NCBI GenBank assembly: GCA_031292255.1 | Contig: JARLHN010000007.1 | Span: 37,510-101,509 of the forward strand | Length of the DNA stretch: 64,000 bases | Origin: Oryzomonas sp. | Lineage (GTDB): Bacteria; Desulfobacterota; Desulfuromonadia; Geobacterales; Pseudopelobacteraceae | Direction of reading: 5' to 3' | In this document: piece by piece, positions 1-64,000 of the stretch | Numbering within the stretch: position 1 is the stretch's first letter | Layout: every line of letters starts with the position of its first letter | Made by a program: the position numbers and the translations under genes | The notes under the pieces: model-generated | Seen by the model: the letters and a program-made list of their open reading frames with translations, nothing else | What the model was told of the DNA's origin: nothing | Database searches by the model: none

Positions 1-1470
1 GAAACAGGCTGCCGCCGGGCAGTGAGGGGTCATCCAACCAGAATCCCGACATCTGTACCGAATAGGGGAGGCCTTCCTCGCGGATCAAGTCATGCCGGCC
101 ATAGGTGCCCCGGATCTTCATACCCGAGAGGATCTTTTCCGTGCTCTTGCGGAAGCCGTCATTCCTGTCGAGGATAATGACGCGGTATCCCTTGGTTTCC
201 AGGATGCGGAAGAGGGTGTAGGTGACCGCGTCACCGTCAAAGCGGGTGATGACATACTTTTGTCCGTTGCGGACGAACGACCGGTCGGCCTTGACGGAAA
301 GCGAGATGCCGTTGTCGTCAGCCTCAAAGACGTTCAGGGGGCGGTCCCGCTCGGGCGAGACCTCAAGGGACGCCAGGATGGCATCAACCATCTCCGGTTG
401 GGCAAAAGCCCCTATCTGTGCGACGTTGCGCGGAGGTCGGACAATGAGCGGGCTGGGCGCGGCAAACGGTTCATAGACCGTGAAACCATTTTTTCCGAGC
501 ACCTCCCGCAAGGCGGTCGGCAGGGCATGCCGCTCGTTGTTCAACAGAATTACATCCTGGTTGATCAAGCTGTCGGCCGTCTTTTCTATCTTGAAGTCCG
601 AATGGACGGTTACCTTGGGATCAGCGCCGAACTCCAGGTTGAAGTTTTCCTCTACCGAATAGAATCCGGCTGTTTCAAGCATGGTGGCCAAAAGCTGCCT
701 GGCGTTCGCCGGCGCTTCGGATACGATCTGGACCGATGGCTCTTTTTCCTCGATCAGCGCCTTGACCAGGGGCGGGATGGTGTTTTTGCCGTCCACCAGG
801 ATCCGGCCGCCATCCATTGTGGCGTACATGGGATAGCGTTTGGGGTCGAGGGTCAGGGTGAATGTGGGCGAATGGAGTGTAAGCGGTTTGCTCAGTCCGT
901 CTTTTGGGGGCACGATACTGTCCCAGACGCCTTTGATCTGCCGAAGGGTTTCCAGTTCATCATATGCAGCCGGAGAGGGGGCCGTCAGGGTAAAGGTCTT
1001 CCCAACGGCAGCAGGCTCGGCTGAAGCAGGCTCGGCCGGGGCAGGACGGTCTGTCTCACGCGCCGCGGTTGCACCTTCCATCCTGTGGTCCGGGGCAGGG
1101 ATCTGGATGCGCTGGCCGACCTTCAGGTGTCTGATATTCCGGATATTATTCTTCCGGCAGATCCCTTCGATCAGTACCTCGGCCTCGTTATCGCTCAAAC
1201 CGAAACTGCGTACCAGGACCTTTTGGAGGTTGTCGCCGGGCTTTATGACATAAGTCGTGCCGTTTTTCGGCAGTTGCCCGGCGCGGGAACGGGGGTGGGC
1301 GGCATGCCTGCCGCTCTTGGCCGCAGGCTTGCGGGCCGGGGTTTCCTCAAGTGCCTGGGGGCTCAGTTCAAAACGCGGGTCCATGGCGGCACGCAGCGGT
1401 TGCGCGGTTGCCGAAGCGGCGATGGTGAGCAGGAAAGCAAGAGTTTTACGGGTATAGGCACATGAGAACA
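1..1470 (-). CDS. LysM-domain secreted protein, partial (runs off left edge)
   Basis: Open for 490 codons from an ATG at 1470 to the window edge, with GGAG five bases upstream. The N-terminus has a signal-like stretch (KTLAFLLTIAASATA). A LysM module follows at about residues 72-125, beginning TYVIKPGDNLQKVL and ending LKVGQRIQIP. LysM modules bind peptidoglycan-type glycans, so a periplasmic or envelope role is likely. The rest, about 340 residues, has no motif I recognise; it contains a repeated style of short alpha/beta segments. It lies 80 bp downstream of the receiver-like membrane protein at 1551-2996 on the same strand and probably shares its transcript. The C-terminus is outside the window, so total length is unknown. 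Function beyond glycan binding is not claimed. Confidence 0.8.
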
Positions 1471-1550
1471 TTGCATCTCCATGATCGGCCTTTGATCAAG
1501 GTTGTGCCCGTTTACGGGCCAAGGCCGATAAAAATATCCGTGACCGGTTT

Positions 1551-2996
1551 TCAGTTCAGAGACACGACAAAAGCGTGCAATTTCGAATCCTGATTGTAAA
1601 GCATCAGGTCCGCCTTGCCGGCTACACTGCCACGCACTATCAGGTAACCCCTGACGCGTTCCCGGGAGACCACTTGGTAATGGTCACTGCCCACCAGTTC
1701 CGCCAGCACCTTCTTCAGCAGTTTTTCGTCGAGGCTCTGCCGATTGTCCGGCAGTACCTGGACGGCTTTGATGCGGTTGTTCTCCCTGAATACCCGGCAT
1801 TCGTAACCAGTTCCCGCATAACGTTCCCAGCCGGGGTGCCGGGTTGCATAGGCACTGTCGCGGCCATCGGCAGGGATAAATGCCGGCAATTTCGGCGATG
1901 GGGCAGCCGCGTTCCCAAGAGGCGGGCGCACGCTTGAAACGGCCTTGTGGACGGCAGTCGGGACAGGGGGCGGCAACGGAACAGCGGTTTCAGCCATCTG
2001 ATTCCGCCGCAGCAGATACCAGGCGGCGGCACAGACTACGATGGCCAGGGCGATACCCGCGCGAAGCTTCCATTTCCTCCCAGGCAGTTCGATGTTCTCC
2101 ATGAACGGCGCCATATCGTTCTGTTCCCGCACAGCGGCGGTCGCAGCCGTCGAGGTGATGCGGAAATCGCTCGGCGCCGGTATTGGGGAAGACGCCGAAA
2201 CAGCAGGCTTCGGCTTCGGGCGATTGTTTTTTTGTGCAGTCCCGGCTGCAGGCTGGGTGCGTGCCGGCCGGGGCGGGGGAGCTGGATGTGTTGAGGACGG
2301 GGATGGGGGCGCGCTGGTTTCGGGCGGAGCCGTCGTTATTTCCGGGGAAGGAGGTTCCAGCGGCAGGCTCTTGGACGGTTTTTCGTATTCTACGGCTAAT
2401 TGTCGGGATGAGACGCTTTTGCGGCGAACGGCGACGGGCGCCTCCGCGAAATGGGGGGCGGCAACCGCGGGTGTATCGTCCGGGGGGGTGCAATTCTCCA
2501 GCGCGGTGGAACGGGCTTCGGGCATGGATGTCAAGAACTCGTCCAGTGAGTTCACGAGCACGAAGGGATCGTCTTCTTCGGCACCAGGGAATTCCTGGGG
2601 GGGCGATGACAGGCGGACATGCTCCCATTGGGTGCCGAGAATCGATTTAAGGGCAGCGACAAGGGCCTCGGCCAGCTTTGTTTCGGGCAGGGTCAGGTCG
2701 AGCAGATGTTCGAACAGCCCCCTTACCGGTTTGGCGCTGCCGTCCCCTTCGTGCATCAGAATAAAGGAGGGCACATCGTTTCTGAGCAGCATCTTGATGT
2801 GTCGGGCAATATCTTCGGCATTGATATCGGAGATCCGGTTCTGGATGCAGATCACAGTCGGGCGTTTCACGAAGATATCCTGCAACGCCTGGTCGATGTC
2901 CGCAACCACGTCGATCGTGACCTTGATCGTCGTTTGGAGGACTCTCTTGATATATTCCGTCTTCGGGCTGTCGGAGATGATGATGAGATTGACCAC
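1551..2996 (-). CDS. Membrane protein with receiver-like N-terminal domain
   Basis: 481 residues from a GTG at 2996, chosen because AAGG lies five bases upstream and the product then opens VVNLIIISDSPKTEYIKRVL, the usual start of a receiver fold. The frame stays open to a TTG at 3053, which has no ribosome site. Residues 1-115 look like a response-regulator receiver, but the phosphoacceptor region (PTVICIQNRISDINAED) is not canonical, so it may not be phosphorylated. A long Pro/Ser/Ala-rich linker follows. One membrane helix lies near residues 309-329 (GIALAIVVCAAAWYLL), then about 150 residues with a compact end domain. The topology puts the receiver in the cytoplasm and the C-terminus in the periplasm. 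Family not named; function unknown. The LysM gene follows on the same strand. Confidence 0.7.
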   Translation of the reverse strand: MVNLIIISDSPKTEYIKRVLQTTIKVTIDVVADIDQALQDIFVKRPTVICIQNRISDINAEDIARHIKMLLRNDVPSFILMHEGDGSAKPVRGLFEHLLDLTLPETKLAEALVAALKSILGTQWEHVRLSSPPQEFPGAEEDDPFVLVNSLDEFLTSMPEARSTALENCTPPDDTPAVAAPHFAEAPVAVRRKSVSSRQLAVEYEKPSKSLPLEPPSPEITTAPPETSAPPSPSSTHPAPPPRPARTQPAAGTAQKNNRPKPKPAVSASSPIPAPSDFRITSTAATAAVREQNDMAPFMENIELPGRKWKLRAGIALAIVVCAAAWYLLRRNQMAETAVPLPPPVPTAVHKAVSSVRPPLGNAAAPSPKLPAFIPADGRDSAYATRHPGWERYAGTGYECRVFRENNRIKAVQVLPDNRQSLDEKLLKKVLAELVGSDHYQVVSRERVRGYLIVRGSVAGKADLMLYNQDSKLHAFVVSLN

Positions 2997-3270
2997 GGTA
3001 ACCTTTTCGATATGTTTGGCCTTGTCTGTCGTATGGTTGTTAAAAATTAGCAATTTATATAATTACCACGACTCAGCGTGAAAAAACAGTCGTTTTTTGC
3101 GGTTGGGTGTTCTACCGGCACCAGGTGCGCCAGGTTGTTTCAGGCAGGGGACACCGGCTGTTTTTGCTCCGCCAATGAAAAGCGGGCTTGCGTGGCGGCA
3201 TTTCAACATACTATACTATTCCCTCCCCCTTGAAAACAGGGACGAAATATGCCTCAACAGGAGACGTAAC

Positions 3271-4296
3271 GTGAATCCGAGATTTCCCGCCGAATGGGAG
3301 GTGCAGGACGGAGTCCTGCTGGCCTGGCCCCACGAAGGTACAGATTGGGCCTATATGCTGGACGATGTCCGTCCGGTCTTTGCGGAGATCATCCGCCAGA
3401 TCATCCGTTTTGAACGGGTGGTGTTGGCGGCGCCCTGCGCCGCTTCTGCCATCGACTACCTGGGATCGGCCGGCATCGACCTGGAAAGGGTCGTTGTCTG
3501 CGAGATCCCCACCAATGACACCTGGGCGCGGGATTTTGGTCCCATAACGGTGATATTCAACAACCAGCCGGTGCTTCTGGACTTTGGCTTCAACGGCTGG
3601 GGGCTCAAGTTCGCCGCCGACCACGACAACCTCATCTCCAAAAGGCTCAAAGAGTTGGGCGTGTTGGTCCCCAATCTCAAGACCGTCGGCCTGATCCTGG
3701 AGGGGGGCAGTATAGAAAGCGACGGCCTCGGCACCATTCTGACCACCGCCGAATGTCTGCTGTCGCCCAACCGCAACCCCCAACTGGACAAGAGCGAAGT
3801 CGAGCTGGCCCTGGCCTCCCTTTTGGGGGCCGGGCGCGTGCTGTGGCTCAGTCATGGCTTTCTGGCCGGGGACGACACCGACTCCCATATCGACACCCTT
3901 GCGCGCATCTGCCCGGACAATACCATCGTCTACACTGCCTGCGACGACCCGCGGGATGAACACTTCCAGGCGCTGAAGCTGATGGAGGGAGAATTGCTCG
4001 CCTTCCGGGCTCCGGACGGCTCTCCCTATCGCCTGCTCCCGCTTCCCTGGCCCAAGGCCCGTTTCGATGATCAGGCCCACCGTTTGCCCGCTACATACGC
4101 CAATTTTCTGGTCATCAACGCTGCCGTGCTGGTTCCCACCTATCGGGACGAGGAGAAGGACCGGCTGGCCATGGAGCGCATCGGTCAGGCCTTTCCCGGC
4201 CGCGAGATCATCGGTATCGACTGCCTGCCGCTCCTGGAACAGCACGGCTCGCTGCACTGCGTGACCATGCAATTGCCCCAGGGGGTGTTGCCGTGA
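3271..4296 (+). CDS. aguA: Agmatine deiminase
   Basis: 341 residues. Agmatine deiminase turns agmatine into N-carbamoylputrescine and ammonia in the cytoplasm. The start is taken as GTG 3271 because AGGAGA sits seven bases upstream and the product begins VNPRFPAEWEVQDGVLLAWP, matching the family start; the frame is open further upstream to 3097 without support. Family motifs visible are NDTWARDFGPI, EGGSIESDGLGTILTT, the His region DDTDSHIDTLARI, and the catalytic Cys near the C-terminus in GSLHCVTMQLPQG. The stop overlaps the start of aguB by 4 bp, so the two are co-translated and form the two-step agmatine-to-putrescine route. Confidence 0.93.
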   Translation: MNPRFPAEWEVQDGVLLAWPHEGTDWAYMLDDVRPVFAEIIRQIIRFERVVLAAPCAASAIDYLGSAGIDLERVVVCEIPTNDTWARDFGPITVIFNNQPVLLDFGFNGWGLKFAADHDNLISKRLKELGVLVPNLKTVGLILEGGSIESDGLGTILTTAECLLSPNRNPQLDKSEVELALASLLGAGRVLWLSHGFLAGDDTDSHIDTLARICPDNTIVYTACDDPRDEHFQALKLMEGELLAFRAPDGSPYRLLPLPWPKARFDDQAHRLPATYANFLVINAAVLVPTYRDEEKDRLAMERIGQAFPGREIIGIDCLPLLEQHGSLHCVTMQLPQGVLP

Positions 4297-5180
4297 CGAA
4301 GATCCTCAGGACAGCATTGATCCAACAGGGTTGCAGCAACGATAAAGGAGCGACCCTGGACAGGACCTGCGCCATGATCAGGCGGGCCGCGGCCGATGGG
4401 GCGCTCCTGGTGGTCCTTCAGGAGTTGCATGCCGGCCCGTACTTCTGCCAGATCGAGGACCCTGCACTGTTCGATATGGCCGAGCCGATCCCCGGCGCCA
4501 GCAGTCGCGTCATTGCCGGCCTGGCCGGAGACTTGGGGGTGGTCATCGTGGCCTCGCTCTTCGAGCGCCGCGCTCCCGGCCTGTATCACAACACCGCCGT
4601 GGTCTTCGAAAAGGACGGCTCCACGTCCGGTATCTACCGCAAGATGCATATCCCCGACGATCCCGGTTTTTACGAAAAGTTCTATTTTACGCCGGGCGAC
4701 CTGGGATTCAATCCGGTCAAGACCTCGGTCGGAACCCTCGGAGTCCTGGTCTGCTGGGATCAGTGGTATCCCGAGAGTGCTCGCCTGATGGCCCTGGCCG
4801 GAGCCGATCTTCTTATCTACCCGACCGCGATTGGATGGGACCCGGCCGACAGCGCGGCGGAGAAGGGTCGCCAGCGCGACGCCTGGATCACCGTCCAGCG
4901 CGGCCATGCCGTGGCCAACGGCCTGCCGCTTTTGGCCGTCAACCGGGTCGGTTTCGAGCCGTCGGCCCTTCACCCGGAAACCGGTATCCAGTTCTGGGGA
5001 AGCAGCTTTGCGGCCGGGCCGCAGGGGGAGTTGTTGGCCGAGGCTTCACAGGAGAACGAGGAGATCCTGATGGTGGATCTGGACCTGGCGCGGAGCGAAA
5101 CCGTGCGGCGCATCTGGCCGTTTCTCCGTGACCGGCGTATCGACGCCTATGGGGATTTGTTGAAGCGATACCGGGATTAA
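4293..5180 (+). CDS. aguB: N-carbamoylputrescine amidase
   Basis: 295 residues from a GTG overlapping the aguA stop by 4 bp. It is a nitrilase-superfamily enzyme that hydrolyses N-carbamoylputrescine to putrescine, CO2 and ammonia. The Glu-Lys-Cys catalytic triad is visible: E44 in VLQELHAGPYFCQ, K117 in YRKMHIPDD and C154 in VLVCWDQWYPE. Length is normal for the family. The pairing with aguA makes the substrate assignment firm, since nitrilase paralogues are otherwise hard to tell apart. Three bases after the stop a repeat element (R1) begins, which may mark the end of the transcript. Confidence 0.93.
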   Translation: MTKILRTALIQQGCSNDKGATLDRTCAMIRRAAADGALLVVLQELHAGPYFCQIEDPALFDMAEPIPGASSRVIAGLAGDLGVVIVASLFERRAPGLYHNTAVVFEKDGSTSGIYRKMHIPDDPGFYEKFYFTPGDLGFNPVKTSVGTLGVLVCWDQWYPESARLMALAGADLLIYPTAIGWDPADSAAEKGRQRDAWITVQRGHAVANGLPLLAVNRVGFEPSALHPETGIQFWGSSFAAGPQGELLAEASQENEEILMVDLDLARSETVRRIWPFLRDRRIDAYGDLLKRYRD

Positions 5181-5182
5181 AA

Positions 5183-5360
5183 AGGTTGTTGAAAAACAGC
5201 CATCTCGGCCTTCGTCCTCGAACGCCCTTTCGTGCGGCGTAGCGCTGCAAACCCTCACCCAATCCCTCTGGGGGAGAGATAGAGAGGGGGCCTGCCGCCT
5301 CGGGGCATTCCGCGGGTGCGACGATCTGACTATTTTTGAACAACCTGGGTTTTTCAACAG
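5183..5360 (+). repeat. R1 intergenic inverted-repeat element, copy 1 (with nested insert)
   Basis: First of three copies in the window (others at 20036 and 52205). It opens AGGTTGTTGAAAAACAGCC and closes GACTATTTTTGAACAACCT then GGGTTTTTCAACAG, so both ends are inverted repeats of each other. The conserved interior has CTTCGTCC and GGGTGCGACGATC. In this copy the central hairpin is interrupted by about 47 bp (5249-5295) of a different C-rich/G-rich dyad absent from the other two. It starts three bases after the aguB stop and fills most of the gap to the convergent aminotransferase gene. No coding capacity. Confidence 0.85.
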
Positions 5361-5386
5361 GTGATTGATAATCTTTCGGTAAGTGT

Positions 5387-6580
5387 CTACCCCCGTAGCC
5401 CCACCTCTTGGGCCACCGCCCGCCAAGCCGGCAGGCTCCGTTCGATCATCTTTTTGTCCACGCAGTAGGCGATTCTGAAGAAGCCCGGCGCCCCGAATCC
5501 GCTTCCCGGCACCAGGAGGATGCGGTGCTTCTGGGCCAGCTTGATGAATTCCACGTCGTCGGCCAGCGGCGAGGAGGGAAAGAGGTAAAAGGCGCCGTCC
5601 GGTTTGACCAGCCTGAAGCCCATGGCAGACAACTCGTTGACCAGAAGATCACGTTTTTCCTGATACAGGCCGATGTCCACCGACTCTCCCTGCAGTTTGG
5701 CCACCAGACGCTGCATGAGGGCCGGCGCATTGACGAATCCCAGCACCCGGTTGCTGAAGACGGCGCCTTCCATGAACTGCATGGCAGTGGCCATGGCGGG
5801 GTTGATGGCCAGATAACCGATCCTTTCCCCGGGCAAGGCCAGGTCCTTGCTGTGGGAGGTGACGATAACGGCGTTCTCCACCAGGGGGAAGATGTTGGGG
5901 ACATGTATGCCGTCATAGGAGATACGAGCGTACGGTTCATCGGAGATGACGTAAATTTGGTGGCTGGTCTTCTGCTGGGCTTTCTGCAAAAGCTTGCCGA
6001 GCCGGCGCAGGCTTTCCGCAGGATAGACCACCCCGGTTGGGTTGTTGGGCGAACAGATGATAATGGCCCGCGTCTTTGGCGTGAGCGCCTTTTCGATGGC
6101 GTCGATGTCGAGTTGGAAGGTGGCGCGGTCGGTCCAGACCTCCACCGGCACGCCGCCGTGATTGTCGATGTAGAATTTGTATTCCACAAAATAGGGGGCC
6201 AGGATGATGACCTCTTCCCCCGGATTGAGGATGGTCTTGAGCACCACGTTGAGCGCCCCTCCCGCACCGCAGGTCATGATGACGTGGTCTGCGCTGACCG
6301 GCATCCCGGAATCCCTGGCAAGTTTGGCCGCCACGGCGGCCCGGGTTTCGACGTAGCCCGCATTGTTCATGTAGCTGTGCATGCCTGGCAGGGGATGCTG
6401 TGCCAAAGCCAAAAGCTCGCGGTTGAAGGCTTCGGGCGGGTCCACGTCCGGGTTTCCCAGGGTGAAGTCGTAGACGTTGTCGGGGCCGTATTCCCTGCGC
6501 AGGATATCTCCCTCCTCGAACATCTTGCGAATCCAGGACGAGCGTGAGATGAATCCGGCGATTTTGGTGGCGATGGCCAT
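5387..6580 (-). CDS. PLP-dependent aminotransferase, class I/II
   Basis: 397 residues, fold type I aminotransferase related to aspartate aminotransferase. The PLP lysine is K245 in SHSKDLALPGERIGY; other family marks are SPNNPTGVVYP, ISDEPYARISYDG (Asp and Tyr for the cofactor) and the C-terminal GSGFGAPGFFRIAYC, where the Arg would bind the substrate carboxylate. GGGAGG lies ahead of the ATG. Exact amino donor cannot be read from the sequence. It is convergent with aguA-aguB and divergent from the DUF2156 gene, so it is probably its own transcription unit. Confidence 0.88.
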   Translation of the reverse strand: MAIATKIAGFISRSSWIRKMFEEGDILRREYGPDNVYDFTLGNPDVDPPEAFNRELLALAQHPLPGMHSYMNNAGYVETRAAVAAKLARDSGMPVSADHVIMTCGAGGALNVVLKTILNPGEEVIILAPYFVEYKFYIDNHGGVPVEVWTDRATFQLDIDAIEKALTPKTRAIIICSPNNPTGVVYPAESLRRLGKLLQKAQQKTSHQIYVISDEPYARISYDGIHVPNIFPLVENAVIVTSHSKDLALPGERIGYLAINPAMATAMQFMEGAVFSNRVLGFVNAPALMQRLVAKLQGESVDIGLYQEKRDLLVNELSAMGFRLVKPDGAFYLFPSSPLADDVEFIKLAQKHRILLVPGSGFGAPGFFRIAYCVDKKMIERSLPAWRAVAQEVGLRG

Positions 6581-6654
6581 GGATGTTTCCTCCCTGATGC
6601 CTTTTCTGATAATATGATCTTTCTTTTATTACTACAACAACTCCGGAGAACTCA

Positions 6655-7539
6655 ATGGAAATTCCGTCCTACCCCGCGTCGAGACCGCTCGATCTTGCCG
6701 ATAAACATCTGCTGGACGCTAAATTTTCCGCTCTTCAGCCGCGAGTCTCCGAGTTGACCTTTGCCGGCCTCTACCTGTTCCGCCACGCCCATGACTACCT
6801 GCTGACCATGGTGGGGGGCTCGCTGGTGGTGCTGGGGCGCGGTTATTCGGGCGAGCGCTACTGCATGCCCCCCCTGGACGGTGACGTGGCCGGGGCGCTT
6901 GAGGTGTTGTGGGACAACGGACTGGATCTCTACGGCGCCGATGAAGCGCTTGCCGAACGCTGTCTGAAGCGGGGAGGGGTGGCTGCTGACGAAGACCGCA
7001 ATGCGTTCGATTATCTCTACCTGCGGGAGGAGTTGGCCACCCTGCCGGGTAATCGTTTTCACAAGAAGAAAAACCGTATCAGCTACTTTGCCGTGCGCCA
7101 TGATTACGACGTAGCGCCATTCTCGGAACAGTATCGGACCGGCTGCCGCAACCTGCTCGAAGTGTGGAAGGCTATGGCTGCGGAGGAAAAGCCGTCATTC
7201 GGGCTGGAGATCGAGGCCACCGCCGAGGCGGTTGAAAAAGCGGAACAGTTGGGTCTGGAAGGGATCGTGGTGACGGTCGACGGGGAGGTCAAGGCCTTTA
7301 GCCTGGGGGAACGGCTCAACTCCGAGACCGCGGTGTGTCATTTCGAAAAGGCCGATCCCTTCATGGAAGGGCTTTCCCAACTCATTAACCGCGAATTCGG
7401 CCGTCATTTGTTCAAGGAGTGCCGATTTGTGAACCGCGAACAGGATCTGGGGGATGCGGGATTGCGCAGCGCCAAGCTTTCCTACCATCCGGTCGAGCTG
7501 GTCAAAAAGTTCCGTATTCGCAAGGTGCCACAACCATAA
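6655..7539 (+). CDS. DUF2156 family protein
   Basis: 294 residues. It resembles the DUF2156 family, related to the C-terminal acyl/aminoacyl-transferase (GNAT-like) domain of phosphatidylglycerol lysyltransferases. Visible stretches typical of the family are RHAHDYLLTMVGGSLVVLGR, the middle FDYLYLREELATLPGNRFHKKKN, and the end QDLGDAGLRSAKLSYHPVEL followed by a basic tail. No membrane helices, so it is soluble. The donor and acceptor are unknown. It stands alone, divergent from the aminotransferase and followed by repeats. Confidence 0.75.
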   Translation: MEIPSYPASRPLDLADKHLLDAKFSALQPRVSELTFAGLYLFRHAHDYLLTMVGGSLVVLGRGYSGERYCMPPLDGDVAGALEVLWDNGLDLYGADEALAERCLKRGGVAADEDRNAFDYLYLREELATLPGNRFHKKKNRISYFAVRHDYDVAPFSEQYRTGCRNLLEVWKAMAAEEKPSFGLEIEATAEAVEKAEQLGLEGIVVTVDGEVKAFSLGERLNSETAVCHFEKADPFMEGLSQLINREFGRHLFKECRFVNREQDLGDAGLRSAKLSYHPVELVKKFRIRKVPQP

Positions 7540-7603
7540 GACTATTTATAGTCAATCGGTGGTTATCACCGGTCTTTCGCAGGATGTAATCGAAGATTGC
7601 TCA

Positions 7604-7699
7604 CTACCACCCCCCGGCCCCTCCTAAACTAGGAGGGGAGGTAAATAGCCCCTGATCTTCCCCCTCCTTGATAAGGATAGGGAAGATCAGGGGGTGGTC
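7604..7699 (+). repeat. R2 intergenic palindromic element, copy A
   Basis: Non-coding element with outer ends CTACCACCCC and GGGGGTGGTCGA that are inverted repeats. Inside are two hairpins, CCCCTCCTAAACTAGGAGGGG and a second built on GATCTTCCCC...GGGAAGATC. Related copies are at 14698-14798 and, reversed, 29801-29907. Confidence 0.75.
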
Positions 7700-7714
7700 G
7701 ATCCCCCTCCCTAA

Positions 7715-7735
7715 CCCTCCCCCGCTGGGGGAGGG
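7715..7735. repeat. C-rich/G-rich hairpin next to R2
   Basis: CCCTCCCC, a five-base centre, then GGGGAGGG. The same kind of hairpin occurs in the gaps at about 35151-35173 and 54309-54335, and an imperfect one inside R1 copy 1. No T-run follows here, so it is not a classic terminator. The remaining gap from 7540 to 7952 otherwise holds only R2 and the rpsF promoter. Confidence 0.5.
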
Positions 7736-7835
7736 AACCAGTATCTATTTTGGTTCCGCTTACATTATCTATCTGATTTCCCTCATCCGGCCTTCGGCCG
7801 CCTTTCGGTGGTTCACCTTGTTTCTGATAAATAGT

Positions 7836-7864
7836 TTGCAATCACCGGAAAAATATTGTACATA
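7836..7864 (+). promoter_or_regulatory. Candidate sigma-70 promoter for the rpsF operon
   Basis: TTGCAA at 7836, 17-base spacer, TACATA at 7859 (continuing AT). It is the best match in the gap and lies about 90 bases before the rpsF start. No conserved S6 leader structure was recognised between them. Confidence 0.45.
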
Positions 7865-7952
7865 ATCTGTTCTTTCAAAGACGGCATCCGTGCCGCAATC
7901 TCCTTGCTCCGGGCAGGACCGGGGCTCGAAAACCGTGAGGAGGAATTACCAC

Positions 7953-8339
7953 ATGAGGAAGTATGAAACCATTTTCATCCTCCAGCCGGAACTTGGCGAA
8001 GACGAGATCAAAAACATCTGCGCCAAGGTCCAGGAAATCATCTCGTCGTACACTGGCGAGTGCTTCAGGCTGGACGACTGGGGGGTCAGGAAGCTGGCGT
8101 ACCCCATCAGGAAGTTTGCCAGGGGGCGCTACTACTATCTGCGCTTTGATGGTGGGCCTGAAATGATCGCCGAGTTGGAACGGCGTCTCAGGCTTAACGA
8201 AAAGGTGCTTAGGTACCAGAGCGTCAATATTACCGGGGAGCCCGAGAAGGTTGCCGAGAAAAAAGCTCCCGTGGCTGAAGCTGATGCGGTCGAGGCTGTT
8301 GAAGAGACAACCGATACCGTTGAAGCGGCAAACGAATAA
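7953..8339 (+). CDS. rpsF: 30S ribosomal protein S6
   Basis: 128 residues. S6 binds 16S rRNA with S18 in the small-subunit platform. The start at 7953 has GAGGAGGA ahead of it and gives MRKYETIFILQPEL, the standard N-terminus. The family core DDWGVRKLAYPIRKFARGRY is intact. The C-terminal 35 residues are acidic and Ala/Glu/Val-rich, a common low-complexity tail in this family. First gene of rpsF-rpsR-DUF2232-rplI. Confidence 0.97.
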   Translation: MRKYETIFILQPELGEDEIKNICAKVQEIISSYTGECFRLDDWGVRKLAYPIRKFARGRYYYLRFDGGPEMIAELERRLRLNEKVLRYQSVNITGEPEKVAEKKAPVAEADAVEAVEETTDTVEAANE

Positions 8340-8360
8340 TTTCCTGGAGGATACCCTATC

Positions 8361-8690
8361 ATGAGCGACGAAAGACCCAGCACACCCTATCAACGTCCGG
8401 CAGGCGGCTCCGGCGGCCAGCGTCCGTCAGGCCCCGGCGGCCCCGGCGGTCCCCGCAAGCGGCGTCCGTTCCAGCGCAGGAAGGTTTGCCGTTTCTGCGC
8501 CGAGAAGAACCTGACCATTGATTACAAAGAACCCCGTACCCTTCGCTACTTCATCTCGGAGCGCGGCAAGATCGTTCCCCGCCGCATCTCCGGTAATTGC
8601 GCGAAGCACCAGAGGGAAATTACCGAGGCCATCAAGCGCGCCCGCAACTTGGCGCTCTTGCCGATCGCTTCAAACCACGTGATGTCCTAG
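8361..8690 (+). CDS. rpsR: 30S ribosomal protein S18
   Basis: 109 residues. The conserved S18 body starts at about residue 35 ([12 protein letters not shown]) and includes [18 protein letters not shown] and [23 protein letters not shown]. The first 30 or so residues are a Gly/Pro-rich extension ([18 protein letters not shown]) that makes the protein longer than the roughly 75-residue E. coli form. The CxxC of zinc-type S18 proteins is present. It follows rpsF by 21 bp with GGAGG upstream. Confidence 0.97.
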
Positions 8691-8697
8691 GGACTGA

Positions 8698-9657
8698 ATG
8701 GACCCGAACACTCAGGCCGGTTCCATCGGGGCGCGGCTGACAGCAGTTCTCGTGGGCGCCGCGGCAACGTTCGCGTTGTTTGCGGCGACTTTCGTGATAC
8801 CGCCGCTCGGTTTTTTTTCTGGGATACTTGCCCCGTTCCCGGTGATGTATTTCCACTTGCGTCACGGACGCGTCATAGCGGCCATCATCCTCCTGGCGGC
8901 TGTCACCGCATTAACGGCGCTCTTTGGGGTCAATGCGGCGGCTGTCTATCTGCTGCAATGCGGGATCATGGCGCTGCTTTTGCCCGAACTGTTGCTGCGG
9001 GGCTATGGCGCTGCCCGGTCCATTGCCTGGACAACGGCTGTAAACATAGCTGTGCTGGCCGTTGCTGCCGTTATTTTTACCCAGGTCAGCGGCCAGGACC
9101 TGCAGCGGTCCCTGTCCGGCGAGATATCCACGAGCATCGCCCGTGCCTTGGCCCTGTATGAACAGAGCGGCGTCAAAGGGGACGACTTGTCCATGGTCAA
9201 GCAGTCCATGGATATGGCAGCCGCTTTGCTGATCAGGATCTACCCGTCATTGGTGACCATCCTGCTTGGGATCATGGCGGGGTGCAATCTGGCTCTCATA
9301 CGCCGGCCGGCATTCCTGATGGGGTATCGATTCCAACTGGGCGACTTCAAGGAACTCAGGCTGCCTGAACCGCTGATCTGGGTTCTGATCGTAGCGGGCT
9401 TTGCACTGCTGGCACCCGACCCTATCGTCACGACACCGGCTCTCAACGTGCTGGCGGTAACGACGACGCTTTACTTTCTGCAGGGATTGGCGGTGGTTCT
9501 GACCCTCTTCGCCCGCCAGACCTTTGCCGGCATCATGCGCGTGTTTCTCTGGGTGATGCTGCTCTTGCAACCATATTTGGCGGCCATTATTGCCGCTATC
9601 GGCATATTTGATATCTGGGGAGACTTCCGTACCCCTAAAAAAAAGGAAAACCTGTAA
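8698..9657 (+). CDS. DUF2232 polytopic membrane protein
   Basis: 319 residues, mostly hydrophobic, with about eight predicted membrane helices, for example FALFAATFVIPPLGFFSGIL, AAIILLAAVTALTALFGVNA and LWVMLLLQPYLAAIIAAIGI. It matches the DUF2232 (YybS-like) family, often found between rpsR and rplI in bacteria of this type. The role is unknown; the family has an ECF-transporter-like look but no substrate is assigned. It starts seven bases after the rpsR stop, so it is translated from the ribosomal operon. Confidence 0.85.
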   Translation: MDPNTQAGSIGARLTAVLVGAAATFALFAATFVIPPLGFFSGILAPFPVMYFHLRHGRVIAAIILLAAVTALTALFGVNAAAVYLLQCGIMALLLPELLLRGYGAARSIAWTTAVNIAVLAVAAVIFTQVSGQDLQRSLSGEISTSIARALALYEQSGVKGDDLSMVKQSMDMAAALLIRIYPSLVTILLGIMAGCNLALIRRPAFLMGYRFQLGDFKELRLPEPLIWVLIVAGFALLAPDPIVTTPALNVLAVTTTLYFLQGLAVVLTLFARQTFAGIMRVFLWVMLLLQPYLAAIIAAIGIFDIWGDFRTPKKKENL

Positions 9658-9682
9658 TAATCAGGCTCGAAAGGAGAGTAGT

Positions 9683-10126
9683 ATGAAGGTCATTCTGAAG
9701 GAGAACATCGAAAGCCTCGGCCACATCGGCGACATCGTCAAGGTTGCCCCCGGCTATGCCCGCAACTTTCTGGTCCCCAAGGGGTTTGCCATCGAGGCCA
9801 CCGAAAAGAACGCCAAGGCGCTTGAACACGACAAACGCCAGTTGGCCTACAAGAAGAACAAGACCCTGGAGTCCGCCCGCAGCCTGGCCGCCAAACTGGA
9901 AGGGCTCGCCATCGAGTTGGTCCACCAGGCCGGCGAGGAAGGGAAACTCTTCGGTTCCGTCACCAATATGGAGATCGCCGCGTTTCTGACCCAAAAAGGC
10001 TTTGACATCGACCGCAAGAAGATCGTCCTTGTCGAATCCATCAAACAGGTGGGCGAGGTCAGTGTCCCGGTCAAGATTCATCCCGAGGTTGTCGCAACCC
10101 TCAAGGTGACCGTCAAGGCCGCCTGA
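9683..10126 (+). CDS. rplI: 50S ribosomal protein L9
   Basis: 147 residues, normal length. L9 binds domain V of 23S rRNA through its N-terminal domain. The start at 9683 has AAGGAGAG upstream and gives MKVILKENIESLGHIGDIVKV; the signature GYARNFLVPKGFA, the long connecting helix and the C-terminal domain (GKLFGSVTNMEIA...) are complete. Last gene of the operon; a strong hairpin terminator follows 20 bases later. Confidence 0.97.
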   Translation: MKVILKENIESLGHIGDIVKVAPGYARNFLVPKGFAIEATEKNAKALEHDKRQLAYKKNKTLESARSLAAKLEGLAIELVHQAGEEGKLFGSVTNMEIAAFLTQKGFDIDRKKIVLVESIKQVGEVSVPVKIHPEVVATLKVTVKAA

Positions 10127-10146
10127 TAACCGAACCATAGCAGAAC

Positions 10147-10187
10147 AAAAAAGAGCCTGCCGGATTTACCCGGCAGGCTCTTTTTAC
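10147..10187. terminator. Bidirectional terminator between rplI and trpG
   Basis: A 13-bp perfect stem (AAGAGCCTGCCGG and its complement) flanked by A-run on the left and T-run on the right, so it works on both strands. It serves the plus-strand ribosomal operon and the convergent minus-strand trpEG. Confidence 0.92.
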
Positions 10188-10208
10188 ATGCATGGCGCAG
10201 AATCAACC

Positions 10209-10781
10209 TCACCGCCGGCTTATCTTCAGGAAGTTTTCCAAGAGCTGCATCCCCCCCTCGGTCAGGATCGACTCGGGATGGAACTGAACCCCCCAGATGG
10301 GGAGGGTCTTGTGCCGCATCCCCATGATCTCCCCATTCTCGACCCATGCGGTGACCTCCAGGCAATCCGGCAGGCTGCTGCGCTCCACCACCAGGGAGTG
10401 GTAGCGGGTGGCCTGGAAAGGGTTCGGAAGCCCGGCAAAAAGCTCATGGCCGTCATGGATGATGGGCGAGGTCTTGCCGTGCATCAGGGAGACGCTCCGG
10501 ACCACGTTCCCGCCGAATGCCGCCCCGATGGCCTGGTGGCCGAGACAAACGCCCAGGATCGGAATCCGGCCGGCGAATTGTTCGATTGCGCCCACCGATA
10601 TGCCGGCTTCGCCGGGTGAACAAGGACCGGGAGATATCACCAGGCGTTCCGGTTGCAGGGCCTCGATCTCTTCCAGGGTGATCCTGTCGTTGCGGTGGAC
10701 GAGCACATCTTCGCCTAATTGTCCGAAATACTGCACAATGTTGAAGGTGAAGGAATCGTAATTATCGATCATCAGCAGCAT
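10209..10781 (-). CDS. trpG: Anthranilate synthase component II (glutamine amidotransferase)
   Basis: 190 residues. It supplies ammonia from glutamine to TrpE for anthranilate synthesis. The start at 10781 gives [19 protein letters not shown], the standard N-terminus, and lies one base after the trpE stop, so the pair is translationally coupled. The catalytic Cys is in [16 protein letters not shown] and the His/Glu pair in [14 protein letters not shown]. Family members can also serve p-aminobenzoate synthesis. No trpD follows: the unit ends here at a terminator. Confidence 0.94.
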
Positions 10782-10782
10782 A

Positions 10783-12258
<1,476 letters not shown>

Positions 12259-12425
12259 GGTTTTGCTCCGAAAAGGATTCAAGGTGATTGAAAAAGCTAG
12301 CACAGCCATTGGGGAGAGTCAAGTTCAGCGGGATTGCCCGCCGCCAGGTTGGATTTTTTTAAACTCTTCCCATCATTGGCATTCATTGCTATAGTGATTC
12401 AAATCTCAACACAGAGGGCCCGGAA

Positions 12426-13370
12426 ATGAACCAGAACAAAATCCTGCTGGAGAGCGACACCAACGAACTCGAGATCGTAGAATTCAGAATTGACGAGATG
12501 GATTCCCATAATAATCCCGTGCCCTGCCACTACGGCGTCAATGTGGCCAAAGTCCGGGAGATCATCCGTCTGCCGCAGATATCCCGGGTCGTCAACGCCA
12601 AGCCGGGTGTCGAAGGGATGATAAAGCTGCGGGACAAGGTGATTACCATCATCAATCTTGCCACGGTTCTCGGCAAGAATACCGGGGATATGGTGGCGGA
12701 CCGGGTGGTGGTGCTTGAGTTCAACAACCTGATGGTTGGGGTGTTGGTTCATTCCGTTTCCCGCATCTACCGCATCTCCTGGAAAAATGTCGAGCCGCCG
12801 GCCCAGTCGGTGCACAGTGATCAGGTGACCGGACTGGTCAAGATGGACGACCGCATTATCCTGGTACTGGACTTTGAGAAGATTGTGGGAGAGCTGTGTT
12901 CGGAGAGCGCGCTCAAGCCGCTTGCGGACAGTGCCATCCTGTCATCCGTAGCGGAGGGCTGGGATCGTTCGCACAAGACGGTGCTGGTCGCCGACGACTC
13001 CCTGTTCATTCGCAACACCCTGTGCAATACCCTGCGCTCGGCCGGCTTCACCGTTGCCGAGGCACAAAACGGCGCCGAGGCCTGGGACATCATTCAGGAC
13101 CGGATAACCCGTTGCGCCCAGGACGGCAGTGATTTCAGATCCCATATCAGCATGATGATCACCGACGTGGAGATGCCTCAGATGGACGGCCTGCACCTGA
13201 CCTCGCGCGTGCGTAAGGAAGAAACCTTGAAAGGGTTCCCGGTCGTGATCTTCTCCTCCCTTGCATCTGAAGACAACAAACGCAAGTGGACCGGACTTGG
13301 GGTTGACCACATCCTGACCAAGCCCGATCTGCCCAACCTGGTCAGGGTGGCGGACGAGTTGACCCGATAG
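12426..13370 (+). CDS. cheV: Chemotaxis coupling protein CheV (CheW-REC)
   Basis: 314 residues. The N-terminal CheW-like domain (about 12-160) has VAKVREIIRLPQISRVVN and GMIKLRDKVITIINL, which couple receptors to CheA. The C-terminal receiver (about 180-310) has the acidic pair in VLVADDSLFIRN, the phosphoacceptor Asp in MMITDVEMPQMDG and the Lys in ILTKPDLPNL. It probably tunes receptor-kinase coupling by phosphorylation. It is divergent from trpE and not inside a chemotaxis cluster here. Confidence 0.93.
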   Translation: MNQNKILLESDTNELEIVEFRIDEMDSHNNPVPCHYGVNVAKVREIIRLPQISRVVNAKPGVEGMIKLRDKVITIINLATVLGKNTGDMVADRVVVLEFNNLMVGVLVHSVSRIYRISWKNVEPPAQSVHSDQVTGLVKMDDRIILVLDFEKIVGELCSESALKPLADSAILSSVAEGWDRSHKTVLVADDSLFIRNTLCNTLRSAGFTVAEAQNGAEAWDIIQDRITRCAQDGSDFRSHISMMITDVEMPQMDGLHLTSRVRKEETLKGFPVVIFSSLASEDNKRKWTGLGVDHILTKPDLPNLVRVADELTR

Positions 13371-13402
13371 CGTATCGTTCTGCCTGGATTATAAATTTAA
13401 CA

Positions 13403-13431
13403 TTGACAACTCCGTTATGGTTGTGATTTAG
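13403..13431 (+). promoter_or_regulatory. Candidate promoter for the DAHP synthase leader
   Basis: TTGACA at 13403-13408, 17-base spacer, ATTTAG at 13426 (or GATTTA at 13425, preceded by TG as in an extended -10). Transcription would begin near 13437-13439, next to the leader-peptide ATG, so the leader could be translated from a leaderless mRNA; no Shine-Dalgarno lies before that ATG. Confidence 0.5.
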
Positions 13432-13438
13432 TACCCAC

Positions 13439-13525
13439 ATGAATTCGAATCGTTTCTTTAACGCCTTTTACTTTTTCTTTTGGTACGGCTTTTATTTCAG
13501 GCCGTCTGCCCAGGCAAAGGTGTAA
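13439..13525 (+). CDS. Aromatic-rich leader peptide of DAHP synthase
   Basis: A 28-residue ORF with 12 aromatic residues: eight Phe, three Tyr, one Trp. The core, residues 10-20, reads [11 protein letters not shown]. This codon run is what a Phe/Tyr attenuation leader needs. It starts right after the candidate promoter, ends 31 bases before a hairpin with a T-run, and lies ahead of the DAHP synthase gene. No Shine-Dalgarno is visible. Stalling at Phe or Tyr codons would cover ACGGC (13485-13489) and change folding downstream. Function is inferred from composition and position. Confidence 0.8.
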
Positions 13526-13589
13526 GCGCGAGGAAGCGAACCAACTACACACCACAAGCCGGGTGGACAGACAGTCCCCCGGCTTTTTT
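13485..13589 (+). promoter_or_regulatory. Transcription attenuator: terminator and competing antiterminator
   Basis: Segment 1 ACGGC (13485-13489) pairs with segment 2 GCCGT (13501-13505). Segment 2 with its continuation, GTCTGCCCAGGC (13504-13515), can instead pair with segment 3, GCCGGG...CAGAC (13558-13572), with two bulges. Segment 3 starts the terminator: AAGCCGGG (13556-13563) with CCCGGCTT (13578-13585) and six T's. A ribosome stalled on the aromatic codons would free segment 2 and prevent termination; free translation would allow termination. Confidence 0.72.
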
Positions 13590-13662
13590 ATTCACCGCAA
13601 CAGATGCGGACAGGGCCGGGGGGAAACCTTCGGCCCTTTTGCTTGTGGGAAAGGAACGGGAG

Positions 13663-14682
13663 ATGATCATCGTAATGAAAGCGGGCGCGGTAAAGAAGGA
13701 CAAGGACGAGGTGTTGAAGCGCATCAAGGAACTGGGCTACAAGCCGCATGTGATTCACGGCTCGACCAGGGATGTTATCGGTGCGGTGGGGGACGAACGG
13801 GGCAAGGCGGTGTTGCAAACCCTTGAGTCATTGCACGGCGTTGAAAACGTGGTGCCTATCCTGCAACCGTACAAGCTGGCCTCCAAGGAGGTCAAGAAGG
13901 AGGCGAGCATCGTGCGGATCAGCGATGATGTGGAGATCGGTGGGGAACGGATAATCATGATGGCCGGCCCCTGTTCCGTTGAAAACGAACGGCAGATCAT
14001 CGAATCGGCCGAGGCGGTGAAGAAGGCGGGAGCCCACATCCTGCGGGGTGGCGCCTTCAAGCCGCGTACGTCGCCTTATTCGTTCCAGGGGTTGGAGGAG
14101 GAGGGGCTCAAGCTGCTGGCAAAGGCCCGCGATCTTACCGGATTGCCGGTGGTGACCGAGGTGATCAATCCCGAAACCGCCGAGTTGGTGGCAGAATACT
14201 CCGACATCCTCCAGATCGGCGCCCGCAATTCCCAGAACTTCGCCCTCCTGAAAAAGGTCGGCCAGATCGGCAAACCGGTTTTGCTGAAACGAGGCATGTC
14301 CATGACGATCCAGGAATTTCTCATGAGCGCCGAGTACATCATGAGCGAGGGAAACCAGTCGGTAATCCTTTGCGAGCGCGGCATCCGCACCTTCGAGACC
14401 GCCACCCGCAATACCCTTGATCTTTCGGCCGTGCCGGTGCTCAAGGAAAAGACGCATCTGCCGGTGATAGTCGATCCCTCCCACGGCACCGGCAATCATC
14501 ACTACGTCGCCCCCATGTGCTACGCCGCCGTGGCGGCCGGAGCCGACGGCCTGATCGTGGAGGTCCACCCCGACCCGGAACGTGCTTCCAGTGACGGCCC
14601 GCAATCGTTGAAACCGGCCAAATTCCAGGCGATGATGGACAAGTTGCGCCGCTTCGCCGAAGCGGTGGACAGGACGCTGTAA
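13663..14682 (+). CDS. aroF: 3-deoxy-7-phosphoheptulonate synthase (DAHP synthase, type I-beta)
   Basis: 339 residues. It condenses phosphoenolpyruvate and erythrose 4-phosphate, the entry to aromatic amino acid synthesis. The start at 13663 has GGGAG upstream and gives [17 protein letters not shown], the ferredoxin-like regulatory domain (residues 1-70) typical of this subclass. Active-site motifs are [32 protein letters not shown] and DPSHGTGNH. The frame is open further upstream through the attenuator, which is not coding. Expression is probably controlled by the leader peptide at 13439 and, at protein level, by the regulatory domain. Confidence 0.95.
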
Positions 14683-14697
14683 GATACCAGGCTGTTG

Positions 14698-14798
14698 CTA
14701 CCACCCCTGGCCCTTTAGGCCCCAAAGGGTCCTCTTAAACCAGGAGAGGAGAAAGATATTCCCCCTCCTAGATTAGGAGGGGGGCAGGGGGTGGTTGA
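14698..14798 (+). repeat. R2 intergenic palindromic element, copy B
   Basis: Outer ends CTACCACCCC and GGGGGTGGTTGAG; inner CCCTTTAGGCCCCAAAGGG dyad, then a CCTCCTAGATTAGGAGG hairpin. It starts 15 bases after the aroF stop. Its left half matches copy C better than copy A, which shows the family is a mosaic. From 14800 to 14949 I see nothing definite. Confidence 0.8.
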
Positions 14799-14949
14799 GC
14801 CCTTTTAACATATTTGTTTACCGTGGTAAGGCACGACCCCTAGTAGTTCTTCAGACCCTATTAGTTCTTTTGAACCCTCTGCAAGTCATTTATTGCTTGT
14901 CACATTATTCCTTATCTGAGAGATATGCGGATGTAGGTAATGCAGATTG

Positions 14950-15318
14950 TCATTTATGAAAAGGTTTAAACTTGAAGTCTTTAATTTCCCAATTTTTAAT
15001 ATTATCATGGATATAACTTCTAACCAATCTCGTTTCAGTCAAACGAGTACTTCCAAACCCATTTAAAACTCCATCTAATACAGCACGTTCTAGTTCATTT
15101 CCATCGCCATCAACCCCCCTAACCACAATAAAGGCTTTTCCTGAATCGTTAGGATTGTATATTTCAATCTTAATGCTTACATTTATAAAATTACTTCTCG
15201 CATCAATATCGGTAACAGTGAAATTATCAATTTTAAGTTCTTGAATTTCATTGTTTTCGGCAAAGACCGTGCAAGTTAAAAAAATAAAAAATAACGAAGT
15301 AATGGCAACTTTTATCAT
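14950..15318 (-). CDS. Small secreted protein, function unknown
   Basis: 122 residues from ATG 15318; the frame extends eight codons further but the chosen start gives a clean signal peptide (MIKVAITSLFFIFLTCTVFA, cleavage after A20). The mature part, about 100 residues, is beta-rich by composition, for example INVSIKIEIYNPNDSGKAFI and GSTRLTETRLVRSYI. It recalls small late-embryogenesis-like or immunoglobulin-like domains, but I do not recognise the family. The region is clearly richer in A and T than the neighbours and sits next to insertion-sequence debris, which suggests recent transfer. Confidence 0.6.
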   Translation of the reverse strand: MIKVAITSLFFIFLTCTVFAENNEIQELKIDNFTVTDIDARSNFINVSIKIEIYNPNDSGKAFIVVRGVDGDGNELERAVLDGVLNGFGSTRLTETRLVRSYIHDNIKNWEIKDFKFKPFHK

Positions 15319-15489
15319 AACCCACCCCCTGAAATATGACATATATCTTGCTTATAAATGCATCAATCTAAATTTATTGTGGTGTAGATTCTATTCGTGA
15401 GCGCACCCCATGAGCTAAGAGCAGGACATGATGGGATTTTATGGTAATGTGAGAAGCACGACCAACTCACTACCGGAAAGGAGCCTACC

Positions 15490-15627
15490 ATGTCCTACAA
15501 TCATCTTACCGAAAAAGAGCGATATGTCATCAGTCATTTAAAATTGGCGCAATTCAGTTTAGGGTCCAACAAAGGAACAGGCGGCTTGTTGATCCCTCGG
15601 CAAGACATTTGCTGCTTGTCCTCTTAA
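15490..15627 (+). pseudogene. IS30-family transposase remnant (N-terminus only)
   Basis: Starts MSYNHLTEKERYVISHLK, the characteristic opening of IS30-type transposases, after a GGAAAGGAG ribosome site. Similarity ends after about 20 residues; the frame runs into unrelated sequence and stops at 45 residues. The helix-turn-helix and DDE domains are missing, so the element is dead. The sequence from about 15395 may be its left end, but no paired terminal repeat is visible. Confidence 0.65.
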
Positions 15628-15629
15628 TG

Positions 15630-16019
15630 TCTACCTAGCGATTGCTGAAGGTAAGACCGACTGCTTCTCGGAGTGCTCTTGAGATGATAGTCGATTTGCC
15701 ACTGCCGGTGGTTGAGAGTCTGACCAACGGCATGCCCGCGAGTTTGAAAACATTGTTCTTGATCTCGTCGCGCACCGACTGGAGTGAGCCTGGTCGATAA
15801 AATGCCCACCTATCCACTTCGATGCCGATCAGCGGAAGCTTGCCAATGGTATCGTAGATCAACATGCGACCAAGGGTTGGTCACGAACTGCCGCTCGCGT
15901 TCTGATAATTCTGATGTCCCGTCATCAAGCCCAAGCCACGCGAGGGGCACATGCCGAAGGCAACCGAGACTCCTGCGGGCAAATTCAGGACTGATTAGCA
16001 TGTCTTTAATAAAAACCAA
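15630..16019 (-). pseudogene. Decayed C-terminal end of a helicase/nuclease-type protein
   Basis: Two minus-strand frames together read like one protein. The first (16019 down to about 15865) contains LISPEFARRSL and ERQFVTNPWSHVDL; the second (15865 to 15635) continues LIYDTIGKLPLIGIEVDRWA, RDEIKNNVFKLAGMPLVRL and TTGSGKSTIISRAL. The IEVD...RDE..N.....G.PL.R pattern is like the restriction-endonuclease-fold (DUF2726-type) end of some superfamily I helicases. A one-base frame change near 15865 breaks it, and nothing upstream of 16019 continues it. Identification is from motif memory only. Confidence 0.4.
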
Positions 16020-16072
16020 TAAAAAGCTGCAATTACATCACACTTCGCCCCGGACCCCCTCCATGGAAGGAT

Positions 16073-17791
16073 TTAATCAGGTTGCCGTGCCGGCGAGGCG
16101 TAGCTGAGCAAAAGCGGCAATATGTCTTCCGGCGGCAAGGGGCGGCTCATCAGGAACCCCTGCAGTTCATCGCATTTGCGGCTGTGCAGGAAGGAATACT
16201 GCTTCTCGTGCTCAACCCCCTCTGCCACAACGTTGAGCTTGAGGGAGTGGGCCATGACGATGATCGCCTCGGCGATGGCCTCGTTATCCTCGCCCGGAGT
16301 GATATCCTGCACGAAAGAGCCATCGATTTTGACCCGGTCGATGGGAAAATGCTTCAGGCAGGAGAGGAAGGAATAACCGGTGCCAAAATCGTCAATGGCC
16401 ACCGAAACGCCCATTTCCTTCAGTTTTGTCAGGATAAGGAGGTTTCTATCGCCCTGTTCCATGATGGTGCTTTCGCTCAGCTCAAGCTCAAGGCAACCGG
16501 CCGGCAGATCCGATTCCTCCAGGGCCGACTGGACGATGCCGATGAAGCTGTCGTGCTTGAACTGGCAGGCTGAGATGTTGACGGATATGCGCAAGCCATC
16601 CGAGCGGCACTGGTTCCATTGCCGGGCCTGCCGGCACGCCGTCCGCAGAACCCATTCGCCGATGGGAATGATCATGCCGGTCTCTTCGGCGACGTTGATG
16701 AATTGAGGCGGCAGCATGTCCCCGTGTTGGGGGTGCCGCCAGCGAATCAGCGCTTCAAACCCGATGATCGTGCGGCTTGCGATGTCGAAGAGCGGCTGGT
16801 ATACCAGGAAAAACTCATTTTGCGTTATGGCATGGCGCATACTCGACTCGATCACCTGCCGCGCAAGCGCCTGTTCATTCATCTCTTCGGAGAAGAACTG
16901 ATAGTTGTTGCGTCCTGTTTCCTTGGCCTGATACATGGAGATATCGGCATTTTTCAACAGCTCGTCAACCGTTGAGCCGTTCTTGGGATAAAGGGCGATA
17001 CCGATGCTGGCGCTGGTGTAGATGGTGTGATTTTCGAATTGAACCGGCTTCCTGAGCGTTTCGAGGATCTTGTACGCGACCTTGGGCACATCCTCGGTCC
17101 CCGAAAGCAGGGGGAGGATGACGACGAACTCGTCGCCGCCGATGCGGGCAACGGTGTCGGAACCGCGCAGGCACCCCTGGATGCGATTGGCGCTGATCTT
17201 CAGCAGACGGTCGCCGTAGGCGTGTCCCAGGGTGTCGTTGATGTATTTGAACCGGTCGAGATCGAGATACAGGAGCGCCAGACCCTTTTTGTCGCGTTCC
17301 GCCATGACAATGGCCTGTTTGAGTCGGTCGCTGAACAGCACCCGGTTGGGGAGCCCGGTCAGCGCATCGTAGTAGGCCAGTTTCTTTATCTCCGCCTCGG
17401 CCCGCTTGCGTTCGATGGTGTAGCGGATTGCGCGGCTCAGCAGATTAATGTCGAGCTGCCCCTTGATCAGATAATCCTGGGCGCCGTGCCGCATGGCCGC
17501 GAGGGCCATTGTATCGTCGGCAATGCCGGTCAGGACGATGATCGGGATGTCGGGTGCGTGGTTATGCATGCGGCGAAGCGTCTCGATACCGAAGCTGTCC
17601 GGCAGCGTGAGGTCGAGCAGGATGACGTCGAAGAATTTATCCGTGACGAGTTGTATCGCGGATTCGATGCTGACGGCATCGTGGATCAGGAAGAGCACGT
17701 CTGCGACTTTAGAAAAATATTCTCTAAGCCTCCGGATATCGGCGGGGTTATCTTCGACCAATAGCACTCTGATGATTTCTACGTGGGGCAT
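16073..17791 (-). CDS. Response regulator with GGDEF and EAL domains
   Basis: 572 residues. Receiver (about 5-125) has LLVEDNPADIRR and the phosphoacceptor in VILLDLTLPDSFG. The diguanylate cyclase domain (about 140-305) keeps GGDEF in VARIGGDEFVVILP, with an RGSD five residues before it, a product-inhibition I-site. The EAL domain (about 315-560) keeps EALIRW, ELSESTIMEQ, DDFGTGYSFLSCLK and EGVE, so the phosphodiesterase also looks active. It could make or break cyclic di-GMP depending on phosphorylation. The partner kinase is not adjacent. Confidence 0.93.
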   Translation of the reverse strand: MPHVEIIRVLLVEDNPADIRRLREYFSKVADVLFLIHDAVSIESAIQLVTDKFFDVILLDLTLPDSFGIETLRRMHNHAPDIPIIVLTGIADDTMALAAMRHGAQDYLIKGQLDINLLSRAIRYTIERKRAEAEIKKLAYYDALTGLPNRVLFSDRLKQAIVMAERDKKGLALLYLDLDRFKYINDTLGHAYGDRLLKISANRIQGCLRGSDTVARIGGDEFVVILPLLSGTEDVPKVAYKILETLRKPVQFENHTIYTSASIGIALYPKNGSTVDELLKNADISMYQAKETGRNNYQFFSEEMNEQALARQVIESSMRHAITQNEFFLVYQPLFDIASRTIIGFEALIRWRHPQHGDMLPPQFINVAEETGMIIPIGEWVLRTACRQARQWNQCRSDGLRISVNISACQFKHDSFIGIVQSALEESDLPAGCLELELSESTIMEQGDRNLLILTKLKEMGVSVAIDDFGTGYSFLSCLKHFPIDRVKIDGSFVQDITPGEDNEAIAEAIIVMAHSLKLNVVAEGVEHEKQYSFLHSRKCDELQGFLMSRPLPPEDILPLLLSYASPARQPD

Positions 17792-18215
17792 GTCAACACT
17801 CTCACCTTCCAGGAAGTTTCAGATGGAAAATTTGAATTACCTTGTTGATTTATATGTGTTTATTTAAATGCAAAAACAATGCCGGTCCCGGTAGGCTTAG
17901 GTGAAGGAGCGCCTGTGCATGATTTTACTGAAAAGCCCGAAACAGCCCAGAGTATCCAGGTTGTGCACCGTCAGCGATACGGCCGGGGTTGTCGAAGGCC
18001 GGCGCATACAGTTGACGGCATTGGACATATCGCCGGCCAACGTCCTGACGAGGACAGAACGCTGACTGTTGGCTACGACAACGGAATTTCATTTTTTTCG
18101 AGTTGCGTATACGCTGCAATTCCTCTAACATGCGGGAAAAAAATGGAGGATGCGGCAATGTTTCACCCTGCGTTGCCTGCCGTCTTCCTGCGTTCCGTAG
18201 TGGGGGAAATAAATC
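17792..18215. other. 424-bp gap upstream of gcvT, no gene recognised
   Basis: Contains the upstream regions of the minus-strand GGDEF-EAL gene and of plus-strand gcvT. Open frames on both strands here have no family resemblance. I looked for a glycine riboswitch and did not find its conserved core. A GC-rich dyad (GCCGGGG...GGCCGGC) lies near 17980-18005. Confidence 0.4.
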
Positions 18216-19307
18216 ATGGATGAACAGCTCAATAAAACGCCGCTCTGTGAGCGGCATGAGGCGCTGAAGGCGCTGATGGCACCCTTCGGCGGTTGGAACA
18301 TGCCGATCCAGTACGAAGGTATCATCGCGGAACACGCCTGGTGCCGTGCCAAGGCATCGCTTTTCGATATCTGCCACATGGGTGAATTCCTCTTCGAGGG
18401 GGATTTTGCGGACGGCGGCCTGGAAGATGTTTTCACCTTTTCGGTCGCAACGATCCCGGTCGGCCGTTCGCGCTACGGTTTCCTGCTCAACGAAAACGGC
18501 GGTATCATCGACGACCTGATCGTCTTTCGCATTGCCGCCGATAAGGTCATGATCGTGGTCAATGCCGCAACGGCCCCCAAGGACTTCGTTGCCATCAAAG
18601 AAAGGCTGAAGGGGGGAACCTTTACCGATATCTCGGCCAAGACCGGCAAACTGGATATCCAGGGGCCACTCTCCCGCAACGTCATGGTGGATGCCTTCGG
18701 CGCGGCAATCGCCTCAATCCCTTATTTCAAGTTCACCACCATGAACATCCTCGGGGTCGAGGCCATCGTCAGCCGCACCGGCTACACCGGCGAGCTTGGG
18801 TACGAGATCTTCATCCCCACGGAGAAGGCCGGCGAATTGTGGGATCTGCTGCTGAAGGACGATCGGGTCAGGCCTGCCGGGTTGGGAGCCCGTGACGTGC
18901 TGCGTCTTGAGGTGGGCTATTCGCTCTACGGCAGCGATATCGATGAGGACACCACACCACTGGAGGCCGGGCTGGAGGGGTTTGTGGACCTGGCAAAGAG
19001 CTTTGTCGGCAAGGATGCGCTGCTGCGCCAGATGGAGCAGGGCGTGAGCCGCAAAAAGGTGGCTTTCGAGGTGACCAGCCGTCGCTCGCCGCGCCACCAC
19101 TACGAGCTGTGCTTCAGCGGCGAGAGCGTCGGTACGGTGACCAGCGGCGTGTTCTCCCCCATGCTCGGCCGCGGCATCGGCCTGGGATTCGTCAGGCCGG
19201 ACCTGGCCACGGTCGGCACGCCGCTTACCATCATCCACGAACGGGTCAGCATGGAAGGCACGGTCTGCGAACTCCCCTTTTACCGGGGCGGATCGCTCAG
19301 ATCGTAG
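18216..19307 (+). CDS. gcvT: Aminomethyltransferase (glycine cleavage T protein)
   Basis: 363 residues. It transfers the methylene of the H-protein-bound aminomethyl group to tetrahydrofolate and releases ammonia. Family marks: KTPLCERHEALKALMAPFGG at the start, FDICHMGEF, the folate-binding Asp region LDIQGPLSRNV, GYTGELGYEIF and GLGARDVLRLEVGYSLYG. First gene of gcvT-gcvH-gcvPA-gcvPB-lipoyl transferase-lipA, although 355 bp of repeats separate it from gcvH. Confidence 0.96.
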   Translation: MDEQLNKTPLCERHEALKALMAPFGGWNMPIQYEGIIAEHAWCRAKASLFDICHMGEFLFEGDFADGGLEDVFTFSVATIPVGRSRYGFLLNENGGIIDDLIVFRIAADKVMIVVNAATAPKDFVAIKERLKGGTFTDISAKTGKLDIQGPLSRNVMVDAFGAAIASIPYFKFTTMNILGVEAIVSRTGYTGELGYEIFIPTEKAGELWDLLLKDDRVRPAGLGARDVLRLEVGYSLYGSDIDEDTTPLEAGLEGFVDLAKSFVGKDALLRQMEQGVSRKKVAFEVTSRRSPRHHYELCFSGESVGTVTSGVFSPMLGRGIGLGFVRPDLATVGTPLTIIHERVSMEGTVCELPFYRGGSLRS

Positions 19308-19321
19308 GGATTGAGACTGAT

Positions 19322-19613
19322 TGAGCCACGGAGAAAGACAAAATATTTCTGATTAACGTCAATCTTCCGCTAACGATCAAGTCCCCCTTTAACAAAGGGG
19401 GATTTAGGGGAATTTGCCCTTGATCTTTAAAAGCAAATCCCCCCTGTCCCCCCTTTTTAAAGGGAGGAACCATGTTGCGGGAGATGAGCGTTAATCAGGA
19501 AATCATTTAACAGGGATGAACAGGATGAGAAGGATAGGACCTGAAATCCAATAAATATGGATTTTATCCCCTTCATCCCCGTAAATGAGGTTTTCTCTGT
19601 GTCTCTGTGGCAG
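19322..19613. repeat. Composite of nested intergenic repeats between gcvT and gcvH (R4 and others)
   Basis: The outer ends are GAGCCACGGAGAAAGAC at the left and TCTGTGTCTCTGTGGCAG at the right, the R4 signature seen also at 35090 and 54281. Nested inside are a C/G-rich element with long inverted repeats (19381-19470, GTCCCCCTTTAACAAAGGGG and a mirrored CCCCCCTTTTTAAAGGGAGG) and a third dyad (CAGGGATGAACAGGATG with CCCTTCATCCCCG, about 19511-19580). No coding capacity. Confidence 0.7.
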
Positions 19614-19662
19614 CATGTACTGATTTTTTATCCAATATCCATATAAAGGAGGAGGTACCGAC

Positions 19663-20034
19663 ATGAGCATCTATTTCACCAAGGAGCACGAATGGGTCAA
19701 GGTAAAGGATGGGATCGGCGCGGTCGGCATCAGCGAACATGCCGCCCATGAACTGGGGGATATCACCTTTGTGGAGCTTCCCGCCATCGGCAAGGTGATC
19801 AAGCAGTTCGAAGTGCTGGGGGCCATCGAATCGGTCAAGGCTGCCAGCGACATCTATTCGCCGGTTTCCGGCAAAGTGGTCAAGATCAACGAGGCCTTGA
19901 ACGATGCCCCGGAGATCGTCAACGAAAGCGCGGAAGACGCAGGTTGGCTGGCATGGATCGAGATCAGCGACGAGAAGGAGCTGCAGAGCCTGATGCCCCG
20001 GGAGCAGTACGACGAATACCTGAAAACCGTGTAG
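19663..20034 (+). CDS. gcvH: Glycine cleavage system H protein
   Basis: 123 residues. It carries the lipoyl arm that shuttles between the P, T and L proteins. The lipoyl lysine is K59 in GAIESVKAASDIYSPVSG. Start: MSIYFTKEHEWVKVKDG with AGGAGG upstream. The C-terminal AGWLAWIEISDEKELQSLM is standard. The likely lipoylating enzymes are encoded downstream in the same cluster. R1 copy 2 begins two bases after the stop. Confidence 0.97.
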   Translation: MSIYFTKEHEWVKVKDGIGAVGISEHAAHELGDITFVELPAIGKVIKQFEVLGAIESVKAASDIYSPVSGKVVKINEALNDAPEIVNESAEDAGWLAWIEISDEKELQSLMPREQYDEYLKTV

Positions 20035-20035
20035 G

Positions 20036-20170
20036 AGGTTGTTGAAAAACAGCCATCAGGCCTTCGTCCTTGAACGCCCTTTTGTGCGGCGTAGCGTTGC
20101 TACGCCTCCGCGGGGCTTTCTGCGGGTGCGACGATCTGACTATTTTTGAACAACCTCAAGTTTTCCAACA
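20036..20170 (+). repeat. R1 intergenic inverted-repeat element, copy 2
   Basis: Opens AGGTTGTTGAAAAACAGCC, closes GACTATTTTTGAACAACCT then CAAGTTTTCCAACA. The central hairpin is perfect here: GGCGTAGC, GTT, GCTACGCC (20088-20106). It starts one base after the gcvH stop and ends 41 bases before gcvPA. Confidence 0.88.
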
Positions 20171-20211
20171 GCCAGATAGGGTCGAATACCGCCTTTTTCA
20201 GGAGAGCATAC

Positions 20212-21567
20212 ATGAATGACAGTCACTACTGCCCCCACACCGAGGAAGAGATCAGGGAGATGCTCTCGGTCGTCGGCGCTTCCAGCGTCGAGGAGCTGTT
20301 CGCGCCGATCCCTCCCGAGTTGAGGGCCAAGACCTTCAATATCCCCCCGGGCATGTCCGAGTTCGAGACATTTGCCCGGATGCAGGACATTGTTGCCGAT
20401 AACGGCGCCGCCATGGTCAATTTTATCGGAGGCGGTTTTTACGACCATATTATCCCTGCCGTGGTCGATCACCTGTCCGGTCGGGCCGAATTCTACACCG
20501 CCTACACCCCCTATCAGCCCGAGTGCTCCCAGGGGACCCTGCAGGCCCTGTTCGAGTACCAGACCGCCATCTGCCGCCTGACCGGCCTGGATGTGTCCAA
20601 CGCCTCGCTCTACGACGGCGCCACGGCATGCGCCGAGGCGGCCATGATGGCCCTGCGGGCGACCGGCCGAAACCGTATCGTGGTTGACGGCTGCGTCAGC
20701 CCTTTTTCCCGGCAGGTGCTCAAAACCTATCTCTACAACCAGGATGTGGAGGTGGTGGAGATCACGCCTCTGGACGGCCTGTTGAACCGCGCCGCCCTGG
20801 CTGCTGTGCTGGATGGGCGGGTTGCGGCCGTGCTGGTGCAGAACCCCAATTTCTTCGGCGGCATCGAGGATCTGAGCCCCCTGGCGTCGCAGATCCACGC
20901 CGCGGGCGCACTGCTGGTGGCTTCCGTCTATCCGGTCTCCCTTGGCCTCATCAGGTCACCCGGCGAGATGGGGGTCGATATCGCCGTGGGGGACGGCCAA
21001 AGCTTGGGTAACCCGCTCTCCTTCGGCGGTCCTTCCTTCGGCTTCATCGCCGCAAAAAAGTCCCTGATCCGCAACATGCCGGGCCGCATCGTTGGCGAGA
21101 CCATCGACAAAAACGGCAAACGCGGCTTCGTTTTGACCCTCCAGGCACGGGAACAGCACATCAAACGCCATAAGGCCACCTCCAACATCTGCAGCAACCA
21201 GGGGTTGTGCGCCCTGCGCGGCCTGATCTTCCTGTCGTCCGTGGGCAAGGAAGGTCTGGCCGACCTGGCCCGCCTCAACTGGGACAAGGCCGAGTACGCC
21301 AAGGCCCGTTTGGCCGGGATTCCCGGCGTGACCGTACTGCAATCGGCGCCGACCTTCAACGAGTTTACGCTGTTTTTGCCCGGACCGGCCGCACCAATCG
21401 TGACGGAACTGCTCAAGCAGGGCATTGCCGCCGGCGTGCCGCTGGGGGATTACTACGAGGATTCGGTCAACACCCTGGTGGTGACGGTCACCGAGAAGAG
21501 GACGAAGAAGGAGATCGACCGGCTGGCCGATGCATTGCAGGCCGAGTTGGAATGCGGGCATATTTGA
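20212..21567 (+). CDS. gcvPA: Glycine dehydrogenase (decarboxylating) subunit 1
   Basis: 451 residues. N-terminal half of the split P protein. The start at 20212 follows CAGGAGAG and gives [19 protein letters not shown]. Family features: [54 protein letters not shown] and [13 protein letters not shown]. It forms a PLP enzyme with the product of gcvPB, 18 bp downstream. The frame is open back into the R1 repeat, but that part is not conserved protein. Confidence 0.96.
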
Positions 21568-21585
21568 TCTTGGAGAGACAATCTT

Positions 21586-23028
21586 ATGGAACTAATCTAT
21601 GAAAAATCCGTTCCCGGCCGCAGGGGGGTAAAACTGCCGGCCTCGGACGTACCTTCCGCTTCCGCCTTGCCGGAAGGTCTGCTGCGTACGGAACCCGCCG
21701 GGTTGGCGGAGATTTCCGAGCTGGACCTGGTGCGGCACTTTACCAACCTGTCCCGCCGCAACTTCTCGGTGGATACCAATTTTTATCCGCTGGGGTCCTG
21801 CACCATGAAGTACAACGCCAAGGTGCTGGAGAACACTGCGGCCCTGTTTGCCCCCTTCCACCCCATGACGGCGCTTCTGCCGGGGGGGGAAGAGTTCTGC
21901 CAGGGAAGCTTGGGGATGCTCTACGACCTGGGGCAGATGCTGGCGGACATCACCGGCATGGACGAGGTGACCTCCCAGCCGCTGGCAGGCGCCCATGGCG
22001 AGATGACCGGCATCCTGCTGATCTCCGCCTACCACCGCGCCAAGGGGAACAGGAAGAAATACGTACTGGTGCCCGATTCGTCCCATGGTACCAACCCGGC
22101 CTCGGCCACCATCGCCGGCTACGAGGTCATCACCGTGCCGACCGCGCCCTACGGCGACATGGACATGGAGCTGTTCAGGCAGGCCATGAACGACGAGGTG
22201 GCGGCGGTGATGATGACCTGCCCCAACACCCTGGGGCTGTTCAACCCGCACATCAAGGAGATCAGTGACATTGCCCACTCTTTTGACGCCCTGATGTACT
22301 ACGACGGCGCCAACCTGAACGCCATCATGGGCAAGGTCAAGCCGGGCGACGTGGGTTTCGATGTGGTGCACGTCAACCTCCACAAGACCTTCGGCACGCC
22401 CCATGGCGGCGGCGGTCCGGGTTCAGGGCCGGTTGGGGTCAAGAAGGCCCTGATCCCGTTTCTGCCCCAGCCGCGCATCGTCATGGACGACGATGGCGTC
22501 TTAAGCCTGGAGACCTTCCGGCCCGGCTCCATCGGCCGCGCGGCCAATTTTTTCGGCAACTTCGGCATCATGGTCAGAGCCTACGCCTACATCATCATGC
22601 TGGGCCGGGAGGGGTTGATCCGGGTGTCCGAGCAGGCGGTGCTCAACGCCAATTATATCATGGAACGCCTGAAACCCTTCTACGATCTCCCTTACGACCA
22701 GACTTGCATGCACGAGTGCGTTTTCTCCGCATCCCGGCAACTGGCCCACGGCGTGCATGCCATCGATATCGCCAAATTCCTGATCGACCGGGGTTTTCAC
22801 CCCCCCACGGTCTACTTCCCGCTGATCGTCAAGGAAGCGATCATGATCGAGCCGACGGAGACCGAGAGCAAGGCTGCCATGGATGCCTTTATCGAGGTGA
22901 TGATAGAGGCCGCCAGGACAGCCGGGAGCGATCCCCAGGCATTGCTGGACGCACCGCTGACCATGCCGGTCTCGCGGCTGGACGAGACCAAGGCGGCCAG
23001 GGAGCTGAATGTCTGCTGCCTGGTGTGA
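21586..23028 (+). CDS. gcvPB: Glycine dehydrogenase (decarboxylating) subunit 2
   Basis: 480 residues, C-terminal half of the split P protein, which carries the PLP lysine in VNLHKTFGTPHGGGGPGSGP. Also seen: FYPLGSCTMKYNAKV, SQPLAGAHGEMTGILLI and DSSHGTNPASATIAGYEV. With gcvPA it decarboxylates glycine and loads the aminomethyl group on GcvH. GGAGA precedes the ATG. Confidence 0.97.
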   Translation: MELIYEKSVPGRRGVKLPASDVPSASALPEGLLRTEPAGLAEISELDLVRHFTNLSRRNFSVDTNFYPLGSCTMKYNAKVLENTAALFAPFHPMTALLPGGEEFCQGSLGMLYDLGQMLADITGMDEVTSQPLAGAHGEMTGILLISAYHRAKGNRKKYVLVPDSSHGTNPASATIAGYEVITVPTAPYGDMDMELFRQAMNDEVAAVMMTCPNTLGLFNPHIKEISDIAHSFDALMYYDGANLNAIMGKVKPGDVGFDVVHVNLHKTFGTPHGGGGPGSGPVGVKKALIPFLPQPRIVMDDDGVLSLETFRPGSIGRAANFFGNFGIMVRAYAYIIMLGREGLIRVSEQAVLNANYIMERLKPFYDLPYDQTCMHECVFSASRQLAHGVHAIDIAKFLIDRGFHPPTVYFPLIVKEAIMIEPTETESKAAMDAFIEVMIEAARTAGSDPQALLDAPLTMPVSRLDETKAARELNVCCLV

Positions 23029-23049
23029 AGCGAAGCGGTCCGCGTACTG

Positions 23050-23868
23050 ATGGCTGACAAAGCGACAACCTGGCGCCTCATCGAGGACGAACCGCGTACC
23101 GGTCCGGAAAACATGGCCATCGATGAGGCCCTCCTGCGTTCATTCGACCCTGCTGCATCGCAGCCGGTGCTGCGTCTGTACGGCTGGCGGCCGCCGGCTC
23201 TGTCTCTGGGCCGATTCCAGCGGGCAGCCGAGGTGCTGGACCTGGGACGCTGCCGGGCCGGAGGGGTGCCCATCGTGCGCCGCATCACCGGCGGCGGGAC
23301 GATCTATCACGCCGATGAGGTGACCTATGCCATCGTCTGCTCGCCGGAGCAGATCCCGCCCGCTTCATCGATCAAGGATTCATTCCGCGTATTGACCGGT
23401 TTCCTGATCGCCCTGTACCGCGACCTGGGACTTGAGGCCTCCTATGCCCAGGATGCCGTCTCCCCTGAAGCGCGTCTGGGCGAACGGACCGCCTTCTGTT
23501 TGGCAGGCAAGGAGAGTTTCGATATCCTTGTGGGGGGCAGGAAGATCGGCGGCAATGCCCAGCGCCGCAAGAAAGGAATCATCTTTCAGCACGGCTCGCT
23601 GCCATTGGTGAACCGGGCCGCAATGGGGCTGTCGTTCATGAGGGATCGGGAACCCGGACTGGCGGAAGGCGCAGCCAGCCTGGAACAATGCGGCATCCCC
23701 GCGGATTACGGCTTGGTGCGGCGGAAGCTGACCGAGGCCTTTCAAAGAAACCTTACCGTGCGACTTTCGCCCCAGCCGCTCACGGAGCAGGAACGCTCCC
23801 TGGCGGAAGGGTTGCTGGTAGGGCGATATGCTACGGATCGATGGAATCTGGAAGGGGTGGAGGCATGA
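23050..23868 (+). CDS. Lipoate-protein ligase / octanoyltransferase family (LipM-like)
   Basis: 272 residues of the biotin/lipoate A/B ligase fold. Motifs: GPENMAIDEALL, RRITGGGTIYHADEVTYAIV, and SFDILVGGRKIGGNAQRRKK with the invariant Lys, then FQHGSLPL. The Cys in TAFCLAGKESFDI is where LipM-type octanoyltransferases hold their catalytic Cys, so an octanoyltransferase feeding LipA is favoured over an ATP-using LplA. It lies between gcvPB and lipA and overlaps lipA by 4 bp. Best reading: attaches octanoate to GcvH for LipA. Confidence 0.82.
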   Translation: MADKATTWRLIEDEPRTGPENMAIDEALLRSFDPAASQPVLRLYGWRPPALSLGRFQRAAEVLDLGRCRAGGVPIVRRITGGGTIYHADEVTYAIVCSPEQIPPASSIKDSFRVLTGFLIALYRDLGLEASYAQDAVSPEARLGERTAFCLAGKESFDILVGGRKIGGNAQRRKKGIIFQHGSLPLVNRAAMGLSFMRDREPGLAEGAASLEQCGIPADYGLVRRKLTEAFQRNLTVRLSPQPLTEQERSLAEGLLVGRYATDRWNLEGVEA

Positions 23869-24740
23869 AGGTGGCAAGGAAACCCGAATGGTTGCAAAAG
23901 CGCGTGAATCCCGGAGAACAGGCCGGGATGCGGGCGCTGTTGGGGGAGCTGCGCCTGAACACGGTCTGCCAGCAGGCGCTCTGCCCCAATATCTCGGAGT
24001 GTTTCCGCTGCGGCCAGGCCACGTTTCTGATCCTGGGAAGGCTCTGTACCCGTCAATGCTCCTTCTGCAACGTGGACAAGGCACAGCCGCAGCCGGTGGA
24101 TAGCGGGGAGCCGGCCAGGGTGGCCGAGGCGGTTGCCCGGCTGGGACTGAGCCATGTGGTGATTACCAGTCCGACCCGCGACGACCTGCCGGATGGCGGG
24201 GCTTCCATCCACGCCGCCACGGTGGCCGCCATCCGCGCTGTCTCGCCGGCAACGCGCATAGAACCGCTTATCCCGGATTTCCGGGGGGACCGCCACAGCC
24301 TTGCGACCGTCATGGCATCGAGGCCAAATATTGTCGCCCATAACGTGGAGACGGTAGGGCGGCTGTATCATATCCGCAGCGGCGCCGATTACGGCCGTTC
24401 CCTGGATGTGCTTAGCACCTGCCGGGATTTGTCGCCGGAAACCCCGGTCAAATCGGGCATCATGCTGGGAATGGGTGAGACGGGAGACGAGGTCGTACAG
24501 GTGCTCGGCGACCTGCGCGGGGCAGGGTGCGCCTATCTCAGCATCGGCCAGTATCTGGCCCCCAGCCGCAACCATTACCCGGTGCAGGAGTATATCCGGC
24601 CGGAGGTATTCGAGACGTTGCGAGAAACAGCTCTCGGCATGGGGTTTTTGCACGTTGAGAGCGGCCCCTATGTCCGTAGTTCCTATCATGCCGGGCAGTA
24701 CCTGGCGGATACCGGGGCTGATGACAATTCTCGAAGATGA
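23865..24740 (+). CDS. lipA: Lipoyl synthase (radical SAM)
   Basis: 291 residues. It inserts two sulfurs into protein-bound octanoate. Start 23865 overlaps the upstream stop as ATGA and gives MKVARKPEWLQKRVNPG. The auxiliary cluster cysteines are in TVCQQALCPNISECF and the radical SAM cluster in RLCTRQCSFCNVD. GIMLGMGETGDEV and SIGQYLAPSRNHYPV are family standard, and the C-terminal RSSYHAG supplies the Ser ligand. Last gene of the glycine cleavage cluster. Confidence 0.97.
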   Translation: MKVARKPEWLQKRVNPGEQAGMRALLGELRLNTVCQQALCPNISECFRCGQATFLILGRLCTRQCSFCNVDKAQPQPVDSGEPARVAEAVARLGLSHVVITSPTRDDLPDGGASIHAATVAAIRAVSPATRIEPLIPDFRGDRHSLATVMASRPNIVAHNVETVGRLYHIRSGADYGRSLDVLSTCRDLSPETPVKSGIMLGMGETGDEVVQVLGDLRGAGCAYLSIGQYLAPSRNHYPVQEYIRPEVFETLRETALGMGFLHVESGPYVRSSYHAGQYLADTGADDNSRR

Positions 24741-24852
24741 TTGGACTCTCCATAAGATAATTTTATAAAGGCTGAACGGCCTCCATATGTATCGCCATGA
24801 TTGCAATTGCCAACATCAAAATGAGGCTGTTTATCATGAGGGGGGACTTTGA

Positions 24853-27303
24853 ATGGATGCAGGTCATGTAATGCCGAGCAGTTACATGGAACATGGTTTC
24901 TGCCTTAATTGGGAAAGATCCCTTGTCGCCCTCCATGTGGGATCCGACATCATCATCGGCATCTCCTATTACTCCATCCCGCTTGCCATGTTTTATTTCG
25001 CCTATCGGCGGCGTGACCTTCCGTTCCTCAAGATATTCATCATGTTCGCGCTTTTCATTCTTTCGTGCGGGACCACCCATTTTTTAGCCGCTTACACCAT
25101 ATACCGGCCGGATTATTGGATTGAAGGCTATATTAAGGCGTTGACCGCTTCAATTTCCGCTGTGACGGCGATAATCTTCATTCCTCGAATCCCGGATGCC
25201 ATTGCCCTGCCGAGTATCATCAACTCTCTGGAAGAGAATAAAAAGCTCATACGCGAACTCGGCACAAAGAATGCCGAGTTACAGTTGGCAAATTTGTCAA
25301 TTGAGAACGTCCTCGACCCTGTTTTCTGGATCACGGCGGATTCCCGGGTAATGCGTGCCAATGGAGCGGCATGCAAATCGCTTGGTTATACGCATGAAGA
25401 AATGCTGGGATTATCGATTGCCGACTTGAATCCCCACCTTCCGCTGGAACGCTGGCTGGAACACTGGCGTCATCTGAAGGCAAGCGGTTCCCTGAGGTTT
25501 GAAACTCAACACCGGGCAAAAGACGGGCGTCTCCTGGATGTGGAGGTTTCCGCCAATTATATTTCCTACGAAGGACAGGAGTACAATTGCGCCATAATCC
25601 GCGACGTAAGCGCCCGCAAACGGATAGAAAGGGAACTCAGAGCCAACGAGAAACGCATGGCCAGTCTGTACAGTATTTCTCAGCATCCCTACACCGGTGA
25701 GCACGATTTCCTTGACCATGCCCTCAATGAGGTGATTGAGCTGACCGAGAGCAAAATCGGCTACATCTACCTGTACAATGAAAAAACCAGCCAGTTCTCC
25801 CTTAGCTCTTGGTCGCATGACATCACGGGAGAACGTTCCGGCCTGGAGCCAAAGACCATGTACGAACTCGAGAACACCGGACTCTGGGGCGAGGCCGTGC
25901 GCCAGAGAAAACCTATTCTGATTAACGATTTCCAGGCTCATCATCCGCTCAATAAGGGATATCCCGATGGATACGCCGATCTCATGCGTTTCGTCACGCT
26001 TCCCATAATTGTCGACGAGGAGATAGTTGCCGTTGTTGGGATCGCCAACAAGGAAGGAGAATATACCGATACTGATGTGATGCAGTTGAAGCTGTTCATG
26101 GATTCCGTCTGGATGATCACCATGCGTAAACGGGCGGAAGATGATCGCGTCAAGCTGGAAAAACAGCTCCTCCATGCGCAGAAGCTGGAAAGTCTCGGGG
26201 TACTTGCCGGCGGTATCGCCCATGACTTCAACAACATCCTAATGGCGATTGTCGGCAATGCGGATTTGGCATTGATGAAACTCGTCCCTGAATCGCCTGC
26301 CATAGGAAACCTGCGTGACATTGAGAAGTCGGCGGCTCGGGCTGCCGACCTTGCCAAGCAAATGCTTGCCTATTCAGGCAAGGGGAAGTTCATTGTCGAA
26401 GCCATCGACCTGAATCGATTGCTGGAAGAAATGCTGCATATGCTGAAGGTATCCATCTCCAAAAAAGCTATATTACGTCTTGTCCCCGCCCAAAATTTAC
26501 CGGCGGTGGAAGCCGACGCCACCCAACTGAGGCAGGTTTTTATGAACCTGGTCATAAACGCTTCCGAAGCCATTGGCGAGAGGAGCGGTGTTATCGCAAT
26601 AACTACCGGATGCATGGAATGCGACCGCGTCTATCTGAAAGACGTCTGGCTGGACGAGGGCATACCCGCAGGGACATACATCTATGTCGAAGTATCCGAC
26701 ACCGGTTGCGGCATGGACAGTGAGACCATGACGAAGATATTCGACCCGTTCTTCACGACAAAGTTCACGGGCCGGGGTTTGGGAATGGCCGCTGTTCTCG
26801 GAATAGTACGTGGCCACAAGGGTTCCATCAAGGTCTACAGCGAACTGGGTAAGGGTACTACCTTCAAACTGTTGTTTCCCGCCAGCGAGCAGCCTGCACA
26901 ACAGCTCGGTTGCGATGAAAGTATTGGTGTCTGGAGAGGTAGCGGCACCGTACTGCTCGTGGATGACGAGGAGGCGGTTCGGGCCACGGGCGGCAAGATG
27001 CTTCGGGAAGTGGGTTTCGAGGTCATCACGGCTTCCGACGGGCGGGAGGCGATTGAGATTTTCAGGAAGGACGGCAAGGACATCGGTTTTGTGATACTCG
27101 ACCTGGCCATGCCACATATGGATGGCGAACAGTGCTTCCGTGAATTGCGGGCACTGGCCCCCGGAGTCAGAGTTATCATGTCCAGCGGCTACAACGAGCA
27201 TGACGTTACCCAGCGTTTCGTCGGCAAGGGATTGTGTGGCTTTATCCAGAAGCCTTATAACCTGTCGGAACTTAAAAGGGTAATCATGGAAATGGAAAAA
27301 TAA
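24853..27303 (+). CDS. Hybrid histidine kinase with ethylene-receptor-like sensor domain
   Basis: 816 residues. Three membrane helices (about 24-125) match the ethylene-binding domain of plant ETR1: ETR1 residues Asp25, Tyr32, Ile35, Pro36, Cys65 and His69 correspond to D32, Y39, I42, P43, C72 and H76 here (GSDIIIGISYYSIPL and SCGTTHF). Cys and His ligate copper(I) in that family. Then PAS (about 150-262), GAF (about 285-435), the dimerisation helix with H457 in GGIAHDFNNIL, the ATPase (DTGCGMDSETM, GRGLGMAAVLG) and a receiver with D750 in VILDLAMPHMDG. The output partner is not adjacent. Ligand is inferred from the domain, not shown. Confidence 0.88.
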   Translation: MDAGHVMPSSYMEHGFCLNWERSLVALHVGSDIIIGISYYSIPLAMFYFAYRRRDLPFLKIFIMFALFILSCGTTHFLAAYTIYRPDYWIEGYIKALTASISAVTAIIFIPRIPDAIALPSIINSLEENKKLIRELGTKNAELQLANLSIENVLDPVFWITADSRVMRANGAACKSLGYTHEEMLGLSIADLNPHLPLERWLEHWRHLKASGSLRFETQHRAKDGRLLDVEVSANYISYEGQEYNCAIIRDVSARKRIERELRANEKRMASLYSISQHPYTGEHDFLDHALNEVIELTESKIGYIYLYNEKTSQFSLSSWSHDITGERSGLEPKTMYELENTGLWGEAVRQRKPILINDFQAHHPLNKGYPDGYADLMRFVTLPIIVDEEIVAVVGIANKEGEYTDTDVMQLKLFMDSVWMITMRKRAEDDRVKLEKQLLHAQKLESLGVLAGGIAHDFNNILMAIVGNADLALMKLVPESPAIGNLRDIEKSAARAADLAKQMLAYSGKGKFIVEAIDLNRLLEEMLHMLKVSISKKAILRLVPAQNLPAVEADATQLRQVFMNLVINASEAIGERSGVIAITTGCMECDRVYLKDVWLDEGIPAGTYIYVEVSDTGCGMDSETMTKIFDPFFTTKFTGRGLGMAAVLGIVRGHKGSIKVYSELGKGTTFKLLFPASEQPAQQLGCDESIGVWRGSGTVLLVDDEEAVRATGGKMLREVGFEVITASDGREAIEIFRKDGKDIGFVILDLAMPHMDGEQCFRELRALAPGVRVIMSSGYNEHDVTQRFVGKGLCGFIQKPYNLSELKRVIMEMEK

Positions 27304-27469
27304 AGGCCTTCCCTCTATAATCCGGACCTGTTATCAAAGGAAAGGTCAATCTTCAGATTGGGATGTCTCGCGACACGGTAAATCTATTTTTGTGATTGAA
27401 CAACCGGTTAACTGTGCAATAATGTGTTTTTCAATGGTTGGAGCACCGTGTGAGCAGAGGAGATGATGG

Positions 27470-28153
27470 ATGCAGCCCCAAATATTGCTGGCCGTTGAAG
27501 AAGAAGAGCGACGCCTCATATATGAGGCGTTTGTCAAAAAAGAACGGGCGATCTGCCATTCGGTCTCCTCGTTGCGCGACGTGGCGAATCAAGCCGCCCG
27601 GCAGCCGTATAACGCCATTTTCCTTGACATGCCGCTGATCGTGAAAGCATCCCGATATGAAAAAAGCCTGATAGAAGATGCACTGCAGACCCTGCCCAAC
27701 GCCCGCCTCAACATTACCGCCAAAACCCAAAAAATCAGCATGCTGGTTTCCTGGGATACCCAGGAAGGCGCCCGTACCGCCGAGGAACACCTCCAATACT
27801 GCTGCGAACAACCCCCGAGGGTAGCTGTCATTTGCAACAGGGTGCCGCTTAACCTGAATGCCGTGCTGTCACGCTCCCCGGATATGGCGAATGGCGAGCG
27901 CACCGCATGTATCGACTTTTCGCCGGGCGGCTGTTTCCTGTTCTGCGTCAACGACGAGATCCCCCTGCAATCGACCGTATGGTTGCGTCTGATCGCCCTG
28001 AACGACCAAACGCCCATCGAGTCCACCGTATGCTGGAAGCGGGAATGGGGAATAACCAACGAAATCCCCGGTATCGGCATCCGTTTTGACAGGATGTCGC
28101 CGCAACAGCAGGCGGAAATCCTCTCACTCAAGAAGGGTAGACAAAAGAAATAG
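27470..28153 (+). CDS. PilZ-domain protein with receiver-like N-terminus
   Basis: 227 residues. Residues 1-110 look like a degenerate receiver fold (QPQILLAVEEEERRLIYEAF, AIFLDMPLIVK). The C-terminal PilZ-like domain includes NRVPLNLNAVLSR and the DxSxxG motif in TACIDFSPGGCFLF, then VCWKREWG and GIGIRFDRMSP. PilZ domains bind cyclic di-GMP; the N-terminal Arg pair of the motif is not an obvious RxxxR here, so binding is likely but unproven. GAGGAG precedes the ATG. Follows the hybrid kinase by 166 bp. Confidence 0.75.
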   Translation: MQPQILLAVEEEERRLIYEAFVKKERAICHSVSSLRDVANQAARQPYNAIFLDMPLIVKASRYEKSLIEDALQTLPNARLNITAKTQKISMLVSWDTQEGARTAEEHLQYCCEQPPRVAVICNRVPLNLNAVLSRSPDMANGERTACIDFSPGGCFLFCVNDEIPLQSTVWLRLIALNDQTPIESTVCWKREWGITNEIPGIGIRFDRMSPQQQAEILSLKKGRQKK

Positions 28154-28205
28154 CCGTGGCCGTAACCTTTCAGATCGTCTTTGATTCGAGAGAGGCACAC
28201 CTTTT

Positions 28206-28589
28206 ATGCGCTACTGTGAAGAATCACCTCCACGGCAACTGTTGGAGGCTATTCGCCAATTCAATAACGGTGATTGGTTTGAATGCCATGAAACCCTGGA
28301 AGACCTCTGGGTGGGGGAAGAGGGGGAGGTGCGTGAATTTTACCAGGGCGTCCTGCAGGTTGCAGTAGCCCTTCACCATTGGAGAAACGGCAATTTTGGC
28401 GGGGCAATCAGCCTCCTGAAGAGTGGGGTGGAGTACTTGAGCCGGGTGTCCGCGGTGTGCCAGTGGGTGGATGTGGCGGCTTTCATAAACGCTGCCGGCA
28501 GGATGCGTGAGGCGCTTAAGCAGCTTGGCGCCGAGGGGATGGCCGCGTTGGATTCGTCTTTGATCCCTGTTTTGAGGGTTGTATCCTGA
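28206..28589 (+). CDS. DUF309 domain protein
   Basis: 127 residues. The DUF309 signature FNNGDWFECHETLEDLW is clear, followed by EFYQGVLQVAVALHHW and a helical remainder. The conserved His and Glu residues suggest a metal or phosphate-binding helical bundle, but no activity is established that I know of. Its last codons overlap the extended upstream part of the tadA frame. Confidence 0.85.
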   Translation: MRYCEESPPRQLLEAIRQFNNGDWFECHETLEDLWVGEEGEVREFYQGVLQVAVALHHWRNGNFGGAISLLKSGVEYLSRVSAVCQWVDVAAFINAAGRMREALKQLGAEGMAALDSSLIPVLRVVS

Positions 28590-28668
28590 TCGATTTTCCG
28601 GGAATGAAATGAATGCGGTGCAACGCTTTGGTGTTCACATGAAACCCTGGACGGAAAGTGAAGGTGCC

Positions 28669-29148
28669 GTGAAAAAGGATCACGACTACTGGATGGCCTT
28701 GGCCATCGCCGAAGCCGTCAAGGCCCGGGCCAAGGAAGAGGTGCCCATCGGCTGCGTGATCGTCCGTGACGGAAAGATCGTCGCCCGTGGTCACAACCTG
28801 CGCGAATCCGCCCAAGACCCCGCGGCCCACGCCGAGCTGATCGCCATCAGAAAAGCCTCCAGGAAGCTCGATTCCTGGCGGCTTTTGGATACGACGCTCT
28901 ATGTCACCCTCGAACCCTGCATCATGTGCATGGGGGCCATCATCCTGGCCCGCATACCCACAGTAGTATTTGGCTGCCACGACCCCAAGGGGGGCGCGGC
29001 CGGCTCACTTTACGACCTCTCCGACGATCCCCGCCTCAATCACCGGGTGGAACTAGTGTCGCGCGTACTGGAAGGCGAATGTTCCAGCCTGCTCAGTTCC
29101 TTTTTTGCCGATCTCCGCAGGCGCAAGAAGGCCGTTGTCTTGGAGTGA
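28669..29148 (+). CDS. tadA: tRNA-specific adenosine deaminase
   Basis: 159 residues from GTG 28669; ATGs at 28609 and 28639 are alternatives. It converts A34 to inosine in the tRNA-Arg(ACG) anticodon. The zinc deaminase motifs are complete: AAHAELIAIRKAS (His ligand and catalytic Glu) and LEPCIMCMGAIILARI (two Cys ligands). The 3' end overlaps mobA on the opposite strand by 56 bp (29093-29148). Confidence 0.93.
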   Translation: MKKDHDYWMALAIAEAVKARAKEEVPIGCVIVRDGKIVARGHNLRESAQDPAAHAELIAIRKASRKLDSWRLLDTTLYVTLEPCIMCMGAIILARIPTVVFGCHDPKGGAAGSLYDLSDDPRLNHRVELVSRVLEGECSSLLSSFFADLRRRKKAVVLE

Positions 29149-29764
29149 CGGCGCAGAACCGTTCGTACTCCTCAGGTGTGTTCACGTTGCAAAATGACCG
29201 TTCCGCGTCCGGGATGGCGGCCAACTCCTCCCGTGTCACGAATCTCGTCCGCACGCGATCCAGCAGGTTCAGCAGTTTCCAGTCGCCTTGCTCGATGGCC
29301 CGTTCCACCATTGCCAGGCAGCGCCGCCCGTACAGGGCCTGCAACGGCTCCTTTCCGCCGCAGCTTACCGGCACCACGGCATCATACTCCCCAACAGAAG
29401 TGCAAATCATGCGTATCACATCCGGATTGAGAAAGGGTGTGTCGCATGCCGTCATAAAGATCCAGTTCCCGGTGCCGGCCATCAGACCGGCATGCAGGCC
29501 GGCCAGGGGGCCGATGCCGGGATACCGGTCAGCCACCGTGGCGCAAGGGAGAAAGGCGTATTCGCCGGGCGTGTTGGTGACGAGGACCACCTCCCGGAAG
29601 AGCTGGGCCATGGTGTGGTAGATCTTTTCGATCAACGGTGCGCCTTCAACTGTCAACAGTGCCTTGTTGCCGCCCATGCGGCTGGATGCGCCGCCGGCCA
29701 GGATCACGGCGGTTATGCCGTTGATCTGTCCATAGGTCTGTTTTTCGCGGGGTGATCCGTCCAT
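29093..29764 (-). CDS. mobA: Molybdenum cofactor guanylyltransferase
   Basis: 223 residues. It links GMP to molybdopterin to form the bis-MGD cofactor. The nucleotide-binding motif is VILAGGASSRMGGNKALL; also FMTACDTPFLNPDVI (the Asp that holds magnesium) and NVNTPEEYERF near the end. The first 15 residues precede the conserved start, so translation may begin slightly downstream. It is convergent with tadA and overlaps its end by 56 bp. Confidence 0.9.
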   Translation of the reverse strand: MDGSPREKQTYGQINGITAVILAGGASSRMGGNKALLTVEGAPLIEKIYHTMAQLFREVVLVTNTPGEYAFLPCATVADRYPGIGPLAGLHAGLMAGTGNWIFMTACDTPFLNPDVIRMICTSVGEYDAVVPVSCGGKEPLQALYGRRCLAMVERAIEQGDWKLLNLLDRVRTRFVTREELAAIPDAERSFCNVNTPEEYERFCAVTPRQRPSCACGDRQKRN

Positions 29765-29800
29765 CGAGTTCTCCTGATTGCAACCAATATTACACTAAAA

Positions 29801-29907
29801 TCGACCACCCCCAACCCCTCCTTACCCCTCCTTGTCAAGGAGGGGAGCTTATAGTCCTTCTCCTGTTCAGGAGGACCCTCTGGGGCCTAAAGGGCTAGTG
29901 GTGGTAA
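29801..29907 (-). repeat. R2 intergenic palindromic element, copy C (reversed)
   Basis: Read on the minus strand it runs ACCACCACTAGCCCTTTAGG to GGGGGTGGTCGA, close to copy B: the CCCTTTAGGCCCC...GGGTCCTC block and the CCCCTCCTTGACAAGGAGGGG hairpin both match. It lies between mobA and lysC. Confidence 0.8.
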
Positions 29908-29962
29908 GGTGTCAGCTTGAACGCATATCGGTATTAGTATAATCGCTGGTGCCGGATAATGC

Positions 29963-29998
29963 AAAACGCCCCGCCGGATACCCGGCGGGGCGTTTCTT
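29963..29998. terminator. Terminator downstream of lysC
   Basis: A 14-bp stem, AAACGCCCCGCCGG and its complement, with a short loop; on the minus strand the stem runs into GTTTT. It lies 23 bases after the lysC stop. Confidence 0.85.
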
Positions 29999-30020
29999 GT
30001 TCTGGGTTGCTGGAAAAAAA

Positions 30021-31235
30021 TCAGCCTTCCAGCCCAAAGGTCTCGTGCAGCACGCGTACGGCCAGTTCGGTGTATTTCTCGTTGATCACGACCGAAATTT
30101 TGATCTCCGAAGTGGAGATCATCTGGATGTTGATGCCGTTGCCGGCCAGGGCGGAGAACATCTGGGTGGCGACGCCTGCGTGACTCCGCATGCCGAGGCC
30201 GACAATGGAGACCTTGCTGATGTCTTCGTCCGAAAGGACTTCCTTGGCCAGAATGGTCTTGGCGACGTCATTAGTGATCAACAGGGCCTGCTTCAAGTCG
30301 GCCTTGGTCACCGTGAAGGTGAAGTCTGTCATGCCGGCCTGGCTGACGTTCTGAACGATCATGTCCACCGAGATGGCCGCATCGGAGAGCGGCGTGAGGA
30401 TCTTGGCGGCGATGCCCGGCTTGTCGGGTACTCCCATGACGGCAATCTTGGCTTCATTCTTGTCGTACGCTACTCCTGATACGAGAATACCTTCCATTTC
30501 CTTATCCTCCCTGGTAACCATGGTACCGGTGTTTTCATTAAGGCTGGAGCGAACATGTACGTCCACATTGTATTTCTTTGCGAACTCCACGGAACGGATC
30601 TGCAGCACCTTGGCGCCCAGGCTGGCCAGTTCGAGCATCTCGTCATAGGATATCTTCTCGACTTTGCGGGCTTCCTTGCAGATGTTGGGATCAGTGGTGT
30701 AGACGCCGTCCACGTCGGTGTAGATCTCGCAGACGTCGGCATTGAGTGCTGCCGCAATGGCCACCGCCGAGGTGTCGGAACCTCCGCGGCCCAGGGTGGT
30801 GACGTTGCCGGCCGCGTCGATCCCCTGGAAACCGGCCACGATCACGATGGTGCCGTCTTTGAGGTCGGTACGGATGTTCTTGTCGTCGATGCTTTCTATG
30901 CGGGCCTTGCTGGCGGTGCTGTCGGTGACGATCGGTACCTGCCACCCCTGGTAGGACCTGGCCTTGTAACCCAGGGATTTGAGGTGCATGGCCAACAGGC
31001 CGATGGTGACCTGTTCGCCGGTTGCGACCACCACGTCGTATTCGCGCCCATCGGGGATTTCGCTCATCTCGTTGGCCAAGGCAACCAGTTTGTTGGTTTC
31101 TCCGGACATGGCGGACACGACGACGATCACGTCATTTCCGGCTTCATAGGTCTTGATGATCCGCTTGGCGACGTTTTTGATTCGGTCGGCGGTGCCGACC
31201 GACGTGCCGCCGTATTTCTGGACTACAAGTGCCAT
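30021..31235 (-). CDS. lysC: Aspartate kinase
   Basis: 404 residues. It phosphorylates aspartate, first step to Lys, Thr, Met and diaminopimelate. Start 31235 has GGAG seven bases upstream and gives [14 protein letters not shown]. Other motifs: [30 protein letters not shown] and ITTDPNI-type [13 protein letters not shown]. Two ACT domains occupy the C-terminal third ([13 protein letters not shown] and [12 protein letters not shown]), implying feedback control. Last gene of the long minus-strand block; the 72-bp gap before it is too short for a lysine riboswitch. Confidence 0.96.
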
Positions 31236-31307
31236 ACATCGCTCCTTCACAAGTTATGGTGGCAAAGAACTAGCCGAAGGTAAAGCTCTATAACAGATAA
31301 TCATCGT

Positions 31308-31805
31308 TCAGGTCAAAGAAATTTTATCGCCCCGTATACGCTTTAGCAGGCATGACAACAGAATTTCCGGGCAGGCCCCCCTTGTTTCAATGGTGATCCT
31401 GCGTCTCTCGGAGCCTTCGTAATGGAACGTAACCCGTAAATAGTCGGCAGGAAGCAGGCTTTCCAGGCGTTCCGACCATTCCACGATGCAGACGCCCTCG
31501 CCGTACAGGTAATCCATGAAGCCCAGGTCGGCGATATCGTCCTCTGTCGCCATGCGGTAGAAGTCGAAGTGATAGACCGGCAGCCGGCCGGGATAATGAT
31601 TCATGATGGCAAAGGTGGGGCTGGCGACCAGGTGGGCGCTTTCCGGCGCGACCGCCTGGACCACGCCGCGGGTGAAGCAGGTCTTGCCCCCGCCCAAATC
31701 TCCGTGTAACGCCAGAAAGGCGCCCGGTCCCAGCAGCGCCCCCAGGTGCCGTCCCAACGCCTCGGTTTCCTCCGGCGAGTTGGTGAGGAATTCCTCCTTG
31801 GTCAC
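31308..31805 (-). CDS. tsaE: tRNA threonylcarbamoyladenosine biosynthesis ATPase TsaE
   Basis: 165 residues. ATPase of the t6A37 tRNA modification complex. P-loop in LHGDLGGGKTCFTRG; SPTFAIMNHYP, YHFDFYRM and ICIVEWSERL-type VCIVEWSERLE are the family marks. Its ATG overlaps the stop of the CBS gene by 4 bp. mtaB, which acts on the same tRNA position, is in this window at 58938. Confidence 0.95.
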   Translation of the reverse strand: MTKEEFLTNSPEETEALGRHLGALLGPGAFLALHGDLGGGKTCFTRGVVQAVAPESAHLVASPTFAIMNHYPGRLPVYHFDFYRMATEDDIADLGFMDYLYGEGVCIVEWSERLESLLPADYLRVTFHYEGSERRRITIETRGACPEILLSCLLKRIRGDKISLT

Positions 31806-32254
31806 TTCGGAACCATGTTGCGGATGATGTCGATACGGGAGACGATCCCCACCAGCTTTCGCCCTTCTATTACCGGCAATGCGTGCAGCTTGCGGTCGCT
31901 CATGACGTCGGCCGCCGTACTGACCGGGTCGGAGGGAGAGATCGTCACCACATCGTTGGAACAGAGCTCGCCCACGCTCTGGGCGGTCATCTTCAGCAAT
32001 TCCCGCTCCAAGGTCCGTTCTCCCTGCAGGGGAATCACCCAGTCGAAAATGGAGATGACCGTGGGGATGTGCAGGTTGCGACCCTGTTCGATTAGGTCGG
32101 AGGCGGTCACGATGCCGGTCAGGTTGCCGGCCTCGTCCACCACCGGCAGGCTGCCGAAGCGGCGGGTCTCGAATATCCCGGCCAATTCCCGCAGGTTGGT
32201 GTCCCGTGTTACGGTAACAACGTCTTTTGTCATGATATCGGCTACGGTCAGCAT
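31802..32254 (-). CDS. Tandem CBS-domain protein
   Basis: 150 residues from ATG 32254, with AGGAGA seven bases upstream. Two CBS repeats: residues 1-60 (TVADIMTKDVVTVTRDTNL...SLPVVDEAGNLTGIVTASDL) and 90-150 (VGELCSNDVVTISPSDPVS...ALPVIEGRKLVGIVSRIDI). Such stand-alone CBS pairs bind adenine nucleotides and sense energy state; partner unknown. Coupled to tsaE by a 4-bp overlap. Confidence 0.88.
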   Translation of the reverse strand: MLTVADIMTKDVVTVTRDTNLRELAGIFETRRFGSLPVVDEAGNLTGIVTASDLIEQGRNLHIPTVISIFDWVIPLQGERTLERELLKMTAQSVGELCSNDVVTISPSDPVSTAADVMSDRKLHALPVIEGRKLVGIVSRIDIIRNMVPK

Positions 32255-32277
32255 GTGGTGTTCTCCTTGGGTAGTTT

Positions 32278-32400
32278 CCAATTCCAAATCAAAGCGGCAT
32301 CTTCGTTGGCTCGTCTTCGGCTCCTCTACGTACTACCTGTACGCCTTCGTTGCCTCGATCCTCGCCGCCTTGATGTCATCTTTGATTTGAAACCGGAATT
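32278..32400. repeat. R3 inverted-repeat element, copy 1, overlapping the nnrD 3' end
   Basis: Left end CCAATTCCAAATCAAAG, right end CTTTGATTTGAAACCGGAATT, inverted with respect to each other. The interior has GTTGGCTCGTCTTCG, also found reversed in copy 2 (58702-58787). The right end encodes the last residues and stop of nnrD. It separates nnrD from the CBS gene. Confidence 0.75.
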
Positions 32401-33941
32401 AGTAGTTTCTGGTAGGCATAGGGCAGTTTTTCCAGCACGTCGCCGGCGCTCATGCCGATCTCGCCTTTATCCTGCGCCACCAGGTCGGCGGCGTAACCGT
32501 GGATGAAGACCCCCAGGCAACAGGCGTCATGGCAGCCATGGCCCTGGCCCAGCAGCGAGACGATGATGCCGGTCAGCACGTCGCCCATGCCGCCGCTGGC
32601 CATGCCCGGATTGCCGCTGCCGTTGATGGCCACGCTGCCATCGGGCGCGGCGATGATGGTGCGTGACCCTTTGAGGATCAGGTGCACGCCGAAGGCCGCG
32701 GCGAACCTCCGGGCCGTGGCGATGCGGTCGGCTTCCACGTCTGAGACGGTTGTCCCCATCAGGCGGGCCATTTCTCCCGGATGGGGGGTGAGCACCACGG
32801 CCGCGCTTTTTTTATCCAGGAGGCAGTTCGTGTTCACAGCTACGGCGTTCAAGCCGTCGGCGTCGATAACCAGGGGGAGGCCGGTCGATTTCAACAGGTT
32901 TTGCACCAGGCTAACGGTAGCGGAGTGCTGGCCCAGGCCGGGGCCGATGGCCAGGGCATCCTTGCCGGCGAGCAAACCTTCGATGGCGTGGAATGTGTCG
33001 TCGCCGAGATAGCCGTTGCCGGAATCGGGTAGGGGTACGGTCATGGCCTCTGTGGTCTTGATCTCCAGGATCGGGTGGAGGCTCTCCGGGACCGCCAGGG
33101 TCACCAGGCCGGAGCCGGCCCGCACGGCGCTGTTGGCGGAGAGTGCGGCTGCACCGGTCTTGCCGCACGAGCCGGCAACAATCAGGCAGTGGCCGAAATG
33201 CCCCTTGTGGGCCTGCCTGTCGCGGGTGCGTAGCAGGGGACGGATGCTGTCGGCGGTGAGGAATGCATACCCGTCGGCATTCTCCACGAGCCCGGCCGGG
33301 ATGCCGATGTCGGCCACCACCAGGCGCCCGGTGTGGTCGGCGCCCGGATACAGAACATGCCCCAGTTTTGCGGCGGCAAAGGTCACAGTGACGGTTGCCC
33401 GTACCGCGCAGCCCAGCACCCGGCCGGAACTGCCGTGGATGCCGGAAGGGATGTCCACTGCCAGTACCGGCCGGCCGGCGGCGTTGATCAGTTCGACCGC
33501 CTCCCGGTAAACGCCGCTGACCTCGCTGTTGAGCCCGGTCCCCAACATGGCATCAACGATGACGTCGGCCTGGCGGATCTCTTCATGATGCAGATCCGCC
33601 GGTTGTCCGGGAGCGGTGCAGTAGGAAATGGCGGTCGGGGGCAACTGTTCGAGGTTTATGGCAGCGTCACCCCCGATCCGGTCCCGTTTCGCCAGGATGC
33701 AGACCCGGACCTGCCAGCCGCTTTGCAAGAGCAGGCGCGCGACGACATAGCCGTCGCCGCCGTTATTGCCGCTGCCAGCAAAGATGAAGGCCCGTTTGCC
33801 CCCGGTATAACCGAACTCGTGGAAGATGGCCTCCATGCAGGCGTGGCCGGCATGCTCCATCAACTCCAGCCCCGGTATGTTGTGCTCCTGTATGGCCTGC
33901 CGATCCAGTTCCCGCATGGTCTGCGCCGATATGACCTTCAT
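32376..33941 (-). CDS. nnrD: Bifunctional NAD(P)H-hydrate epimerase / ADP-dependent dehydratase
   Basis: 521 residues. It repairs hydrated NAD(P)H. The N-terminal epimerase part (about 1-215) has [17 protein letters not shown] and [16 protein letters not shown]. The C-terminal kinase-fold dehydratase (about 230-510) has [33 protein letters not shown] and [18 protein letters not shown]. The last codons (VSNQR and stop) lie inside an R3 repeat, so the natural end may have been replaced. The start overlaps the acpS stop by 4 bp. Confidence 0.94.
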
Positions 33942-34318
33942 GGTGCCTCCAGCACTACCATGGCAACGGCCTGCCCGCCGTCATGGGACAGGGACAGGAA
34001 AACCGTACCCAAACCCTGCTTCTCGAAAAGTTCACGGGCCCGCCCCGCGAGCAGCAATTCCGGTTTTCCGGACTCGTTGTTGACGATCTCCATGTCGTGC
34101 CAGGAGATGCCGTCACGCAGGCCGGTGCCCAAGGCCTTCAGAAATGCTTCCTTGGCCGCGAATCGGGCGGCATAACACGAGGCGGCATCCTTGCGGGCGC
34201 TGCACCGGTCGCGCTCCTCCCGGTTGAAGAGCCGTGCGAAGATCGCCTGGTTGCCTTCGTCCAAGAAACGCCTGAACCTGGCGATATCCACCGTATCGAC
34301 GCCGATGCCGGAAATCAT
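33938..34318 (-). CDS. acpS: Holo-[acyl-carrier-protein] synthase
   Basis: 126 residues. It attaches phosphopantetheine to acyl carrier protein. Motifs [17 protein letters not shown] and [15 protein letters not shown] hold the metal and CoA residues; [15 protein letters not shown] closes the fold. Overlaps pdxJ and nnrD by 4 bp at either end, so the three are translationally coupled. Confidence 0.95.
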
Positions 34319-35034
34319 GCGTACTTGATCAACTCCACCATGTCGCGCACGGCCCTGTCGAGTCCGACCAGCATGGCGCGGGAGATGATGGAGTGGCCGA
34401 TGTTGTATTCCTCGATACCGCCCAGGGCGGCAACCGCCTTGATGTTGACGTAGTTGAGCCCGTGTCCGGCATTGACCCCCAGGTTGACCTTGCGAGCCAG
34501 CTTGATGGCCGTGTCGATGGCCTCCAACTCCTTCTCCTTGTTGGCCCAGTCCCTGGTTTCGGCATAGGCGCCAGTATGGATCTCGATGTAATCGGCGCCG
34601 CTCTTGCTTGCTGCTTTGATCTGCTCCTGGTTCGGATCGACGAACAGGCTGACGATGATGCCGTTGTCGCGCAGGCGCTTTACGGCGTCGGTGACGGATT
34701 TGAGGTTGAGAATGACATCCAGGCCCCCCTCGGTGGTCAGCTCCTGGCGTTTTTCCGGCACCAGGGTAACCTGTTCCGGTTTGACCTTCAGGGCAATGCG
34801 CACCATCTCCTGGGTGGCGGCCATCTCCAGGTTCAGCTTGGTCTTTACGGTCTGGCGCAGGATTTCCAGGTCGCGGTCCTGAATATGGCGCCGGTCCTCC
34901 CGCAGGTGGATGGTGATCCCCTCGGCCCCGGCCAACTCACCCATGGCGGCCGCCGCCACCGGATCGGGTTCCACCCCGCCGCGGGCCTGACGCACGGTTG
35001 CGATGTGATCGACGTTCAATCCCAGTTTTGCCAC
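34315..35034 (-). CDS. pdxJ: Pyridoxine 5'-phosphate synthase
   Basis: 239 residues, normal length. It closes the pyridoxine ring from 1-deoxyxylulose 5-phosphate and 3-amino-2-oxopropyl phosphate. Motifs: [46 protein letters not shown] and [11 protein letters not shown]. The GAGG ribosome site is strong. An R4 repeat lies between it and glmM. Confidence 0.96.
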
Positions 35035-35089
35035 GTTCGAACCTCCTCGAATCTTTTACGGAGACAACTTAAATAAATCACTTTACGTC

Positions 35090-35216
35090 TGCCACTGGGA
35101 TACGGAGAACAGTACCTAAACAAAAAAACTTACAGGGAAAAACTGGCGTTCCCTCCCCCATCGGGGGGGAGGAACTGTTTTGTGCCGTTCTCCGTGTCTC
35201 TATGGCTCCGTGGCAG
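35090..35216. repeat. R4 intergenic repeat between glmM and pdxJ
   Basis: Outer ends TGCCACTGGGATACGGAGAAC and GTTCTCCGTGTCTCTATGGC...GTGGCA, an imperfect long inverted repeat. The centre is the CCCTCCCCCATCGGGGGGGAGG hairpin. Related ends occur at 19322-19613 and 54281-54383. Confidence 0.72.
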
Positions 35217-35237
35217 CATCAATCAATGGTAATCAAT

Positions 35238-36596
35238 TTATTGCTCCCCGATATGCAGCTTCACCATATCGGCGATTTCGTTAGCCCAGGTGGTGATCTC
35301 ATACTTGTCCTGTCCTTCGATCATGACGCGCAGGAGCGGTTCGGTGCCGGAATAACGAATCAGCACGCGCCCCTCGTTGCCCAGTTTTTTCTCCACGTCG
35401 CCGACCCTGGCTGCGATCTCGGGAATGGTCATAATGTCCCTTTTTTCGGTGACCCGAGCGTTGACAAGCACCTGGGGCAGGGCGATCATCAGTTTGGCCA
35501 ACTCGGAGAGAGGTTTCTCGTCGCGGCGCATGACCGCCAGCAGCTGGAGGGCTGAGAGGATGCCGTCGCCGGTGGTGCTGTGGTCCAGGAAAATCATGTG
35601 CCCGGACTGTTCCCCCCCCAGGTTGTAGCCCCCCTTGCGCATCTCCTCCACAACGTAGCGGTCGCCGACGGCCGTTTTGATTACCGAGCCGCCAGCCCTT
35701 CTGACGGCGATATCCAATCCCATGTTGCTCATTACGGTGGCGACCAGGGTTTTCCTTTTCAGGATGGAGCGGCGCAGCATGTCCGTGGCGCAGATTGCCA
35801 TGATGTGGTCACCGTCCACCTCGTTGCCGAATTCGTCGCAGACGATTACCCGGTCCGCATCACCGTCCAAAGCGATGCCGATGTCGGCGCGATGCTCCTT
35901 GACGGCCTTGCTGATCACCTCCGGGTGAAGCGAGCCACATCCGGCATTGATATTGGTGCCGTTGGGTTTGACCCCCAGGGGGATCACCTCGGCCCCCAAC
36001 TCCTCGAAGACGGCCGGCGCAACCTTGTAGGCGGCGCCGTTGGCGCAATCCAGGACGATCTTCAGGCCGGACAGGTCCATCTCCTGGGGAAAGGTGTTTT
36101 TGAGGAACACGATGTAGCGGCCGGCGGCATCGTCGATGCGGAAGGCCTTGCCTACTTCGGTAGCGGTTGGGCGCAGGGAATCGATGTGATTCGTTTCGAT
36201 CAGGTTCTCGATCCTCAGTTCGATCTCATCCGGCAGCTTGAAGCCGTCAGCGGAAAAAAACTTGATGCCGTTATCCTGGAAGGCGTTGTGCGATGCCGAG
36301 ATGACCACGCCGGCATCGGCACGCATGGAAGAGGTGATATTGGCGATACCCGGCGTGGGAAGCGGCCCTACCACGAGCACATCGACCCCCATGGAGCAGA
36401 TGCCTGCTACCAGGGCGTTTTCAAGCATATAGCCCGACAGGCGCGTATCCTTGCCGATGACGATACGATGCCGCCGTTTGCCGGCGCTTTTGAAGATGTA
36501 GGCCGCGGCCCGCCCCAACTGCATGGCCATCTCGCAGGTCATGGGGTAGTTGTTGGCAACGCCGCGAACGCCATCGGTTCCAAAGAGTTTTTTCAC
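35238..36596 (-). CDS. glmM: Phosphoglucosamine mutase
   Basis: 452 residues. It converts glucosamine 6-phosphate to glucosamine 1-phosphate for UDP-GlcNAc. Motifs: [18 protein letters not shown], the phosphoserine loop [19 protein letters not shown], the metal loop [20 protein letters not shown] and the phosphate loop [12 protein letters not shown]. It overlaps cdaR by 4 bp; a cdaA-cdaR-glmM order is classic and GlmM is known to restrain CdaA in other bacteria. Confidence 0.96.
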
Positions 36597-37021
36597 TGTT
36601 TTGAGACTCCTTGATCTGAATTTGTCTGTTCCCTGATAAGTTCGATCTCCAATGTTGCCGGTGAGATACGGGTCACCTTGGTCCCCTCCGGCAGCTTCAA
36701 GTAGGTTTCAAGGTGGGAAAAAAGCGTTTTTCCGGGCTTGGCGCCCCGCAGGCTGAGAATGAGCCGGGAATTGGCGTGCTGCGCTCCGTTGATCAAAATG
36801 GACGGTCCGGTCAGGGTAAAATGTACCTCGCCGGTCAGTGGCGCTGCAACCGTGTAGCCGGGTGGGGTGTTGCGCAACTCCACGGGCAGAACCAGTTCAT
36901 AACGCGTTTCCCGCGAAAGCGATGTAAAACTCCATATGCAGACCGCCAGCATGAGACTGAGGAGCTTGAGACTCCAATTCCTCATGCAAAGGTGTTTGAC
37001 TGCGGCAAGATTCCGGGTCAT
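36593..37021 (-). CDS. cdaR: YbbR-domain protein (CdaA regulator)
   Basis: 142 residues from ATG 37021; a longer frame from 37057 would overlap cdaA by 32 bp. One N-terminal membrane helix ([18 protein letters not shown]), then a single YbbR repeat ([18 protein letters not shown] ... [14 protein letters not shown]). Typical CdaR proteins have several repeats, so this is a short form. Position between cdaA and glmM supports a role in regulating c-di-AMP synthesis at the membrane. Confidence 0.85.
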
Positions 37022-37025
37022 GGAG

Positions 37026-37811
37026 TTACGCCTCTCCGGACGCAGCCGATTTGCCAAGGCGTCTGAAATCCAGGGATTTCCTCAGCATGCGCCGTATTTC
37101 GGTCTGCTCCAGGTCGTAATAGATCTTGCCGTCATACACCAGCGAAATATTGCCGGTTTCCTCCGAGACCACCATGACCAGGGCATCCACCAATTCGGAT
37201 AACCCCAGCGCCGCCCGGTGCCGCGTACCAAAGCTCTTGGCTATGTCGGGGTTCTTTGACAGGGGAAGCAGGCAACCCGCCTTGGTGAGTTTTCCGTTAT
37301 GGATGATCACTGCTCCGTCATGAATCGGGGAGTAAGGGAGAAAGATGGAATTGAGCAGTTCGCTGGTCACCTTGGCGTCTATCTCGGTGCCGACCTCAAC
37401 CAGATGGTCGATGGAAAGCCGACGCACAATGACGATCAAAGCCCCGATCCGCTTCTTCGACATCTCGCCGACCGCCCTGACCAACTCCTCGATGGTCTCG
37501 GTCACATCGTCCTGGGTGTGGGGGGCGGAGGTGCGGCGCCCCAGGGAAAGGAGAGCCCGGCGGATATCCCCTTGGAAGATTATGGCCAGAATGATCAGGG
37601 CTGATGAAAATATGGTGCGCAGCAGCCAGGTGGTGGAGGAAAATCCCGAAAGCTGCGCAAAATAGAAGCAGGCGAAAAACAGCAGCAAAAAGATCAGCAG
37701 CCTGACTGCGGCGTCCTTTTTGAGGATAAGTGAAAAATGGTAAACAAGGACCGCCACGATGAGGATATCGCAGAGGTCAAGCAGGGTGCTGCTGTCGAGC
37801 AATCCGGGCAT
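37026..37811 (-). CDS. cdaA: Diadenylate cyclase
   Basis: 261 residues. It makes cyclic di-AMP from two ATP. Three N-terminal membrane helices (ILIVAVLVYHFSLIL, LLIFLLLFFACFYFAQL, SALIILAIIFQ) precede the DisA_N domain with the catalytic DGA in PIHDGAVIIHNGKL and RHRAALGLSELVDALVMVVSEETG. In Gram-negative deltaproteobacteria c-di-AMP is known in Geobacter. First gene of cdaA-cdaR-glmM; the 217-bp gap to folP has no gene I can support. Confidence 0.95.
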   Translation of the reverse strand: MPGLLDSSTLLDLCDILIVAVLVYHFSLILKKDAAVRLLIFLLLFFACFYFAQLSGFSSTTWLLRTIFSSALIILAIIFQGDIRRALLSLGRRTSAPHTQDDVTETIEELVRAVGEMSKKRIGALIVIVRRLSIDHLVEVGTEIDAKVTSELLNSIFLPYSPIHDGAVIIHNGKLTKAGCLLPLSKNPDIAKSFGTRHRAALGLSELVDALVMVVSEETGNISLVYDGKIYYDLEQTEIRRMLRKSLDFRRLGKSAASGEA

Positions 37812-38028
37812 TCTTTCCCTCTGGGAGAGGCTGGTTTGCGAGCCGGGGCGTCAACCCAGATATTCCGTCAGGCGGAGCAACGCTCCTGCACGAGTCCTGC
37901 CGGACATATTCCGGCATCTTGCCGTCCGGTTTCCTCACCGATAACCCTGCTATTGCCTCGTCAACCGGACGACAAGCTACAAAGGAATATGTCTCGGCAG
38001 CACCTTGTACCCTAATGAAAATCTGGGC

Positions 38029-39231
38029 TCAACTGGTGACAATCGCATAGGCCATGTCGGCTGCTTCGCGCATCGCCCGGACATCGTGCACCCGCAGTAT
38101 GTCCGCGCCGTTGGCGACGGCCAGGGCAACGGTTGCAGCTGTGCCGACCATGCGTTCGCCGGTTACCCGCCCCAGCGTTTTTCCGATGAATGACTTGCGG
38201 GACGTCCCCACCAACAGCGGCAGGCCGAGACTGGCGAACTCGCGCAGCCTTCGCAGGATCTCCAGGTTAGCGGCGGCGTCTTTGGCAAAACCGATGCCGG
38301 GGTCGATCACGATCCGCTCACGTTCCACCCCTGCCGAAACAGCGCTGTCCAACGAACATCGGAGCCCTGCAATGACATCGCCAAGCAGATCCTCGTAATC
38401 GGTTTGGGACTGCATCCTGTCGGGCGTGCCGCGGGTATGCATCAGGACCACGCCCGCGCCGCTTTCCGCCGCCACCTGGGCCATGACGGGATCGAACCCG
38501 AATCCGCTGATGTCGTTGATGATCTCGCCCCCGGCTGCGAGCGCACCCCGGGCTACTTCACCCTTCCATGTGTCCACAGAAATGGGGCAGGAGAGCCTTC
38601 CCGCAAGCTGCTCAATGACCGGCAAGATCCTGCGCAGCTCTTCATCAGCCGGGACCTGGGGAGCCCCCGGCCGGGTGCTTTCCCCGCCGATGTCGATGAT
38701 GTCGGCCCCTTCAGCCTCCATTTCCAGGGCGCGTTCTGCTGCCCTGTGCGGATCGAGAAACCTGCCGCCGTCTGAAAAGGAATCGGGAGTTGCGTTGAGG
38801 ATGCCCATGATGAGCGGGCGATCAAGCGCCAAGTCGCGGCGCGCCGTCCTCCATCTTTTGGGGGCTTGGGAAACGTTGGCCAAGAGGGCGGTCAACTCAT
38901 CCGCCAGGCCGGCAAGGCCGAACGGCTGGTGGACGAGTTTTTCGCAGAGCCGTCCGAGCTGTTTTTCCGTGCCCATCAGGATGACGTCGGTGGTGTCGAC
39001 ACTGCATGCCACCGTGCCGCGGGCGACCGCCGCGTCGCCGCCCAGGCCCATCATTTCCTGTTTGAGGATGTTGGCCTGACGGCAAAGGAGTTTACTCAGG
39101 TGTACGCAGCGGGTCAGCATCTTGGTGGACATCATGCCGATACCGCACGGGTCAACGCCGATCCTTGCCAGTTCGCGCTCGGCTTCCTCGCGAGAGGCAA
39201 TTGCAAGCAGTCTGGCCGGGAAGACGCTCAT
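38029..39231 (-). CDS. folP: Dihydropteroate synthase with N-terminal extension
   Basis: 400 residues from ATG 39231. The catalytic domain (about residues 135-400) joins p-aminobenzoate to the pterin: IMGILNATPDSFSDGG, GGESTRPGA, PISVDTWKGEVA, NDISGF, VIDPGIGFAK and GTSRKSFIG. The first 130 residues are extra compared with the 280-residue standard enzyme and hold a separate small domain (LSKLLCRQANILKQEMMGLGGDAAVARG). Its role is unknown. It starts one base after the ftsH stop. Confidence 0.92.
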   Translation of the reverse strand: MSVFPARLLAIASREEAERELARIGVDPCGIGMMSTKMLTRCVHLSKLLCRQANILKQEMMGLGGDAAVARGTVACSVDTTDVILMGTEKQLGRLCEKLVHQPFGLAGLADELTALLANVSQAPKRWRTARRDLALDRPLIMGILNATPDSFSDGGRFLDPHRAAERALEMEAEGADIIDIGGESTRPGAPQVPADEELRRILPVIEQLAGRLSCPISVDTWKGEVARGALAAGGEIINDISGFGFDPVMAQVAAESGAGVVLMHTRGTPDRMQSQTDYEDLLGDVIAGLRCSLDSAVSAGVERERIVIDPGIGFAKDAAANLEILRRLREFASLGLPLLVGTSRKSFIGKTLGRVTGERMVGTAATVALAVANGADILRVHDVRAMREAADMAYAIVTS

Positions 39232-39232
39232 G

Positions 39233-41116
39233 TCAGGCCTTGATATTAGTATGCTGTTGTGCTTGTGCCTGTGCCGCTTCTTCCCCGGCGGTCTGTTTCC
39301 CGTTATGGCCATAGATCGGCATGCCGGCGGCAATGATCTCATCCACCTCGGCTCCGGTCAGGTTCTCTTTTTCGATCAGGCATTCGGAGAGGTTGTGCAG
39401 GTTCTGGATGTTCTCATTGAGCAGGGTCAGGGCCCGGTCATAGCTCTCATCGACGATGCGTTTGATCTCGGTGTCGATTTCCACGGCGGTGGCTTCGCTG
39501 TAATTCTTGTGGGAAGCCATATCCCGGCCCAGGAAGATCTGTTCGTCCTTTTTGCCGAAGGAAAGCGGCCCCATCTTGTCGCTCATGCCCCATTCGCAGA
39601 CCATCTTGCGGGCCATCTCGGTGGCCTGTTCGATGTCGTTGCCCGCGCCGGTGGTAAAGGTGTTGAAGATGATCTCCTCGGCCGCACGGCCCCCCATCAG
39701 CACGGCAATGCGGGCCAGGAGCGCCTCTCGGGAGTAGCTGTGCTTGTCCTCGATGGGGAGTTGCATGGTTACGCCCAGAGCCCGGCCGCGGGGGATGATG
39801 GAAACCTTGTGGACCGGGTCGGTGCCCGGGACCAGCTTGGCGACCAGGGTGTGGCCGGCTTCATGGTAGGCGGTGCTCTTCTTCTCTTCGTCGGAAATGA
39901 CCATGCTGCGCCGTTCAACGCCCATCAAAACCTTGTCCTTGGCGTTGTCGAAATCGATGGATTCCACAACGGCCTTGTCCACCCTTGCCGCAAGGAGAGC
40001 TGCCTCGTTGACCACATTGGCCAGGTCGGCCCCTGAGAAACCGGGGGTGCCGCGGGCGATGACCGCCAAATCCACATCGGGTGAGAGCGGCACCTTTTTG
40101 GCGTGCACCTTGAGGATCATCTCGCGACCTTTGACGTCGGGACGCGGCACCACCACCTGGCGGTCGAAACGGCCGGGACGCAGCAGGGCCGGGTCGAGCA
40201 CGTCGGGCCGGTTGGTGGCGGCGATCAGTATGACCCCCTCGTTGGATTCGAAGCCGTCCATCTCCACCAGCAATTGGTTGAGGGTCTGCTCGCGTTCGTC
40301 ATGTCCGCCTCCCAACCCTGCTCCGCGGTGACGTCCCACTGCGTCTATCTCATCGATGAAGATGATGCAGGGGGCGCTCTTCTTGCCTTGCAGGAACAGG
40401 TCGCGCACCCGGCTGGCGCCGACGCCGACAAACATCTCCACAAAGTCGGAGCCGGAAATGGAGAAGAACGGCACCCCGGCCTCGCCGGCAATGGCCCTGG
40501 CCAGAAGGGTCTTGCCGGTGCCCGGAGGTCCCATCAAGAGCACCCCTTTGGGGATTCTTCCGCCCAGTTTGGTGAACTTCTTCGGGTCTTTCAGGAAGGC
40601 GATGATCTCGTTCAGTTCTTCCTTGGCCTCCTCGATGCCGGCCACATCCTCGAACGTGATCTTGCCCTGGGCCTCGGTCAGGAGCTTGGCGCGGCTCTTG
40701 CCAAAGGACATTGCCTTACCGCCGCCGACCTGCATCTGACGCATGAAGAAGATCCAGATGCCTACCAGCAGCAGCAGCGGAAACCAGGAGATAAAGATCG
40801 AGAACCAGGAAAACTTCTCCTCTTCCGGCTTGGCGATGATGATGACCTTTTTATCCAAAAGTTTTTTGGTCAGGTCGGCATCGGAATATGGTTTGTAGGT
40901 GCGAAACTCCTTGCCGTCCTTGCCCTCGAATTTGCCGGTGATGTCATTGCCCTGGATGGTGACCGTTGTAACCTTGCCGGCGTCCACCTGGGCGATGAAA
41001 TCGCTGAAATTGACCTTTTCCGCTGTGGGGCGAGGCTTGTTGAACATGTTGAAAAGCAGGATCATCATCAAGCTGATGACGAGCCAGAGCGCGAGATTTT
41101 TATAGAATTGGTTCAC
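39233..41116 (-). CDS. ftsH: ATP-dependent zinc metalloprotease FtsH
   Basis: 627 residues. Membrane-anchored AAA+ protease. Two membrane helices ([17 protein letters not shown] near 7-25 and [18 protein letters not shown] near 105-125) flank a periplasmic part. Walker A GPPGTGKT, Walker [12 protein letters not shown], second region of homology [19 protein letters not shown], and the zinc motif HEAGH (about residue 417) are intact. Precedes folP and is a housekeeping quality-control protease. Confidence 0.97.
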
Positions 41117-41268
41117 GGTTTACTCCTGTAGACGAATATGTGAATTGTTTTCGTGTAAATTATAATTTATTACCATAACAGAGTGCTTATTGACAAGTTC
41201 AATCGATTGAAAACATGATTTCACGAGCCCTTGAGGATTGTCGGCAAACGGCTCGGCAGGCTGCGCCA

Positions 41269-42666
41269 TCATGTCTTCGAGAAGACCGCCTTGATGGCGC
41301 GGTCGGATGTGCCGTCAAGGCGGGCATGCTGCGAAGCGCGCAGGCCGCAGACCCAGAGCAGCGTATCGTCGCAGAAGAGCAGGGGGATGCTCCGGCGTTG
41401 GGACCGGGGAACCTTGGCGTCGATGAAAAGCTCCTTGACTTTCTTGCTGCCTGCCATGCCGAAAGGGGCAATGCGGTCGCCGTCTTGGAACGTGCGAATA
41501 TGCCACGGAAAGGGGGTGCGATCCGGATTGAAGAGTGCGGTATCGGCCGCGAGCGGCTCGGCAACAACCGATGCGGGGACTGAGGTAAGGGTCAGGGATG
41601 CGCCTCCGGGGAGCGGATAATGCCCGGTACCGGTGATCGCCAACTCACCCATGGCCGCCGGCGGAGGCGCGAAGGTGCGCCGCAGCACGAGGGAGCCGTA
41701 CTCGCGAAGGGCGGTAATACGCTGAGGCAGGTTCAGGACCGCATTGGGACGTGGGGAATCCAAAAGGTGTTCCATGGCCTTGATGTGCCGGCCGGTGAAG
41801 TGGTCCAGGTTGCCGGCCAGACGTTCCAGCAGAAGGCGAAGAAACCTGCGGCGCAGTGCAGGCGGCTGCTCCGTCAGGTGTTTGACGGAGCAGGTAAACG
41901 TATCGCCATCCCTAGCGCAGGCCCGGTCAACGACCTCCTTCGTAAGCTGGTTCAGGAGATGGTGTTCATCCGCCAGCACGGCGGCGGTTGCGGCCAGGCG
42001 CTCCCGGATGGCGGGGTTGTACTGCTCCAGCAGGGGCAACAATTCATGGCGGATACGGTTGCGAAGAAAGGCGGTGTCCTGATTGCTGGCGTCTTCTCGC
42101 CACGCCAACCCTCGCTCCGCCAGGTAGGTCGTCAATTCTGCCCTCGTGATCCCCAGCAGTGGGCGGATGAATTTGCGCCCATTGCGGTAGGGCATGCCGG
42201 CCAGTCCTCCCGGACCTGCGCCCCGCAGGAGACGCATCAAAACAGTCTCGGCCTGGTCGTCGGCATGGTGCGCCAGGGCGACCGCCGTTGCTTGCCATGA
42301 ATCGCGGAGTTCAGAGAGAAAGCCTATGCGTACCCGCCGGCCGGCATCTTCCAGGTTGAGCCGCTCTTTCCGGGAATGCTCTTTCACATCGATACGTCGG
42401 CATTCCAGAGGAATACGGTATTGCTCCGCAAGGGACCGGACGAACTCCTCGTCGCGGTCCGATTCCGGACCGCGCAGGCAATGGTTCACGTGGGCCGCCA
42501 CGAGCCGCGGCGAAAGTTCGGGCAGTCGGGAGAGCAGATCAAGCAGGGCGGTGGAATCGGCCCCGCCGGAGAGTGCCACAATGATGGTGTCGCCCGGCGC
42601 GAAGAGCCTATGCTCGCGGATACTGCGAGCAACCCGTGCGGGGAGGGCTGTGGTAATGGTGGTCAC
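41269..42666 (-). CDS. tilS: tRNA(Ile)-lysidine synthase
   Basis: 465 residues. It modifies C34 of tRNA-Ile(CAU) to lysidine. The PP-loop is IIVALSGGADSTALLDLL; also VNHCLRGPESDRDE, ALAHHADDQAETVLMRLLRG and RNRIRHELLPLL. The C-terminal third has the PheT-like substrate domain (VKELFIDAKVPRSQRRSIPL). Overlaps the lipoprotein stop by 4 bp; followed by ftsH after 152 bp. Confidence 0.95.
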   Translation of the reverse strand: MTTITTALPARVARSIREHRLFAPGDTIIVALSGGADSTALLDLLSRLPELSPRLVAAHVNHCLRGPESDRDEEFVRSLAEQYRIPLECRRIDVKEHSRKERLNLEDAGRRVRIGFLSELRDSWQATAVALAHHADDQAETVLMRLLRGAGPGGLAGMPYRNGRKFIRPLLGITRAELTTYLAERGLAWREDASNQDTAFLRNRIRHELLPLLEQYNPAIRERLAATAAVLADEHHLLNQLTKEVVDRACARDGDTFTCSVKHLTEQPPALRRRFLRLLLERLAGNLDHFTGRHIKAMEHLLDSPRPNAVLNLPQRITALREYGSLVLRRTFAPPPAAMGELAITGTGHYPLPGGASLTLTSVPASVVAEPLAADTALFNPDRTPFPWHIRTFQDGDRIAPFGMAGSKKVKELFIDAKVPRSQRRSIPLLFCDDTLLWVCGLRASQHARLDGTSDRAIKAVFSKT

Positions 42667-43280
42667 TTTTTCTCAATCAGGGCGATGATGTCGGGGATGA
42701 TCTGCTGCATGGCGTCCTGCAGGGACTGGAGCATGATCTTCTCTTTGGTTTCCCTTGAAGCGGTGAGCAAGGTGCTGTTGTCGCGGGAGTCCACCGTGAA
42801 GGTTTTTACCTTGGCGCCTTTCAGGAATACTTCGACGTTGAACGTGAGTTCATGTTTGATCTGGTCGCTGGTCAGACCCTTGTTGACGTTCAGGACCACA
42901 TTGATATCGGTAATGAGGATGCCCCGCGAAACAGCGGCAGGAAGGGATGGGGCGGAGGTTACGGTATAGCCCGCGTGTTTCAATTCGAGCACCATTGCGT
43001 CGGTTATCCATTCGCCCAGGGGGCGGTCGGAGAGAAGATCGGCCCGGTGCACGCCGTGGACATTGTTGATGGAGCCGATGATCCACTCCCCCTTGCTGTT
43101 TTGGACGGTCGAAGGGGGGGCGGCCAGTGATACGGCGATCTCTCCGTCGTATCTGCCAAAGGGGCGGTCCAATGGTGCATAGTTCAGGGCGATCTTCTGA
43201 TCGACCGTGGCACAGCCTGCCAGGCCCGACAAAACCATGATGAGTCCCAGAAACAGCAGGAAGGGGGAACGTGGATTCAT
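42663..43280 (-). CDS. YajG-like lipoprotein
   Basis: 205 residues with a signal peptide and a lipobox (LSGLAGC, Cys at about residue 23), so it is an outer-membrane or periplasmic lipoprotein. The remainder (IALNYAPLDRPFGRYDGEIAV..., ILITDINVVLNVNKG) resembles YajG-type lipoproteins by layout only. It overlaps tilS by 4 bp. Confidence 0.75.
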   Translation of the reverse strand: MNPRSPFLLFLGLIMVLSGLAGCATVDQKIALNYAPLDRPFGRYDGEIAVSLAAPPSTVQNSKGEWIIGSINNVHGVHRADLLSDRPLGEWITDAMVLELKHAGYTVTSAPSLPAAVSRGILITDINVVLNVNKGLTSDQIKHELTFNVEVFLKGAKVKTFTVDSRDNSTLLTASRETKEKIMLQSLQDAMQQIIPDIIALIEKK

Positions 43281-43439
43281 GCGTATTCACCTCGTGGTAT
43301 TGAGATACAATAAGTTGGCTGCCAGCGTTTTACTATATCAAAAAAAGGTGGTGTTGTAATCCCGCTAAATTAGTCTGCTTGCATTACGCTATACGAAGAA
43401 TGTAAACTAAACATAATCTAATTGTAGAGGATTCAGGCC

Positions 43440-43715
43440 ATGCAGTCTCCGCCATGCGAAGCAACTCAACCATCTCCAACAGTGGTGCCCCGTCAACAAG
43501 GAGCCCACCCGTCCGGGAGCGAGACAACAGTGTCCGGGAAGGCCGCCACTGCCGCCACCCAGTCGCTGAGCCTGTCTGAAGATGTCGTTACCCTGTCCTC
43601 CTCCCACGATGGTTCTTTCCCCAAAAAGGAAGCCTCGCAGCCGGTGAGCAACGAGGAAAGACAGGCGCTCTTGAACTTAAATACTTCGCGGGACGGATTT
43701 TCGGTTTACGGGTAG
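43440..43715 (+). CDS. Small Ser/Thr-rich protein, unknown
   Basis: 91 residues, hydrophilic, low complexity, rich in Ser, Thr, Pro and Gln. The C-terminus NEERQALLNLNTSRDGFSVYG ends in a short motif seen in small proteins of this group, but I do not recognise a family. GAGG lies nine bases upstream. A possible terminator follows at 43808. Coding is likely but not certain. Confidence 0.5.
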   Translation: MQSPPCEATQPSPTVVPRQQGAHPSGSETTVSGKAATAATQSLSLSEDVVTLSSSHDGSFPKKEASQPVSNEERQALLNLNTSRDGFSVYG

Positions 43716-43807
43716 TTTTCAGGGACGGAAAATTATGTGATGCGCCGGTTGGATGAGTTGATTCGTCAATAAGCAACATGTGAATTGGTATAGTTGTTGC
43801 TAGGGAT

Positions 43808-43832
43808 AACCCGTTAATAGCGGGTTTTTTTA
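43808..43832 (+). terminator. Intrinsic terminator
   Basis: AACCCG, seven-base loop, CGGGTT, then a run of T's. It lies between the small protein and the next receiver gene. Confidence 0.75.
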
Positions 43833-43864
43833 TTGCCCGTACTGTCCCGACGGAGAGATCTGCC

Positions 43865-44281
43865 ATGAAGATGACCCGTAAGCTTGCCCACCCAATTTCA
43901 ATACTGGTTGTGGAGGAAGACGATTTATCACGAGAAATCCTTGCAGCCATCATCCCGAAGAGGTTTCCCCATGCCGTCGTGTCCTCGGCCGCCAACTGCA
44001 AGGCAGGCCTGGACCTCATGAAAAAGCGCCCGCCGGACATCGTTATCACGGATATTGTCATGTCGGAGATGGATGGCACCAGGAAGGAGGTTCGTAACCC
44101 TTCCGTCCAGTCCGATACCAAACTCATCGTGATCACGGCCGACTCAGAAAGACAGGTTCGGAAAGACGCCACCTTGTCCAGCATGAGGGTCGATCATTAT
44201 CTCTTCAAGCCGGTTAGCTGCCCGGACCTGTTTGCTGCAATAGAACAATGCATTTCCAAGGTGGCGGGTGGGACGGCTTAG
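43865..44281 (+). CDS. Single-domain response regulator
   Basis: 138 residues, a receiver only. Acidic residues in ILVVEEDDLSRE, phosphoacceptor Asp in IVITDIVMSEMDG, Thr in LIVITADSE and Lys in YLFKPVSCPDL. With no output domain it probably relays phosphate or acts by docking. Short start spacing after a GGAGAG ribosome site. No kinase is adjacent. Confidence 0.85.
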   Translation: MKMTRKLAHPISILVVEEDDLSREILAAIIPKRFPHAVVSSAANCKAGLDLMKKRPPDIVITDIVMSEMDGTRKEVRNPSVQSDTKLIVITADSERQVRKDATLSSMRVDHYLFKPVSCPDLFAAIEQCISKVAGGTA

Positions 44282-44300
44282 AGCTTGTTCGTAAATAACC

Positions 44301-44331
44301 AGTTTCCATCCGAAAACTCCGGATGAAAACT
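44301..44331. terminator. Convergent hairpin between the receiver and holin-like genes
   Basis: AGTTTCCATCCG and CGGATGAAAACT form a near-perfect stem around a seven-base loop, between the two convergent stops. T-run is short, so moderate support. Confidence 0.55.
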
Positions 44332-44333
44332 AA

Positions 44334-44681
44334 CTAGCGGTCCCGGCGGACGAACATGCTGAGGAGAAAGCTGAACAGGCTGAAGAGCAGTGCCGCCACG
44401 AAAGCGGTGGCAAAGCCGGATACCCGGAAGCCGTGGACCAGCGTAGCGGCAAGATAAAACATCACCCCATTGATGACCAGGGTAAAAAGCCCCAGGGTCA
44501 GCACGGTTACCGGGAGTGTCAGCAGGATGATGACCGGCCGCAGGAAGGCATTCAGCAATCCGATCACCAATGCACCTGCCAGGAGATCCTGGAAACGGTC
44601 GATCTGAATGCCAGGGACCAGTTTCATTACAAGGAAGAGGGCAAAGGAATTCAATGCCCAGGTGAGGATAAGGCGTGTCAT
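44334..44681 (-). CDS. Phage-holin-type small membrane protein (PF04020-like)
   Basis: 115 residues, four membrane helices (LNSFALFLVMKLVPGIQI, GALVIGLLNAFLRPVIILLT, VTVLTLGLFTLVINGVMFYL, AFVAALLFSLFSFLLSMF). It matches the four-helix family often labelled phage holin family 4 superfamily but normally chromosomal and not phage. Role unknown. Followed downstream by nothing on the same strand. Confidence 0.85.
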   Translation of the reverse strand: MTRLILTWALNSFALFLVMKLVPGIQIDRFQDLLAGALVIGLLNAFLRPVIILLTLPVTVLTLGLFTLVINGVMFYLAATLVHGFRVSGFATAFVAALLFSLFSFLLSMFVRRDR

Positions 44682-44760
44682 GGTTTCCTCCGACGACTTG
44701 TTAAAACCATTTTTTCACTTTTGAGAAACATGGCCATTGCCGCAGCGATGGCCAACATCA

Positions 44761-45723
44761 TCACATACCCAGGATGTCGGCCATGTGCACCAGATCATGG
44801 TTCAGTTTTTTCTGGCCCCCCTTGACAACCATCTCAAGCAGCGTGGTGGTCAGCGAGTTGGCCGACAGGCCGAGCATGACCCCTTTGGTCCCGGAGAGCA
44901 AGAGTTCAACCGCTTTCAGGCCGAAGCGGCTTCCGAGCAGACGATCAAAGACCGTGGGCGCGCCACCCCTCTGGTAGTGCCCCAGTACGGTTACCCGGGT
45001 CTCGAAGCCCGCGCAATCCTTGATGCTGTCGGCGATCTCCCGGGCATCCCCAGCCCCCTCTGCCATGATGATCAGGGCATTGGTACGCCCCTCCTCGTAA
45101 CGGCGCCGCAAGAGGTGGCACATCTCGGTCAGGTCGAAGTCCACCTCCGGCACAATGGCGAATTCGGCGCCGGTGGCAATGGCCGAGGTCGAGGCCAGGT
45201 AGCCGGAGTTGCGTCCCATTACCTCCACTATGAAGGCCCGGTCGTGGGAACTGGCGGTATCCTTGATGCAGTCCACGGCGTAGAGGATGTTGTTCAGTGC
45301 CGTATCCACCCCCAGTGCCATGTCGGTGTACGGGATGTCGTTATCGATGCTGGCCGGGATGCCGATCACCGGGAAACCCAGTATGTCGAGGGCGTGGGCG
45401 CCGCAGAGCGAACCGTCGCCGCCGATCACGATCAACCCTTCCACCTTTTCCTTCAACAGGTTGTCCAGCGCCTTCCTGCGGCCATCCTCGCTGCGGAATT
45501 CCTGGGAGCGGGCCGACTGCAGGAAGGTGCCGCCCCGCTGGAGTACCCCTGAAACGGCCCTGCTCGTCAGCACCAAGTAGTCGTTTTTCAGCAGTCCGGC
45601 AAAACCCTTGCGGTAGCCGATCATCTCCACATCATTGGCGATGGCGGTACGTGCCGCGGCGCGGATCACGGCGTTCATGCCGGAACAGTCACCACCGCTG
45701 GTAAGAATGGCGAGTCGCTTCAT
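44761..45723 (-). CDS. pfkA: ATP-dependent 6-phosphofructokinase
   Basis: 320 residues. It phosphorylates fructose 6-phosphate. Motifs: LAILTSGGDCSGMNAVIRAA (the usual GGDAPGMN is altered to DCS), GGDGS typical of ATP-using enzymes, ASIDNDIPYTDMALG with the catalytic Asp, EVMGRNSGYLA and TVLGHYQRGGAP. The altered loop near the ATP site could change nucleotide affinity. Single-gene unit. Confidence 0.93.
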   Translation of the reverse strand: MKRLAILTSGGDCSGMNAVIRAAARTAIANDVEMIGYRKGFAGLLKNDYLVLTSRAVSGVLQRGGTFLQSARSQEFRSEDGRRKALDNLLKEKVEGLIVIGGDGSLCGAHALDILGFPVIGIPASIDNDIPYTDMALGVDTALNNILYAVDCIKDTASSHDRAFIVEVMGRNSGYLASTSAIATGAEFAIVPEVDFDLTEMCHLLRRRYEEGRTNALIIMAEGAGDAREIADSIKDCAGFETRVTVLGHYQRGGAPTVFDRLLGSRFGLKAVELLLSGTKGVMLGLSANSLTTTLLEMVVKGGQKKLNHDLVHMADILGM

Positions 45724-45814
45724 GTGAAAGCCTCCTCAAGCAGAATATGTCAGATAATTTTATGGAAAAGCTGATGAAATGACCGGGAACGGAGGTCGAA
45801 AGAATCTTCCTGTC

Positions 45815-46177
45815 TTACCCGATCAAGATATCCACATCCACCCGAAGCGCTTCGGAAAGCTTCTTCAACAGGTTAACCGATGGTTCGCGCTTACCATTTT
45901 CGATCTGGGAGAGCGCGGCGGCCGAGACACCACAGGTTGAACCGAGTTCCTCCAGCGTCAAGCCGCGATACTCCCGAAATACCTTCAGGGAATGCGAGCC
46001 GTCTATGATTTGGTTCATAACGGCAGCAGGGAAAGACTCTCCCGGATTCGTGCGGTATTCTCGAATGTCCCGTGCATCCTCAAGATCTTCAAGGCGTTTG
46101 ATGAGGTTTCGATACTCGATAATCGGTAAAACTGCGAACTCCGGTTTACCGTCCTTCTTCAAAACTTGCGCTTTCAT
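45815..46177 (-). CDS. HTH antitoxin
   Basis: 120 residues. The N-terminal 40 residues (MKAQVLKKDGKPEFAVLPIIEY) look like the Phd/YefM type of antitoxin start; residues 63-118 are an XRE helix-turn-helix (REYRGLTLEELGSTCGVSAA, ALSQIENGKREPSVNLLKKL). It overlaps the toxin gene by 4 bp. Likely binds the toxin and the palindromic operator upstream. Confidence 0.86.
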   Translation of the reverse strand: MKAQVLKKDGKPEFAVLPIIEYRNLIKRLEDLEDARDIREYRTNPGESFPAAVMNQIIDGSHSLKVFREYRGLTLEELGSTCGVSAAALSQIENGKREPSVNLLKKLSEALRVDVDILIG

Positions 46178-46431
46178 TTGTAAGCATCTCCACGCGGCTT
46201 GATCTTTACAACAACAATGATCAGCCTGTCGTCAATGATGTCGTACAACACACGCCAATCGCCTATCCTCAGCCGGTATCCTCCAATGCCTTCAAGCTTT
46301 TTGACATTGTTGTTCGCGGAATAGGGCGATTTGGCAAGCAGCTCGATCTTGGCTCTGATGAGCCGTGCCGGGTCTCGCGGCATCTTCAGGAGCGTCTTGA
46401 TGGCCTGTTGTTGGTATTCAATCTGATACAT
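46174..46431 (-). CDS. RelE-family toxin
   Basis: 85 residues. RelE/ParE fold: YQIEYQQQAIKTLLKMPRD, KKLEGIGGYRLRIGDWRVLYDI and the basic tail VVVKIKPRGDAYK. Members cut mRNA on the ribosome. Toxin precedes antitoxin, the reverse of relBE, as in several RelE/HTH systems. The tail keeps the expected basic and Tyr residues, so it looks active. Confidence 0.9.
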   Translation of the reverse strand: MYQIEYQQQAIKTLLKMPRDPARLIRAKIELLAKSPYSANNNVKKLEGIGGYRLRIGDWRVLYDIIDDRLIIVVVKIKPRGDAYK

Positions 46432-46438
46432 GGATATT

Positions 46439-46477
46439 TTAACTTTAAGTTAAATTGCTTGCAACTAAAAGTTAACT
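46439..46477 (-). promoter_or_regulatory. Toxin-antitoxin operator
   Basis: TTAACTTTAAGTTAA (46439-46453) is a perfect palindrome about its central T, and AGTTAACT (46470-46477) a second. Both lie within 40 bases upstream of the toxin start, in the end of rarA. Such sites fit autorepression by the HTH antitoxin. Confidence 0.6.
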
Positions 46478-47816
46478 ATATTCCTTTCTTCTGCCGCAGC
46501 CACTCCATCCGTTCAAGGATGTTCTTCTCATAGCCGTGCCCCTTGGGCTCGTAGAACTTCCGCCCGGCCAGCTTCTCCGGCAGGCATTCCTGGCCGGCAT
46601 ACCCTTCCTCATAGTCGTGGTCGTAGAGATACCCCTTGTGGTAGCCCAACTCCTTCATCAGCTTGGTGGGGGCGTTGCGGATGTGCAGGGGGACGGGGAG
46701 GGCGCCACTCTTTTTGACCTCGGACAAGGCGGCGTCGATGCCGGCATAGGATGCGTTCGACTTGGGGGCGGTTGCCAGATAGGTGACCGCCTGTCCCAGG
46801 ATGATGCGCCCCTCGGGTAGACCCACGAACTGGAAGGCCTGAAGGGCTGACACCGCTACCTGCAGGGCCCGCGGGTCGGCGTTGCCGATGTCCTCGGAAG
46901 CCAGGACGATCATGCGCCGCAGTATGAAGAGCGGGTCCTCGCCCGCCTCCAGCATGCGGGCCAGCCAGTAGAGGGCCGCATCAGGGTCGCTGCCGCGCAG
47001 GGACTTGATAAAGGCCGAGATGACGTTGTAATGCTCTTCGCCCCCCTTGTCGTACAAAAGGGCCTTTTTCTGCAACGCCTCCTGCACGGTTTCCATGGTT
47101 ATGATGCCGTCTGTCGTAAGCCCCGCAGCAACCTCAAGGGTGTTCAGGGCGATGCGGGCGTCACCGCCGCACTGGTCGGCCAGGAACACGAGCGCATCAT
47201 CGTCGGCCGTGAGCCCGAGGCTGCCGAGTCCACGTTCCGTGTCGCTCAGCGCCTGGCGCAGAATGGTCCCTACCGTGGCTGCATCCAGTTGATTCAGGGT
47301 CAGTACGCGGCAGCGCGAGAGGAGCGGCGCGATTACCTCGAAGGAGGGGTTTTCGGTGGTGGCGCCGATGATGGTGACGACCCCCTTTTCCACGTAGGGG
47401 AGAAAGGCGTCCTGCTGGGATTTGTTGAAACGGTGGATCTCATCCACGAAGAGGATGGTGCGGGCGCCGCGGGCGGCATACCCCTCCGCTTCACGGAAGA
47501 TCTCGCGGATTTCCTTGATGCCTGAAAGGATGGCTGAGAAGAAAATGAAGTGGGATTTGGTTTCCCGTGCAATGACGTGGGCCAGGGTGGTTTTGCCGCA
47601 GCCGGGAGGGCCCCAGAAGATCAACGAGGAAACGTTGTCGGTCTCGATCATCCGCCGCAGGATGCGCCCTTCGCCCAGCAGGTGCTCCTGCCCGATGAAC
47701 TCGGCGACGTTGCGCGGCCGCATGCGTTCCGCCAAGGGTGCGTTTGCCGGAACCGGTTGGTTTCGCGGATTGTCACCGGAGGAATCCCAAAGAGTAGGTG
47801 TCTTCATGGGCTGCAT
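46476..47816 (-). CDS. rarA: Replication-associated recombination protein A
   Basis: 446 residues. AAA+ ATPase of the RarA/MgsA/WRNIP1 family that acts at stalled forks. Motifs: LAERMRPRNVAEFIGQEHLL, Walker A IFWGPPGCGKTTLAHVIA, Walker B ILFVDEIHRFNKSQQD, sensor ATTENPSFEV. The C-terminal tetramerisation domain begins near NVISAFIKSLRGSDPDAALYWLARML. It starts six bases after the glgP stop, so the two are co-transcribed. Confidence 0.95.
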   Translation of the reverse strand: MQPMKTPTLWDSSGDNPRNQPVPANAPLAERMRPRNVAEFIGQEHLLGEGRILRRMIETDNVSSLIFWGPPGCGKTTLAHVIARETKSHFIFFSAILSGIKEIREIFREAEGYAARGARTILFVDEIHRFNKSQQDAFLPYVEKGVVTIIGATTENPSFEVIAPLLSRCRVLTLNQLDAATVGTILRQALSDTERGLGSLGLTADDDALVFLADQCGGDARIALNTLEVAAGLTTDGIITMETVQEALQKKALLYDKGGEEHYNVISAFIKSLRGSDPDAALYWLARMLEAGEDPLFILRRMIVLASEDIGNADPRALQVAVSALQAFQFVGLPEGRIILGQAVTYLATAPKSNASYAGIDAALSEVKKSGALPVPLHIRNAPTKLMKELGYHKGYLYDHDYEEGYAGQECLPEKLAGRKFYEPKGHGYEKNILERMEWLRQKKGI

Positions 47817-47822
47817 TCCGGG

Positions 47823-50315
47823 TCAGGCCAGGTCGCGCCGGTTGTGTCGGCCGACCTTTTCGGGTTTGACGTCCCAGATGTCCCGGGCATACTCGGCGAT
47901 GGTGCGGTCGCTGGAGAACTTGCCCATGCCGGCCGTGTTGAGGATCGATCTGCGAGTCCATTCATGGGGGTGCCGGTAGAGCCGGTCCACCTCGTCCTGG
48001 CAGGCTACATAGGAGGCATAGTCGGCCAGGAGCAGGTAGGAATCATGGACCAGCAGGCTGTCCACTATCGGTTTGAACAGGCCGGGATCGTTCGGTGTGA
48101 AGGAGCCGCCGGCGATCATATCCATGGCCTGCTGCAATTCCGGGTTGTGGCGGCAATAATCGCTGGGGCGGTATCCGGCGTGCTTCAGGCTGTCCACCTG
48201 CTCGGCGTTCATGCCGAAAATGAAGATGTTGTCGCGGCCGACCTCCTCCATGATCTCAATATTGGCGCCGTCCAACGTCCCGATGGTAAGGGCGCCGTTT
48301 AGGGCGTACTTCATGTTGCCGGTGCCGGACGCCTCGGTCCCTGCGGTGGATATCTGTTCCGACAGGTCGGCTGCCGGAAAGACGATCTCGGCCAGGGATA
48401 CGTTGTAATTGGCCAGGAAAACCACCTTGAGCAAGTCATGGGCCTCCGGATCGTTGTTGATGACCTCTCCTACGGCATTGATCAGGCGGATGATCAACTT
48501 GGCCATGTAGTAGGAAGGCGCCGCCTTGCCGCTGAAGATGACCGTGCGGGGGGCGATGTTCAGGCCCGGATTAGCCTTGATGCGGTTGTAGCGGGTGATG
48601 ACGTGGAGAACGTTGAGTAGTTGCCGTTTGTACTCATGGATGCGCTTGGTCTGACAGTCGAACAGGGTGTCGGCAGAGACCTGGATACCGTTGTTGCGGT
48701 AGATATGGTCTGCCAGCCTCTGTTTGTTGGCGCGCTTGACCTCCTGCCACTGTTGCTGGAAATCCCGGTCATCCGCCAATGCCCGCAGTTTGCGCATCTC
48801 TTCCAGGTTGGTGACCCACCCGTCCCCGATCTTGGAAGAGATCAGGTCCGACAGCCAGGGGTTGGCATACTTGAGCCAGCGCCGCTGGGTGATGCCGTTG
48901 GTCTTGTTGTTGAAGCGCTCCGGCCAGAGGGCGAAGAAGTCGCGGAACAGGCTGTTCCTCAGGATGTCGCTGTGCAGGACCGACACTCCGTTGATGGAGT
49001 GACTGCCGACAATAGCCAGGTGAGCCATGCGGATATGTTTTTCCCCATCTTCCCCCACAATGGACAAGCGGCGTAACCGGTCGCTGTCTCCGGGGAACCG
49101 GGTGGCGGCCGCCTTGAGGAAATGGTCGTTGATCCGGTAAATAATCTGCAGGTGGCGCGGCAGAATGTTTTCCAGCATGCGCACAGGCCATTTTTCCAGG
49201 GCCTCGGGCAGGATGGTGTGGTTGGTGTAGGCGAACGTCCGAACAGAGATGTCCCAGGCCGCTTCCCATGACAGCCGCTTCTCGTCAATCAGGATCCGCA
49301 CCAACTCCGGAATGGCCAGGGTAGGGTGGGTGTCGTTGAGTTGGATGGCCACCTTTTCGGGCAGCAGCAGGAGGTCGTCGTGCTTCTTGGCAAAGCGGTA
49401 AAAGATATCCTGTACCGTGGCCGAGGCCAGGAAGTACTCCTGGCGCAAGCGCAACTCCTTGCCCTCGGCCATGTGATCGGCCGGATAGAGCACCTTGGAG
49501 ATGTTTTCGGTCTTCATCTTGGATTCGACCGCGCCTACGTAATTGCCCCGGTTGAAGGATTCAAGTTCGAATTCGCGGGTCGATTTGGCGCTCCAGAGGC
49601 GCATGGTGTTGACCGTCTGGTTGCCGTAGCCCGGCACCGGAACGTCGTAGGCCAGGGCCATGACGTCATGGGTATCGGTCCATGTGTGGCGTTGTTCTCC
49701 GTCCGTATCGCGGTATTCCTCTACCCGGCCTTCGTAGCGGATCTTGTGCAGATGTTCCTGGCGGCCGAATTCCCAGGGGTATTCGTATCGGAGCCAGTTG
49801 TCCGGCACTTCGTACTGGGCGCCGTTGATGATCTTCTGGTAGAACATGCCGTATTCGTAGCGGATGCCGTAGCCGTAGGCCGGCAGACTCATTGTGGCCA
49901 TGGAGTCGAGAAAACAGGCCGCCAACCGTCCGAGGCCGCCGTTGCCCAGCCCCGCGTCCCACTCGGTCTCGGCGATGTCCTTCAGGTCGATCCCCATCTC
50001 CATGAGAGCGTTTTCCCACTCCTCCATGACCCCGAGATTGATCAGGCTGTTGCCCAGGGTGCGGCCCACCAGAAATTCCATGGAGATGTAGTAAACCCGC
50101 TTGGCGTCGTTAATGTAGTAGGATTGTTGGGTGTCGAGCCAGCGTTCCGCCAGCATGTCCCGCACGGCAAAGGCCAGCGCCAGGTAGAGATCGGCCGTGG
50201 TTGCGGAGTACTTGTCCTTGACCAGAGTGTACTGGAGATGCCGCATGAACGAGCGCTGCAAATCGGTGGCAGTCGGCTTCAGGGGAACATCGGGGGCGTT
50301 TTCTGCTGCGATCAT
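47823..50315 (-). CDS. glgP: Glycogen/starch phosphorylase
   Basis: 830 residues, usual length. It releases glucose 1-phosphate from alpha-1,4-glucans. The start at 50315 has GAGGA upstream and gives MIAAENAPDVPLKPTA; the frame extends upstream unsupported. Family marks: DAGLGNGGLGRLAACFLDSM, the PLP region EASGTGNMKYALNGALTIG and LDGANIE. Co-transcribed with rarA. Confidence 0.95.
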   Translation of the reverse strand: MIAAENAPDVPLKPTATDLQRSFMRHLQYTLVKDKYSATTADLYLALAFAVRDMLAERWLDTQQSYYINDAKRVYYISMEFLVGRTLGNSLINLGVMEEWENALMEMGIDLKDIAETEWDAGLGNGGLGRLAACFLDSMATMSLPAYGYGIRYEYGMFYQKIINGAQYEVPDNWLRYEYPWEFGRQEHLHKIRYEGRVEEYRDTDGEQRHTWTDTHDVMALAYDVPVPGYGNQTVNTMRLWSAKSTREFELESFNRGNYVGAVESKMKTENISKVLYPADHMAEGKELRLRQEYFLASATVQDIFYRFAKKHDDLLLLPEKVAIQLNDTHPTLAIPELVRILIDEKRLSWEAAWDISVRTFAYTNHTILPEALEKWPVRMLENILPRHLQIIYRINDHFLKAAATRFPGDSDRLRRLSIVGEDGEKHIRMAHLAIVGSHSINGVSVLHSDILRNSLFRDFFALWPERFNNKTNGITQRRWLKYANPWLSDLISSKIGDGWVTNLEEMRKLRALADDRDFQQQWQEVKRANKQRLADHIYRNNGIQVSADTLFDCQTKRIHEYKRQLLNVLHVITRYNRIKANPGLNIAPRTVIFSGKAAPSYYMAKLIIRLINAVGEVINNDPEAHDLLKVVFLANYNVSLAEIVFPAADLSEQISTAGTEASGTGNMKYALNGALTIGTLDGANIEIMEEVGRDNIFIFGMNAEQVDSLKHAGYRPSDYCRHNPELQQAMDMIAGGSFTPNDPGLFKPIVDSLLVHDSYLLLADYASYVACQDEVDRLYRHPHEWTRRSILNTAGMGKFSSDRTIAEYARDIWDVKPEKVGRHNRRDLA

Positions 50316-50541
50316 GGGGCAATCCTCGATATCGTGTGTGGGGAAAGGACGGAGAAGCAGTATAGCATCCCATGCATCTAATGCAACACCTGCTGTGCGG
50401 GCTATCATAAAAAATTCCAATTAAGTCCTTGGCATTCCGGGTTGACACTGGTCCGCATATATACTATCGTTTAGATCATTTATCCGCATCAATCGGCAGT
50501 TTGGCACTATGAAAATTCGAATCATCGGGGTTGATACCATC

Positions 50542-52203
50542 ATGCGCAGCGACACCATCAAACAGGGACTCGAACGAACACCGCACCGGGCGCTTCTCAA
50601 GGGAACCGGAGTTCCCGACAGCGCCTTTGAAAAGCCGTTCATCGGCGTGGCAACCAGCTTTACCGATCTGATTCCGGGCCATTCCGGCATGCGCGACCTG
50701 GAGCGTTTCATCGAGAAAGGCATCCATTCCGGCGGCGGCTATGCCTTTTTCTTCGGCATCCCCGGCGTCTGTGACGGCATTGCCATGGGACACAAGGGGA
50801 TGCACTATTCCTTGCCAACCCGCGAACTGATCGCCGACATGGTGGAGTCGGTGGCCGAGGCGCACCGGCTGGACGGCTTGGTGCTGCTGACCAACTGCGA
50901 CAAGATCACCCCCGGCATGCTGATGGCCGCCGCGCGCCTGAACATCCCCTGCATCATCGTCACCGCCGGGCCGATGATGAGCGGCCGTGCCCAATCCGGC
51001 CGCAAATACTCGTTCGTCACCGACACCTTCGAGGCCATGGCCCGCTACAAGGCCGGCGTGATCGACGACAAGGAACTCAAGATCTGCGAGGACAACGCCT
51101 GCCCCGGCATGGGCTCTTGCCAGGGGTTGTTCACCGCCAATACCATGGCCATCCTGACCGAGACCATGGGGATGAGCCTGCCGCGTTGCGGCACCGCCCT
51201 TGCTGTCTCGGCCCTCAAGCGGCGCATCGCCTTTGCCTCGGGCGAGAAGATCGTCGAACTGGTGCACAACGACGTCAAACCCCGCGACATCCTGACCCGC
51301 GCGGCCTTCGAGAACGCCATCCGGGTGGATTTGGCCCTGGGGGGTTCGTCCAACACCGTGTTGCACCTCTTGGCCATTGCCCGGGAGGCAGGTGTGGACC
51401 TGCCGCTGGAGACCTTTGACATACTGGCCAAGGATACCCCGCAACTGGCCTCCATGAACCCGGCCGGCGAATATTTCATGGAGGACCTGGATGTGGCCGG
51501 CGGCGTCAGCGGCGTGCTCAAACAGCTGGGAGACAAGATCAAGGATGCTCCGACCCTGTTCGGCCTGACCACACTTCAGTTGGCGGACAGCATCGCCAAC
51601 ATCGACGAAGAAGTCATCCGACCGCTCTCCAACCCGATCAAGAAAGAGGGGGGCATCGCCATCCTCTCGGGCAGCCTTGCCCCCAAGGGGGCGGTGGTCA
51701 AACAGTCAGGCGTGTCGGCCGCCATGATGCAGTTCGAGGGGACGGCCCGCTGCTTCGATGCCGAGGAAAAGGCGATGGCGGCCATCATGGAGGGGAGGAT
51801 CACCTCGGGTGATGTGGTGGTGATCCGCTACGAAGGGCCCAAGGGCGGTCCCGGCATGCGCGAGATGCTGGCCCCCACGGCGGCCATCATGGGGATGGGG
51901 CTCGGCGATTCGGTGGCACTCGTGACAGACGGCCGTTTCTCCGGCGGCACCCGCGGACCCTGCATCGGCCACATCTCGCCGGAAGCGGCCGAAGGGGGGC
52001 CGATTGCCCTGGTGGAGGAAGGGGACCGCATCCTGCTCGATATCCCCAATCGCCGCCTGGAGCTTTTGGTTGATGAAGCCACGCTGGCCGCACGCCGGGC
52101 TCTCTGGAAGGCGCCCGAGGCCAAGATCAAGACCGGCTGGTTGGCGCGATACGCCAAACTTGTCACCTCGGCCCACACCGGCGCCGTGGTCACGGCTGAT
52201 TAA
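50542..52203 (+). CDS. ilvD: Dihydroxy-acid dehydratase
   Basis: 553 residues, family length. It dehydrates dihydroxy acids to keto acids for Val, Ile and Leu. Start at 50542 gives [19 protein letters not shown]; an in-frame ATG at 50509 has no ribosome site. Iron-sulfur cysteines: [34 protein letters not shown]. Also [20 protein letters not shown] promoter-like TTGACA is at 50442. R1 copy 3 begins two bases after the stop. Confidence 0.95.
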
Positions 52204-52204
52204 G

Positions 52205-52336
52205 AGGTTGTTGAAAAACAGCCATCAGGCCTTCGTCCTTGAAAGCCCGTTCGTGCGACGTAGCGCTGCTACGCCTCCTCAGGGCATTCTGCGGGTGCGA
52301 CGATCTGACTATTTTTGAACAACCTCAGTTTTCAAT
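52205..52336 (+). repeat. R1 intergenic inverted-repeat element, copy 3
   Basis: Opens AGGTTGTTGAAAAACAGCC and closes GACTATTTTTGAACAACCT then CAGTTTTCAA. Central hairpin CGTAGC, GCT, GCTACG. It starts one base after the ilvD stop. Confidence 0.87.
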
Positions 52337-52404
52337 GGTCTGTTAATAATTCCGGGGTTGATGTACCTGCATTGAGTACCGGAGTGCGATTAAAAGGAGG
52401 AACC

Positions 52405-52479
52405 ATGGAAACGCTTGCGCATATGTCGGTTGTTTCCGCCCTGCATGTCCATGCTTCAGTGACGGCGCGAAAACGATAG
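52405..52479 (+). CDS. Short leader-like ORF ahead of ilvB
   Basis: 24 residues, starting METLAHMSVVSALHVHASV, with a near-perfect AAAGGAGG four bases before ATG, the strongest ribosome site nearby. It is Val/Ala-rich (four Val, four Ala, two Leu), and sits 81 bp before ilvB, which suits a regulatory leader peptide. A hairpin at 52495-52520 follows but lacks a T-run. Translation is likely; the regulatory role is a suggestion. Confidence 0.5.
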   Translation: METLAHMSVVSALHVHASVTARKR

Positions 52480-52494
52480 GTTCCGATAGTACGG

Positions 52495-52520
52495 CACAAC
52501 CACCGCAGAGGCGGTTTGTG
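52495..52520 (+). other. Stem-loop after the leader-like ORF
   Basis: CACAA and TTGTG outer stem, CCGC and GCGG inner stem, loop AGAG, small internal loop. No T-run follows, so it is not an evident terminator; it could be a pause or anti-anti structure. Confidence 0.4.
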
Positions 52521-52560
52521 ACACTCGTTTCAACCATCCATACATTCAGAGGTATCACCC

Positions 52561-54261
52561 ATGAAAATGAACGGTGCACGAATATTGCTGGAATGTCTCA
52601 AAAAGGAAGGTGTGGACACGGTCTTCGGCTATCCGGGAGGAACCGTGATCAACATCTACAACGAACTGTTCAGTTTTAAGGACATCAACCATATCCTGCC
52701 GCGCCACGAACAGGCCGGCACCCATGCGGCAGACGGTTATGCCCGCGCCACCGGCAGGGTCGGCGTCGCCATAGCCACCTCCGGGCCCGGCGCCACCAAC
52801 ACCGTGACCGGCATCGCCACGGCCTACATGGATTCGATCCCCATGGTGATCGTCACCGGTCAGGTGCCGACGGCTCTGATCGGCAATGACGCCTTTCAGG
52901 AGGTGGACATCATCGGCATCACCCGCTCCTGCACCAAACACAATTTTCTCGTGCGGGACGTGAAGGACTTGGCCATGATCATGAAAAAGGCCTTCTACAT
53001 CGCCCGCAGCGGCCGCCCCGGCCCGGTGCTGGTGGACCTCCCCAAGGACGTGCAGATCGCCCAGACCGAATTCGCCTACCCGGACACGGTGGAGATCCGC
53101 AGCTACAAGCCGAATCTGGAAGGGCATCCCCGCCAGGTGGAAAAAGCGGTGGCAATGCTGCTCGAATCCCACCGGCCGGTGATCTACGTCGGGGGCGGTG
53201 TTATCCTGGGCAATGCCGCCGATGAATTGACCAACCTGGCCCGCAAACTGTCGGTGCCGGTGACCACAACCCTGATGGGGCTCGGCTCGTTCCCGGAAAA
53301 CGACACGCTTTCGCTGGGCATGCTGGGGATGCACGGTTCGTACTACGCGAATATGGCCATGACCCACAGCGACCTGATCATTGCCGTGGGGGCGCGCTTC
53401 GATGACCGGGTGACCGGCAAGATCGCCACGTTTGCGCCCAGTGCCAAGATTATCCACATCGACGTGGACCCGACCTCTATCAAGAAAAACGTGCGGGTCG
53501 ATCTGCCGATCGTAGGGGACGTGAGGGATGTGCTGGCCAGGATGATCAAGCTGTCGGACAAGCAAAAGGAAAAAGTCGTTGAGCTCAAAGCGGCCCTGGC
53601 TCCCTGGCACGAGGATATTGCCGACTGGAAGACCAAGCATCCCCTTGGGTACAAACAGAGTTCGACCGTCATCAAGCCGCAGTTCGTCATCCAGAAACTG
53701 CGGGAACTGTCCGACGATGACGCCATCATTGCCACCGACGTGGGGCAGCACCAGATGTGGACCGCCCAGTTCTTCCAGTTCAACAAGCCGCGCACGCTGC
53801 TCTCATCGGGCGGGCTCGGCACCATGGGGTACGGCCTGCCGGCCGCCATGGGTGCTCAGGCCGCCTTCCCCGAACGCCAGGTGATCGCCATCTGCGGCGA
53901 TGGGGGGGTACAGATGAACATCCAGGAGATCGCCACGCTGGTGCAGAATCGCCTGCCGGTCAAGATCGTGATCCTGAACAACAACTTCCTCGGCATGGTG
54001 CGGCAATGGCAGGAGCTGTTCTTCGACAAACGCTACTCCCAAACCTGCATGGAGCTGCCCATCGATTTCGTCAAACTGGCCGATGCCTATGGGGCCAAAG
54101 GATTCAGCACCTCCAAGCCGGGCGAGGTGGAGATGGTCATCAAGCAAGCCTTCAAGGAAAAGGGACCGGTGATCATGGAGTTCAAGATCGCACGCGAGGA
54201 AAAAGTGCTGCCCATGGTTCCGGCCGGAGCGTCGCTGAACGAGATGGTGTTGAATGCGTAA
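52561..54261 (+). CDS. ilvB: Acetolactate synthase large subunit
   Basis: 566 residues. Thiamine diphosphate and FAD enzyme that makes acetolactate or acetohydroxybutyrate. Catalytic Glu in [40 protein letters not shown] part [16 protein letters not shown] motif [15 protein letters not shown] to [14 protein letters not shown]. The ilvN gene is 152 bp downstream, separated by an R4 repeat. Confidence 0.96.
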
Positions 54262-54280
54262 TTGATTGAATTTGCCTCGG

Positions 54281-54383
54281 AGCCATAGAGACACGGAGGA
54301 GATTCTAAGGTTCCCTCCCCCCGATGGGGCGAGGAACGAAGATTCTTTTTTTGACGTTCTTTGCGCTTCAGTGTCTCTGTGGC
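54281..54383. repeat. R4 intergenic repeat between ilvB and ilvN
   Basis: Ends AGCCATAGAGACACGGAGG and GTGTCTCTGTGGC. The centre is a CCCTCCCCCCGATGGGGCGAGG hairpin. It must be transcribed within the ilvBN mRNA. Confidence 0.75.
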
Positions 54384-54413
54384 AAATATGATTCAGACTT
54401 TCTGGAGGTCTCC

Positions 54414-54905
54414 ATGCAACATACTATTTCGGTGCTGGTTGAAAACGAATTCGGCGTGCTTTCCCGCGTGGCAAGCCTTTTCTCGGGACGCGGCTTCAAT
54501 ATCGACTCCCTGACCGTTGCCCCGACCAATGAGGAGGGGCTCTCGCGGATGACCATCGCCACCCGTGGCGACGAACAGATCCTCGAACAGATCACCAAAC
54601 AGCTCAACAAGTTGGTCGATGTGCTCAAGGTGATCGATTTCAGCGACGACAGCGCCATCGAACGCGAGATGGTCCTGGTCAAGGTCACGGCCGAGGATGA
54701 GAATCGCGCCGAGGTGCTGCGGATCGTTGATATCTTCCGCGCCAAGATCATCGATGTGACACCCAAGTCGTACACCATCGAGGCCACCGGAAATCCGGTC
54801 AAGATGGATGCCCTCCTGGAATTGCTCCGGCCGCTGGGGTTGAAGGAGTTGGTCCGCACAGGCGCCGTTGCCATCGGCCGTGGCGTCAAAGGATGGAAGG
54901 GGTAG
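54414..54905 (+). CDS. ilvN: Acetolactate synthase small subunit
   Basis: 163 residues from ATG 54414, with TGGAGG upstream; the frame extends into the repeat. N-terminal ACT domain MQHTISVLVENEFGVLSRVA and SRMTIATRGDEQILEQI; C-terminal domain EAKVTAEDENRA-type VLVKVTAEDENRAEVLRIVD. It activates IlvB and confers valine feedback. Followed by a terminator. Confidence 0.95.
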   Translation: MQHTISVLVENEFGVLSRVASLFSGRGFNIDSLTVAPTNEEGLSRMTIATRGDEQILEQITKQLNKLVDVLKVIDFSDDSAIEREMVLVKVTAEDENRAEVLRIVDIFRAKIIDVTPKSYTIEATGNPVKMDALLELLRPLGLKELVRTGAVAIGRGVKGWKG

Positions 54906-54930
54906 GGGCAACAATCGCGGGTACAGCCGC

Positions 54931-54967
54931 AAAAGGCCGCGCAGTTACCGTCTGTGCGGCCTTTTTT
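54931..54967 (+). terminator. Terminator after ilvN
   Basis: AAAAGGCCGCGCAG and CTGTGCGGCCTTTTTT form a stem of about 13 bp with one mismatch and a loop of about seven, ending in a T-run. Confidence 0.88.
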
Positions 54968-55065
54968 GTTGGGTGGTTTATAAATCAATTATAATTTTGA
55001 TGCGTTGTGGTATTATTTACCGAAAAGGATCCCTTTTGCTGATCCGGCTCTGTCGCGAGGTCGCC

Positions 55066-58000
55066 ATGTCGAAACGAATCAAGATAGCCCTCATCATTGC
55101 AGGCGTCGCGGCCGCGATAGTTCTTTTCTGCGGTGCCGTGCTGCCGCTCATCGTCCGCAGCCAGGCCGTCTCGGCCATTGAAGAGGCCACCGGCAGGAAA
55201 ACCCGCATCGAAAAGGTCGGCATCAATCCCTTCACCCTTACCGTTACGGTCAGCGGCCTTGCCATCGAGGAGAAGGGAGGCGGCCCATTTGCCTCCATCG
55301 GCCGCCTGCGCGCCTCACTCAGCCCGGCCTCGATCTACCGGCGCGCCCTGATTCTCTCCCAGGTCTCCGTTGATACGCCTTCCATCTCCTTTGCCCGCCT
55401 TGCCGCCAACAGGTACAGCTTCAACGACATCATCGAGCGCCAGCAGGCCAAGCCCAAAAAAGAATCCAAGGGAGAATTCCACTTCTCCATCAACAATATC
55501 ACCCTCGATAACGGTTCCGTGGATTTCGACGATCAGGCTGTGGCTGGGGGGAGAAAGCACACGGTCCGCAACCTCAGGATTGCGGTCCCTTTTATCAGCA
55601 ACATCCCCTATCTGGTGGAGAAATACACTGACCCCCGCATCTCGGCCCAGGTGAACGGCGCGCCCTTCAGTTTTTCCGGCAAGGTGAAACCGCTCAGCAA
55701 ATCCATGGAAACATCGGTGCACATCGACCTTAGGCAGCTCGACCTGCCCGGCTATGTGGCCTATGTGCCGGTCAGGCCGCCGGCTGATCTGGCGTCCGGC
55801 AAACTGACCATCGCCACGGATGTCAGCTATCGCGTATCGGCCGACAAAAAGCCGGAACTGGCTGTCAAGGGTCTGGTACGACTGGACGATGTTACCGTCA
55901 ACCTGAAAGAAGGTCAGCCGTTGTTCAGGCTTCCATCGCTCCAGATGCGCGCATCGGACCTGGAAATCTTTACTCGGCGTTTTCTGCTGGATACGGTCGC
56001 AATGGAGGGGTTCGAGTTGTTCGCCAGCCGCAGTGCCGCAGGGGAGTGGATGTACCAACGCCTGCTGCCGCAACCGGCCGGGGCGGGCAAAAAACCGGTT
56101 GCGGAGGCCGCTAAGGCGACAGGGCCGGCTGCGAAGGACAACGCCGGGATGCTGGTGCGGATCGGCTCATTCGATTTTAAAAACGGCGTGCTCCACATCA
56201 GCGACGCCCTTCCCAAAGGAGGCTTCAAGGGGAACGTCACCGGGATCGATGCAACGGTGAAAGGCTTCACCACCGAGCCCGGCAAAGCGGCTGATTACGA
56301 GGTGTCGCTGCTCCTGGACCATGACACGGGCTTCAACGCCAATGGCGCCGTTACCCTGGCGCCCCTCAAGGCCACGGTTTCTGCCGAGCTGAACGACCTG
56401 AAGCTCCAGAGAGGATGGCCGTACCTGGCCAGCTTCCTGACAGCGCCGCTCAAGGGAAACCTGGACCTGTCCGTCGAGGCGGCCTATTCGCCGGAGAGCG
56501 GGCTGGACGTTGAACGGGCAGATCTGGCCCTAAGCGGGCTCTCGGCGCGCTACGGCGACAAGGAAGGGCTCGACCTGAAGCGTCTGGAGGTGAACGGCGC
56601 TGCCTACCGGCAAAAAGAGAACCGCCTTGACCTGGAGAACATCACGCTTGCCCAGGGCACTGTCTCACTCTCCCGCGAGGCGGATGGCGGGATCTCGGTC
56701 CTGTCCCTGTTGAGGAAGCCGCAAGGGACACCCGCGAAAAAGGCCGCATCCGTGAAAAAAGCCGCTTCGACAGCGGGACAGCCTCATGCCAAGGGGTTCA
56801 CCTACCACATCAAAAAAGTCCGCTTCGACAGGCTTGCCGGTTCCTTCACCGATAAGACGCTCAAGGAACGGCCACGCTTCGCGTTGCGCAACACCAGCCT
56901 GAGTCTGGCTAATCTGAACGGTCCGAAATTCACGCCGATGACGCTGCGCTTCTCCTCGATCTTCAACAAGGACACCCCGCTCAAGGCCGGCGGTACGATC
57001 ACACCCACCCCTTTCCGCTACCGAGGGAGCATCAGCGTGGGGCGGCTGCCGTTACGCGATTTTGAAGCCTATTTTCCCTCAAATATCAATGTCTTCATCC
57101 TGAGCGGCTTTGCCGACACCACCCTGAATGTGGATATCGCGCTCAAGGACGGCAAACCGACCGGCACGTTCAAGGGGAGTGCCGGCATCCGGGGCTTCCA
57201 CGCCATCGACACCGTGGCCGAAGAAGACCTGCTCAAGTGGGAGAGCCTGCAACTGGACGACATCCAGGGCAACCTGGAACCGTTCAGTCTGTCTCTGCGC
57301 CAGATTGCGCTGAATGGAGTCTACTCACGCATCATCGTGCTCAAGGACGGCACCCTGAACCTGCAAAACCTGGTGAAACAGCCTAAACAGGAGCCGGCTC
57401 CGGCTTTGGCAAATGTGGCGTCTGCTCCTCCCCCGCTGTCCGGGGCGCCGGTTGCCGGCACCAGAGTTTCTCCACAAGCGACATCTGCCAAAAAGCAGAT
57501 CCAGATCGGCAGCGTGACGATCCAGGATGGCACCCTGTCCTTTACCGACAACCACCTGCCGCAGCATTTTGCCACCACCTTCTACAACCTGGGCGGCCGG
57601 GTCAGCGGCCTCAGCTCCGAGGAATCGAAGTTTGCCGATGTGGACCTGCGCGGCAATCTGGAAAACCACTCGCCGCTCCAGATCACCGGCCGGATCAACC
57701 CGCTGCGGGACGACCTGTTCGTGGACCTGAAGGTCTCCTTCCGCGACATCGAACTCTCGCCGGTTACCCCCTATTCGGGTACCTATCTGGGCTACACGGT
57801 GGAAAAGGGCAAGCTCTTCCTGGACTTGACGTACCATATCGACAAGAAACAGCTCGATGCCTCCAACAACATTTTCATCGACCAGTTCACTTTCGGCGAC
57901 AAGGTGGCGAGCGACAAGGCCACCAAAATGCCGGTCAAACTGGGGCTGGCTTTGCTCAAGGACCGCAAGGGTGAGATTCATCTGGACGTGCCGGTCACCG

Positions 58001-58698
58001 GCCGCACCGACGACCCCAAATTCAGCGTCTGGAAGCTGGTCTTCCAGGTTATCAGGAACCTGATGGTCAAGGCGGTTACGTCCCCGTTCTCGTTGCTTTC
58101 CTCCATGTTCGGCGGCGGCCAGGATCTCAGCGCTATTCAATTCGACCCCGGTGCCAGTACGATCCCTGCCCAGGAGGAACAGAAGTTGAGTGCCCTCTCC
58201 AAGGCATTGGTGGAGCGGCCGGCGTTGAAAGTGGAGTTGAAGGGGTATGTGGATCGGGAGAAGGACACCGAGGCATACCGCCGCGAACTGCTCGACCGCA
58301 AGCTGAAGAATGAAAAGTTCCTGGCATTGAGCAAGCAGAGGATGCTGAAGGAAGGCGACAATGCGGAGAGTGTCCAAGTGCTGCCGGCGGAATATCCGCA
58401 CTACCTGGCTGCGGTCTACAAGAAGGAGAAGTTCCCCAAACCGCGTAATATCCTGGGCTTGGTCAAGGAACTGCCGCCCGACGAGATGAAGAAGCTGATC
58501 ATCGCCAATACCGTGATCGGGGAGCCGGAACTGAAAACCCTTGCGCATGAACGGGTGGTCGCGGTGATGAATGACTTGGTGGCAAAGGGACATGTCCCGG
58601 CCGAACGGGTCTTCCAGAAGAGCGACGATCTGTTCAGGGCGCCGGAGAAGGGCACCATCTCCCGCAGCCGGGTGGAGTTGAATGCGATCGTCCAGTAA
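55066..58698 (+). CDS. DUF748 (AsmA-like) envelope protein
   Basis: 1210 residues from ATG 55066, GAGG five bases upstream. One N-terminal membrane helix (KIALIIAGVAAAIVLFCGAV), then a long periplasmic beta-rich body with DUF748-type repeats such as EEATGRKTRIEKVGINPFTL near the start and LFVDLKVSFRDIELSPVTPY later. The C-terminal part has an OmpA-like element (IQFDPGASTIPAQEEQKLSA, LKVELKGYVDREKDTEAYRR). AsmA-like proteins are linked to lipid transport across the periplasm; that link is by fold family, not shown. Its neighbours do not suggest a partner. Confidence 0.86.
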   Translation: MSKRIKIALIIAGVAAAIVLFCGAVLPLIVRSQAVSAIEEATGRKTRIEKVGINPFTLTVTVSGLAIEEKGGGPFASIGRLRASLSPASIYRRALILSQVSVDTPSISFARLAANRYSFNDIIERQQAKPKKESKGEFHFSINNITLDNGSVDFDDQAVAGGRKHTVRNLRIAVPFISNIPYLVEKYTDPRISAQVNGAPFSFSGKVKPLSKSMETSVHIDLRQLDLPGYVAYVPVRPPADLASGKLTIATDVSYRVSADKKPELAVKGLVRLDDVTVNLKEGQPLFRLPSLQMRASDLEIFTRRFLLDTVAMEGFELFASRSAAGEWMYQRLLPQPAGAGKKPVAEAAKATGPAAKDNAGMLVRIGSFDFKNGVLHISDALPKGGFKGNVTGIDATVKGFTTEPGKAADYEVSLLLDHDTGFNANGAVTLAPLKATVSAELNDLKLQRGWPYLASFLTAPLKGNLDLSVEAAYSPESGLDVERADLALSGLSARYGDKEGLDLKRLEVNGAAYRQKENRLDLENITLAQGTVSLSREADGGISVLSLLRKPQGTPAKKAASVKKAASTAGQPHAKGFTYHIKKVRFDRLAGSFTDKTLKERPRFALRNTSLSLANLNGPKFTPMTLRFSSIFNKDTPLKAGGTITPTPFRYRGSISVGRLPLRDFEAYFPSNINVFILSGFADTTLNVDIALKDGKPTGTFKGSAGIRGFHAIDTVAEEDLLKWESLQLDDIQGNLEPFSLSLRQIALNGVYSRIIVLKDGTLNLQNLVKQPKQEPAPALANVASAPPPLSGAPVAGTRVSPQATSAKKQIQIGSVTIQDGTLSFTDNHLPQHFATTFYNLGGRVSGLSSEESKFADVDLRGNLENHSPLQITGRINPLRDDLFVDLKVSFRDIELSPVTPYSGTYLGYTVEKGKLFLDLTYHIDKKQLDASNNIFIDQFTFGDKVASDKATKMPVKLGLALLKDRKGEIHLDVPVTGRTDDPKFSVWKLVFQVIRNLMVKAVTSPFSLLSSMFGGGQDLSAIQFDPGASTIPAQEEQKLSALSKALVERPALKVELKGYVDREKDTEAYRRELLDRKLKNEKFLALSKQRMLKEGDNAESVQVLPAEYPHYLAAVYKKEKFPKPRNILGLVKELPPDEMKKLIIANTVIGEPELKTLAHERVVAVMNDLVAKGHVPAERVFQKSDDLFRAPEKGTISRSRVELNAIVQ

Positions 58699-58701
58699 TG
58701 C

Positions 58702-58787
58702 CGATTCCAAATCAAGGCTGAAATAAAGGCTATGTGGATTGGGGCGAAGACGAGCCAACTAAGAGTAGCGCCTTGATTTGGAATTGG
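58702..58787. repeat. R3 inverted-repeat element, copy 2
   Basis: GATTCCAAATCAAGGC at the left and GCCTTGATTTGGAATTG at the right are inverted repeats. The interior carries CGAAGACGAGCCAAC, the complement of a motif in copy 1. It starts four bases after the DUF748 stop. Confidence 0.82.
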
Positions 58788-58795
58788 TGTAACCC

Positions 58796-58909
58796 ATGAC
58801 CGCCGACCCGACAACACCCCCCATTCCGGCGCTGATCCGCCGCCTGGCCATCCCATCCGGGATTGGTTTCCTTTTCAACACCATTGTCATTTCATTACCT
58901 GAATTCTGA
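58796..58909 (+). pseudogene. N-terminal remnant of a MATE efflux transporter
   Basis: Begins MTADPTTPPIPALIRRLAIP then SGIGFLFNT, the typical opening of MATE-family multidrug transporters. The likeness stops after about 29 residues; the frame ends at a stop after 37. No other part of the gene remains before mtaB at 58938, so a deletion removed almost all of it. Confidence 0.55.
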
Positions 58910-58937
58910 AATAGCTGGAAAAGGATACTCTACCTGC

Positions 58938-60224
58938 ATGAAACGAGTCGCCATAGCAACCCTGGGGTGCAAGACCAACCAATTCGAGTCCGCCGCCATG
59001 ATCGAACAGTTCCGAAAGGCCGGTTATTGCGTGGTCCCCTTTACCGAGCCTGCCGACATCTATGTGGTCAACTCCTGTACGGTCACGGCCCGCACCGACG
59101 CCGAGACCCGCCGCCTGATCCGGCGTGCCCGGCGCCTGAATCCCCAGGCCCGCGTCATCGCCACCGGCTGCTATGCCCAGGTGGCGCCGGGGGAACTGGA
59201 ACGCATGCCCGAGGTGGACAGCGTGTTGGGCAACCGGGAAAAACGCGATATTACCGGACTCGTGGAGGCGGGAGAAAGCCGTGTATCCGACATCGGCAGC
59301 GAACAGGCGGCCGGCCCCCTGGAACTTTCGAGCTTTGCCGAGCACACCCGTGCCTTTCTCCAGGCCCAGAACGGCTGCAACTCCTTCTGCGCCTACTGCA
59401 TCGTCCCCTTTGCCCGAGGAAGAAGCCGCAGCGTTCCCCTTGACGACGTGCTGAAGGGGGTGCGGGAACTGGCCGCCAACGGTTACCGGGAGGTGGTGCT
59501 GACCGGCATTCACCTGGGTGCCTACGGGCTCGACCTCTCTCCCCGACAGTCGTTGGCCGACCTGGTGCGGCGCATTGTGGAGGAACGGCTCGTGCCGCGC
59601 CTGCGAATCGGCTCGGTTGAGCCCAACGAACTGAGCGACGAGCTGCTTGGACTCATGGCCACCTCCGACGCTATCTGTCCCCATGTGCACCTTCCCTTGC
59701 AGAGCGGCAGCGACAGTGTGCTGCACCGCATGGGACGGCGCTATACGTCCCGATTCTTCAAGGATCTGGCGGCAAGGATCAATGCCGTGATGCCGGACGC
59801 TTTTATCGGCGCCGATATCATTGCCGGCTTTCCCGGCGAAACCGATGAGGAATTCCGGGAGACCCTGCTGCTGGTGGAGGAGTTGCCGTTCTCCGACCTT
59901 CATGTGTTTCCCTTTTCCCGGCGGGCCGGCACCAGGGCGGCCGGGATGTCCGGCCAGGTTCCATCCAATGTTATCAGGGAACGTGGAGAGCGGCTCCGGG
60001 TGGCTGCGGTGATGAAAAAGAGCGCATTCCTGCAACGCTTCTGCGGCCGGGTCCTGCCTGTCCTGGGGCAGGGCTGGGACCCGGAATCGGGGGTCATCAG
60101 GGGATTGAGCAGAAATTATATCCAGGTTGAATTCCCTGCATCCGAAGAGTTGGTCAACCGGGAGGCCGCTGTCAGGGTCGAGCGCGTCCATGGGGGGCGG
60201 GTCCTGGGACGGCTGGCGGAATGA
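58938..60224 (+). CDS. mtaB: tRNA t6A37 methylthiotransferase MtaB
   Basis: 428 residues from ATG 58938. It adds a methylthio group to t6A37 in tRNA, producing ms2t6A. The N-terminal cluster cysteines are in ATLGCKTNQFES, VVNSCTVTARTD and ATGCYAQVAPGE; the radical SAM motif is NGCNSFCAYCIVPFARG. HLPLQSGSDSVLHRMGRRY is a family hallmark. The frame is open upstream to 58863 but the conserved start is here. TsaE in this window acts on the same base. Confidence 0.95.
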   Translation: MKRVAIATLGCKTNQFESAAMIEQFRKAGYCVVPFTEPADIYVVNSCTVTARTDAETRRLIRRARRLNPQARVIATGCYAQVAPGELERMPEVDSVLGNREKRDITGLVEAGESRVSDIGSEQAAGPLELSSFAEHTRAFLQAQNGCNSFCAYCIVPFARGRSRSVPLDDVLKGVRELAANGYREVVLTGIHLGAYGLDLSPRQSLADLVRRIVEERLVPRLRIGSVEPNELSDELLGLMATSDAICPHVHLPLQSGSDSVLHRMGRRYTSRFFKDLAARINAVMPDAFIGADIIAGFPGETDEEFRETLLLVEELPFSDLHVFPFSRRAGTRAAGMSGQVPSNVIRERGERLRVAAVMKKSAFLQRFCGRVLPVLGQGWDPESGVIRGLSRNYIQVEFPASEELVNREAAVRVERVHGGRVLGRLAE

Positions 60225-60472
60225 TTTTTTGTCATCCCAGAGGTGGTGTTCAAAAAATAAACATTGTCGAAATTGGATGTAACATATTGATACTTAAAGG
60301 TTGTTTTGTTTAGTGTCCAGAAAGTGAACGTTTCGTATCCGCCTGTAATCATTGCATAATTCTAAAAGCGTTCAGAAAATGATCACTAGCCGTAGTGTCC
60401 CCAAATGACCCACTCTGCGCTGCAAACGGCTGACGATATGTAACGGTCTGATATCTTGTGCCTTTTTCGTGA
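60225..60472. other. Intergenic stretch with insertion-sequence-like fragments
   Basis: No gene. Contains GTGTCCAGAAAGTGAACG, GTTCAGAAAATGATCAC and AGTGTCCCCAAATGACCC, which resemble the ends of insertion sequences, but no transposase. Not assigned to a family. Confidence 0.3.
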
Positions 60473-60488
60473 TGGCACGAGAGTTGAT
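60473..60488 (+). promoter_or_regulatory. Candidate sigma-54 promoter
   Basis: TGGCACG, four bases, TTGAT: the -24 GG is exact, while the -12 GC is GA here. It lies 51 bases before the ATG of the receiver gene and would start transcription near 60500. Confidence 0.4.
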
Positions 60489-60538
60489 AAGGTCAAGTGA
60501 TTAAACCGCATCCTATTTCCAGCTTGACGGAGAAATCA

Positions 60539-60958
60539 ATGGCACTATCACTTCAAACCGCAGATGAAGAGGCTGAAAGTTTATCGGAAAGAAGAACGAT
60601 CCTGGTGGTCGATGATGACACACAAATCCGGGAGATGTTGCAGGACTGCCTTGAGGAGTACGGTTTCAGCGTTCTTACCGCCACGGACGGTGTGGAGGCA
60701 TGCGCACTTTTCATGAAAGAATCCGCACGGATCGATCTGGTGGTGAGTGACATGCTCATGCCGAAAATGAACGGCTTTTATGCGTACAAGGTAATGTGCA
60801 GGGTCAAGCCGGGATTGAAGGCTATTCTGGTGAGCGGTTATCCCAATGGAGTGAAAATGGCCGGTGACGGAAACATAAACATCCCGGAGTTCATGTCCAA
60901 GCCGATCAGTCCAAAAGGATTGATTATGAAGATACAAGAGATGCTGGACAATGCCTGA
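60539..60958 (+). CDS. Single-domain response regulator
   Basis: 139 residues from ATG 60539, GGAG seven bases upstream; the frame is open from GTG 60497. Receiver with acidic pair in ILVVDDDTQIRE, phosphoacceptor in LVVSDMLMPKMNG and Lys in EFMSKPISPKG. It ends right after the receiver, so it relays rather than binds DNA. Possibly sigma-54 dependent. Confidence 0.87.
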   Translation: MALSLQTADEEAESLSERRTILVVDDDTQIREMLQDCLEEYGFSVLTATDGVEACALFMKESARIDLVVSDMLMPKMNGFYAYKVMCRVKPGLKAILVSGYPNGVKMAGDGNINIPEFMSKPISPKGLIMKIQEMLDNA

Positions 60959-61052
60959 CGGTTATCGCTGAAATGCCGGATGCCTGCGCCGGAGGGGACG
61001 GAGATGCGGGGACTCTTGCGCAAGACCGATATTCCTTGGGGAAGGGCAATGC

Positions 61053-61073
61053 CATACTCCTAGTATGTTTTTT
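61053..61073 (+). terminator. Intrinsic terminator
   Basis: CATACT, three-base loop, AGTATG and six T's, after the receiver gene and just ahead of the lipoprotein start. Confidence 0.75.
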
Positions 61074-61091
61074 AATTAGAGGCGGTGGAAA

Positions 61092-63377
61092 ATGAGAAAG
61101 ATATTTTTGTCATGTCTTATGTCAGTCCTTGTATTTACCCTGTTTGGATGTGGTGGTGGTTCAAGCTCAACCCCCCCTACCGTGTCAGGAACAGCTTCAC
61201 AAGGATCAGCATTTCCCTCTGGTTCGCCTGTGACAGTGACTGATGCTAAAGGAGTAGTCGCCAAAGCAAAAGTTACCGGCAATAGTGGGGCCTATTCCGT
61301 TTCTGTAAATGGGATGACAGCCCCCTTTTTCCTTAATGTAAGCAGTGCGAGTGGAAAATTGTATTCCTATGCATCAGGTGCCGGCGATACAAATATAAAC
61401 CCCTTTACGCATTTGAGTGTTCTGTCTGCACTGGGAACCTCGACAGTAAATTCCAGCACATTAACAAGCGTGCCTTCAACTTTCCAAACTATTTTCAATT
61501 CTGTTGTAACACAACTCAAAACCGCTCTCAGTTCTTTGTATCCGTCTGACATCCCGGTAACGCAAACAGATTTCCTAAACGGAAATATTTCCATCGGTTC
61601 CGGAGTTGACCTTGTTTTTGTTTCTACAACCATTACCCCACCTGATTCATCAGGGAATTTTTCCATCACTGTTGGCGGACAGCAAATTATTACCGGTAAC
61701 ACATCATCAGGTAATGTCACGCTAACACCGAACAATTCGGCAATCTCTTCAGCAGGTAATACCCTTTACCCGGATATTACCGTTTCCGGTCAGGTCACTT
61801 TGAACGGTGTTGGTCTGAGCGGAGTATCCATAACGCTTACCGGCACAGGTTCTTCAACAGTTCAGACCAATTCAAACGGTGCTTTCACCTTTACCCATGT
61901 TCAAAACGGTTCTTATACGCTGTCTGCCGCAATGGCTGGCTATACCATGTCTACCAGTCAGCCGGTTACGGTCAACGGTGCCAATGTCAGCGATGTTGCC
62001 TTTACAGCTACCGTTATAACAGCTCCAACCTACTTTATTTCCGGCCAAATTACCCTGAACGGTGTTGGCCTTGGAGGAGTGTCTGTAACCCTTGCCGGTA
62101 CGGGCTCTTCAACAGCCCAGACCAACTCAAATGGTGCTTTCACCTTTACCTACGTTCAAAACGGTTCTTATACGCTGTCTGCATCCATGACCGGATACGC
62201 CATGTCTGCCAGTCAGCCGGTTACAGTCAACGGTGCCAATGTTAGCGGTATTACCTTTACAGCTACCGTTGCAACATCTGAAACATTATCGCCTGGCACA
62301 AACTTGACCATGACAGCGAATAGCACTGTGCTTGTTCCAGCTGGGACGACAATATCTTCTCCCAATGGCAGCTCTGTAACCGTTAATGGGACGAACGATA
62401 CCATTTATACTCAGACAGGGGCAACGGTCAACGTTCCATTAACCGCTACAGGCCCTGCCAACAATCTTGTTTCAACTGGGCAAGCAACTTCAGGCGGCAT
62501 TACAACATCTCCCGCCTTAGTCACTGTGATTGCTGGTTCAGCAACTACAAGTGGCGCACCTGCCGACGGGACAGGCACAGCGGCTATTTTTTGGGGCGGA
62601 GGTTATCTGGCACTAGATAGTTCCGGCAACATCATCGCCACAGATAGAGGCCTATTAAGAATGGTGACACAAGCTGGGGTGGTAACTACGTATAAAAATG
62701 TTGGCTTGATCCAAGGTTTTGACGGCATTGCTATCGATTCTAACGGAAACATTTTTGCTTCAGGCGATAACCTTACTGCCCCACCAGTTTCATTTAATGG
62801 ATATATTCAGGAATTAACAACATCTGGTACTGTGAACACCATTACAGCATCTTGGGAAAGTTCGCCCAACAACCCTAGTACTGGCATTGGCGGATTGACT
62901 GTCGATAGTAGTGGAAACTTGTATTTGGCAGATTGGGTTAACAATCGCATTGTTAAGTTTACTTCGACTGGCGCGATGTCTGTATTAGCAGGTAGCGGGT
63001 CAAGTGGTTCACAAGATGGCAATGGAACTTCTGCAACATTTAATAGCCCAACAGATTTGGCAATTGATCCCAGCGGCAATCTTTTTGTTATTGATAGCCT
63101 CAATTCCTCGATACGAAAGATCACTCCAAGTGGTACAGTAAGTACGATTGCAAAACTTAAATACACTTCTACTCCGATTGCTATAGACCCATTGGGGAAT
63201 ATTTACACTGTTGGCTTCCCTTCATCTATTCAACGTTTAGACATTGAAGGCAACATAACATCTTATTCATTATCAGGAATTTCCGGTTACATTTCTGCTT
63301 TGGCGGCCGATGGCAAGGGAAATTTGTATGCGGGTACACATGGGGTGGGGGCTCAGATTCTGAAAATATCGTTTTGA
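61092..63377 (+). CDS. Lipoprotein with duplicated carboxypeptidase-like domains and NHL-type propeller
   Basis: 761 residues. Lipobox at VFTLFGC, C20, then a Gly/Ser tail. Residues 231-316 and 317-395 are two nearly identical beta-sandwich units (SGQVTLNGVGLSGVS and SGQITLNGVGLGGVS; shared NGAFTF and VQNGSYTLSA), 255 bp apart in DNA. The C-terminal third has blades of an NHL-like propeller, for example GLTVDSSGNLYLADW and DLAIDPSGNLFVIDS. The base composition is lower in GC than the neighbours. It is probably an outer-membrane-anchored binding protein; ligand unknown. Confidence 0.82.
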   Translation: MRKIFLSCLMSVLVFTLFGCGGGSSSTPPTVSGTASQGSAFPSGSPVTVTDAKGVVAKAKVTGNSGAYSVSVNGMTAPFFLNVSSASGKLYSYASGAGDTNINPFTHLSVLSALGTSTVNSSTLTSVPSTFQTIFNSVVTQLKTALSSLYPSDIPVTQTDFLNGNISIGSGVDLVFVSTTITPPDSSGNFSITVGGQQIITGNTSSGNVTLTPNNSAISSAGNTLYPDITVSGQVTLNGVGLSGVSITLTGTGSSTVQTNSNGAFTFTHVQNGSYTLSAAMAGYTMSTSQPVTVNGANVSDVAFTATVITAPTYFISGQITLNGVGLGGVSVTLAGTGSSTAQTNSNGAFTFTYVQNGSYTLSASMTGYAMSASQPVTVNGANVSGITFTATVATSETLSPGTNLTMTANSTVLVPAGTTISSPNGSSVTVNGTNDTIYTQTGATVNVPLTATGPANNLVSTGQATSGGITTSPALVTVIAGSATTSGAPADGTGTAAIFWGGGYLALDSSGNIIATDRGLLRMVTQAGVVTTYKNVGLIQGFDGIAIDSNGNIFASGDNLTAPPVSFNGYIQELTTSGTVNTITASWESSPNNPSTGIGGLTVDSSGNLYLADWVNNRIVKFTSTGAMSVLAGSGSSGSQDGNGTSATFNSPTDLAIDPSGNLFVIDSLNSSIRKITPSGTVSTIAKLKYTSTPIAIDPLGNIYTVGFPSSIQRLDIEGNITSYSLSGISGYISALAADGKGNLYAGTHGVGAQILKISF
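61785..62273 (+). repeat. Tandem duplication within the lipoprotein gene
   Basis: Two DNA units, 61785-62039 and from 62040, share long identical runs, such as CTTCAACAG and ACGGTTCTTATACGCTGTCTGC. Encodes the two beta-sandwich units. Confidence 0.9.
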
Positions 63378-63860
63378 TTAATATGGAACAATACATGTGT
63401 GGTTTTTCTTAGATCTATATGCAGCACCCTATGAGTAAGGGCATATTGGGTCGTGTCTCAACACGGTACAATTACCTGTAGCGCCATTCCAGCTTGTCTC
63501 CATATTGGCCTCTCTGACTCAATAAAAGCTAATGTTAAGTATCACGTTTCAGAATGTGTCAATAAAATCCAAATATTGCACTAAATGTCCAGAAGAGAAG
63601 TTCCACTAATGCTGTCATTCAGGCTTTAAAATTGATGATCAAGAGCTAACCAACGGCAAGACCCCTTGAGGACGGATTAGTCTTAGCCAAGTTGGAGTAG
63701 TTATAAGAAAAGTTAAGAATAAGCAAGGTGTTGAACGTAATGAACATGGTTCAAGAGTGGCCTCCATGTCAAATTATGTATCTTGAGAGTCTGAGGACAA
63801 TCGCAAACTCCGCGATCACTTCTTATGAAAGGCTAGTCGTTCAAAATGAGGCCAATGAAG
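63378..63860. other. Non-coding AT-rich gap, no gene supported
   Basis: About 480 bp between the lipoprotein and the IS21-type element. Only short frames. One (63670-63786) vaguely resembles a LOTUS-type domain end but is not accepted. Confidence 0.4.
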
Positions 63861-64000
63861 TGATCAGCGACAATTAAACTTCCCGCCTGACGACAATTAT
63901 AATTCCCGAAACTAAGGGAATTGTAGACTATCCGCCATCTCTTTGGAAAAAGGATGACGGATGGTCACTGATCAACAGGTAAGGAGGTTATTCAAGCTGA
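63861..64000 (+). mobile_element. IS21-family element, left end (cut by window edge)
   Basis: Two direct terminal repeats: GCGACAATTAAACTTCCC (about 63867) and ACGACAATTATAATTCCC (about 63891), the multiple-terminal-repeat layout of IS21 elements, with TGATCAGC at the outer border. The transposase start follows. Confidence 0.75.
63961..64000 (+). CDS. istA: IS21-type transposase IstA, partial
   Basis: Only 13 codons are inside the window. They read MVTDQQVRRLFKL, a standard opening for IS21-type IstA proteins. The rest of the gene, and istB, are outside. Confidence 0.65.
   Translation, partial: MVTDQQVRRLFKL

Follow-up and report, generated by a model that had tools for sequence, protein, structure and literature searches.

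A putative ribosome-mediated attenuator with an aromatic-rich leader peptide ahead of a DAHP synthase gene in Oryzomonas and its relatives

The window analyzed here, a 64-kb stretch (64,000 nucleotides) of an Oryzomonas genome, contains a short open reading frame crowded with aromatic codons, followed by a terminator and the gene for a 3-deoxy-7-phosphoheptulonate (DAHP) synthase. The elements of this locus are as follows.

13403..13408, + strand: -35 element TTGACA of the leader promoter, a perfect -35
13426..13431, + strand: approximate -10 region (ATTTAG/TTTAGT), a weak match 17-18 nt 3' of the -35 element, placed by spacing
ATG 13439 to TAA 13525, + strand: leader peptide ORF of 28 codons, with 12 of 28 residues aromatic; probably leaderless
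13485..13489, + strand: region 1, ACGGC, in the Y-G codons; pairs with GCCGT at 13501-13505
13501..13511, + strand: region 2, GCCGTCTGCCC; its GCCGT pairs with region 1, and its GTCTGCCC (13504-13511) pairs with region 3
13561..13568, + strand: region 3, GGGTGGAC; antiterminator partner of region 2, also in the 5' arm of the terminator
13556..13589, + strand: intrinsic terminator (regions 3:4), stem AAGCCGGG.GGAC / GTCCCCCGGCTT, then TTTTTT
13612..13637, + strand: second hairpin ahead of aroF, with a 5' arm (GCCGGGGG) complementary to the 3' arm of the terminator, CCCCCGGC
13663..14682, + strand: aroF/aroG-like DAHP synthase of 339 aa (NCBIfam), the putative controlled gene

An earlier note on this DNA had described an aromatic ORF of 28 codons between TTGACA and a terminator with six T's, ahead of the DAHP synthase gene, and all of this is found at the coordinates above: the leader ATG at 13439 sits 36 bases 3' of the start of TTGACA, and the terminator (13556-13589) is made of the stem AAGCCGGG..CCCGGCTT at 13556-13585 and a T-run at 13584-13589. 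We take the DAHP synthase to be of the class named type I-beta. It scores 523.9 bits against NF006421 (cut-off 335) and 408 bits against TIGR01361 (cut-off 267.75) in NCBIfam, and the nearest DAHP synthase among the matches listed, that of Oryzomonas japonica, is 92% identical. In a census of the small ORFs of the 64 kb (15-60 codons, both strands, one per stop codon), the leader ORF, with 10 of them, is the only one of 917 to have at least 7 F/Y/W per 11 residues. No aromatic leader was found at the second DAHP synthase gene of the genome (L002, G000:C14:186764-187753, 56% identical), at a third, weaker DAHP synthase match (L003), or at trpE (window 10783-12309, minus strand). The folding energy of the leader RNA is -55.5 kcal/mol; 200 dinucleotide shuffles give -37.2 +/- 3.6 kcal/mol (z -5.1, below all 200). 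From the window alone, the minimum-energy fold is a larger hairpin, between the aromatic-codon stretch and purine-rich RNA 3' of region 2. The consensus scan of the window overlooked the main terminator and reported the hairpin at 13612-13637; its count of 1 is no higher than shuffles allow (mean 0.7).

The leader is widely conserved. DAHP synthase loci were collected by protein similarity, the best 80 of 567 being kept. An aromatic-dense ORF lies within 450 bases upstream in every one of the 42 closest (L004-L045), with the core F-x-F-W-(Y/F)-G-F-Y-F in most of them. Thirty-six of these 42 are labelled Geobacteraceae or other Desulfuromonadales, 4 are labelled only Proteobacteria/Deltaproteobacteria, and 2 are metagenome-assembled genomes labelled Thermodesulfovibrionales and Nitrospiraceae. 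The leader also occurs at L046, L067, L075 and six Rokubacteria loci (L057, L059, L061, L062, L068 and L073), and at least 6 aromatics per 10 residues were found at 51 of the 80 loci; the other 29, from Nitrospinota, Bacteroidota, Ignavibacteria, Acidobacteria, two more Rokubacteria and others, fall below this density. A covariance model built from 39 leaders (R1) has a match in 221 of the 244 class genomes (176 of the 187 most complete) and none in the remaining 23; across the phylum it matches 83 of 297 genomes at E <=0.01, with 95 matches. In the genome studied here it finds the leader at E 8e-30 and nothing else below E 0.29. The second and third matches (E 0.29 and 0.42) were judged to be chance.

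Comparison of these leaders also bears on the RNA pairings. In 39 sequences aligned with plain MAFFT, GUCUGCCC (13504-13511) and GGGUGGAC (13561-13568) are paired in 94.6% of 312 cells, compared with 34-52% when the partner is slid by 1-3 columns. Double changes occur in 9 cells and at 3 of the 8 pairs, and none of 500 shuffles reached the observed pairing together with the observed double changes; further pair types are no more numerous than in shuffles, 398 of 500 reaching the same number. The antiterminator GUCUGCCC/GGGYRGAC thus covaries among relatives. Pairing of GTCTGCCC had been claimed with a CAGAC region further on; the conserved partner is instead GGGTGGAC at 13561-13568, as the figures of 94.6% and 34-52% indicate. 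The helix ACGGC/GCCGU, proposed before as one of three alternatives, can form and is conserved, with 91.8% of 195 cells paired in the 39 sequences, double changes at 3 of 5 pairs, and 9-67% pairing when slid. RNAalifold recovers this helix and the antiterminator unprompted, both in one structure, and the two share two bases only; the helix of regions 1 and 2 would therefore be a weak competitor of the antiterminator. An automatic 8-mer search for region 2 chose other pairings at some loci (e.g., L016, L026 and L027) and was excluded from the counts.

The terminator behaves differently on the alignment: 66.5% of it is paired, versus 64.3% when slid by +1. This weak covariation probably comes from misalignment, and we therefore base the support for the terminator on the stems of individual loci. 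At 33 of 45 loci there are at least 5 unbroken outer pairs beside a GGG/CCC core; the stem is interrupted beside the core at 8 (L015, L016, L027, L029, L030, L032, L033 and L035) and its lower part is absent at 4 (L017, L022, L026 and L028). The outer pairs vary among G-C, A-U and C-G across loci. Three Geomonas loci (L017, L022 and L028) and L026 retain the leader, have lost the lower stem and carry a changed region 2 (GTCGCCCC; at L026, CTCCCCGG). The second hairpin near aroF is seen again in other loci of Geobacterales, where its T-run is mostly poor.

A structured 5' region ending in a terminator is also what one would see if the RNA were a riboswitch or a T-box style leader and the ORF incidental. 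The whole window gave no match to a leader family of Rfam 15 at the curated score, no T-box, and no other Rfam family at its gathering score; a permissive search (E <=10) of 13380-13670 returned seven matches, all to unrelated families far below threshold. Since the ORF, its aromatic codons and its start spacing are conserved, we give this explanation almost no weight.

The last codons of the leader are where the coding sequence and the RNA meet. We scanned them in 96 leaders with the strict motif GTC[TC][GA]CC, which is present in 79 and absent in 17. The word stands in frame 2 in 41 leaders (mostly P-S-A, also K-S-A and R-S-A), in frame 0 in 30 (V-C-P, V-Y-P, V-R-P) and in frame 1 in 8 (G-L-P, R-L-P). 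A 7-nt partner, G-U allowed, follows within 100 nt past the stop codon in 72 of the 79, the rule giving none in 7, and variant words mostly have a matched partner: GTCTACC/GGTAGAC, GTCCACC/GGTGGAC, GTCCGCC/GGCGGAC. Outside the 96, another 12 leaders, several of them near-duplicates, include 9 with the word (8 of these with the partner) and 3 without it, and 34 of 36 extra loci of the class (L087-L093, L116-L144) have it in frame 2. Loci found by R1 are biased towards the word, and those found by similarity form an unbiased subset; in the nine similarity-found loci outside Desulfuromonadales (L046, L057, L059, L061, L062, L067, L068, L073 and L075) the word is present in 9 of 9, in frame 0 unlike Geobacter, and the partner in 7 of 9. 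Because the word occurs in all three frames of the last codons, it appears to be kept as RNA and not as peptide. The word and its frames together point to selection on the RNA there and on the aromatic codons just 5' of it.

These data also weigh on the idea that the ORF is a small protein gene whose aromatic-rich product is itself functional, for example in the membrane, with an ordinary terminator behind it. The peptide core is indeed well conserved in Geobacterales, and leader peptides acting in trans are known, as with peTrpL (described in the available part of PMC7298713). However, the last codons keep the RNA word and not the residues (PSA, VCP and GLP in the three frames), Phe and Tyr interchange at the same codon (e.g., 10-12 and 28-30 nt before region 2), and a DAHP or ADH synthase gene comes next in 53 of the 64 phylum matches examined. 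We consider a functional small protein very improbable.

How the leader is started was studied in 34 Geobacter-type leaders, namely that of the window and 33 of the 42 closest (L004-L035 and L038), grouped by eye. In all 34, TTGAC[A/T] starts 35-38 nt 5' of the leader ATG, a spacing that would place a normal start point at, or a few bases from, the ATG. The best Shine-Dalgarno-like match 5' of the leader ATG has 6 nt in 2 of the 34 and 0-4 nt in the others, compared with 4-7 nt at the aroF ATG of the same loci. Among the 36 extra class loci, some from the same organisms, 34 have the spacing of 35-38 nt, one is cut off, and at L093 the spacing holds for another ATG of that frame, located 9 nt upstream. 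TTGAC is found 39-43 nt 5' of the ATG at the six Rokubacteria loci, one of them having a second possible ATG at 28. The TTGAC-ATG arrangement is missing in the other nine of the 42 (L036, L037 and L039-L045). Eight of these nine were inspected (L036, L037 and L040-L045). Seven (L036, L037, L040, L041, L042, L044 and L045) have a Shine-Dalgarno-like run of 4-6 nt ahead of the ATG, as does L046; the run at L043 is only 3 nt. Among the 42 loci it looks as if two ways of starting replace each other.

On these grounds the leader is likely to be translated leaderless, and the suggestion of a leaderless leader made from the window gains from the TTGAC-ATG spacing in 34 of 34 and from the 32 of 34 leaders that have no convincing Shine-Dalgarno match. 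The attenuator could be real and its leader nevertheless initiated from a conventional 5' untranslated region. Such an arrangement would fit the consensus scan of the window, which gave no full sigma-70 promoter and no good -10 element, as well as the 4-6 nt runs in the Desulfuromonas- and Pelobacter-type relatives and L046. We regard it as unlikely for the Geobacter-type leaders in view of their constant TTGAC-ATG spacing, which is kept in the further class loci too (at L093 from the upstream ATG), and of the scarcity of Shine-Dalgarno matches relative to the aroF starts. Our search found no published transcript-start data for the gene of the leader. If borne out, the leaderless start would be a case in which initiation free of a Shine-Dalgarno site sets a transcription decision.

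Based on these findings, we propose a mechanism for the control of aroF. RNA polymerase would start at the leader ATG or a few bases from it, and a ribosome would translate the leader without a Shine-Dalgarno site. When charged tRNA-Phe, tRNA-Tyr or, in the Geobacter-type group, tRNA-Trp is scarce, we infer that the ribosome would stall in the F-F-F-W-Y-G-F codons 5' of region 2. The stall would leave GUCUGCCC free, and it would pair with GGGUGGAC once this has been transcribed; the terminator would thereby be blocked and aroF transcribed. When charged tRNAs are plentiful, the ribosome would reach the stop codon, 12-19 nt past region 2, and cover region 2; GGGUGGAC would then enter the terminator, and transcription would end before aroF. 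In fold calculations, an RNA that ends at region 3 and has region 2 free takes the antiterminator as its best fold (-25.2 kcal/mol), and the terminator alone forms when region 2 is hidden under the footprint of a ribosome on the stop codon. Once the whole region of the window has been made, the terminator is favoured over the antiterminator at equilibrium, so the switch must be kinetic; the modelled choice between exposed and hidden folds matches the kinetic logic of known ribosome-mediated attenuators. With the ORF, the terminator, the covarying antiterminator and the leader in relatives in its favour, the attenuation reading of the earlier note is supported at the level of sequence, by comparative evidence of unusual clarity, and we put the probability that this DAHP synthase gene is under the control of a ribosome-mediated transcription attenuator at about 0.93.

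The amino acids that such a switch would sense can be approached through codon distances, which were taken in 35 of 39 Geobacter-type leaders (L017, L022, L026 and L028 were dropped, the motif being missing). The codon 22-24 nt 5' of region 2 is Trp in 32 of 35 and Phe in 3, and the codon 25-27 nt 5' of it is aromatic in 33. A ribosome stalled at codons 22-27 nt before region 2 would leave region 2 free, and we infer that Phe, Tyr and Trp could each act as a trigger in this group. The Phe and Tyr codons emphasized before are conserved, but Trp is as conserved as they are, and the label of a Phe/Tyr leader may therefore be too narrow.

The leader is found ahead of other genes as well. For 64 phylum matches out of the 95, namely the top 63 by score plus a weaker one, we compared the downstream gene by tblastn with ten reference proteins from the loci. 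ADH synthase is an alternative, unrelated enzyme for the first step of aromatic synthesis. First-step enzymes, which follow 53 of the 64 matches, comprise 44 DAHP synthases (36 type I-beta, 5 divergent and 3 type I-alpha) and 9 ADH synthases. The rest are 4 phenylacetate-CoA ligases, 4 binding proteins of branched-chain-type ABC transporters, and one each of a shikimate kinase (L158), an aminotransferase (L155) and a TPR protein (L156). The last three, the LivJ-like binding proteins and the type I-alpha DAHP synthases were named by reading the sequence and not by a family search. One of each of three other kinds was checked against NCBIfam: the ADH synthase passes the cut-offs, ligase L099 falls just under (641.9 vs 646.3), and divergent DAHP synthase L094 is under its cut-off (254.4 vs 335). 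The leaders of ADH synthase genes are L102/L148, L105/L149, L111, L153, L159, L167, L175, L176 and L183; at L148, the operon reads on after the ADH synthase with dehydroquinate synthase II, chorismate mutase/prephenate dehydratase, shikimate dehydrogenase and EPSP synthase.

Phe-rich leaders (e.g., MDNRFFRFRFFGFFGGFFFRKSAHGRGR) stand before phenylacetate-CoA ligase genes at L099, L113, L114 and L162. In the L145 operon, a ligase gene has behind it apparent ABC transporter genes of the branched-chain type and another ligase-like gene; from this content, the operon may serve aromatic amino acid supply. Tyr-rich leaders ending in YYGYLRRSA precede LivJ-like binding protein genes at L103/L150, L151 and L184, and a Phe-rich leader lies ahead of another such gene at L160. 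Possible cargoes of the transporters behind these leaders are aromatic amino acids or aryl precursors. When a ligase or transporter gene of unknown substrate has a leader rich in Phe or Tyr ahead of it, the leader would predict what the operon supplies.

In the enteric his operon, the attenuator is a chain of alternative hairpins with histidine codons. At the Rokubacteria loci (L057, L059, L061, L062, L068 and L073) the first hairpin has no T-run, and T's come after the second (weakly so at L057). The first hairpin's 3' arm is complementary to the second's 5' arm, and we liken these two-hairpin members to that chain; the arrangement hints at a possible his-like relay. If the RNA stops short of the last arm, L062 and L068 form the antiterminator together with a hairpin of arms 4 and 5. 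In folds of the full RNA, all six have the final terminator hairpin and five (all except L059) also the antiterminator, so that the relay is only a kinetic idea.

Putting these loci together, we tentatively suggest that one old module (aromatic codons, GUCUGCCC and its partner GGGCAGAC) could have spread through the phylum and into Rokubacteria. It would stand before whichever enzyme opens aromatic synthesis, be it one of several kinds of DAHP synthase or ADH synthase, and before phenylacetate-CoA ligase and ABC transporter genes. In Geobacterales it would sense the three aromatic amino acids together and be leaderless, and in Rokubacteria a second hairpin would pass the decision on to a downstream terminator. 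If this were true, leaders before uncharacterised ligases and transporters would reveal operons that feed aromatic amino acid supply.

Several known systems invite comparison. The enteric pheL-pheA and pheST attenuators have a Phe-rich leader ORF and a choice between antiterminator and terminator, and their leaders depend on a Shine-Dalgarno site. Both, named in the part of PMC11802643 available, differ from the present case in genes, host group and sequence, and the Geobacter leader has no Rfam match. In Sinorhizobium meliloti, a leaderless leader peptide is described whose RNA begins with the AUG or has no ribosome binding site (PMC7298713, in part), with other amino acids and other genes. 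A 2013 survey, confined to the four attenuator motifs that Rfam then contained and without coverage of delta-proteobacteria, suggested a possible origin of such attenuators in gamma-proteobacteria, followed by very few transfers (PMC3766115); a Geobacter-type leader family would widen this picture of their origin.

For Geobacter and for the phylum, our search found no published description of such a leader apart from a Desulfovibrio entry; subscription literature lay mostly outside the search, and absence from it is not proof. The main text of a 2004 regulatory reconstruction (PMC545781) mentions no leader peptide, aroF, DAHP, tryptophan or aromatic amino acid, a term search of PMC2965389 gave no description of the Geobacter leader, and there is none in the accessible parts of PMC3766115 and PMC5343134. 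The Desulfovibrio vulgaris entry is a predicted attenuator before aroA'-aroB'-aroQ-pheA-aroF-tyrA-trp (Merino list, Table 7, PMC1173090). It resembles the ADH synthase operons with aromatic leaders (L148, L149); as far as the excerpt of PMC1173090 goes, it is a predicted structure with no leader peptide mentioned, and Table 7 has no Geobacter attenuator.

The closest parallel in kind comes from Corynebacterium glutamicum, for which the available excerpts of PMC11802643 and PMC4046766 describe an attenuator with an aroR leader peptide (Phe-Tyr-Phe) at aroF, whose transcription rises on Phe limitation and not with Tyr availability, according to a review. The earlier note knew of no such leader described for DAHP synthase in this bacterial group, and our search found none for Geobacter, but the kind is known from Corynebacterium. 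As with aroR, an aromatic leader peptide lies ahead of a DAHP synthase gene; C. glutamicum is an actinobacterium with a Phe-Tyr-Phe run. The Geobacter leader differs from it in its 12 aromatic residues, its conserved Trp and the GUCUGCCC word. What is new relative to the Corynebacterium case is that the leader is conserved throughout a class and turns up again ahead of other first-step enzymes, an aryl-CoA ligase and transporter genes; this adds, for metal-reducing bacteria and their relatives, a putative RNA switch of aromatic amino acid synthesis that extends across the class.
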